A stretch of 33,492 nt of DNA from Solirubrobacteraceae bacterium (lineage in GTDB: Bacteria; Actinomycetota; Thermoleophilia; Solirubrobacterales; Solirubrobacteraceae), in the NCBI GenBank assembly GCA_030681525.1, contig JAUXSD010000176.1:1-33492 (forward strand). Reading direction: 5' to 3'. The position numbers and the translations under genes are program-made. Below are positions 1 to 33,492 of the stretch, piece by piece. The first letter of the stretch is position 1; the number at the start of each line of letters is the position of its first letter. The notes beneath the pieces were generated by a model. It was not told the origin of the DNA. It saw only the letters and a program-made list of their open reading frames with translations, and made no database searches.

Positions 1-1
1 G

Positions 2-226
2 CCCGTGCCTGAGGTGGCCCCCGCACACCCGGCCGACCCGGCCCCCGCGCCCCCGGCGGCGCCCGCACCGGCGCCGGTGGTCGCGGAGGGCGGCGCACCC
101 GCCCCGGCTCCCACTGCGGACCCGGCCTCGCCGCCGGCGGCCGAGGCCCCCGGGATCGTGCCCGCCGCCGCGCCGGTGCCCGCCGCCGAGGACGTGGCGG
201 GCGCCGTGGCCGCCGCCGTCAGCTGA
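2..226 (+). CDS. C-terminal end of a Pro/Ala-rich protein (partial)
   Basis: The reading frame is open to the left edge, so this is probably the tail of a larger gene; a GTG at 5 could serve as a start but nothing supports it. The visible residues are almost entirely Ala, Pro, Val, Glu and Asp in AP/PA repeats, ending in AVAAAVS. Such low-complexity tails act as wall-spanning or flexible linkers in actinobacterial envelope proteins, but no function can be assigned. It converges with the L,D-transpeptidase, with 27 bases between the stops. Confidence 0.55.
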   Translation, partial: PVPEVAPAHPADPAPAPPAAPAPAPVVAEGGAPAPAPTADPASPPAAEAPGIVPAAAPVPAAEDVAGAVAAAVS

Positions 227-253
227 GAGGCGCGCCGACGCCGGCCCCGGAGG

Positions 254-1258
254 TCAGGCGATCAGTACGGGCGTACCGATCGGGACGCGGCCGAACAGCT
301 GCACGACGTCGGGGACGTGCATGCGGATGCAGCCGTGCGACGCGCGCGTGCCGATCGACGCAGCCTGGTCGGTGCCGTGGATGCCGACGCCGCCGACGAT
401 GCCCATCCAGCGCGCCTTGAGCGGGTTGGAGGCGCTGCCACCCGCGACGGTCGTGCCGGCGAGCTCGCCCGCCCAGGGACTGTTGGGAACCGACCAGACG
501 GGGTTGGTCTGCTTGCTCTGGATGGCAAAGCGCCCGCGGGGGGTCGGATAGCCCCGCTGCCCGACGGCAACCTTGTAGCGCCTGACGAGCTTGAGGTTCT
601 TGAACAGGCGCAGCGTGAACGTCGCCTGCTGGATCGTGATGACGGTCGTCGCGCGGCGGCGCAGCTTGCCGGCCGTGACCTTCGGCCTCGGGCGCAGCAA
701 CCTGGGCTCGAAGACGCGGCCGAGCCGCGGATCGCGCAACGCCCTTCCGATCTCGCGCGCCAGCCGGCGGCCGTCGAGGTCGCGGCCCCGGCGCGAGTGC
801 GAGACGCGCACGCGCGTGACCGAGAGGCTCAGCCGCGCGTCGCGGGGACTGCGCCGCAGCCGGCGGTCGATCCGGCCCGCAAACCGCTCGACGCGGGCGT
901 TCGAGTACCTCACGGCGAGCGGAACGTCGACCGGGCTGCCCTGCGCGGTGCGGCCGGCGTCCAGCGCGCGCTCAGCGCTGGCGAGGGCGTCGAACCGCAC
1001 CTGCGCCCTCCTCGGCGTCAGCCTCCACGTCAGGCCGGACGCGCGGACGGTGATCGAGCGGCGCAGGCGCTCGCCGAACGTCCCCCGCAGCGTCTGGGCA
1101 GCCTCCGCGACGGTCAGACCCGAGACGTCCTGGCCGGCGGAGGTCACGCCGCTGGCGATGCGCTCCACCGCGGGCGGCTGCTGGGCTACGGCCCTGACGG
1201 CGAACAGGGCGAGCGCGAGCGCCAGACAGCATCCGATGAGGCTGCGCAGCAGGGACAT
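254..1258 (-). CDS. exported L,D-transpeptidase, YkuD family with PG_binding_4-like domain
   Basis: Predicted 334-residue exported L,D-transpeptidase, which would form or edit 3-3 peptidoglycan cross-links outside the membrane. ATG 1258 is chosen because it opens directly onto a signal peptide (MSLLRSLIGCCLALALALFA, cleavage near AVA-QQ) and has AGGG seven bases upstream; the frame continues 76 codons further without signal-like sequence. Residues about 40-150 resemble the peptidoglycan-binding domain often paired with YkuD (GxDVSGLTVxEA pattern). The YkuD domain fills the last 120 residues: GIHGTD around His294 and the SHGC motif with His308 and nucleophile Cys310, followed by IRM. An Arg-rich middle segment (about 150-215) is typical of exported proteins of this lineage. 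The only neighbour is the divergent YCII-sigma pair. The call is firm; the physiological substrate is not visible. Confidence 0.9.
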   Translation of the reverse strand: MSLLRSLIGCCLALALALFAVRAVAQQPPAVERIASGVTSAGQDVSGLTVAEAAQTLRGTFGERLRRSITVRASGLTWRLTPRRAQVRFDALASAERALDAGRTAQGSPVDVPLAVRYSNARVERFAGRIDRRLRRSPRDARLSLSVTRVRVSHSRRGRDLDGRRLAREIGRALRDPRLGRVFEPRLLRPRPKVTAGKLRRRATTVITIQQATFTLRLFKNLKLVRRYKVAVGQRGYPTPRGRFAIQSKQTNPVWSVPNSPWAGELAGTTVAGGSASNPLKARWMGIVGGVGIHGTDQAASIGTRASHGCIRMHVPDVVQLFGRVPIGTPVLIA

Positions 1259-1563
1259 GCCGAGCCCTGTACCCAGGCGCAGACCGCTCAACCAGGTGCT
1301 GTTCTGCGTCCGACAGCCTCGCGCGGGCGGCGTCCCGCTGGCGCCCGGAGTGTCGCGACGGACTCCGCGTCGAGGTCCTTGCGGCGGATGCTGACCAGGT
1401 CCAGGCCGCCGAGCGCGTTGCCGTTGACGCCAGACGCCGCGGTATAGCTTGTGACCGATGGTTCGCAGCTGGATGAGCGACTCCATGTCGAGAAGCTCTC
1501 ATCGGCTCCGCTCACCAGGCGAAGGGCCACGACAGGCGCGGTCCACGACACCAGGAGACGACG
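1259..1563. other. 305-base divergent intergenic region
   Basis: This region lies between the L,D-transpeptidase (minus) and the YCII gene (plus). Overlapping frames here are shadows with no start signal or domain. It holds the candidate sigma-type -35 element at 1486-1491 and the AGGAG Shine-Dalgarno of the YCII gene at 1553-1557. I see no RNA gene. Confidence 0.5.
1486..1491 (+). promoter_or_regulatory. candidate ECF42-type -35 element (TGTCGA)
   Basis: TGTCGA lies 73 bases before the YCII start. As I recall, TGTCGA is the -35 sequence reported for ECF42 sigma factors, which often drive their own DGPF-sigma operon. The -10 region (around 1503-1513) is less clear, so this is a candidate autoregulatory promoter resting on one hexamer and its context. 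Confidence 0.35.
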
Positions 1564-1974
1564 ATGCCCAAGTACCTGCTGCTCAAGCACTACCGCGGCG
1601 GCCCCGAGCCGCACCATCCCTTCCCGCCGATGGACCAGTGGGCGCCCGAGGACGTGGAAGCGCACATCGCCTTCCAGAGGCACGTCAACGAGCTGCTGCA
1701 GGAGAACGGCGAGTACGTGGACGCGCAGGCGCTCACGCCGGCGCGCACCTGGGTGCGTTACGGCGGCCCGGACGCGGCGCCCGTCACCACCGACGGTCCG
1801 CACCCCGAGACCAGCGACCTCGTCGCGGGCTGGTTCATGATCGACGTCGAGTCGCGCGAGCGCGCGATCGAGCTCGCGGCCTACGTCTCATCCGAGCCCG
1901 GCCCGCGCGGCGAGCCCATGTATGAGTGGATCGACGTCCGGGAGGTCATGTCCGGGCCGCCGTCGGAGGACTGA
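1564..1974 (+). CDS. YCII-related (DGPF domain) protein
   Basis: 136-residue cytoplasmic protein of the YCII/DGPF family. It starts MPKYLLLKHYRGG and carries the family pattern of a short beta-alpha ferredoxin-like fold: an HxxF segment, the DGPHPETSDLVAGWFMIDV core (around residues 78-98) and the closing EPMYEWIDVREV strand. A good AGGAG lies six bases before ATG. The biochemical role is unknown; related proteins are proposed to bind small molecules or act as dimeric enzymes. The sigma-factor gene follows after 4 bases, the standard partner arrangement of ECF42 sigma factors, so the pair is almost certainly cotranscribed and may act together in signal input. Confidence 0.85.
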   Translation: MPKYLLLKHYRGGPEPHHPFPPMDQWAPEDVEAHIAFQRHVNELLQENGEYVDAQALTPARTWVRYGGPDAAPVTTDGPHPETSDLVAGWFMIDVESRERAIELAAYVSSEPGPRGEPMYEWIDVREVMSGPPSED

Positions 1975-1978
1975 ACCG

Positions 1979-3190
1979 GTGAAGGACACGCCGGTGCAAC
2001 GGCTGGACGAGGGCGCGCTGCGCGTCCTCGTCCCTCGGGTGCTCGCGGGCCTGGTCCGCCGGGGCGAGGACTTCGATGCCGCCGAGGACGCGCTGCAGGA
2101 GGCGCTGCTCGAGGCGCTGCGGGTGTGGCCCAAAGCCGCGCCGCGCGACCCGCGCGCGTGGCTGACGACGGTCGCGACCCGGCGGCTCGTCGACGCCCGC
2201 CGCAGCGAGGCCGCCCGCCAGCGCCGTGAGGAAACGGGCGCGAGATGGCCCGAGCCGCAGCCCGCCGCCGCCGAGGAGGGCGACGACACCCTCTTTCTGC
2301 TCTTCTGCTGCTGCCACCCCCACCTCGCGCCCGCCTCCCAGGTGGCGCTGACCCTGCGCGCCGTCGGCGGCCTCACCACCCGCGAGATCGCCGACGCCTT
2401 CTACGTGCCGGACGCGACGATGGCGCAGCGGATCAGCCGGGCCAAGCGCGCGCTGCAGGGGCGCCGCCTGGACCAGGCCGGGGACCTCGCCGTCGTGCTG
2501 CGCGTGCTCTACCTCATCTACACGGCCGGGCATTCCGGCCCGCCCGCCCGGGTGGATCTGGCCGGCGAGGCGCTCCGGCTTGCCCGCCAACTCACCCTCG
2601 CCACCGAGGAACCGGAAGCGCGCGGGCTGCTCGCACTCATGCTCCTCAACCACGCGCGCCGGCCGGCACGATTCGATCCCGAGGGCCGGATCGTCACGCT
2701 CGACCGGCAGGACCGCGGCCTGTGGGACACCCGGGAGATCGCCGAGGGCGTGCGCGTGCTGCAGTCGGCGCTGGCCCTTCAGCGCCCCGGCCGCTACCAG
2801 ATCGAGGCCGCCATCGCCGCCCTGCACGACGACGCGGCAAGCGCCGAGGAAACCGACTGGCCGCAGATCCTCGCCTGGTACGACGACCTCGTCGCTCTCA
2901 GCGACGACCCGACGCGCCAGGACCCTGCCGCGGTGCTCGGCCGCGCGGTCGCGGTCGGCCATGTCCTCAGCGCCACCGCGGGGCTGCGCGAGACCGACCG
3001 GCTGCGCAAGGTGCTCGGCGACCGGCACCGGTGGCACGCCGTCCGCGGTCACCTGCACGAACTGGGCGGCGATCCGCCCGCCGCCGCCACCGCGTACGCG
3101 CAGGCCGCCCGCCGGGCGACGAACGTCGCCGAACGCGATCACCTGATCCGCCAGGCCGCCCGCGCGCGGGCCGCCGAGCCACACGGCTGA
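1979..3190 (+). CDS. ECF sigma factor, ECF42-like, with long C-terminal TPR-type extension
   Basis: 403-residue sigma factor if started at GTG 1979, the first start after the YCII stop; the frame also runs back into the YCII gene. Sigma-2 is visible at about residues 12-75 (EDFDAAEDALQEALLEAL, then RAWLTTVATRRLVDARR). Sigma-4 follows a Cys-rich FCCCHPHLAP segment and has a helix-turn-helix around TREIADAFYVPDATMAQRISRAKRAL (split: TREIADAF, then MAQRISRAK). The remaining 240 residues are helical, TPR-like, with LALMLLNHARRPAR and ILAWYDDLVAL segments, as in the ECF41/42-type 'SigJ-like' proteins with DUF6596. No anti-sigma gene is present; in ECF42 the C-terminal extension is considered to regulate activity. 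It probably directs transcription of its own operon. Confidence 0.9.
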   Translation: MKDTPVQRLDEGALRVLVPRVLAGLVRRGEDFDAAEDALQEALLEALRVWPKAAPRDPRAWLTTVATRRLVDARRSEAARQRREETGARWPEPQPAAAEEGDDTLFLLFCCCHPHLAPASQVALTLRAVGGLTTREIADAFYVPDATMAQRISRAKRALQGRRLDQAGDLAVVLRVLYLIYTAGHSGPPARVDLAGEALRLARQLTLATEEPEARGLLALMLLNHARRPARFDPEGRIVTLDRQDRGLWDTREIAEGVRVLQSALALQRPGRYQIEAAIAALHDDAASAEETDWPQILAWYDDLVALSDDPTRQDPAAVLGRAVAVGHVLSATAGLRETDRLRKVLGDRHRWHAVRGHLHELGGDPPAAATAYAQAARRATNVAERDHLIRQAARARAAEPHG

Positions 3191-3269
3191 CCGGATCCAC
3201 GGGTACCGGTCGGTGTCCCCCGCGCGTCCCCGTCGGGTCACAGCCACGCGTCTGTGCAGCGGCGTACGC

Positions 3270-3968
3270 TCAGCCGGCTGATGCGAGCGCGTCCCTGAGC
3301 GCCGCGATGCGTTGCCTGCGGTGAAGCTTCGCGGCATCCTCGTGCGCGAGCAGCGCGACGCGCTTGCGCAGGTCCGCTTTGGCCCTGGACGCCTTCTTGA
3401 GATGGGCGGAGTCGACCTTGTCCCAGCCGCCGTTGCGTGCCGCGATCCGCCGCTCCTGATCGAGCAGGTCGACGGTCTGTCGCTCCCACTTCGTCAGGTA
3501 GTACCCGTTCGGGTGGCCGACGGGCGTGAGGAACAGCCTGCGCTCGCGCTGCCGGCGCATGGTGAGACCCTCGACCGGGCGGCCGCCGCACTTGTTCCAG
3601 GCCAGGAGCGCGTCGGCGCCACCAGCCCAGTCTCGGGCGCGCAAGCGCTTGCCGATCGTCGTGTCAGGCCCCACCGCCCCGGGCCCGCAGTTCCAGATGA
3701 ACGAGGCCAGCGCGTCGTACATGTTCTGGTTGAAGCCCTCGAGTTCGCAGAACGGGGCAAGCGCCCACGCGTAGTCCTCGCCGAAGCGCGTGGTCAGTCG
3801 CTTCTCCGCCTCGGCTCGAGTCATCGGACGCGAGTTCGGGCCGATGTTCTTCGTCTCGCCGAAGCCCTGCGTCCAGACCGGCGGCCGCGCGACCCTGTCG
3901 AGATACGGCGTCGATGAAAAGCCCTCCGACGACTCGATCTCGACGAGCCCGGCGTGCGTCACGTGCAT
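3270..3968 (-). CDS. GH24 (T4-type) lysozyme with C-terminal ERR-GGW module
   Basis: 232-residue predicted muramidase. The N-terminal GH24 domain shows IESSEGF with catalytic Glu15, YLD with Asp24 and WTQGFGET with Thr33, the E-D-T arrangement of T4 lysozyme except that the Asp-Thr gap is three residues longer; NQNMYDALASFIWNCG is the conserved GH24 core. No signal peptide is visible, as in phage endolysins that need a holin or other export. Residues about 152-232 form a basic helical module (HPNGYY, ERR 172-174, GGW 180-182, then VDxxH and KKASRAK) that is clearly similar to the end of the M15 peptidase at 4336-5016. It is last in a three-gene run, 3 bases after the acidic protein. It could be a domesticated phage enzyme; no structural phage gene is nearby. 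Confidence 0.85.
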   Translation of the reverse strand: MHVTHAGLVEIESSEGFSSTPYLDRVARPPVWTQGFGETKNIGPNSRPMTRAEAEKRLTTRFGEDYAWALAPFCELEGFNQNMYDALASFIWNCGPGAVGPDTTIGKRLRARDWAGGADALLAWNKCGGRPVEGLTMRRQRERRLFLTPVGHPNGYYLTKWERQTVDLLDQERRIAARNGGWDKVDSAHLKKASRAKADLRKRVALLAHEDAAKLHRRQRIAALRDALASAG

Positions 3969-3971
3969 CGC

Positions 3972-4334
3972 TCAACCCTCCCCGTCAGGCGTGTCGGGGA
4001 CGAGTCCGGACTCCGGCCTCGCGGGGTCGCCGGCGGCGCCGACATCGTCGTCGTCGTCGTACGCCGTCGTGCGCTGCTCCTCGTCGGTCAGATCGCCGGC
4101 GTCGCGCCCGCCGACGCTCGGCTCATCACGGACATCGACCTCGTCCAGGAGCTGCTCACCGTACGCGCCCGGGCTCGGCTGCGTCAGCGCCTCGTCGGCA
4201 TCGGGCTCGCCGTCGTCGGGAGTCTCGACGTCGTCGTCCTCGATCTCGCCGAACGCCGGGTCCGGTTCGTCGGCGACCGAATGCAGATCCGCGTCGGGCG
4301 CAGGAAACCGGCCGGCGGCCTCGTCGTCAGTCAT
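3972..4334 (-). CDS. small very acidic protein between two wall hydrolases
   Basis: 120 residues from ATG 4334, one base after the M15 stop; an in-frame GTG at 4343 would add three residues and overlap that stop. Asp and Glu make up roughly a third of the protein, with runs such as EIEDDDVETPDD and YDDDDDVG, many Pro and Gly, and almost no hydrophobic segments, so it is probably intrinsically disordered. No signal peptide or domain is recognisable. Its tight placement between a basic-tailed peptidase and a basic-tailed lysozyme suggests, as inference only, that it binds the basic C-terminal modules or acts as a chaperone or inhibitor. Spacings of 1 and 3 bases argue for one mRNA. Confidence 0.65.
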   Translation of the reverse strand: MTDDEAAGRFPAPDADLHSVADEPDPAFGEIEDDDVETPDDGEPDADEALTQPSPGAYGEQLLDEVDVRDEPSVGGRDAGDLTDEEQRTTAYDDDDDVGAAGDPARPESGLVPDTPDGEG

Positions 4335-4335
4335 G

Positions 4336-5016
4336 TCAGGCACCGATCAGCTTGTGGATGTAGTCATAGCGCGCCTTGCGATGCCCCTCGTCCCAGCCGC
4401 TCTTCTTGGCTGCCGCGGCGATGTCGCGCGCGCAGTGCTTGAGCTCGTTCTTGGCTTTCGCCGCGCGCTTGCGGTGGCTCGGATCGAGTTCGGCCCAACC
4501 GCCGTGGCGCCTGGCCGTCCGTCGCTCCTTGACGAGCGCGTCGCGCGCAGCCTGTTCGCGATCGCTCATGTACTGGTACGGGTGCGTGGGCTTGGGATGT
4601 GCCGGAGGCACGAACACACCGGGATGGAAGGTGGCGTGCCACGCCTCCGACGGCGCGTCGGAAGGCAGCTGGCCGCCGCGGATGCCCCACCCGAAGCGAT
4701 GCCCGCACTCGCGCACGGCCGCCTGCATTGCCGCGCTCGGAAGATCGACCGCGATGCCCCAGCCATGGTTCGAGGTACCCGGCCGCGCCGCCAGGGCGCC
4801 CTGCCCGCACTGGTAGAGGTTCCAGAAGTACTGCTGGTCGGCGAAGCACCGATATGAGGTGCGCTGCGACGTCGGACAGACCCATACGCCCTTCTCGGTG
4901 CCTATGAAGTGGCGCATGACAAGCCACGCCACCGCGGCGTCCTTGCGCAGCCGCCCACCGGGAATAGTCGACAACTCGCTCGCCGCGAGCTTGCCATTCT
5001 CAGACACGTAGACCAC
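4336..5016 (-). CDS. M15 family (VanY/endolysin-like) peptidase with C-terminal ERR-GGW module
   Basis: 226 residues from GTG 5016, preceded by GAGG at six bases; the open frame extends much further upstream (to 5310) but that part is non-domain sequence in the intergenic region. Zinc-site motifs of M15 D-Ala-D-Ala peptidases are present: TSNHGWGIAVDL with His84 and Asp91, and EAWH with Glu124 and His127. The predicted role is cleavage of peptidoglycan stem peptides. No signal peptide is visible. Residues about 145-226 repeat the module of the lysozyme (HPYQY, ERR 164-166, GGW 172-174, LDxSHRKRAAKAK). It is first in the run M15 - acidic protein - lysozyme, which together can cut both glycan and peptide. 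Confidence 0.85.
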   Translation of the reverse strand: MVYVSENGKLAASELSTIPGGRLRKDAAVAWLVMRHFIGTEKGVWVCPTSQRTSYRCFADQQYFWNLYQCGQGALAARPGTSNHGWGIAVDLPSAAMQAAVRECGHRFGWGIRGGQLPSDAPSEAWHATFHPGVFVPPAHPKPTHPYQYMSDREQAARDALVKERRTARRHGGWAELDPSHRKRAAKAKNELKHCARDIAAAAKKSGWDEGHRKARYDYIHKLIGA

Positions 5017-5308
5017 CTGCCGCCTCGGGTTTGCTGTGGCGCCAACATAATGCCGTCGCGCTCGCGCCGGGGAAAATCTTGTGGTCCGCGGCGGGCCACC
5101 ATCGCGGGTGCGCTCTACCGAGTTATGGAGCAACGTTTCTCCGGAAAGTGGCCCGGCGCAAGCAGCAGGCGCCCGCGGGTCAGGGCGCTCCCGGCCGTCG
5201 CCGACGACAACGGTGCCGTCCGGCTGGCGCCGTTGACAGCCGCGCTCGGGACCCTCTAGGCTCGCCAGCGCTTGGGCGGCTGAAGTTCGATCACTCGGGG
5301 TGTGACTC

Positions 5309-6652
5309 ATGGGCAGCTACCACACGACGTTGTCTCTCGTTAACTTCAGCGGCCAGAAGATCAAGTCTGTCACCGTTTCGGACGTTGACGACTCGGACTG
5401 GAGCGGAGACGCCCGTCCCGACCGCAACTTCACGGGATCGCTCGCGAGCGGCAATTCGCGGTGCGAGCGCGCCGAGCTCAGCAGCGGCATCGGCAGCGCC
5501 CTCTTCTGGCTGCATCTCACGTTCAACGACAGCTCGACGATGGACATTCATGTCAATCAGTACGACGCCTACAGCAAGAACTTCGACGTGTACTCGTCGG
5601 ATCGGGTCAAGATCCCGCCGCAGAGCACGGTCATGCACGGTCTGGAGGTGTTCCAGGCCACGGGCAAGGACCGCGACGACGACGACTCGGGTGCGACGTG
5701 GACAAACGCGTTCTACATCCGGCCCAAGACGGCTCCTGGCAACGCCAACTGGATGCGGGATCTCAGGCAGGCCAAACCAGGGATCAGGCTCAACGCGATC
5801 ACGATGCCGGGCAGCCACGACGCCGGGATGTACCGCGGGGGCGCCGACACATCCCTGACGCAGACGCTGACCATCGGCGAGCAGTTGAAGGCCGGCTCAC
5901 GGTATTTCGATCTCAGGATCTCCGACGACGAGGGCGGACTCTGGACGTACCACGGTACAACCTGGGGTGGCTCACTCCCGGACATCCTCGACGATGTCCG
6001 CGACTTCGTGGACGCGCATCCCGAGGAGATCGTGTTCTTGAAGTTCCGCTCGGACGATTCCTCTGATCAGCAGTCGACGGTCGACCTCGTCAAGCGCACG
6101 CTCGGGAGCCGTCTGTACAGCAATGACGCATCGCCTACTCCGAGCATCGCGCGGCAGACGCTCGACAACTTGCACAAAAAGGGACGTGTCGTAGCAGCGT
6201 TTCACAAGAACTTTCCATCCAGCATGATGGATAAGGCCGCGGGAATCTGGCGGTATACGGACTTTGGCAACGAGGACACCGGGCAGTTCACCGCTGGGAC
6301 GACGCGCCGTGGCGGCCTCTGCGTCTATGACTGCTACAGCAATGTGAACGAATTCGACCTGATGGCCCCGGAGCAGTACAAGCAGTGGGACGACTATGGT
6401 TGGCAGGCCAGCCCCGACAGTTACGGCAAGCAGTATCTGTTTCTGTTGTCGTGGACTTTGACAGGCCACCCCGGAGCGATCCTGGATCTCGAATTGCTGT
6501 CGAGGACTGCGAACCCGCGACTGCCCAAGGCGCTGCACGAGATGGCGGTGGCGGTGGCGAAGAACCCGAGCCAGAAGCAGATGCCGAACATCGTGTACCT
6601 CGACTACGTCGAGCCGCACCTCTGCCGGTCGATCATCGATATGAACCGGTAG
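5309..6652 (+). CDS. PI-PLC-like phosphodiesterase with N-terminal beta-type domain
   Basis: 447 residues. The C-terminal two thirds is a PI-PLC X-like TIM barrel: ITMPGSHDAGMY with His170, GSRYFDLRI (around Asp201/Arg203), LWTYHG with His215, and HPEEIVFLKF, which match the bacterial phosphatidylinositol phospholipase C active-site layout. The first 140 residues are beta-strand-rich and hydrophilic, of no family I can name, ending in GATWTNAFYIRP. No signal peptide is visible although such enzymes normally act outside the cell. ATG 5309 has GGGG eight bases upstream. Base composition is unlike its neighbours (about 55% GC counted over 6121-6240), suggesting transfer. It is divergent from the M15 operon; a lectin- or toxin-type role for the N-terminal domain is possible but not shown. 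Confidence 0.8.
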   Translation: MGSYHTTLSLVNFSGQKIKSVTVSDVDDSDWSGDARPDRNFTGSLASGNSRCERAELSSGIGSALFWLHLTFNDSSTMDIHVNQYDAYSKNFDVYSSDRVKIPPQSTVMHGLEVFQATGKDRDDDDSGATWTNAFYIRPKTAPGNANWMRDLRQAKPGIRLNAITMPGSHDAGMYRGGADTSLTQTLTIGEQLKAGSRYFDLRISDDEGGLWTYHGTTWGGSLPDILDDVRDFVDAHPEEIVFLKFRSDDSSDQQSTVDLVKRTLGSRLYSNDASPTPSIARQTLDNLHKKGRVVAAFHKNFPSSMMDKAAGIWRYTDFGNEDTGQFTAGTTRRGGLCVYDCYSNVNEFDLMAPEQYKQWDDYGWQASPDSYGKQYLFLLSWTLTGHPGAILDLELLSRTANPRLPKALHEMAVAVAKNPSQKQMPNIVYLDYVEPHLCRSIIDMNR

Positions 6653-6844
6653 CGCTCGCGTCCCGCACCCTGCCGGGCTACAGCGCGCCGCTGGGCAGCT
6701 GATCACCGGCGATCGCCAGCCGCTGCTCGTACTGAAACGGCGGGTCGAACAGCTCGAGGCTCTTCTGACGTGTCGCTGGATGGCTGGTCTTCCACGGCGA
6801 CGGAGCCTGACCGAGCCGATGTCGGTCGTCTGGGGAACACTGGC

Positions 6845-8461
6845 GTGGTGGACAACGCCTGGATCGCCGACCGCCTGGAGGCGTTCGCGTCGCTGCTCGA
6901 TCTGGCCGACGCGAATCCGTACACGCCCCGCGCCTATCGCCGCGCGGCCGAGACGATCCGCGGCGCGGCGGTCCCGGTCGCAGGGCTGGTGCGGTCCGGG
7001 CGGGTGCGCCAGCTGCGCGGGATCGGCCCGGGGATCGAGGCCCGGCTGCGCGAGCTCGTGCAGACCGGCGAGATCGCCGAGCTTGCCGAGCTCGAGCGCG
7101 AGCTCTCGCCAGAGCTCGTCGGCCTCGGCCGCTACCTCGGGCTGTCGGCGACCCGCTCGCTGGAGATCGCGCGGGCGCTCGGCGTGCGGACGGCCGGCGA
7201 GCTGCGCGAGGCGGCGGCGGCCGGGCGGCTGCGGACCGTGCCGGGGATCGGGCCCAAGCGCGAGGGGCAGCTGCTCGACGCGCTCGCCCGCGAGGGCGAG
7301 CCGCGGCCGCGACGCGGCCTGCTGCTGAACCGCGCCTGGGAGCTGGTCGGAGGCGTGGCGGCCGCGCTCGGGGGCGAGGCGGCGGGCGACGTGCGGCGCT
7401 GGGAGGACTCCTGCGAGCACCTTGCGGTGGTCTGCGCCGCGCCGGATCCCGCGCCCGTGCTGGCGCATTTCGCCGCGCTGCCCCAGATCGTCGCGGTGCT
7501 GGAACAGGCCGAGCGGCGCGCCGTCGGGGTGACGGTCGAGGGCGTCCCGATCGAGCTCGTCGCCGCCGCGCCGCAGCGGTTCGGAACCGCCCTCCTGCGG
7601 GCGACGGGCCCGGCGGCGTACGTGGCGGCGCTCGAGCCGCTGCCGGACGGGCGAGACGAGCTGGCCGTGTACTCCGCGCTCGGCCTATCGTGGTGCCCGC
7701 CCGAGCTGCGCCAGGGGGCGTTTCGCGGCGAGCCGCCGCCGACCCTCGTCTCGCCGGCCGATGTGCGCGGCGACCTGCATTGCCACACGACGTGGTCGGA
7801 CGGGCGCGCGAGCGTCGAGGAGATGGGCCGCGCCGCGCGCGAGCGCGGCTACGACTACGTCGCGATCTGCGACCACACGCCGGCCGTCGGCGCCGTCCGT
7901 GGCCTGGACGCCGACGACGTTCGCCGCCAGGCCGAGGAGATCGCGGCGGCGAACGAGGCGCTGGCGCCGTTTCGCGTCCTGCGGGGGATCGAGTGCGACA
8001 TCCTCGCCGACGGGCGGCTCGACCTTCCCGACGACGTGCTGGCGCAGCTCGACTGGGTGCAGGCCAGCGTCCACGGCGGGCAGCGGATGGCCCGGCGAGA
8101 GATGACCGCGCGCGTCGAGGCCGCACTGCGCAACCCGCACGTGCGCTGCCTGAGCCATCCGACGGGGCGGATCATCGGCCGGCGGCCCGAGAACGCGCTG
8201 GACCTCGAGCGGGTGTTCGCGATCGCGCTCGAGGAGGGCGTCGCGATCGAGGTCAACGGGCTCGCGCCGAGGCTCGACCTCAGCGGCGAGCACGTCCGCG
8301 ACGCGATCCGGGCCGGCGTGCGGATCGTCTGCTCGACCGATGCGCACTCGGTCCGCGGCCTCGAGAACATGGAGTTCGCGGTGCGGACCGCGCGCCGCGG
8401 CTGGGCGACGACCGCCGACGTGCTCAACACCGGCCCGCTCTCGGCGATCCTCAGATCCTGA
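6845..8461 (+). CDS. PolX-like PHP exonuclease/phosphoesterase with degenerate polymerase domain
   Basis: About 538 residues from GTG 6845 (a GTG at 6848 is equivalent; GGGG lies at 6832). The family X order is kept: helix-hairpin-helix (about 10-90, IGPGIEARLREL and VPGIGPKREGQL), a nucleotidyltransferase-like middle, then a PHP domain. The PHP metal ligands are intact: DLHCHTTWSDG with His312 and His314, ICDHT, GIECDI, ASVHGG, CLSHPTG and CSTDAHS. In the palm, the GS-x-RR...DxD pattern of active PolX is replaced by AGDVRRWEDSCEHLAVV (from residue 180), and the third acidic position reads IEL, so the polymerase metal site appears lost. I expect a 3'-5' exonuclease or AP-site phosphodiesterase without synthesis. 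Family members usually serve base-excision repair. Confidence 0.85.
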   Translation: MVDNAWIADRLEAFASLLDLADANPYTPRAYRRAAETIRGAAVPVAGLVRSGRVRQLRGIGPGIEARLRELVQTGEIAELAELERELSPELVGLGRYLGLSATRSLEIARALGVRTAGELREAAAAGRLRTVPGIGPKREGQLLDALAREGEPRPRRGLLLNRAWELVGGVAAALGGEAAGDVRRWEDSCEHLAVVCAAPDPAPVLAHFAALPQIVAVLEQAERRAVGVTVEGVPIELVAAAPQRFGTALLRATGPAAYVAALEPLPDGRDELAVYSALGLSWCPPELRQGAFRGEPPPTLVSPADVRGDLHCHTTWSDGRASVEEMGRAARERGYDYVAICDHTPAVGAVRGLDADDVRRQAEEIAAANEALAPFRVLRGIECDILADGRLDLPDDVLAQLDWVQASVHGGQRMARREMTARVEAALRNPHVRCLSHPTGRIIGRRPENALDLERVFAIALEEGVAIEVNGLAPRLDLSGEHVRDAIRAGVRIVCSTDAHSVRGLENMEFAVRTARRGWATTADVLNTGPLSAILRS

Positions 8462-8580
8462 GGCGGCGATCGCCCGGCATTGCCGAGGTGCGCGAACCGC
8501 ACACCCAGGGTGGCTTCCCTTCGGCGCCCCCATGGCCGACCCTGTGGTCAACAGCACGTGAACTGACCCCAGGAGTTCCC

Positions 8581-9426
8581 ATGACCCCCCTCAAGACCGT
8601 CAACCTCGGCGCCGCGCTCGCGGCGCTCGTGCTCGGGACGCTCGGCGCGGGCAGCGCCGCCGCCGACGCGACCATCAACCCCGACCCGACCGCGCAGAAC
8701 GTCACCGCCTACGGCTCGAGTGCCGCGTGGTCGCGCAAGGCGGCCGACGGCTACCACCTCGTCGTCGCCCACGGCGGGATCGTCGCCGACGCGCCGGTCC
8801 CGGCCTCCCCCACCCCCTACGACCCCGACATGGGGCCGACGAAGGCCAACGGCCGGGCGATCGTCTACGCCCGCGGCGGTGACCTGTACCGCTACGACGC
8901 CGGCGCCGCCGGCGAGCGGAAGCTCGCCGACCTGTCGAGCTCGGCCAACGAGATCGCGCCGTCGATCTTCAAGGACACGATCGTCTTCAGCCGCACGAAC
9001 GGCAGGCGCCCGGGCACGTACCTGCTGCGCCCCAAGCGCACGCTGACGCGCGTCTTCCGGACCGTGGCGCGCGAGACCGACGTCGCCGAGACCCGCATCA
9101 TCGGCCGCTACGGCACCGGCCGCAAGTCGATCATCCGCATCATGAACATGAACGCCGAGGACGTGAAGGTCGTCGCGCGCGCCAAGACCGGCCAGCGCGT
9201 GACGAGCCCCACGCTGACGCGCTTCAACGGCATCTGGCTACGTGTCGGCCCGACCTCCTCGACGGTCGAGCAGGTCGGCGTCAACGCGCACCGCGGCCTC
9301 GACGTGCTGACCGCCGACCGGTCGCTGCCCGGGCAGGTCGGCTCGCTGGCCAGCTACCGGATCCCGACGCTCTACACCAACGAAAGCGGCGTCCGGCGCA
9401 TCGACCCGAAGTTGAAGCTCAGCTGA
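8581..9426 (+). CDS. exported protein of unknown function, beta-propeller-like
   Basis: 281-residue exported protein. ATG 8581 follows AGGAG with five bases between and opens onto a clear signal peptide (LGAALAALVLGTLGAGSAAA, cleavage near AAA-DA). The mature part has repeating strand patterns (WSRKAADGYHLVV, GRAIVYARGGDLYRYD, KDTIVFSRTNGRRPGTYLL) reminiscent of TolB/WD-type beta-propeller blades, but too few and too diverged to name a family. It ends at a strong hairpin shared with the convergent histidine kinase. It is common in this lineage as a lone exported protein; no substrate or partner can be inferred. Confidence 0.7.
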   Translation: MTPLKTVNLGAALAALVLGTLGAGSAAADATINPDPTAQNVTAYGSSAAWSRKAADGYHLVVAHGGIVADAPVPASPTPYDPDMGPTKANGRAIVYARGGDLYRYDAGAAGERKLADLSSSANEIAPSIFKDTIVFSRTNGRRPGTYLLRPKRTLTRVFRTVARETDVAETRIIGRYGTGRKSIIRIMNMNAEDVKVVARAKTGQRVTSPTLTRFNGIWLRVGPTSSTVEQVGVNAHRGLDVLTADRSLPGQVGSLASYRIPTLYTNESGVRRIDPKLKLS

Positions 9427-9432
9427 CCGCAC

Positions 9433-9456
9433 CGCCGCGGCCCTCGGGCCGCGGCG
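9433..9456. terminator. bidirectional terminator hairpin
   Basis: A perfect 11-bp inverted repeat with a TC loop (CGCCGCGGCCC / GGGCCGCGGCG) occupies the gap between the convergent exported-protein and kinase genes. There is no T-tract on either side, as is usual in high-GC actinobacteria, so its role as terminator rests on position and stem strength. Confidence 0.6.
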
Positions 9457-9458
9457 AC

Positions 9459-11327
9459 TCACTTCCGCGGGACGGGTGACGCCGGCAGCGTGAAGGAGAA
9501 GGTGGCGCCCGCGCCCGCTGGGCTCTGCGCCCAGATGCGCCCGCCGTGCAGCTCGACGATCGCGCGGCAGATCGTGAGCCCGAGGCCGCTGCCGCCCTTC
9601 TCACGTGAGTCGGACGCATCGACCTGCTCGAAGCGCTCGAAGATCGCGTCGATCTTGTGCGGCGGGACGCCCGGGCCCTCGTCGCTGACCTCGAAGAGCA
9701 CGTCGCCGTCGCGGGCCTGAACGCCGACGGCGACGATCATGCCCGGTTCGGAGAACTTGATGGCGTTGGCGATCAGGTTCGTCAGCGTCTGGATGATGCG
9801 GTCGGCATCAGCGAGGACCGCGCTCGGCTGGGTCCGCGTCACGAGCGTGACGTTCGCCGCCTCGGCCGTCGTCGTCAGCCCCGCGGCGGCGTGCCTCACG
9901 AGTTGCGCGGCGTCGCAGGATCCTGCGCTCAACGTGGCCGAGCCGGAGCTGAGGTGGTCGACGTCGAGGATGTCGTTGATCAGGCGCACGACCCGGTCGG
10001 TGTTCTGCACGGCGATCTCGATCATGCGCCGGGCCTTCTCAGGCGACGCGCTCAGGGCTCCGCTCTCCAGCAGACCGAGCGAGCCGCGGATCGAGGCCAG
10101 CGGCGTGCGCAGCTCGTGGCTGACCACCGAGGTCAGCTCGTCCATGGCGCGCTCGACCGCTCGGCGGTCGCTGATGTCCCTGAAGACGACCACAGCGCCG
10201 GTGATGGCGCCGTGCTCGAGCAGCGGCGTGCTCGTGTACTCGACGGCAAAGCAGGTGCCGTCCCTGCGCCAGAAGACGTCGCGATCGCAGCGATGCACGG
10301 CGCCGTCGCGAAGGGAGGCCAGAATCGGGCTGTCCTGCGCGGCGTACGGCGTCCCGTCCGACCGGGTGTGCTGGAACGTCGCATGCAGATCGCGTCCCCG
10401 CATCTCCTCGATGTCCTGGCCCATCAAGCGCAGCGCAGCGGGGTTCGCGAACGTCACGGTCCCGTCGAGGCTCAGCCCGCAGAGGCCGTCTCCAGCGCAG
10501 TTCAGCGCCGCCTCGTTGCCACGGCTGGCCCGGTCCGGTCGCTGCCGGGCCTGTACGGCGTCGGTGACGTCCTGCACCGTTCCGACGAGCCGCACGACAT
10601 CCCCGGCATCGTCGACGATGGACCGCGACCGCAGCTCCGTGATGCGCTCGGCACCGTCCGGGCGCACCACCCTGTGCGTCAGCAGCATGGGCGCTGCGTC
10701 CTCCAGTGCGGCCTTGGCGAGCACCTGCATCTGCGCTCTGTCCTCGGGATGGACGAGCGTGAAGTAGGTCTCGCACGTCGGCGTGAAGGTCGCGGAGTCG
10801 ACGCCGAAGATGCGGTACAGGTTCGCGGACCACGGCACCTGGTCGGAAATGACGTCCCACTCCCAGCTGCCCAGGCCGGCGATCTGCTCTGCTTCGGCTA
10901 GCTGCGCCTCACTCTTGCGCAGCCGCTCCTCGACGAGGGTCCGCAGCGTGATGTCGCGGGTGAACCCGGCCACCCCGATGATGGCTCCGCGCGAGTCTCT
11001 GACCGGCGCCAGGGAGATCGACACGTCGATGCGCCGGCCATCCTTCGCGATCCGCTGCGTCTCGACCTGGCTGACGGCTTCACCGGCGCTGGCCCGGCTG
11101 AGCAAGGCCGACGTCGCGTCCTGCAGCTCGGGTGGCACCAGCATCTGCAGCGGCGCCCCCAGCGCCTCCTGCGCCGGATATCCGTACAAGCGCTCCGCCG
11201 CCGGGTTCCAGTCGATGATGACTCCCTCGGGCGTCAGTACGATCGCCGGATCCGGCGAAGCTTGCACGAACCCCGCGCTGCGCCGCAACGCCGCGAGATC
11301 GTCTGACACGCTGAACACCCGTCCCAT
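9459..11327 (-). CDS. soluble histidine kinase with three PAS domains
   Basis: 622-residue sensor kinase with no membrane segment. PAS 1 is at about 15-130 (PDPAIVLTPEGVIIDWNPAA), PAS 2 of the PAS_3 fold at 150-265 (LGSWEWDVISDQVPWS, HPEDRAQM), and PAS 3 at 270-385 (GDGLCGLSLDGTVTFANPAA). HisKA follows with VVSHELRTPLASIRG and phosphoacceptor His404, then HATPase_c with NLIANAIKFS, DEGPGVPPHK and GSGLGLTICRAIVELHGG. The PAS 3-HisKA-HATPase part is closely similar to the hybrid kinase at 18148, so the two are paralogues. No response regulator is adjacent; the receivers at 20300-23745 are candidates. PAS 1 and 2 could hold a small ligand or flavin, but no cysteine photoadduct motif (NCRFLQ) is present. 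Confidence 0.9.
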   Translation of the reverse strand: MGRVFSVSDDLAALRRSAGFVQASPDPAIVLTPEGVIIDWNPAAERLYGYPAQEALGAPLQMLVPPELQDATSALLSRASAGEAVSQVETQRIAKDGRRIDVSISLAPVRDSRGAIIGVAGFTRDITLRTLVEERLRKSEAQLAEAEQIAGLGSWEWDVISDQVPWSANLYRIFGVDSATFTPTCETYFTLVHPEDRAQMQVLAKAALEDAAPMLLTHRVVRPDGAERITELRSRSIVDDAGDVVRLVGTVQDVTDAVQARQRPDRASRGNEAALNCAGDGLCGLSLDGTVTFANPAALRLMGQDIEEMRGRDLHATFQHTRSDGTPYAAQDSPILASLRDGAVHRCDRDVFWRRDGTCFAVEYTSTPLLEHGAITGAVVVFRDISDRRAVERAMDELTSVVSHELRTPLASIRGSLGLLESGALSASPEKARRMIEIAVQNTDRVVRLINDILDVDHLSSGSATLSAGSCDAAQLVRHAAAGLTTTAEAANVTLVTRTQPSAVLADADRIIQTLTNLIANAIKFSEPGMIVAVGVQARDGDVLFEVSDEGPGVPPHKIDAIFERFEQVDASDSREKGGSGLGLTICRAIVELHGGRIWAQSPAGAGATFSFTLPASPVPRK

Positions 11328-11518
11328 ACGGTCCTATCGGCGCTCGACCCTGCCAGCTCGACCACCAGGAATGGGTATTTCACAGCGTTTCTGTTGCGGC
11401 CGGCGCCCGTTTCACGGCCTGGTTTCGAGCTCGCCCTCCTGGCCAAGGTTCGTGGTGAGCACCACGCCGAGATCGAGCGACGGGTGGGTGGTCCAGCCGC
11501 TGGGAGCTGGAGGCGCGG

Positions 11519-12640
11519 TCAGGCAGCGGTTCGGTCATGGCGATCGTCCTGGTCGTGGGCGTCGGGGTCCGGCAGCGCGTGCATCAGCGGCGAAGCGGGC
11601 GCTTCGGCCGTGCGCCGGCCGCGCCGCGCAAGCCGCCAGACTGCGAGTGAGAGCGTGAGCAGCAGGACGGCGGCCCCGGCCAGGGCGAGCCACACCCACA
11701 TGGGCAGACCGGCATCCTCGGTCGGTGCGACCTGCGCGACCGGCGGCGCCTCACGTTTGAGCTCGTTGGCCTTGGCGGGGGTGAACGTGATCGACCGGTT
11801 GATGTACACCGGCGCGGAGCCCATCGGGCGGATGACGCCGCGAACGCGGTAGACGCCCTCGGTGGGGCGTCCGGTCCAGGGGATGCGGAAGGCGAGGTCG
11901 TCGCCGGGGAAGAGCTGGCCGAGCGTCGAGCTGTGGCGCAGGATGGTGCGCGGGCCGCGCGAGACGCGCAGCCTGACCGGCGCGGACTGGGTGAGGATCG
12001 TGCCGCCGGGCCGCAGGCCGAGGACGAGGCCGGCGCCGGCGGGGTCGACCTTGATCTTCACGGAGCGCAGCGTGAGCTTGCGCATGAGCGGGCCCGGCAG
12101 ACGCAACGTGATCGGCAGCGCCTGGCGGGTGATGCGGGAGATCGTGAACGACGTGCCCTTGCGCTTCCTGTCGCGGGCGGCGGCCGTCACGTCGGCGGCG
12201 TCGAAGGCGACGATGCCGGCGTAGTGCGAGGCGCCACGGGTGCCGATCGGGATGCGGACAGAGAAGGGCACCTTGCGGGAGGCCTTGGGCGCCAGTCGGA
12301 CGGTGGTCGCGGCGAGGCGGACCCAGCGGCCGGCGGCGGAGCGGCGCGTCGTGACGTAGTCGGCGTTGCCGTTCGTCGCGTTGGCGATGTCGGCGGGCTG
12401 CAGGCGCAGGACGACCGGCCGGCCCGAGAGGTTGCGCACGCGCACTGCGCCGCGCACCGTGCGGCCGGGAGCGCTGCGCAGGCGCAGGGCGCCGGACTGG
12501 CCGGCCACCGAGAGCCCGAAGGTCGCGGCCGTGGGAGCGACGGGCGCGGGTGCGGCCGAGGCCGGCGCCGCCGCGAATGCGGCGAGCGCCAGCGAGGCCA
12601 GCAGGACCACGGCCCCGGTGTGCGGATGCCTTGCGTTCAT
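11519..12640 (-). CDS. DUF916-like (WxL-interacting) membrane-anchored protein
   Basis: 373 residues from ATG 12640; an in-frame ATG at 12664, five bases after the WxL gene stop, is an alternative and neither has a clear Shine-Dalgarno. Signal peptide (VVLLASLALAAFAAAPASA), two Ig-like beta domains of the DUF916 type (FGLSVAGQSGALRL, VRNLSGRPVVLRLQPADI; later VKIKVDPAGAGLVLGLRPGG, GVYRVRGVIRPM), then one membrane helix (MWVWLALAGAAVLLLTLSLA) followed by RLARRGRR and a His/Asp-rich cytoplasmic tail. DUF916 proteins of Firmicutes (WIPs) hold WxL proteins at the surface; here the upstream gene encodes a WxL-like protein, so the same pairing is inferred. Probably cotranscribed with it and under the same riboswitch. 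Confidence 0.75.
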   Translation of the reverse strand: MNARHPHTGAVVLLASLALAAFAAAPASAAPAPVAPTAATFGLSVAGQSGALRLRSAPGRTVRGAVRVRNLSGRPVVLRLQPADIANATNGNADYVTTRRSAAGRWVRLAATTVRLAPKASRKVPFSVRIPIGTRGASHYAGIVAFDAADVTAAARDRKRKGTSFTISRITRQALPITLRLPGPLMRKLTLRSVKIKVDPAGAGLVLGLRPGGTILTQSAPVRLRVSRGPRTILRHSSTLGQLFPGDDLAFRIPWTGRPTEGVYRVRGVIRPMGSAPVYINRSITFTPAKANELKREAPPVAQVAPTEDAGLPMWVWLALAGAAVLLLTLSLAVWRLARRGRRTAEAPASPLMHALPDPDAHDQDDRHDRTAA

Positions 12641-12669
12641 CGTGGGTCCGGGGCGCGTGGTCATGGGTG

Positions 12670-13236
12670 CTAGACGGCCAGCGCCGCGGCCGTGTAGGTC
12701 AGCGTGCTGCTGTACGCACCGGCGCTGGCGTTGCCCGGGATGACGACCGAGAGGTTGTCCGCGTCCGGCGCGAATTCCCACTGGCCCTGGGCGGTGCCGG
12801 GCGCGGCAGCGTCGATCGTTGCGGCCGTCGTGCTGAGCAACTGCGAGCTCGAGACAGGCGCGGTGGTGGCAGGGTTGCCGGCGGCGGGGGTTGCCGTCGT
12901 CGCCCCCATCGTCAGCGATCCGCCCGTGCCGGCTTCCGGCGCGCTGCCGTCGACAGTCGGCGCCGTGGCGGCGAGCGTGATGTTGTAACCGAGGTTGTCG
13001 CCCCGCGCGTCGTTGACGCTCCAGGCGCCGACATCTGTCGTGACCGTCTGGTTGACGCCGGTCAGCGTGGCGGTGAACGACTCGATCACCGGGGCGGTGT
13101 TGGTCAGCGAGCCGCCGGTGAGCGTGCCGGTCGCGTCGGTGTCGGCGGCCTGCGCCGCCATCGGGGCGGCGGCGAACGCCGAGGCAACGGCCAGTCCGGC
13201 GACGATGCGTGCGACGCGTGAGTTGAGATGAGTCAT
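12670..13236 (-). CDS. secreted WxL-like domain protein
   Basis: 188 residues. ATG 13236 has a strong GGAGGT (12670-strand equivalent of + positions 13244-13249) eight bases away. Signal peptide MTHLNSRVARIVAGLAVASA..AQA-AD, then one domain with GAWSVNDARG (Trp72), a central Ser/Thr/Ala-rich part, GQWEFAPDADNLSVVIP and the closing GAYSSTLTYTAAAL. This is the layout of WxL wall-binding domains (a W-x-L-like motif and a terminal Y-x3-LT[WY] motif), though WSV and LTYT deviate from the Firmicutes consensus. The last 145 residues are about half identical to the end of the DUF3494 protein upstream. The gene lies after a predicted c-di-GMP riboswitch and before the DUF916-like gene. Confidence 0.75.
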   Translation of the reverse strand: MTHLNSRVARIVAGLAVASAFAAAPMAAQAADTDATGTLTGGSLTNTAPVIESFTATLTGVNQTVTTDVGAWSVNDARGDNLGYNITLAATAPTVDGSAPEAGTGGSLTMGATTATPAAGNPATTAPVSSSQLLSTTAATIDAAAPGTAQGQWEFAPDADNLSVVIPGNASAGAYSSTLTYTAAALAV

Positions 13237-13310
13237 GAGATCTACCTCCACCAAATGCGAACAGTCCCTCGTTCGAGAGGTCGCCCGTCGGGCCTCATGC
13301 CCACGTGACT

Positions 13311-13392
13311 TCCCTCGGCGGCCCGGCTGACTCCGGCGGAGTCCCGTGGCTTTGCGGACCCGCCTCACGACGGGGGTGCTGTGTTCGGAGGT
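13311..13392 (-). promoter_or_regulatory. predicted c-di-GMP-I (GEMM-I) riboswitch
   Basis: Read on the minus strand, the leader of the WxL gene contains the GEMM-I core. A stem CCCGTC/GGCGGG (+ 13369-13374 and 13359-13364) is capped by GTGA, a GNRA tetraloop. It is followed by CGCAAAGCC (+ 13356-13348), ACGGG, a GACTCC-GCC-GGAGTC hairpin (+ 13343-13329), then AGCCGGGCCGCCGA. This GCAAAGCC ... AGCCGGG order with a GNRA loop 5' of it is diagnostic of the family. The 5' joining strand reads CAGCACCC rather than the usual GCAAACC, so ligand choice (c-di-GMP or cGAMP) is not certain. CCTC at the 5' end can pair with GAGG at the 3' end as P1. Confidence 0.75.
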
Positions 13393-13439
13393 GCTGTTCA
13401 GGGTTAGTCCACTCATCGGCACGCGGCCGCGGCGGCATC

Positions 13440-13455
13440 TACCCGCGCACGGGTA
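13440..13455. repeat. dyad TACCC-N6-GGGTA, copy 1
   Basis: A perfect 5-bp inverted repeat with a six-base spacer (GCGCAC), just upstream of the c-di-GMP riboswitch and just past the stop of the DUF3494 gene. The same architecture occurs at 14778-14793. It is a candidate operator; it is too short for a terminator on its own. Confidence 0.4.
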
Positions 13456-13464
13456 AGGAGTCGG

Positions 13465-14631
13465 TCACGCGGGTGGCGCCGTGGTGAACGTCAGCGTGCT
13501 GCTGAAGGTCCCGGCGGCCGCATCGGCCGGGATGACGATCCCCAGGCTCTTCTCCAGGCCGGTGTCTGCGGGAAAGACCCATTCGCCCTGGCCGCCGCCC
13601 GGGGCGACGCCGGCGATCGTCGCGGCGGTTGGGCCCAGCGGCTGGGCGCCCGCCGGTACCGGGGCCGGCGATGCGGCGTTGCCGGGCGCCGCCGTGGGCG
13701 CACGCGGGGTCAGCGTCAGCCCCGCGCCGCTGCCGGCGGCGGCGACGGAGCCCCCGACCGTCGGAGCGGTGGCGCTGACGGTCACGAGGTAGCCCGCACC
13801 GCTGCCCCGCGTGTCGACCACGCTCCAGGCGCCGACCGCAGCGTGCACGGTCCGCGTCACGCCCGTGAGCGTCGCCGCGAAAGGACTGATCGCCGGGGCG
13901 GTGTTCGAGAGCGAGCCCGCGGGGCACGGCGGCGGCACGGTGACGGTGTTGTTGTCCAGCGTGACGGCGCCGTCGCGCGCGAGCGCACGCCCGTGAATGG
14001 TGACGCCGGCCCCCACGGTGATCGAGGTGTGGGCCAGGATCGAGCCCCGCAACAGCGAGCTGGCGCCCAGCGTCGCGGAGCTTCCCACCTGCCAGAACAC
14101 GTTGCAGGCCTGCGCGCCGCCCGTCAGCGAGACCTGGCTGCCGGCCGCGGTGCCGAGCGTGGAGCCCGCCTGCAGGATGAAGATGGCGTTCGGATCACCA
14201 AAGGCGTCGAGCGTCAGCGTCCCGGCGAGCGTCAGCGTCGACCCGGAGGCGTGCACCCCGGGGCCGAGCGTCAGGCCGTCGAGAGCGCCGACCGCGGGCT
14301 GATCGGGGGTCCGCGCCACGGCGACGGCGTACGCCGTCGCGAGGTCCGCGTGCGCCTGCGCGGCGAGGGAGTCATTGGCGTGTATCGAACCGCCGGTGAC
14401 CGTGCCGGGCCCGAAGCCCGTCACCGCCGTTCCGGGGCTCACGCCGAGGTCGCCGGTGATCGTCGACACGCCGGCGCTGGTCACCGTCGTGGCGCCCAGC
14501 ACCGCGAACGATTGCGCCGCGCCGAGATCGATCCGGGCCGCGGCGTGCGCGCCCGGCGCGCCGAACGCGAGTGAGGCGAGCGTCGCCAGCGCGGCGATGC
14601 CCTGCGAGTACCGGCCGTGCGCGCGATACAT
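13465..14631 (-). CDS. secreted DUF3494 (ice-binding/adhesin-like) protein with C-terminal WxL-like domain
   Basis: 388 residues from ATG 14631 (GGAGGG just upstream). Signal peptide (GIAALATLASLAFGAPGAHA), then a DUF3494 beta-solenoid at about 33-245 with the family landmarks SFAVLGATTVTSAG, ITGDLGVSPGTAVTGF, GTLTLDAFGDPNAIFILQ, ACNVFWQVGSSATLGA and GRALARDGAVTLDNNTV. The final ~140 residues are a WxL-like domain (GAWSVVDTRG, GEWVFPADTG, GTFSSTLTFT) paralogous to the next gene. DUF3494 proteins bind ice in psychrophiles but many are likely adhesins; here the WxL-like part would attach it to the wall. It is upstream of the riboswitch, so it has its own promoter in 14632-14849. Confidence 0.85.
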   Translation of the reverse strand: MYRAHGRYSQGIAALATLASLAFGAPGAHAAARIDLGAAQSFAVLGATTVTSAGVSTITGDLGVSPGTAVTGFGPGTVTGGSIHANDSLAAQAHADLATAYAVAVARTPDQPAVGALDGLTLGPGVHASGSTLTLAGTLTLDAFGDPNAIFILQAGSTLGTAAGSQVSLTGGAQACNVFWQVGSSATLGASSLLRGSILAHTSITVGAGVTIHGRALARDGAVTLDNNTVTVPPPCPAGSLSNTAPAISPFAATLTGVTRTVHAAVGAWSVVDTRGSGAGYLVTVSATAPTVGGSVAAAGSGAGLTLTPRAPTAAPGNAASPAPVPAGAQPLGPTAATIAGVAPGGGQGEWVFPADTGLEKSLGIVIPADAAAGTFSSTLTFTTAPPA

Positions 14632-14777
14632 GGACCCTCCGTGGTTGAGTAGCGGCCCGCCGCACGACGCCCGCCGCGTGACGCCACCCCGTGCGTGGAC
14701 TCGCCTGGTCGCTGCGTAGCCGTCGATCCAGCAGCGGCGGCTCACATGGTGTATCGGCAGGTGGAGGCAGGACGGTC

Positions 14778-14793
14778 TACCCCCAGCCGGGTA
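14778..14793. repeat. dyad TACCC-N6-GGGTA, copy 2
   Basis: Same inverted repeat as 13440-13455, spacer CCAGCC, in the divergent region between the DUF3494 gene and the PAS fragment. A plausible -10 (TACACT, 14816-14821) for the plus strand lies 23 bases further on, which places the dyad at about the -35 edge, where activators or repressors bind. Confidence 0.4.
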
Positions 14794-14849
14794 TTTCGTC
14801 TGACACAAACCGGATTACACTGCTCAGAACCAGCCCTGGGACGGGCACC

Positions 14850-15125
14850 ATGACGACCGAGCAAGACACATGGCGTCAGGCGCTCTGGGCCTGGGGAGAG
14901 AAGCTCACGCAGACCGGCCTCTGGGAGCATGATCTCGCGTCCGGCGAGCTCATCTGGTCTGACAACCTCTTTGGCATCTTCGACCATGATCCCGGCGCGG
15001 TCGAGTCGAGCCTGGAGCACGTTCTCCTGAGGACCTACCCCGACGATCGCGACCGCGTACACCAACTCGACGTGTCAGACAAAACGTCCGTTGCCACCGC
15101 CCTGCGCCTCGGGATCATCACTTGA
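14850..15125 (+). CDS. truncated PAS-domain protein
   Basis: 91 residues starting MTTEQDTWRQALWAWGEKL. It matches the first half of a PAS_3-fold domain: TGLWEHDLASGELIWSDNLFG(split), FDHDPGAVES and TYPDDRDRV, comparable to PAS 2 of the kinase at 9459-11327. The domain then leaves the family pattern (DVSDKTSVATALRLGIIT) and stops at TGA 15123-15125, before the second half with the pDG...W strand and the D-x-T-ER end. Either a remnant of a longer PAS-EAL protein or a short regulatory protein. The Shine-Dalgarno is weak (GGGACGGG). It leads the c-di-GMP run. Confidence 0.6.
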   Translation: MTTEQDTWRQALWAWGEKLTQTGLWEHDLASGELIWSDNLFGIFDHDPGAVESSLEHVLLRTYPDDRDRVHQLDVSDKTSVATALRLGIIT

Positions 15126-15170
15126 CACAATTTCAGAGGATCAGGCATTTGGCGGATGGTCCATGCGCCA
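15125..15170 (+). repeat. 46-base repeat, copy 1 (before the EAL gene)
   Basis: Ungapped comparison with 18117-18162 gives 35 identities in 46 (about 76%). The block covers a promoter-like stretch (TTGACA at 15122-15127) and the first five codons of a short ORF. The second copy covers the start of the hybrid kinase. Similarity continues at protein level past the block, so it reflects common descent or a conserved leader. Confidence 0.65.
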
Positions 15171-15215
15171 ACCAACGCCGATAATGAACGTGTGGCCATC
15201 GATGGCGATACGTGA
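15156..15215 (+). CDS. 19-codon leader ORF overlapping the EAL gene
   Basis: ATG 15156 reads MVHAPTNADNERVAIDGDT and stops at TGA 15213-15215, which overlaps the GTG start of the EAL gene (GTGA). Its residues align with the first residues of the hybrid kinase (MADAPSDVDADQV): M-x-x-AP-x-x-x-D-x-x-x-V. The stop-start overlap suggests translational coupling, so ribosomes on this ORF would deliver translation to EAL, which has no good Shine-Dalgarno. It could also be the orphaned N-terminus of a kinase-like gene. Confidence 0.5.
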   Translation: MVHAPTNADNERVAIDGDT

Positions 15216-16012
15216 ACGCCCCTGAACCCCCCCACGACCGCCCGCATCACGAGCTGCTCGCACTGCTCAGAGCTGCGATCGACGGAGACGGATTCGTGCT
15301 GTGCGCGCAGCCCGTCATCGATCTCGCCACCGGCGAGGTGGTCAAGCACGAGTTCACGCTCCTCCTGCGGGCCCCCGAGGGCGACCTGATCCCGTCGAGC
15401 AAGTTTCTGCCCGTCGCGGATCGATTCGGCCTGACCGGGGAGGTCGACGATGTGCTCATCCGGTCGGCAGCCGGCGCAGCCCGTGATGGAGACCCCGTCG
15501 CGCTCGACGTGCAGGCCGGATCCGTCTCGGACCCCGACCTCGCGCGCAGGACCGAGCAGGCGATGGCGCAGGCCGGCGCCGCCCCGGGCCTGGTCACCTT
15601 CGAGCTCTCCGAGGACTGCCTCACGGCCAACGTGCCGGCGGCGTCCGCGTTTCTGGTGCGCATGCACGAGCTGGGGTGCACCATCACCGGCGACCAGTTC
15701 GGGACCGGCTCGGCCGGATTCGGCTATCTCAAGCAGCTGCCGCTCGACTGCCTGAAGATCGACGCCTGCTTCATCGAGGACCTGCCGTGGACGCCCTCCG
15801 ACGAGCAGTTCGTCCGCGCATTCGTCGGGCTCGCGCACGGCCTGGGGCTCACCGCAGCGGCCGAGGGCGTCATCGACGACGCGGCCCGCGAGGTCTTGGA
15901 GGACGCGGGCGTCGAAGAGGCCCAGGGCCCGCTCTTCGGCGACCCCGAGGCCGTGACCGAGGACGGCATCACGAGCCTGCAGCCCACGCGCAGCGCTCCC
16001 GAGCTGTCCTGA
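15212..16012 (+). CDS. EAL-domain protein, probably catalytically inactive
   Basis: 266 residues, a single EAL domain. Family landmarks: AQPVIDLATGEVVKHEFTLLLR (split: AQPVIDLATG, HEFTLLLR) with Glu47 in EFT instead of EAL; FELSED with Glu131; GDQFGTG with Asp161 but Gln162 in place of the second Asp of DDFGTG; LKID with Lys182; AAEGV with Glu218; and Gln239. The Asn of the usual vNxS strand is Asp99 (ALDVQAG). Loss of the Asn and of one metal Asp makes c-di-GMP hydrolysis unlikely; it may bind c-di-GMP or a protein partner. It starts at GTG 15212 inside the leader-ORF stop and ends 6 bases before the B12-GGDEF gene, so the two are probably made together. Confidence 0.85.
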   Translation: MNAPEPPHDRPHHELLALLRAAIDGDGFVLCAQPVIDLATGEVVKHEFTLLLRAPEGDLIPSSKFLPVADRFGLTGEVDDVLIRSAAGAARDGDPVALDVQAGSVSDPDLARRTEQAMAQAGAAPGLVTFELSEDCLTANVPAASAFLVRMHELGCTITGDQFGTGSAGFGYLKQLPLDCLKIDACFIEDLPWTPSDEQFVRAFVGLAHGLGLTAAAEGVIDDAAREVLEDAGVEEAQGPLFGDPEAVTEDGITSLQPTRSAPELS

Positions 16013-16018
16013 CCGGCG

Positions 16019-17371
16019 ATGACTCGGGACCCCGCTCACGGAGCGGCGCACACCGATGCGCCGATCCTGTCACGCCGGTACGGCGACGCGCTGCGCGTCG
16101 CGCAGACCTCCGCCGCGGAGCAGGTCGTCGACGACGCCCTGGCCGCCGGGCTGGCCCCGGCGGTGATCCAGTCGCTGATCATCGAGCCGGCGATGGAGCG
16201 CATCGGACGGCTCTGGGAGGCCAACGCGATCACGGTCGCCGACGAGCACCTCGCCACGGCCGTCAGCCAGTCGGTGCTCGTCAAGCTGTTCGATCGTCTC
16301 ACGGTCGCGCGCCCGCGCTCGCGCGAGCGCGTCCTGCTGGCCGCGGTGGAGGGCCAGCATCACGTGCTCGGGCTGCGGATGATCGCCGACGTCATGGAGG
16401 GCGCCGGCTTCGACGTGCTCTACCTCGGCGCCGACGTACCGGTCGACGCCCTGCGTCGCTTCGCCGGCGAGCACCGGCCCTCGATCACCGGCCTCGCCTT
16501 CGCCATCAGCGTCGGTGTGGGGGTGCTCGCCGAATCCATCCACGCGGTGCACGAGGCCTGTCCCGGCACGCGGATCATGCTCGGCGGGCGCGCGGTCCCG
16601 GCGGGCCTCGTCGATGCGGGATACACGCGGGTCGACAACAGCATGGAGGTGCTGCTTGTCGCCGAGCGCCTGCTGCGCCACGCGCCCGGGCTGCCCGATC
16701 GCGTGCTCCTGCAACTGCTGCGCCCGGCGCGCCACGAGCCCCGCAGGTGGCGGGAGGTCGCGCACGAGTCAGACGCCGTCGCCGAGCGCATGGCCGAGGT
16801 CACGGAAGGTGCGACGTCGATGGCGCGCGACTACGTCCGCCGCGCCGCCGCATCCAAAGGCTCTCCCTTCCGCGACCCGGTCACGGATCTCGGCAGCCGC
16901 CGCGCCTTCGACGACCGGATGCACGCACCGCGATCCGCTCGAGATGGGGCGGGTGGAGCCCTGCTGATGATCGACGTCGACGGGTTCAAGGCGATCAACG
17001 ACACCCACGGCCACGCTGCCGGCGACGGGCTTCTGCGCCGCATCGGCGTGATCGCCACCCAGGCGCTGGGCAGCCACGACTTCGTCGCCCGTATCGGTGG
17101 CGACGAGTTCGCGGTCCTGCTCGACTCGGCGACGCGTGACGAGGCGCAGGTGATCGCCGAGGTGATCGCGCGGACGGTCGCCGCGGACCGCCACATGCCG
17201 GTGACGGTGAGCATCGGCCTTGCCCCGCTGCAGAACAGCCCGCGCGCCACGGTGCTTGCCGCCCGCATCGCGCTGCACCAGGCCAAGGCCGCCGGTCGCA
17301 ACGGCGTCAGCGAACCCGTCGGCGCAGCCCAGCCCGTGGCCGATGCCCGCGCGCCCAAGGTCGTTGCCTGA
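16019..17371 (+). CDS. B12-binding (CarH-type) - GGDEF fusion: candidate light/cobalamin-controlled diguanylate cyclase
   Basis: 450 residues. Residues 20-95 form the helical B12-binding_2 cap with Trp66, Glu76 and His77 in exact W-x9-E-H spacing, the signature of CarH-type photoreceptors, where these residues surround the adenosyl group. Residues 100-225 are a Rossmann B12-binding domain: VEGQHHVLG with His115 in the D/E-x-H-x-x-G position (Asp is Gln113), LYLGADVP and MLGGRAVP. A linker leads to a GGDEF domain from 285: DPVTDLGSRRAF, MIDVDGFKAINDTHGH, IGGDEFAVLL (Gly360-Phe364 intact) and VTVSIGLAPL. The inhibitory RxxD site is absent (G351-S-H-D354). The predicted reaction is 2 GTP to c-di-GMP, controlled by adenosylcobalamin and possibly light. 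The ABM gene begins immediately at its stop. Confidence 0.9.
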   Translation: MTRDPAHGAAHTDAPILSRRYGDALRVAQTSAAEQVVDDALAAGLAPAVIQSLIIEPAMERIGRLWEANAITVADEHLATAVSQSVLVKLFDRLTVARPRSRERVLLAAVEGQHHVLGLRMIADVMEGAGFDVLYLGADVPVDALRRFAGEHRPSITGLAFAISVGVGVLAESIHAVHEACPGTRIMLGGRAVPAGLVDAGYTRVDNSMEVLLVAERLLRHAPGLPDRVLLQLLRPARHEPRRWREVAHESDAVAERMAEVTEGATSMARDYVRRAAASKGSPFRDPVTDLGSRRAFDDRMHAPRSARDGAGGALLMIDVDGFKAINDTHGHAAGDGLLRRIGVIATQALGSHDFVARIGGDEFAVLLDSATRDEAQVIAEVIARTVAADRHMPVTVSIGLAPLQNSPRATVLAARIALHQAKAAGRNGVSEPVGAAQPVADARAPKVVA

Positions 17372-17680
17372 ATGTACGTCTCGATGTCGCGCCTGGCGAT
17401 CCCCGCCGAACGAGCCTCCGAGCTCGTCGATGCCTTTCGCGGCAGGGCGCATCTCGCCGACGAGGCCGATGGCTTCATCGACCTGCAGGTGTGGCAGTCC
17501 GACCGCGATCTCGGCGACATCCTCATGGTCAGCCGGTGGCGCGACCGCAGTGCGTTCACGGCCTACATGAAGAGCGCCGCACACCAGGTCTCGCACGATC
17601 GCATCGACCCCGGCCTCAAGCAGGACATCGCGCTCAAGCGCCTGGACCACCTGCACACCTACGAGGTGGTGGCCGAATGA
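17372..17680 (+). CDS. ABM-fold (antibiotic biosynthesis monooxygenase-like) protein
   Basis: 102 residues, start directly abutting the upstream TGA (TGAATG). It has the dimeric ferredoxin-like ABM pattern: MYVSMSRLAIP, DGFIDLQVWQSDRD, ILMVSRWRDRSAFTAYMKS and a HxxSH segment. ABM relatives include quinone-forming monooxygenases and IsdG/MhuD heme-degrading enzymes; the W...F...H pattern is compatible with heme binding, but the decisive Asn is not evident, so I do not assign a reaction. Its position immediately after a tetrapyrrole-binding cyclase is suggestive only. It overlaps the next gene by ATGA. Confidence 0.75.
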   Translation: MYVSMSRLAIPAERASELVDAFRGRAHLADEADGFIDLQVWQSDRDLGDILMVSRWRDRSAFTAYMKSAAHQVSHDRIDPGLKQDIALKRLDHLHTYEVVAE

Positions 17681-18087
17681 GCCCGCGCCCGCCCAGCGGG
17701 ACCCCGCCCCCGGTCCTCGCCGAGCTCGGCGGGCAGCCCGTCGACCTCGCGGCCCTGGCGGTCGAGATCTGCAACCGCTACCACGCCCACTACCCCGACG
17801 AGGAGGCGCGGCACGGCCCGGCCGGGCAGGCGTGGTGTCGCCACGACAACCAGTGGCTGCTGTCGTGGGCGGTCGGCGACGTCCAGGGCGTGACCGACCT
17901 CGACGAGCAGGCGCGCTGGCTGGCGCGCGTGCTGCAAGCCCGTGACTTCCCGGTCGAACGCCTGGCGCACGACCTGCGGCTGGCCGGGGAGGTCGCGCGC
18001 GCGGCTCTCGGTGGCGACGAGGGCAAGGCCCTCGACGATGTCCTGCGGCGGGCGGCGCTCGCGGTGTCGTCCCTGGTCCTCGCGTGA
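17677..18087 (+). CDS. unknown conserved-looking helical protein in the c-di-GMP run
   Basis: 136 residues; ATG 17677 overlaps the previous stop (ATGA). I do not recognise a family. After a Pro-rich start it has ICNRYHAHYPDEEARHG, a compact AWCRHDNQWLLSWAVGD motif rich in Trp, His and Cys, WLARVLQARDFPVERLAHDLR, and a long C-terminal amphipathic helix pair ending SSLVLA. No signal peptide or membrane helix is visible. Strict coupling to the B12-GGDEF and ABM genes suggests a partner or effector of the cyclase. The W/H/C motif could bind a metal or tetrapyrrole; that is inference. Confidence 0.6.
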   Translation: MSPRPPSGTPPPVLAELGGQPVDLAALAVEICNRYHAHYPDEEARHGPAGQAWCRHDNQWLLSWAVGDVQGVTDLDEQARWLARVLQARDFPVERLAHDLRLAGEVARAALGGDEGKALDDVLRRAALAVSSLVLA

Positions 18088-18116
18088 CCGCCGAGCGGCT
18101 CACGCATCAACGATCA

Positions 18117-18162
18117 ACACGTTTCAAGAAGATCGGGCATCTGACGGATGGCCGACGCGCCA
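18117..18162 (+). repeat. 46-base repeat, copy 2 (start of the hybrid kinase)
   Basis: Partner of 15125-15170 (35/46 identical). It covers the 31 bases before the kinase ATG and its first five codons. No Shine-Dalgarno lies at proper distance before ATG 18148, so the conserved block may be a promoter giving a leaderless or short-leader mRNA. Confidence 0.6.
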
Positions 18163-21075
18163 TCGGATGTCGACGCTGATCAAGTGCGACCAACTGGCAA
18201 ACCCGCCGTGCTGACACCACGCCCGCCGCCCCAGGGCGCGAGCAGCCACTTCTCGCTGGCCTCGTCTCCCCCGCTCGTGCAGTGGGCGGTGCGGCTGCTG
18301 TGGACACTCGGGCTCACCGCCCTCGCCGTCTCCACGCTCGCCGCGACCGGCGGGCCGGCTCTTCCCATCGACTACGAGCTGCTGTACGTGTTGCTGCTCC
18401 TCATCCCCGGGACGATCTGCCTCGTGCGGGCGGTCGTGATCGCCGAGCAGCGTCTGACCTGGGCGGCGTTCGGCGTCGGGATGTGGTGCTTCGGAGCCGG
18501 ATCGGCCTACTGGTATTTCGTCGTTGCGGCGATGCAGAGCCCGCCGTACCCGTCCGCCAGCGACGCGCTCTGGCTGGGGTACTACGCCGGCGGGCTGGTC
18601 GGCCTCGCGGCGCTCATCCGGTCGAGCCTGACGCAGTTTCGCCGGAGGATCTCGATCGACCTCCTGGTCGGGGCGATGGCCACCGCCACCGTGGCGACGG
18701 CGCTGCTGCTGCAGCCGATCTCCGAGCTCACCGGCGGGGATCTCGGCTCTGTCGCGACGAACCTGGCCTATGCCCTGATCGACGCGGTGATCGTCAGCCT
18801 GATCCTCGGCGTGTTCATCATCCACGGCTGGAGGCCGGGCGGGGTCTGGGTGCCACTCGCCGTCGTCTGGATCCTGCAGACCGTGGCCGACACGCTGCAG
18901 CTCGCCCAGGTGGCCGACGGGACCTATGTCGTCGGCGGGCTGCTGGATGCGACCTGGCCGGCCCTGATGTTCCTGATCGCGTGGGCCGCCTGGCAGGGGC
19001 CGGCACGCGCGCAGCCCGTGTGGGAACACGGTCCGGTCAGGGTCGCCGTCACCATCACCATCGCCGCGGTCGGCCTGTTGGTGCTCATCTACGACCTGGT
19101 GCACGAGGTCGGCGTGATCGCCAGCGTCCTCGTGGCGCTGACCGTGACGCTCGGCTTCATCCGCGCGTCGATGACCTTCGCCGACATGCGGTCGCTGGCC
19201 GCCACCCGCCAGAAACAACGCTCGTTGATCCTGGACGCGGCCGGCGAGGGCATCGTCGGTACCGACTCAACCGGCGTCGTCACGTTCATGAACCCCGCCG
19301 GCAAGCGCATGACGGGATACGCGCCCGGCGAGATGACCGGCCAGCCGCTGCACGCGCTGCTGCACCACACCAAGGCCGATGGCAGCCCGTATCCCGTCGA
19401 GGAGTGCCCGATGCACGCCTCGCTGCTGGACGGCACGATCCACCACTGCGATGAAGACGTCTACTGGCGCAAGGACGGAACATCCTTCCCCATCGAGTAC
19501 ACCAGCACGCCGATCGTTGAGGACGGGCGCATCCACGGGGCCGTCGTCGTGTTCCACGACGTCACCGAGCGGCGCAACGTCGAGCGCATCAGGGACGAGT
19601 TCACGTCCGTCGTCAGCCACGAGCTCCGTACGCCGCTGACGTCGATCCGCGGGTCGCTGGGCCTGCTCGAGAGCGGCGTCCTCGGACCGCTGCCCGAGCG
19701 GGCGCAGCGGATGACCCAGATCGCCGTCGACAACACCGATCGCCTGGTCCGCCTGATCAACGACATCCTCGACCTCGAGCGCCTCGACTCCGAAGGGCTG
19801 CAGTTGCGCGCGTCGACCTGCGATGCCGAGCAGCTCATCGCGCGCGCCACGGAGGGCATCCTGTCGGCGGCCGTCGCGGCGGACGTCACGCTCGCCGTCG
19901 ACACCGGCCCCGCAACGTTCGAGGCCGATGCCGACCGGGTCATCCAGACGCTGACGAACCTCATCGGCAACGCGGTGAAGTTCTCACCCCGCGGCGGGAC
20001 CGTGCAGATCAGCTCCGTGCGCCGCAGCGAGGAGATCCTCTTCACGGTCCGCGACACCGGGCGCGGCATCGCCGCCGACCAGCTCGAGTCGATCTTCGGC
20101 CGCTTCCAGCAGATCGACTCGACGGACTCGCGCCAGAGCGGCGGCACCGGGCTCGGCCTCGCCATCTGCCGCTCGATCGTCGATTTGCACGGCGGGCGCA
20201 TCTGGGCGCGCAGCATCGTGGGCGAGGGCAGCACGTTCTCCTTTGTCGTGCCCGCCGCGGACGAGCCGGTCAGCGCGTACAGGCCGCGCGGCGGCGGCAC
20301 GCGTGGATCGGTCCTCATGTGCGACGAGAATGCCGACATCCTGGAGATCACCGGGACGATGCTCGAGGAGCGCGGCTACCACGTGATCGCCGCCCATTCC
20401 GGCGATCGCGCGGTTGATCGCGCGCGCGCCGAGCACCCGGACGTGATCCTGCTCGACGTCCAGTTGCCGGGCTCGAGCTGGGCTCAGACGGTCGCGGCGC
20501 TGCGCGCGCACGGCGAGACCCACTCCATACCGATCGTCGTGCTCAGCGTCCTTCCCCGCTTCGATGAGCAGATGGCCGCCGGCGTGTTCGTGGACTGGAT
20601 CGAGATGCCTGCCCACCCCGACGAGCTTGTCGCCGCGCTGGACCGCGCGATCGGCTCGGCCGACGACGTGTTCCGGGCGCTGTTCATCGAGCGCGACCCG
20701 GCGGTCGCCGAACTGTTGCGCGCCCTGTTCGCCCGCCACGGCGTCGCGGCCTTCGGGGCGGACGACGGGCGGCAGGCGCTCGCGATCTGCGGGAAGATCC
20801 GGCCGGACCTGCTCTTGCTCGACGACGACCTGCCGGCGATCGACGGCCTGGACATCAAGAGCTGGCTGCGCGAGCAGCCGACCTTCGGCGCGCTGCCGAT
20901 GGTCGCCTACGACGCCCGGCACCTCGAGGCCGCCGAGGACCAACGCCGATCCGCGGGGGCCGTCACCCAGATCCTCACGAAGGGCCAGATCAGCGCCGAG
21001 GAGTTTCAGTGGCGCGTGATGACGTTGCTGGCTCGCCCACACACCCCCAGCCGGAACGGCGGAGACGAGCCATGA
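18148..21075 (+). CDS. membrane hybrid histidine kinase (multi-TM, PAS, HisKA, HATPase, REC, REC)
   Basis: 975 residues. About 45-345 is a membrane domain of eight or nine hydrophobic helices (ALIDAVIVSLILGVFIIHGW is one) with a PSASDALWLGYYAG loop, of a type seen in actinobacterial signalling proteins. PAS follows (ILDAAGEGIVGTDSTGVVTF), then VVSHELRTPLTSIRG with His491, NLIGNAVKFS, DTGRGIAADQ and GGTGLGLAICRSIVDLHGG. REC 1 has Asp770 in ILLDVQLPG but its Lys position reads IEMPAHP, so it is probably impaired; REC 2 has Asp892 in LLLLDDDLPA. The start is set by the repeat block. It overlaps the CheY-like gene by ATGA and begins a tightly coupled phosphorelay. It is a close paralogue of the kinase at 9459-11327 from the third PAS onward. 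Confidence 0.9.
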   Translation: MADAPSDVDADQVRPTGKPAVLTPRPPPQGASSHFSLASSPPLVQWAVRLLWTLGLTALAVSTLAATGGPALPIDYELLYVLLLLIPGTICLVRAVVIAEQRLTWAAFGVGMWCFGAGSAYWYFVVAAMQSPPYPSASDALWLGYYAGGLVGLAALIRSSLTQFRRRISIDLLVGAMATATVATALLLQPISELTGGDLGSVATNLAYALIDAVIVSLILGVFIIHGWRPGGVWVPLAVVWILQTVADTLQLAQVADGTYVVGGLLDATWPALMFLIAWAAWQGPARAQPVWEHGPVRVAVTITIAAVGLLVLIYDLVHEVGVIASVLVALTVTLGFIRASMTFADMRSLAATRQKQRSLILDAAGEGIVGTDSTGVVTFMNPAGKRMTGYAPGEMTGQPLHALLHHTKADGSPYPVEECPMHASLLDGTIHHCDEDVYWRKDGTSFPIEYTSTPIVEDGRIHGAVVVFHDVTERRNVERIRDEFTSVVSHELRTPLTSIRGSLGLLESGVLGPLPERAQRMTQIAVDNTDRLVRLINDILDLERLDSEGLQLRASTCDAEQLIARATEGILSAAVAADVTLAVDTGPATFEADADRVIQTLTNLIGNAVKFSPRGGTVQISSVRRSEEILFTVRDTGRGIAADQLESIFGRFQQIDSTDSRQSGGTGLGLAICRSIVDLHGGRIWARSIVGEGSTFSFVVPAADEPVSAYRPRGGGTRGSVLMCDENADILEITGTMLEERGYHVIAAHSGDRAVDRARAEHPDVILLDVQLPGSSWAQTVAALRAHGETHSIPIVVLSVLPRFDEQMAAGVFVDWIEMPAHPDELVAALDRAIGSADDVFRALFIERDPAVAELLRALFARHGVAAFGADDGRQALAICGKIRPDLLLLDDDLPAIDGLDIKSWLREQPTFGALPMVAYDARHLEAAEDQRRSAGAVTQILTKGQISAEEFQWRVMTLLARPHTPSRNGGDEP

Positions 21076-21461
21076 GCCCGAAGCACATCCTGCTCGTCGA
21101 TGACGAAGACGACATCCGCGAGGTGGCGGCGCTGAGCCTCGAGGCCGTCGGCGGCTGGCGCGTGTCGAGCGCGTGCGACGGCGCCAGCGGCGTCGTCATG
21201 GCCCGCGCGGAGCGGCCCGACGCGATCCTGCTCGACGTCATGATGCCCGGCCTCGACGGCCCGGCGACGGTGGCGCGACTGCGGGAGGACCCGCTGACGC
21301 GTGACATCCCGGTGATCCTGCTCACGGCAAAGGCGCAGACCAGCGACCACCGGCGCTTCGCGGCACTCGGCGTCGCCGGGACGCTCACCAAGCCCTTTGA
21401 CCCCATGACGCTCACCGATCAGATAGCGGCCATTCTCGACCGCGAGAGGCAATCCACATGA
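21072..21461 (+). CDS. single-domain response regulator (CheY/DivK-like)
   Basis: 129 residues, receiver only: ILLVDDEDDIREV, Asp55 in AILLDVMMPG, the Thr in VILLTAKAQ and Lys in LTKPFDP are all present, so it should be phosphorylatable. With no output domain it is a phosphate shuttle or sink. It lies between the hybrid kinase and the Hpt-REC-HD-GYP gene, with ATGA overlaps on both sides, so relay to the Hpt domain is the natural reading. Confidence 0.9.
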   Translation: MSPKHILLVDDEDDIREVAALSLEAVGGWRVSSACDGASGVVMARAERPDAILLDVMMPGLDGPATVARLREDPLTRDIPVILLTAKAQTSDHRRFAALGVAGTLTKPFDPMTLTDQIAAILDRERQST

Positions 21462-22999
21462 GCGACGTATCCGCCGGCCTGGGCAAGATCTTCCGGGCGC
21501 ACAAGCACGACTTCGACCAGCGTGTCGCGACCGTCGAGGGCGCGGTGGAGGCGATCGCGGCCGGAACCCTCGATCACGCGCTGCGCGCCAGCGCCGAGCG
21601 CGATGCCCACAAGCTGGCGGGCTCGCTCGGCACCTTCGGGCTGCAGCGCGGCACGGAGCTGGCGCGCGAGCTCGAGACGACATTCGCGGCCGGGCGCACG
21701 CCGGTGGATGCCGTCGAGGGGCTCCACCTGTCGGACTGCGTCGCGGCACTGCGCGGCGAGCTCGACAGCGAGCTGGCCAGGTTGGAGGGGGGTGCGAGCC
21801 TGCCCGCGTTCTCCACCCGCGCGGCGCCCGCCGCGCCGGCCGCGCCGCCGGCTGTCGGGCGCGACGAGGCCGCACTGCAGAGGTTGCGCCGCGGCACCTT
21901 CGAAACCGGCATGGCCGGAACGGACCGGGCGGCAGACAGCGCCGGCCTGATCGTCGTCGTCGACGACGACGAGGCCGTGCGCGACATGCTGGTCGGCATG
22001 CTCGGCGAGGCGGGCTATGAGGTGCGCGGGGTCGGCAGCGCACGTGAGGCCCGCTACGCGCTGGAGAACGAGCAGGTCTCGCTGCTGCTCAGCGACGTGG
22101 CCATGCCGGGCGAGACTGGCCTCGACCTCATCCGCTTCGCGCTGTGCGAGCACCCGGGAACCGCGACGCTGTTGATCAGCGCCCTGGAGGACCCGGGGAT
22201 CGCGCAAGTCGCGATGGACTTCGGCGCCTACGGCTACCTCAGCAAGCCCGTCCGTCGCTCCGCCGTCCTGATCGGCGTGATGACCGCGCTGCGCCGGCGC
22301 GACGTCGAGGCGCGCGAGCGCACGGCGCGCCTGAGCCTCGAGGACAACCTCCGGCTGCGCACCAGCGCGCTCACCGAGACGCTGGAGCAACTCGAGGGCG
22401 CTGCCGCACAGGGGCGCGTGCTGCAGGGCGAGACGATCCACCGCTGGGCCCAGTCGGCGGAGTACCGCGATCCCGGCATCGGTCGCCACCTCAAGCGCGT
22501 CGGGCACTACTGCGCGGTGCTGGGCCAGAAGCTCGGGCTGCACGGCGAGTCGATGGAGCTCGCCAGCGTGCTACACGACGTCGGCAAGGTCGCGATCCCC
22601 GACAGCATCCTCTTGAAGGCCGGCCCGCTGACGGCGGACGAACGGCTGGCGATCGAGACGCACCCCGCCGTCGGCTACGAGATGTTGCATGGCTCGAGCA
22701 GCGGGCTGCTCGATCTGGCGGCGATGATCGCCAAGACCCACCACGAGAAGTTCGACGGCAGCGGCTATCCCTCCGCGCTGTCGGGAACGGAGATCCCCCT
22801 CGAGGGGCGCATCGCCGCTGTCGCCGACGTCTTCGACGCGCTGACCTCCGACCGCGGATACCGCCTGGCCTGGTCGCTGGAGACGACGGTCGCTTGGATG
22901 CAGCGCGAGAGTGGAAAGCACTTCGACCCGGACGTCCTCGGCACGTTCCTGGACTCCATGGACGAGATCCGCTCCATCCGATCGCTGCTGTCGCGATGA
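21458..22999 (+). CDS. Hpt - REC - HD-GYP c-di-GMP phosphodiesterase
   Basis: 513 residues. Residues 1-110 look like an Hpt bundle with His51 in DAHKLAGSLGTFG. A receiver follows at about 165-285 (VVVVDDDEAVRDM, Asp213 in LLLSDVAMPG, YLSKPV). A coiled linker leads to an HD-GYP domain at 325-505: LHDVGKVAIPD with His373/Asp374, THPAVGYEML, AKTHHEKFDGSGYP with Gly436-Tyr437-Pro438, and VADVFDALTSDR. All metal and GYP residues are present, so it should hydrolyse c-di-GMP under phosphorylation control. An internal Hpt on the same chain as REC is uncommon and would let the protein take phosphate from the kinase receivers. ATGA overlaps at both ends. Confidence 0.9.
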   Translation: MSDVSAGLGKIFRAHKHDFDQRVATVEGAVEAIAAGTLDHALRASAERDAHKLAGSLGTFGLQRGTELARELETTFAAGRTPVDAVEGLHLSDCVAALRGELDSELARLEGGASLPAFSTRAAPAAPAAPPAVGRDEAALQRLRRGTFETGMAGTDRAADSAGLIVVVDDDEAVRDMLVGMLGEAGYEVRGVGSAREARYALENEQVSLLLSDVAMPGETGLDLIRFALCEHPGTATLLISALEDPGIAQVAMDFGAYGYLSKPVRRSAVLIGVMTALRRRDVEARERTARLSLEDNLRLRTSALTETLEQLEGAAAQGRVLQGETIHRWAQSAEYRDPGIGRHLKRVGHYCAVLGQKLGLHGESMELASVLHDVGKVAIPDSILLKAGPLTADERLAIETHPAVGYEMLHGSSSGLLDLAAMIAKTHHEKFDGSGYPSALSGTEIPLEGRIAAVADVFDALTSDRGYRLAWSLETTVAWMQRESGKHFDPDVLGTFLDSMDEIRSIRSLLSR

Positions 23000-23745
23000 A
23001 GCGAGCAGCGTGCATGCCCCAGTCACACCCCGCATCGCCCGCCGGCTCCGCGGAGCGATCCCTGCAGGCCCGCGGCGACGAGCCCGTCGCGCCGATCGAG
23101 GTCGTCGTCGTCGAGGACCACCCGCCCGTGCGGCAGGGTCTCGAGCTGCTGCTGCCCCGCCAGGGGTTTCGGATGGTCGGATCCGCCGGCAGCGCTCGGG
23201 AGGGCGGCCGGATGATCCGGGCGCGCCGGCCGGCCGTCGCGCTGGTCGACATCGACCTCGGCGACGGCAGCGGCACCGAGCTCTGCCAGGCGATCCGCGA
23301 GGAGGGAATCGCGACCGCGATCGTCCTGTACACCGGCTCGCTCGACAATGCCGTGATCGATGCCGCGGTCGCCAGCGGCGCCCGCGGACTCGTGCTGAAG
23401 TCCTCGCCGATCGAGCATCTCGCCGGCGCCATCCGCGCGGCCGCCGCCGGACAGGACTACGTCGACCGGCTGATCGCCCAGCTGCCCGGCCGCGAGCCGG
23501 TCGGACGCCCCCGCAACGCCCGTATCTCCAAGCGCGAGGCGCAGGTGCTGGGGATGCTCTCGCAGGGCAGCACGACCGAGCAGGTCGCCCAGGAGCTGTT
23601 TCTGTCACCCGAGACCGTTCAGACGCACGTCCGCAACGCCGCGCGCAAGCTCGGCGCGCACGGCCGGCTGCACGCGGTGATCCTCGCGCTCATCCGCGGC
23701 GACATCGAGCTGCCGGTCAGCGTAGTGGGAACGGCCGGGCGCTGA
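22996..23745 (+). CDS. NarL/LuxR-family response regulator
   Basis: 249 residues from ATG 22996 inside the HD-GYP stop. After a 33-residue non-conserved lead it has a receiver (VVVVEDHPPVRQGLEL, Asp85 in ALVDIDLGDG, Lys in LVLKSSP) and a LuxR helix-turn-helix at about 175-240 (SKREAQVLGMLSQGSTTEQV, LSPETVQTHVRNAARKLG). It is the DNA-binding output of the phosphorelay; targets are unknown, but the dyads at 13440 and 14778 are candidates. Its last 29 bases overlap the 3' end of the convergent ECF S-component gene. Confidence 0.9.
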   Translation: MKRAACMPQSHPASPAGSAERSLQARGDEPVAPIEVVVVEDHPPVRQGLELLLPRQGFRMVGSAGSAREGGRMIRARRPAVALVDIDLGDGSGTELCQAIREEGIATAIVLYTGSLDNAVIDAAVASGARGLVLKSSPIEHLAGAIRAAAAGQDYVDRLIAQLPGREPVGRPRNARISKREAQVLGMLSQGSTTEQVAQELFLSPETVQTHVRNAARKLGAHGRLHAVILALIRGDIELPVSVVGTAGR

Positions 23746-25282
23746 AACCGGTCAGCGCCTGGGCGGTCACCCACACCGGCGTCTGGCGGCTCGAGCGCGA
23801 GTAGCGCACCGCGCCGTCCGAGCCCTGCAGCGAGCGCAGGTACTCGATCGGCGAGCGCGCGCCGCGCCGGTGCAGCCGCGCGGGCGAGCGCCCGGCCGCC
23901 TTGAGGCCCTGGATCGCCCAGGCGGTGGACTGCGCGTTGGAGCCCTGTCCGGGCGTCAGCGCCATGCCGCCGTCGGCGTTCTGCTGAGCGGCGAGGAAGT
24001 TCGCGGCCCGCGACACGGTCTTGCTGCGGCGCTTGCCCGCGGAGACGAGCGCCTGCAGCGCCGCCGCGGTGTCGTCGATCCCGCTGCGCCCGCCCTTGCC
24101 CGAGAAGTTGTAGCCGCCGTCGGAGTTGTGCTGGTTGATGAGCCAGGCCGCCGCGGTGCGCACGGTGCGGTCGTTGCGCGACCGGCCGGCGGCGCGCAGC
24201 GCGAGGATCGCGAACGCCGTCTGGTTGGCCAGCCCGGCGAACGACCCGTTGCGGCGGCGCATGCCGACCAGCTCGCGCACGAGGTTGCGCCCGCCGACCG
24301 AGTGGGCGGAGCGGCCGGCCGCCCGCAGCGCGAGGATGGTGCGCTCGATGTCGCCGATGCCGCGCACGCGGCCGATCCCGCGCACGATGTAGTCGACGGG
24401 CGAGCGGCCGTTGCGGCGCACCCGCTTGGGGTCGCGTCCGGCGGCGGCGAGGCCGATCACCGCCCAGCTCGTGTGCAGCTGGCTCGACCCGCGGCCGGGC
24501 GCCGGGCCGAAGCCGCCGTCGCCGTTCTGCACCTTGGCCAGGTACGTGACCGCGCGCGAGGAGCTGCGGTCGGCGGCCTGCGCGGGCGGCGGTGCGACGA
24601 GCGTCCCGAGCACGATGAGCAGCGCCGCGACGACGGCCGCCGCGGTGCCGGCGCCGGTACCGGGCACCGGCAGCGGCCGCCAGGTCACGTCGAGGCGATC
24701 GCGGTAGCGCTGCAGCGCCCGCGTCAGCAGCGGCCCGAACGCCAGGCAGAAGACGACATTGCCGGCGGCGTGGCCGAGGTTGAACGGCAGGCCGCGGCCC
24801 GCCATGACGAGGTACTCCGACATTGAATGCTCTCCCGCGTACATGACCCACAGGTGCAGGTCGAGAAATGCTCCGTAGGCCAGGCCGGCCACCGCGCAGG
24901 CGGCGGCCAGCGGCCAGCGCCCCAGGTCCCGCCCGAACACGCGCGCCAGCAGCGCGCCGAAGACGCCCACCCCGCCCCACGCCGCCATCTGCCAGGGCGT
25001 GAACGGCCCCTGCCCGAAGAACACGTTGGACGCCAGCGCCGCCACCGACCCGACGGCGAAGCCAGGCGCACCGCCGAGCACGTAGCCCGCCAGGAGCACG
25101 ATGTCGGTCGTCGGCTTGACGCTGGGCAGCGGCGCGAATGCGATGCGCCCCAGGGCGGCCAGCGCGGCGAGCGTGGCGACGAGCGCGAGGACCTTCGCCG
25201 ACGGCCGGGCGCGCTCGTACCAGGCGAAGCCGGCGCCGAGCGCTAGCGCCAGCAGCGCGAAGGAGGCCAGCTGCCAGGTCAC
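23717..25282 (-). CDS. ECF transporter S-component fused to an extracytoplasmic alpha/alpha-toroid domain (cobalamin uptake)
   Basis: 521 residues from GTG 25282, overlapping the ATPase stop (GTGA). Residues 1-195 form five or six membrane helices with the S-component motif QGPFTPWQMAAWGG and VKPTTDIVLLAGYVLGGAPG. A further helix at about 211-232 ending in APPPAQA resembles a signal anchor. Residues 240-521 are repeated helical pairs with prenyltransferase/terpene-cyclase-like signatures (QNGDGGFGP, NGSFAG, HNSDGGYNFSG, QNADGGMALTPG, GSDGAVRY), i.e. an alpha6/alpha6-type toroid. Intrinsic factor and transcobalamin bind B12 with such a barrel plus a DUF4430 beta domain, and two DUF4430 proteins are encoded in this operon under a cobalamin riboswitch. 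I infer substrate capture on the outer face. Confidence 0.85.
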   Translation of the reverse strand: MTWQLASFALLALALGAGFAWYERARPSAKVLALVATLAALAALGRIAFAPLPSVKPTTDIVLLAGYVLGGAPGFAVGSVAALASNVFFGQGPFTPWQMAAWGGVGVFGALLARVFGRDLGRWPLAAACAVAGLAYGAFLDLHLWVMYAGEHSMSEYLVMAGRGLPFNLGHAAGNVVFCLAFGPLLTRALQRYRDRLDVTWRPLPVPGTGAGTAAAVVAALLIVLGTLVAPPPAQAADRSSSRAVTYLAKVQNGDGGFGPAPGRGSSQLHTSWAVIGLAAAGRDPKRVRRNGRSPVDYIVRGIGRVRGIGDIERTILALRAAGRSAHSVGGRNLVRELVGMRRRNGSFAGLANQTAFAILALRAAGRSRNDRTVRTAAAWLINQHNSDGGYNFSGKGGRSGIDDTAAALQALVSAGKRRSKTVSRAANFLAAQQNADGGMALTPGQGSNAQSTAWAIQGLKAAGRSPARLHRRGARSPIEYLRSLQGSDGAVRYSRSSRQTPVWVTAQALTGFSARPFPLR

Positions 25283-26940
25283 GGCTGCGCCTCGATCGTC
25301 ATGCGCGCGCGCAGCAGCTCGGCGCCGTCCTCGGGCAGCAGCGCGCCGTCGACGATCCGCGCGGTCTCCGTGGCGAAGTACCATCCGCCGCTCAGCACCT
25401 CGGCGACGGGGCCGTCGGCGATGACGCGCCCGTCGGCGATGAGCACGACGCGCTCGGCCACCGTGGCCGCGAACTCCGGGTCGTGGGTGGCCACCAGGAC
25501 CGCGCTGCCGGCGGCCGCCGCGGTACGCAGGCGTGCGGCGAGGTCGCCCTTCGCGGCTCGGTCCATGCCGCGCGTGGGCTCGTCGAGGCAGACCACCGCG
25601 GGCGGGGATGCCGGCCCGCCCGCCTCGCCGCCCGCTGCGCCCGACACGATCGCCAGCGCGAGCCGCTGGCGCTCGCCGCCCGACAGGTCGCGCGGATGGC
25701 GGTCCGCCAGCGCGCCGAGACCGGCGGCGTCGAGCGCGGCGGGGCCGAGCTCGCCGCTGACGCGGTCGGCCAGGAAGTAGTCGTTGGGGTTCTGCAGCAG
25801 CAGGGCGACGCGGCCGGCGGCCTCGACGCGGCCGCGCGTCGGCGCGAGCAGGCCGTTGGCGTGGCGCAGCAGCGTCGACTTTCCCGCCCCGTTGCGGCCC
25901 ATGAGCGCCACGCGCTCGCCCGGCGCGAGCGCGAGATCGACGCCGCGCAGGACGGCGCGCCCGCCGGCGCGCTCGTGCCAGACGCCGCGGAAGGCCAGCG
26001 CCGCCGGTCGGCTGCCTGCGGCCCCGCGCAACCGCGCCCGGCTCAGACCGCGGCGTGGGCGCGGCTTGGCCGCCGCGCCGGGGGCGGCGACCGCGACCGC
26101 CTCGTCCTCCAGCAGGCCGTGCGCGCGCAGCGTCGCGCGCGCCTGCTTGACGCCGCTGGGCGGCGGGCGCAGCCCCGCCCGCGCGAACAGCCGCGCGCCG
26201 GGCGTGGCCAGCGCCGGCGCCCGCTCGGCCGCCCACTCCAGGAAGCCGCGCGGCGGGGCGTCGCAGGCCAGGGCGCCGTCCTCGAAGGCCAGCACGCGGT
26301 CGGCCGCGCCGAGGCAGCGCTCCAGCCGATGCTCGACGAGCACGATCGCCGTTCCCCACTCCTCGTTGAGCCGGCGTAGCAGCCAGACGAGCTCGTCGCC
26401 GGCGACCGGATCGAGCTGCGAGGTCGGCTCGTCGAGCAGCAGGATGCGCGGGCGGCCGGCGAGCGCGGCGCCGAGCGCGACGCGCTGCAGCTCCCCGCCC
26501 GACAGCTCGTGGGTGGAGCGGTCCAGCAGCTCGCCGATGCCCAGCGCGAGCGCCGCCTCCTCCACCCCGCGCGCCACCGCGGCCGCGCCGTGGCCGCGGT
26601 TCTCCAGGGGCAGCGCCAGCTCGGCGCGCACGGTCGACAGGACGACCTGCGTCTCGGGATCCTGAAAGAGCGTGCCCGCGATCGCCGACAGCGCCGCGGG
26701 GCCGTGCTCGCGGGTGTCCAGGCCGCCGGTCACGACGCGGCCCCCGAACTCGCCGCCGTGGAAGTGCGGCACCAGCCCGCAGGCGGCGCGCAGGAACGTC
26801 GACTTGCCCGACGCCGACAATCCGGCGGCGACGACGAACTCGCCGGGCGCGATCTCGACCGACACGTCGCGCAGCGCGGGCGACTGCGCGTGCGGATAGC
26901 GGTACTCGACGGACTCGAAGCGCAGCACGGCCGAGGTCAT
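25279..26940 (-). CDS. fused EcfA-EcfA' ATPase of an ECF importer
   Basis: 553 residues with two ABC ATPase domains in one chain, energising the importer at the inner membrane face. Domain 1: Walker A GLSASGKST, Q-loop LFQDPETQ, LSGGELQR, ILLLDEPTSQLDP and VEHRLER. Domain 2: GRNGAGKST, LLQNPNDYFL, LSGGERQR, VCLDEPTRGMD and ATHDPEF. Walker A of domain 1 has Ser for the usual second Gly but keeps Lys-Ser. ATG 26940 overlaps the EcfT stop (ATGA); the frame upstream of it is non-domain sequence. Order T-A-S in one coupled run indicates a dedicated (group I-like) module. Confidence 0.93.
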   Translation of the reverse strand: MTSAVLRFESVEYRYPHAQSPALRDVSVEIAPGEFVVAAGLSASGKSTFLRAACGLVPHFHGGEFGGRVVTGGLDTREHGPAALSAIAGTLFQDPETQVVLSTVRAELALPLENRGHGAAAVARGVEEAALALGIGELLDRSTHELSGGELQRVALGAALAGRPRILLLDEPTSQLDPVAGDELVWLLRRLNEEWGTAIVLVEHRLERCLGAADRVLAFEDGALACDAPPRGFLEWAAERAPALATPGARLFARAGLRPPPSGVKQARATLRAHGLLEDEAVAVAAPGAAAKPRPRRGLSRARLRGAAGSRPAALAFRGVWHERAGGRAVLRGVDLALAPGERVALMGRNGAGKSTLLRHANGLLAPTRGRVEAAGRVALLLQNPNDYFLADRVSGELGPAALDAAGLGALADRHPRDLSGGERQRLALAIVSGAAGGEAGGPASPPAVVCLDEPTRGMDRAAKGDLAARLRTAAAAGSAVLVATHDPEFAATVAERVVLIADGRVIADGPVAEVLSGGWYFATETARIVDGALLPEDGAELLRARMTIEAQP

Positions 26941-27824
26941 CGCAGCACCCCGCGCCGGTCGGCGAACGGCGCCAGCGCGACGAGCACGAGCGCGGCGCAC
27001 AGCACCCATTCGGCGGCGCCGACCGGCGCCAGCGTCTGCGGGTAGGCCTCAAACGACGCGACGCCGAGCAGGCGCGCGCCACCGGCCAGGGCGAGCAGCC
27101 CCAGCGCCGACGCCATCACCGAGAGGTCGTGGCGCGACCACAGCTCGCGGGCGCGGCCCGGCCGGCCGCGCGCGGCGGGGCTGGCGTAGCCGCGGACCTC
27201 GAGCGTCGCCGCCACGTCGAGCGCCCGGTCCAGCGCGCCGGTTGTCACGGCGCGCACGATCTGCAGGCGCTCGCCGGCGCCCGGCTTGGCCGCGGCGCCG
27301 GGGCGGCAGCGGCGGGCGTCGGCGAGGCGGCGGGCGTCGCGGCCGAGCACCGGCACGAGCCGCACGGCCAGCGCCGCCGTCAGCGCGGAGCGCGCGGAGA
27401 TGCCGCGAAAGCGCCGCAGCAGCTCGTCGGCGTCGACGGTCGCGGCGAGCAGCGCGGCGCCGGCGAGCACGACGAGCAGCGCGCGCGCGCCGAGGATCGC
27501 GCCGAACACGAGGCTCTGCTGGGTCACGTCGAGGCGCCCCAGCGGCCCGGCCTCACCGAGCCGCAACACCACGTCCAACCCCTCGCGGGCGACGAGCGGG
27601 TTGACGAGCGCGATCATGAGCGCGAACGGCACGCCGTACAGGCAGGCGCGCAGCAGCTGGCGCCCGACCCCCGCGAGCAGGCCGGCGGCGAGGATGGCGA
27701 CGCCGAGCGCAGCGAGCGGGAGCGGATGCTCGAACGCGAGCGCCGCGGTGACGAGCGCGCAGGCGTAGGCGGCGGCCACCGGCGCGCGGGCGGCGTGCAG
27801 CGGGCCGACCGCGCCCGCGCGCAT
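26937..27824 (-). CDS. EcfT transmembrane component
   Basis: 295 residues, five or more membrane helices (AYACALVTAALAFEHPLPLA, GARALLVVLAGAALLAATV, LVPVLG). It carries the cytoplasmic coupling helices of EcfT: an A-R-R at DARRLADARRCRPG and EVRGYASP, equivalent to the paired Ala-Arg-Gly-type motifs that touch the ATPases. It connects the ATPases to the S-component. ATG 27824 overlaps the stop of the DUF4430 lipoprotein gene (ATGA); the long upstream extension of the frame is a shadow of that gene. Confidence 0.9.
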   Translation of the reverse strand: MRAGAVGPLHAARAPVAAAYACALVTAALAFEHPLPLAALGVAILAAGLLAGVGRQLLRACLYGVPFALMIALVNPLVAREGLDVVLRLGEAGPLGRLDVTQQSLVFGAILGARALLVVLAGAALLAATVDADELLRRFRGISARSALTAALAVRLVPVLGRDARRLADARRCRPGAAAKPGAGERLQIVRAVTTGALDRALDVAATLEVRGYASPAARGRPGRARELWSRHDLSVMASALGLLALAGGARLLGVASFEAYPQTLAPVGAAEWVLCAALVLVALAPFADRRGVLR

Positions 27825-28765
27825 CAGCCGGCCGCCTCCGGCAGCGGCACGCGCAGCGGCAGGCCGCCCGCCGTCGCGAGCGCGAAGTGGTTGCGCAGGA
27901 CGGGCTCGTCCAGGGCGCGGGCCGCGGCGGCGACGCCCGGCGCGTCGGTCCCGGTCACGAACCAGACCGGCGGGCGCCCCGGCTGGCGGGTCGCGGCGAC
28001 GAGGCCGGACTGGGCCGTGAGGCGCTTGGCCACCGCGCCGCGCGGGTCGAGCAGCGCCAGCGCGCGGCCGCCGTCGGCGAAGCGCGCGAACACCCCGCTG
28101 GACTTCGGTCCCTGCTCGATGCTGCGCGCCTCGGGCGTCCCGTCGCGCAGCGCCGGCCAGGCCCCGACGAGGACACGCAGCGAGGCGTCCCTCGCCGTGC
28201 GCCGAAGCGCCCCGCGCCGCACCCTCACGCCCGCCCGCTCCAGCCGCGCGACGACCGTGTCGCAGGGCGCCGCCCGCGGCAGCTCGCACTGGACCTTGAC
28301 CGGGGTGCGCCCGGCCGCGCCGTGACGGAACGGCTCCGGGAACGAGCCGACGACGGCGGGCACGTCGGGCGTCAGCCCCCATTCGTGGTGGTCCCACCAC
28401 AGGCGGTCGCCGCCGGCCACGCGCAGGCCCCCGGCGCCCCGGTCGGTGAGGATCCCGTTGACGTAGATGAACCAGTCCACGGGGCGGCCGCCCGCGTGCC
28501 CGCCGGAGATCCCCGCGATCGCGTGCACGAAGTCGCCGCCGAAGCGCGTCGTGACCTTCGCGTTGCGCTGCGTCACGCGCATGACCGTGTCGGCGCCGGA
28601 GACCTTCGCGTCGCGCTCCTGCACAACCGGGCGCGCGCCGAAGTCGCGCGTGACCGACAGGCCCACCGGGCTGTCGGGCCGCTCGCCGGGCCCGAGGCCG
28701 CAGCCGCCGAGGGCGGCCACGGCGCCGGCCGCGACGATCAGGCGCCGAAGCGCATCACCTGACAT
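27824..28765 (-). CDS. DUF4430-domain lipoprotein (transcobalamin beta-domain-like)
   Basis: 313 residues from ATG 28765. Lipoprotein signal: LIVAAGAVAALGGCG, with Cys in an LGGC lipobox, so it should be anchored outside the membrane. A DUF4430-like domain follows, with VDWFIYVNGI, RVAGGDRLWWDHHEW and a preceding FVHAIAGISG. The remaining part (VRRGALRRTARDASLRVLVG, FARFADGGRALALLD, PPVWFVTGTDAPGVAAAA) is of no known name. DUF4430 is the beta domain of intrinsic factor/transcobalamin. Lying in the ECF operon behind a cobalamin riboswitch, it is a candidate B12-capturing partner of the toroid-bearing S-component. It overlaps the upstream gene by 11 bases. Confidence 0.8.
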   Translation of the reverse strand: MSGDALRRLIVAAGAVAALGGCGLGPGERPDSPVGLSVTRDFGARPVVQERDAKVSGADTVMRVTQRNAKVTTRFGGDFVHAIAGISGGHAGGRPVDWFIYVNGILTDRGAGGLRVAGGDRLWWDHHEWGLTPDVPAVVGSFPEPFRHGAAGRTPVKVQCELPRAAPCDTVVARLERAGVRVRRGALRRTARDASLRVLVGAWPALRDGTPEARSIEQGPKSSGVFARFADGGRALALLDPRGAVAKRLTAQSGLVAATRQPGRPPVWFVTGTDAPGVAAAARALDEPVLRNHFALATAGGLPLRVPLPEAAG

Positions 28766-29945
28766 GGAAGACGATGCGGTTGCCGCCACGGCGGCGCGCG
28801 TCGTCGCGGTTGTGAGCCTTATCGACGGCGTTGACGTCCAGCACGTAGCGCCCGCGCGGTAGCTTCTCGGGCAGCAGGTAGTCGACCTGCTCGCGGTCCC
28901 CGATTGCCGACCACGGGGAGCGGGTCACGCCGCAGGGCGCGCGACGGAAGCGCTCGCTCCTGGCGCTGTAGTACGTGCAGCGCGGGCCGACCCGGCGCGT
29001 CAGGCGCAGCTTGACGACCTGCAGGCCCGACGGGTCGGAGGCGATCGTGGCGGCGATGCGGCGGGGGGCCTTCGCGCGGGTGAAGCGCTGCTGCTCGCGG
29101 ATGCCGGTGATCGTGGCCGCCGGCGCCTCCTTGTCGGTGGAGCCGCAGCGCCCGTCGCGTCCGTTGCTCGCGCACGGAACGGGCGCGTCGGCCGGGACGG
29201 CGGTTCCGCACTGGCCGTCGGCCCCGCTTGTCGCGCACGCTGCCTCCGACGCCGACGGCGCGCGGTTGTCCTTCGTCGCGCGCAGGCTGAAGGGCCCGGC
29301 CGCGCTCGCCGTCACGGCCGCGCTCCCGGCACCGGTCGTCGCGGCGGGCGCATCGCCGCCCGTGACGGTCGCGCCGCTGACCGGTGAGGCCGTTCCGTCG
29401 GCCGCGTACTCGACGACGCTGACGGTGAACGGCACGCCCGGGGTGACGCGCCGCGGGGTGCTCAGGCCGAGCGGCAACACCGGCGGGTTCGTGCACAGGA
29501 ACGTCACTGGGTCGGCGACGCAGCGGTCGACGAAGAACAGCACGTCGTCGCCCTGCTGCAACTCCGTCGTCGTGCCGCAGACGCCTTCGCTGGCGGAGCG
29601 GTGGTTGATCCACAGCGAGAAGTACTCGGGCGCCGGGAACGCGTGGGTCTCGCCCCTGATCGTGTTGACGGCGTAGCCGAGCCCGTCGAACCAGGGGCCG
29701 CTCCAGTTCCCGCCGGTCGCCTTCTCCAGCGCCCCGGCCGCCCCGGTCCCGCTGCACGCGTGGGCGGGGTTGCCGTCCTTGTTGATCGCCGTCGTGTCGG
29801 TGCGCACGGCGGTGCGCGGGACGAGCGTCGCCGCCGCGCCTTCGACGCGAACGGTGACGTCGGCCGGGCCGGTGGCGAGAGCGGGACCTGCGAGGGCGCC
29901 GAGCAGCGCCCCTCCGACGAGGACTGACAGCAGCCGAGACACCAT
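28755..29945 (-). CDS. secreted DUF4430-domain protein with Ig-like C-terminus
   Basis: 396 residues from ATG 29945 (GGGGTGG upstream), first gene after the cobalamin riboswitch. Signal peptide MVSRLLSVLVGGALLGALA with cleavage near ALA-TG. An N-terminal DUF4430-type domain reads GALEKATGGNWSG, GYAVNTIRGE, YFSLWINHRSASEGVC and GDDVLFFVD. A beta-sandwich repeat follows (VTPGVPFTVSVVEY, VSGATVTGG), then a Cys/Gly/Asp-rich linker (CGTAVPADAPVPCASNGRDG, four or more Cys) and a terminal Ig-like domain ending GNRIVFHVR. No membrane anchor is visible, so it is probably secreted or held by its partners. A role in cobalamin capture is inferred from domain type, riboswitch and operon. Confidence 0.8.
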   Translation of the reverse strand: MVSRLLSVLVGGALLGALAGPALATGPADVTVRVEGAAATLVPRTAVRTDTTAINKDGNPAHACSGTGAAGALEKATGGNWSGPWFDGLGYAVNTIRGETHAFPAPEYFSLWINHRSASEGVCGTTTELQQGDDVLFFVDRCVADPVTFLCTNPPVLPLGLSTPRRVTPGVPFTVSVVEYAADGTASPVSGATVTGGDAPAATTGAGSAAVTASAAGPFSLRATKDNRAPSASEAACATSGADGQCGTAVPADAPVPCASNGRDGRCGSTDKEAPAATITGIREQQRFTRAKAPRRIAATIASDPSGLQVVKLRLTRRVGPRCTYYSARSERFRRAPCGVTRSPWSAIGDREQVDYLLPEKLPRGRYVLDVNAVDKAHNRDDARRRGGNRIVFHVR

Positions 29946-29984
29946 GAGAAGCCACCCCTTTCCGCGAGGGCGTTCGTGCTTTGA

Positions 29985-30155
29985 TGGCCGGAGGCAGGTC
30001 TCCTGGCTTCCGGGTCCACCGTGCCGCGCCTTCCCGGCCGGCTCTCGCCGGCCAGTGGCTGCGCCCGGAGCGGGCGCGTGCGGTGGCATCCCCCGGTCAC
30101 AGTGGCGGGTCCGCGCCGGATTTGCACCGGACTTCCCTTCACCACCGACCAATGA
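29985..30155 (-). promoter_or_regulatory. cobalamin (B12) riboswitch
   Basis: Read on the minus strand from about 30155 to 29985, the core elements come in order: GGTGAAGGGAAGTCCGGTG, CAAATCCGGCGCGGACCCGC, CACTGTGACCGGGGG, a variable GC-rich hairpin region, and the B12-box half GAAGCCAGGAGACCTGCC. This is a textbook cobalamin aptamer. It ends about 40 bases before the start of the first DUF4430 gene, close enough to control translation initiation, and makes cobalamin the likely substrate of the whole five-gene operon. Confidence 0.95.
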
Positions 30156-30230
30156 ACGCCGCCAGTCTACTCCCGTCGCCCATCGTCCGTGTGCGGCGTC
30201 AGGCGCGCGAGGCGCGGGCCGGCCGTGCCG

Positions 30231-30656
30231 ATGACGGACACTTCAGTGGCCATGCCGCGCCGTCGCCCCATTCCCGAGCCCGAGCCCGAGCCCGAGCGCA
30301 CGCCCCCCGACCGGGCCTGGTCGGCACGCACGAACCTGCACGAGCGCGACGTCGGCCAGGACGTCGCGCGCTTCACGCCGCTGCCGGCCGAGACCGGGCC
30401 GACCTGGGCCCCGGACCAGCTCTCGATCTGGCCCGTCGAGGGTGGGCGCTTCGGCATCGACGCGGTCTACCACGGCGCGACCGGCGCCGAGCGCGCGGCG
30501 CACCAGGTGCAGCGGCTGGCCGGCGCCGGCCTCGTGGCGAGCGTTCGCCCGGCCGAGCACGGCGGCGCGATCCTGCGGCTGGGGCCGCTGGCCCACGAGG
30601 CCGCGTGGCTGGCGCTCGAGGCGTTCCTCGGGCGCCCGCTCGACGTCGGCGCCTGA
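30231..30656 (+). CDS. hypothetical protein with PEPEPEPE segment
   Basis: 141 residues from ATG 30231; ATG 30252 is an alternative, and neither has a clear Shine-Dalgarno. After a Pro/Glu repeat (IPEPEPEPER) it reads RTNLHERDVGQDVARFTPLP, SIWPVEGGRFGID, AAHQVQRLAGAGLVASVRPA and GAILRLGPLAHEAAWLALEAFLG(split), with a helix-strand character of a small soluble domain. No family is recognised. It is divergent from the B12 operon, and its stop is five bases from the convergent flavoprotein stop. Base composition and codon use fit the neighbourhood, so I accept it as a real gene. Confidence 0.6.
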   Translation: MTDTSVAMPRRRPIPEPEPEPERTPPDRAWSARTNLHERDVGQDVARFTPLPAETGPTWAPDQLSIWPVEGGRFGIDAVYHGATGAERAAHQVQRLAGAGLVASVRPAEHGGAILRLGPLAHEAAWLALEAFLGRPLDVGA

Positions 30657-30661
30657 GCCGG

Positions 30662-31624
30662 TCAGCCTGCGGCGCCCGAGCCGGCGCCGGCCGCCACGGG
30701 GTCGTGGGCCTGCGCCATCAGGCTCTGCACGACCATCGCGGCCGCGGTCGAGCCGGCGGCGACGGCGGTCGCGACGGACGGCATCTTCACGCTCACATCG
30801 CCCGCGGCGAAGAGCCCGGGCACCGTCGTGCAGTGCTTCGCGTCGAGCTCCAGTCCGTCGGCGACGATCGGCGTCGGCGCGGCGACGGCGGCCCCGAGGT
30901 CCTGCGCCAGCGACGAGCGCTGGTGCAGCGTGACCGGCACGAGCAGGCCGCCGCACGCGCGCTCGCTGCCGTCGGCGAAGACGACGGCGGTCAGCGTGTC
31001 GCCGGGACCGGCCAGCCCGGCGACGTCGCGCTCCTCGATCGACACGCCCGCCGCGGCGAGCTGCGCGCGCTCGGTCTCGTCGAGATCGGGGGAGGCGCCC
31101 GCGAAGAGCGTCACGTCCTCGCTCCACATGCGCAGCAGCAGCGCGCGATGCAGTCCCGCCTCGCCGCGGTCGAGCACGCCGAGCGCCTCGTCGCGGACCT
31201 CCCAGCCGTGGCAGAAGGGGCAGTGGAACACCGACCGGCCCCAGCGCGGCTCGATCCCGGGCAGCGCCGGGTAGCGGTAGTCCATGCCGGTGGCCAGCAG
31301 CACGCGGCGGGCCGTCTCGCGCGAGCCGTCGGCGAGCTCGAGCACGAAGCCGTCGTCGTGGCGCTCGCCGCGCAGCACCTCGCCCGCGCGCAGCGCGACG
31401 GTCGGGTAGGCGGCGAGCTCGTCGCGCCCGGCGGCGTAGAACTCCGCCGGCGGGCGGGTGTCCTGGCCGAGCAGGCCGCCGATGCCGTGCGCAAAGCGGT
31501 TGCTCTGCTCGCCGGCGTCGATCACGAGCGTGCGGCGACGGGCGCGGCCGAGCACGAGTGCGCCGCTGAGGCCGGCGGCGCCCCCACCGACGACGATGCA
31601 ATCCCAGGTGGTATCCGTATCCAT
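30662..31624 (-). CDS. thioredoxin reductase-like NAD(P)/FAD-dependent oxidoreductase
   Basis: 320 residues from ATG 31624. N-terminal FAD Rossmann motif CIVVGGGAAGLSGAL, an ATGMDYRYP segment, a thioredoxin-reductase-like redox pair in FHCPFCHGWE (Cys135, Cys138), and the C-terminal FAD motif TVPGLFAAGDVSV. The second nucleotide motif reads ALGVLDRGEAGLHRA, which is poor in glycine compared with the usual G-x-G-x-x-A, so NADPH use is not assured. Size and order fit the low-molecular-weight TrxR group. It is divergent from the XRE-cupin gene, whose operator lies between them, so it is a likely target of that regulator. Confidence 0.88.
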   Translation of the reverse strand: MDTDTTWDCIVVGGGAAGLSGALVLGRARRRTLVIDAGEQSNRFAHGIGGLLGQDTRPPAEFYAAGRDELAAYPTVALRAGEVLRGERHDDGFVLELADGSRETARRVLLATGMDYRYPALPGIEPRWGRSVFHCPFCHGWEVRDEALGVLDRGEAGLHRALLLRMWSEDVTLFAGASPDLDETERAQLAAAGVSIEERDVAGLAGPGDTLTAVVFADGSERACGGLLVPVTLHQRSSLAQDLGAAVAAPTPIVADGLELDAKHCTTVPGLFAAGDVSVKMPSVATAVAAGSTAAAMVVQSLMAQAHDPVAAGAGSGAAG

Positions 31625-31644
31625 GTCGCCAGCTTGACGCGCCC

Positions 31645-31671
31645 TGCCAAGAATGGCAAGCTGATTTGCCA
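31645..31671. promoter_or_regulatory. double palindromic operator between oxidoreductase and XRE-cupin genes
   Basis: TGCCA-AGAA-TGGCA (31645-31658) is followed by TGGCAA-GCTGAT-TTGCCA (31654-31671); the two share TGGCA and the second ends on the A of the XRE start codon. TTGACG (31634-31639) and CAAGCT (31657-31662) at 17 bases could be the promoter, which would give an almost leaderless mRNA. Binding here would shut the XRE-cupin gene and could also affect the oxidoreductase. Confidence 0.6.
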
Positions 31672-32249
31672 TGTCGGCAAACCCCTCCGAAGAGCCGGTC
31701 GACGAGCGCGTCCGGCGCCGGCTGCGCGAGCTGCGCACCGAGCAGGGGCTGACGCTCGCGCAGGTCGCCGAGCGCGCGAGCCTCGACATCTCCACGCTCA
31801 GCCGCCTCGAGGCCGGCAAGCGCCGCCTGGCGCTCGACCACATCCCGGCACTGGCCGCGGCGCTCGGCGTGAGCGCCGACGAGCTGCTGGCCAGCTCGCC
31901 GGGCCAGGACCCGCGCGTGCGCGGCCGGCGGCGTACCCACGACGGCCTGACGATGTGGCCGCTGACCCACCGCGGGCCGGCGGGCGGGCTGCACGCCTAC
32001 AAGATCCACATCAGCGCGCAGCGCCGCACCCCGCCCGGCGAGCTGGCCGTACACGACGGCCACGAATGGATCTACGTCCTGGACGGGCACCTGCGGCTGC
32101 TGCTGGGCGACGACGACTTCACGATCGCCGCGGGCGAGGCGGTCGAGTTCAGCACGTTCCGGCCGCACTGGTTCGGCGCGGTCGACGGCCCGGTGGAGCT
32201 CATCGCGATCTTCGGACCCCACGGCGAGCGGCTGCACCTGCACGCCTAG
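31671..32249 (+). CDS. XRE-family regulator with C-terminal cupin
   Basis: 192 residues. HTH_3 is at about 12-68: RRLRELRTEQGLTLAQVAER, LDISTLSRLEAGKRRLAL and LAAALGVSADELL. A cupin_2 domain is at 105-190: HEWIYVLDGHLRLLLGDDDF(split at 20) and AAGEAVEFSTFRPHWFGAV. XRE-cupin proteins sense a small metabolite in the cupin pocket and often repress themselves. No Shine-Dalgarno precedes ATG 31671, and an inverted repeat overlaps the start codon, which fits leaderless, self-controlled expression. It is divergent from the oxidoreductase gene and followed by a hairpin terminator. Confidence 0.9.
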   Translation: MSANPSEEPVDERVRRRLRELRTEQGLTLAQVAERASLDISTLSRLEAGKRRLALDHIPALAAALGVSADELLASSPGQDPRVRGRRRTHDGLTMWPLTHRGPAGGLHAYKIHISAQRRTPPGELAVHDGHEWIYVLDGHLRLLLGDDDFTIAAGEAVEFSTFRPHWFGAVDGPVELIAIFGPHGERLHLHA

Positions 32250-32267
32250 GGGGTTGCCCGAACCCCC
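32249..32267 (+). terminator. hairpin after the XRE-cupin gene
   Basis: GGGGGTT-GCCCG-AACCCCC begins on the last base of the stop codon, a perfect seven-pair stem. No T-run follows; it is accepted as a terminator-like structure from position. Confidence 0.6.
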
Positions 32268-32314
32268 GGACACGGGCTGGCCCGATGGTCGGGGCCTCTG
32301 CGCCGGGCGAACAT

Positions 32315-32345
32315 CTCCGTTCAGATGATCACCTCTGAAACGGAG
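32315..32345 (+). promoter_or_regulatory. Shine-Dalgarno-hiding hairpin before the small membrane peptide
   Basis: CTCCGTT-CAGA (32315-32325) pairs with TCTG-(A)-AACGGAG (32334-32345): eleven pairs, one bulged A, loop TGATCACC. The GGAG at 32342-32345, six bases before ATG 32352, is the only good ribosome site and lies entirely in the stem. This looks like a translation control element (thermosensor, protein site or ligand-free switch); the inner TTCAGA/TCTGAA could alternatively be a DNA operator. Confidence 0.55.
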
Positions 32346-32351
32346 CCTCCC

Positions 32352-32549
32352 ATGTCGCACTTTGCCCCCGCGCCCTCCATCGCCGGTCCCACGCTCCACG
32401 GCACGCCCGCCCGCCGCCGGCTGGTCGCCGCCGTCGCGGCCGTCTGCCTCGCCGTGCCGGGAGCCGTGTTCGTCGTCGACGCCATCTCCGGTGACGCCCC
32501 GGCGCCGGTGCAGATCGCGAAGAAGGGCTCGTTCGACATCACGGAGTAG
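32352..32549 (+). CDS. small protein with one hydrophobic helix (signal or anchor)
   Basis: 65 residues from ATG 32352 (GGAG at six bases); an upstream ATG at 32325 in the frame lies inside the hairpin and is rejected. The N-terminus MSHFAPAPSIAGPTLHG is followed by RRRLVAAVAAVCLAVPGAVF, a twin-Arg-like or membrane anchor, and a short polar tail (PVQIAKKGSFDITE). It is too short for any named family. It may be a membrane-active or signalling peptide; expression appears to be held back by the hairpin upstream. Confidence 0.55.
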   Translation: MSHFAPAPSIAGPTLHGTPARRRLVAAVAAVCLAVPGAVFVVDAISGDAPAPVQIAKKGSFDITE

Positions 32550-32571
32550 CCGGCAGCGGCCGGCGTGGCGC

Positions 32572-32596
32572 GTCGATGTTCGCTGTGAGCATCGAC
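32572..32596. terminator. hairpin between convergent genes
   Basis: GTCGATG-N11-CATCGAC, a perfect seven-pair stem, lies between the small peptide gene and the convergent SRPBCC gene. There is no T-tract, so this is a moderate terminator candidate. Confidence 0.4.
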
Positions 32597-32648
32597 CCGT
32601 CACGCTGACCTCCGCAGCCGTCGCGGCGAGCCGCCCGCACTGCGCGGG

Positions 32649-33146
32649 TCAGGTCGGCTCGCGTGTCAGCTCTTCGAGCAGGTCGAGCTGCTCGTGGATG
32701 CCGGTCTCCATGCCGGTGGCGATGATCGCGTCGCGCTCCTCGCGGCTGCCGACCTGCATGAGCTGCTCGAGGAGCGTGCCCCCGGCGGCGGTGGCCGTGA
32801 ACGTCACGGTGGTGATCGCGGGGTCGCCGCCGGCCGGCCACGGCCCCTCGTAGACCTCGGTCGACACGATGCGCTCGTTCGCGACGATCTCGCGGTACTC
32901 GCCGTGGAACCCGACCTCGTGACCGCCGTTGGCGATCATCACGTAGCGCCAGGTGCCGCCGACGCGCAGGTCGATCTCGGCCAGCGTCATCTCGCCGCGC
33001 CGGCCGCTCCACCAGCGCCTGACCAGCTCGGGCGTGGTCCACGCCCTGTAGACGAGATGCGGGGGCGCCTCGAACTCGCGCGTGACGAGGATCTGCTCGT
33101 CGGTGGGGAGCGTCACCTTCGCGGTGGCGCTATCGGTCACTGCCAT
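32649..33146 (-). CDS. SRPBCC (AHSA1/START-like) domain protein
   Basis: 165 residues from ATG 33146, with AGGAGG six bases upstream; a GTG three bases earlier is less well spaced. It has the AHSA1-type fold: VTREFEAPPHLVYRAWTTPE, RWWSGRRGEMTLAEIDLRVG, GGTWRYVMIANGGHEVGFHG(split), VTFTATAAGGTLL, and the long C-terminal helix MQVGSREERDAIIATGMETG. Such proteins bind hydrophobic ligands or clients; the exact ligand is unknown. It overlaps the ArsR gene by 17 bases, the frequent ArsR-SRPBCC pair in actinobacteria. Confidence 0.9.
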   Translation of the reverse strand: MAVTDSATAKVTLPTDEQILVTREFEAPPHLVYRAWTTPELVRRWWSGRRGEMTLAEIDLRVGGTWRYVMIANGGHEVGFHGEYREIVANERIVSTEVYEGPWPAGGDPAITTVTFTATAAGGTLLEQLMQVGSREERDAIIATGMETGIHEQLDLLEELTREPT

Positions 33147-33483
33147 CACCTGCCTCCTGTCGTTTGAGGTCTGCCAGCACGGTGTCGAGCTCCTCGAAGC
33201 GCTCCTCCCAGGCGGCCTCGTAGCGCTTCACCCAGTCGTGGATCGGCTTGAGCGCGTGGCCATTGAGCCGGTACAGCCGCCGGCGACCCTCCTCGCGAAC
33301 GTCGACCGCACCCACCTCGCGCAGCACGCGCAGGTGCTTGGACACCTGGGGCTGGGTCAGCCCGAGTGCGCTGACGAGGTCGTTGACCGGCCGCTCGCCG
33401 CCCGCCAGGACGTCGAGGATCTGCCGGCGGCGCGGCTCGGCCACCGCGTTGAACGCATCTGCCGTGGTCGCCGCTCGTGCCAT
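33130..33483 (-). CDS. ArsR-family winged-helix repressor
   Basis: 117 residues from ATG 33483; a GTG on the last bases of the window would add three residues. The winged helix is clear: FNAVAEPRRRQILDVLAGGE, PVNDLVSALGLTQPQVSKHL and RVLREVGAVDVREEGRRRLY. The tail is a helix (IHDWVKRYEAAWEERFEEL) typical of the ArsR group that travels with SRPBCC proteins. The metal-binding Cys of classical ArsR/SmtB is absent, so a metal sensor role is unlikely. It probably represses its own operon with the SRPBCC gene; the promoter is outside the window. Confidence 0.92.
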   Translation of the reverse strand: MARAATTADAFNAVAEPRRRQILDVLAGGERPVNDLVSALGLTQPQVSKHLRVLREVGAVDVREEGRRRLYRLNGHALKPIHDWVKRYEAAWEERFEELDTVLADLKRQEAGDGSDR

Positions 33484-33492
33484 GACGGGCAC

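Follow-up and report, generated by a model that had tools for sequence, protein, structure and literature searches.

Genes at the locus

The window, by which we mean the whole 33,492-nucleotide stretch of Solirubrobacteraceae DNA under analysis, carries a tight run of forward-strand genes (Table 1) in the order EAL, B12-GGDEF, ABM and SML, the first two intergenic gaps being 6 and 0 bases and ABM overlapping SML by 4 bases. Just upstream, on the opposite strand (13465-14808), lies an ice-binding-like protein (Pfam E 2e-58), a relative of which is likewise found near the operon in G017, a genome of the same genus.

Table 1. Features of the gene run and its downstream neighbors.
Feature	Position	Strand	Basis or remark
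Stand-alone EAL-domain protein	15212..16012	+	Pfam EAL 4e-45; first gene of the tight run
B12-binding domain, linker and GGDEF	16019..17371	+	450 aa, ATG start
B12-binding_2 four-helix cap, residues 19-87	16073..16279	+	Carries G63xxW66 and E76-H77
B12-binding Rossmann part, residues 104-192	16328..16594	+	G112xxH115 (cobalt ligand position), G137xxxP141
Predicted 36-residue helix, residues 244-279, sensor-cyclase linker	16748..16855	+	AlphaFold2 model, low confidence
GGDEF domain, residues 285-428	16871..17302	+	GGDEF 360-364 at 17096-17110, without RxxD I-site
ABM-fold protein, 102 aa	17372..17680	+	Pfam ABM 9e-15
SML, stand-alone phycobiliprotein/photoglobin-type globin, 136 aa	17677..18087	+	C54-R-H-D57 at 17836-17847
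Hybrid PAS histidine kinase with receiver domains, candidate operon member	18148..21075	+	Pfam; 60 bases after SML
Hpt-receiver-HD_5 protein with HHE...GSGYP stretch	21458..22999	+	Pfam and sequence; same strand, putative link

The first gene was aligned with the EAL domain of MorA (4rni), and its presumed catalytic, metal-binding set is partly altered. The alignment shows the Glu of the EAL motif retained (as EFT), and loss of this glutamate was accordingly rejected. An Asn is replaced by Asp, and DDFG reads DQFG, the second Asp having become Gln; these two changes make the phosphodiesterase activity of the protein doubtful. The HHE...GSGYP stretch in the protein at 21458-22999 is presumably of HD-GYP type, so that the protein carrying it is probably an HD-GYP protein and a possible c-di-GMP phosphodiesterase near the cyclase.

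Sensor and cyclase domains

The Pfam matches of the 450-residue protein (GGDEF, E 3e-30; B12-binding, 9e-14; B12-binding_2, 1e-11) all exceed their curated cut-offs and lie far beyond chance; the GC content at third codon positions of its gene is 0.90. A sequence-only reading of this DNA had picked out W66, E76, H77, H115 and G118 in the B12 part and a GGDEF motif at 360-364 free of the inhibitory RxxD, and in the translated reading frame every one of these residues is where it was claimed to be. The W-x9-EH pattern occurs once, at residue 66, and the GGDEF is the sole GG[DE][DE]F in the protein, giving the intact GG(D/E)EF expected of a diguanylate cyclase. The I-site position (351-354) reads GSHD, and RxxD is found elsewhere only at residues 20 and 295. 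To that earlier list we add G63-x-x-W66, G112-x-x-H115 and G137-x-x-x-P141. Light-responsive B12 domains are described, in the portion of PMC11796333 consulted, by the elements GxxW, EH, GxxH and GxxxP, and the window protein possesses all four of these CarH-class elements. Its B12 part has its closest relative among solved chains in the photocobilin SasPcob rather than in CarH. Between sensor and cyclase the AlphaFold2 model is poor, with block means of pLDDT of 47-72 over residues 244-279 and values below 50 at 238-247.

The same domain pair, for which the sequence-only reading had proposed a wider search, is present in order (in some cases in pieces) in at least 7 of 145 other genomes of the family and in the groundwater actinobacterial locus L054, which makes eight relatives. 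Six of the eight have an intact GGDEF, including the broken G017 gene and that of G089, which is interrupted and contains ambiguous bases. Three observations count against our preferred reading of the locus, set out below: the active site is degenerate in two relatives, Patulibacter americanus with GGDAF and G062 with GGGQF; one of the eight, L027 (5602-7167 (-)), carries Gln in place of the cobalt-ligand His; and in G017 (L032/L058) EAL and B12-GGDEF are broken and ABM and SML kept. RxxD is present in six of seven relatives, G017 being left out; the Patulibacter protein lacks it, as does that of the window. A set of 299 genomes spread evenly over the class gave 8 matches at E 1e-30 or better, the window's own included. 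Of the other seven, G197 and G121 match over a single stretch that spans the two domains, G017 matches in pieces, and the remaining four match over the B12 part only, so the fusion is rare. G005, considered as another such fusion, was rejected, as its B12 protein has no GGDEF. A plasmid search returned 0 records spanning 80% of the query.

A free-standing globin

Single-sequence search of the PDB, a 14-sequence profile (A1), Pfam and NCBIfam all gave nothing useful for SML. Only a 37-sequence profile (A4) revealed its relation to the phycobiliproteins and photoglobins, a fold that the structure model also shows. The C54-R-H-D57 stretch occupies the phycobilin-attachment position and has the Cys-x-x-Asp arrangement; across A4 this Asp is found in 37/37 sequences, and the Cys position is Cys in 18/37 and Thr in 19/37.

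The modeled B12 part aligns over residues 12-236 with SasPcob 7-227, and SML over 15-136 with SasPcob 229-345, so that the two genes tile one photocobilin. Both folds of a photocobilin, the B12 domain and the phycobiliprotein-type globin, are thus in the same gene run, and the globin is encoded separately (17677-18087) rather than in one chain with the B12 domain.

The ABM-fold protein and tetrapyrrole supply

In the PDB the ABM protein matches 1iuj best (2e-18), then 8avh, MhuD, HmoB and IsdG; it resembles proteins of the IsdG/HmuQ/TT1380 kind, and its NCBIfam match to HmuQ has an E of 1.4e-8 but scores 35 bits against a cut-off of 130. The parts of PMC5557675 available to us give the IsdG-type catalytic triad as Asn-Trp-His and name staphylobilin and mycobilin, among others, rather than biliverdin, as products of such enzymes. 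With the triad placed on our alignment (A6) by reading, the cassette ABM keeps one of the three residues, the His: Ser6 is found in 12/12 sequences, the Trp position is Tyr in 6/12 (Tyr65 in the window) and Trp in 6/12, and His75 is found in 12/12. We therefore rejected the ABM protein as a proven heme oxygenase. An HO-1-type heme oxygenase was not found in the window's genome (95% complete, 5% contaminated, 352 contigs), and this, together with an ABM that retains only the His, leaves the source of a bilin as a point against our preferred reading.

A second ABM, MhuD/IsdG-like and with Asn, Trp and His kept as judged by eye, lies on contig C42 of G000 (L033:3434-3751 (-)), about 2 kb or less from the CarH-like MerR-B12 gene, which is on the opposite strand (L033:4692-6359 (+)); the 10-kb stretch of C42 around it contains no SML. 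Given this triad-bearing protein, the tetrapyrrole might come from a source besides the cassette ABM. For the window's genome, a PduO-type cobalamin adenosyltransferase together with the CarH-like MerR-B12 gene makes the use of adenosylcobalamin (AdoCbl) plausible.

Recurrence of the gene set

With the B12 alignment A3 as query, a profile search of genome contigs found 400 relatives, the best 80 of which served as loci. At 38/80 of these loci SML lies no more than 1.5 kb from the B12 gene, and the corresponding counts are 37/80 for ABM and 35/80 for both; all 39 SML and all 37 ABM matches in the 80 loci fall within that distance. The count of 38 is partly circular, since 36 of the same 80 loci, together with the window, supplied the sequences of A4. 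Profile A1, made from Solirubrobacteraceae sequences only, detects SML at 24 of the 80, again always within 1.5 kb; 3 of its 14 rows (G000, G017 and G062) recur in or beside these loci. Several entries are the same DNA under two names (L053 and G121, L054 and G197, L055 and G111, L056 and G089, L057 and L061 with G062, L058 and G017, L062 and G019, L065 and G178, L077 and G082, L109 and G138).

The set extends to Bacillota and Gemmatimonadota, and many of the 80 loci are from Bacillota, in the order ABM-SML-B12. At three of the Bacillota loci L068-L131 (L068, L111 and L124) these genes are followed by a protein of ~250-260 aa, which in L111 is weakly STAS/PAS-like (STAS E 0.014, below the cut-off); judged from such sequences, the set in Bacillaceae is possibly a stressosome-linked B12 light sensor. 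In a Gemmatimonadaceae MAG two SML-like matches stand in tandem just after a B12 gene (L117:2531-3949 and downstream). In L054, a groundwater actinobacterium MAG, B12-GGDEF-ABM forms one reading frame of 635 aa (7857-9761), with SML at 9767-10147, and L171 (7001-10468 (-)) encodes a PAS-GGDEF-EAL-B12 protein followed by ABM and SML, a second c-di-GMP output on the cassette.

In the order to which the window belongs, 17 of 232 genomes contain SML, at 19 places in all; with its confident fold, this led us to reject the idea that it is a chance reading frame. ABM is adjacent at 12 of the 19 places, and a B12 gene lies in the examined stretch at 11, several of the stretches ending at contig ends. 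These B12 genes are GGDEF-fused, MerR-fused (L175 and L176 by Pfam; L140, identical with L047, from the sequence), of the PAS-GGDEF-EAL type seen in L171, or without a recognised output; in G018 and G019, ABM and SML stand without a B12 gene.

A bolder reading, which we hold only tentatively, is that ABM, photoglobin and B12 protein make up a portable three-part, two-pigment light-sensing cassette with exchangeable outputs: GGDEF here, PAS-GGDEF-EAL or MerR in other Solirubrobacterales, and the weakly STAS/PAS-like downstream protein in bacilli. The tetrapyrrole, an unusual one rather than the biliverdin of HO-1, would be made by a dedicated ABM-fold protein or loaded by it onto a phycobiliprotein-like subunit encoded on its own, which would tune the B12 photoswitch and, here, c-di-GMP synthesis. 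In the parts of the photocobilin and photoglobin literature that we consulted, no ABM-photoglobin-B12 gene set was found described; a prior report of the split cassette may exist.

A proposed split photocobilin and its alternatives

By its sequence, the B12 part is probably a light sensor joined to a c-di-GMP-making enzyme. We put at roughly 55% the probability that the protein works as a split photocobilin, a diguanylate cyclase with an adenosylcobalamin photoreceptor. In the dark, the four-helix cap and the Rossmann part would enclose AdoCbl in its base-off form, with H115 below and W66 and E76-H77 packing above, and a head-to-tail dimer would keep the GGDEF domains poorly arranged. Green or blue light would break the Co-C bond, adenosine would leave, and the dimer interface around E76/H77 would rearrange; this change could reach the GGDEF pair through the linker (about residues 238-284), which may form a long helix, and so raise c-di-GMP. 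The sign of the effect, light on, is borrowed from the diguanylate cyclase photocobilin AbDPcob. SML would dock as a separate subunit on the B12 domain and, if bilin-bearing, extend the response towards red, and ABM might make, load or otherwise handle its tetrapyrrole.

This reading draws on the complete signature, SasPcob as closest solved chain, the intact GGDEF, the fold and tiling of SML, the recurrence of the cassette, the L054 fusion and L171, the precedent of AbDPcob, and the PduO and CarH-like genes. The presence of a B12 gene at only 11 of the 19 SML places in the order counts against it, as does the low confidence of the linker helix.

The cyclase might instead follow whether AdoCbl, another cobalamin or none is bound, light having no role in the cell. 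Binding of AdoCbl alone lowers the activity of AbDPcob relative to the apo protein, according to the portion of PMC10979010 consulted, and B12 domains of the same fold do have non-light roles in methionine synthase and methyltransferase corrinoid proteins, which are among the weaker solved matches of the B12 part. The W/EH/GxxH/GxxxP set, however, is what separates light-responsive from other B12 domains in the consulted text of PMC11796333, and a phycobiliprotein-type globin in the operon makes little sense for pure cobalamin sensing; we consider such a dark sensor unlikely. It is also conceivable, though to our minds quite improbable, that the GGDEF domain responds to GTP or c-di-GMP, or binds protein, without working as a cyclase, and that the signal is carried by the EAL protein or by the histidine kinase downstream. 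The relatives with GGDAF and GGGQF, the altered residues of the neighboring EAL domain and the adjacency of the hybrid kinase would fit this, yet in the window motif and domain are intact (E 3e-30), and six of the eight two-domain relatives retain GGDEF, one of the six in the broken G017 gene.

The globin and ABM raise a separate question, as they could be a heme- or bilin-handling pair that merely sits beside B12 genes, leaving the B12-GGDEF protein on its own as a CarH-like green-light switch. That 8 of the 19 SML places show no B12 gene in the examined stretch (some ending at contig ends) speaks for such independence, as do the two genomes with ABM-SML alone and the survival of the pair in G017 beside a broken B12-GGDEF gene. 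It is opposed by the occurrence of both partners beside the B12 gene at 35 of 80 loci, in a spread that extends to Bacillota and Gemmatimonadota, by the in-frame ABM fusion of L054, and by the fusion of the same two folds in photocobilins, and we give this explanation a small share of the probability.

The split-photocobilin reading would tie a B12 light sensor to a second messenger governing surface life, and would present a known two-pigment photoreceptor cut in two, its pigments' domains on separate genes. With separate subunits, one protein could be supplied or withheld to tell the contribution of B12 from that of the bilin, and an optogenetic switch for c-di-GMP could be built in two parts. 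For a missing step in the supply or loading of bilin, the recurring ABM gene offers a concrete candidate.

Comparison with known systems

The sequence-only reading had described the protein as CarH-type. The domain and the full signature, which it shares with the light-dependent regulators CarH and CtMerR, bear this out in part; unlike these proteins, it has GGDEF in place of their MerR DNA-binding domain. Only 18 residues precede the B12 cap, with no HTH detected by Pfam. TtCarH has a His after the Trp (H132) and a bis-His light state, whereas the window protein has Glu67, and its nearest solved relative is not CarH. CtMerR, SasPcob and AbDPcob also have no His after the Trp, in the sections of PMC11796333 that we consulted, where diguanylate cyclases are among the outputs fused to light-responsive B12 domains.

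Nor does the same reading's main claim to novelty, that no enzyme of this kind had been characterised, survive: AbDPcob, from an Acidimicrobiaceae bacterium (sensor part PDB 8j2y), is a photocobilin-diguanylate cyclase in which, with AdoCbl alone, light raises the apparent kcat more than tenfold, as the consulted portion of PMC10979010 reports. The earlier observation was right and its interpretation half right, and there is less novelty than it claimed in the B12-GGDEF fusion and more in its surroundings. Here, as in AbDPcob, where light activation has been measured, an AdoCbl-type domain with W/EH/GxxH is coupled to a GGDEF cyclase. In AbDPcob, by the same partial source, the cyclase comes first, followed by the B12 domain and the bilin globin in one chain; in the window the cyclase is C-terminal and the globin a separate gene. 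SasPcob of Saccharothrix syringae (PDB 8j2w, 8j2x) is a stand-alone photocobilin, one chain without an output domain, and aligns a Thr with C54 of SML. The clusters of BBAG-2, pre-PcyA and B12 protein described in the consulted part of PMC10151467 also set a bilin-binding globin gene beside a B12-binding protein, together with tetrapyrrole enzymes; there the enzymes are HO and FDBR and the globin motif is RGMC, and in the window their counterparts are an ABM-fold protein and CRHD.
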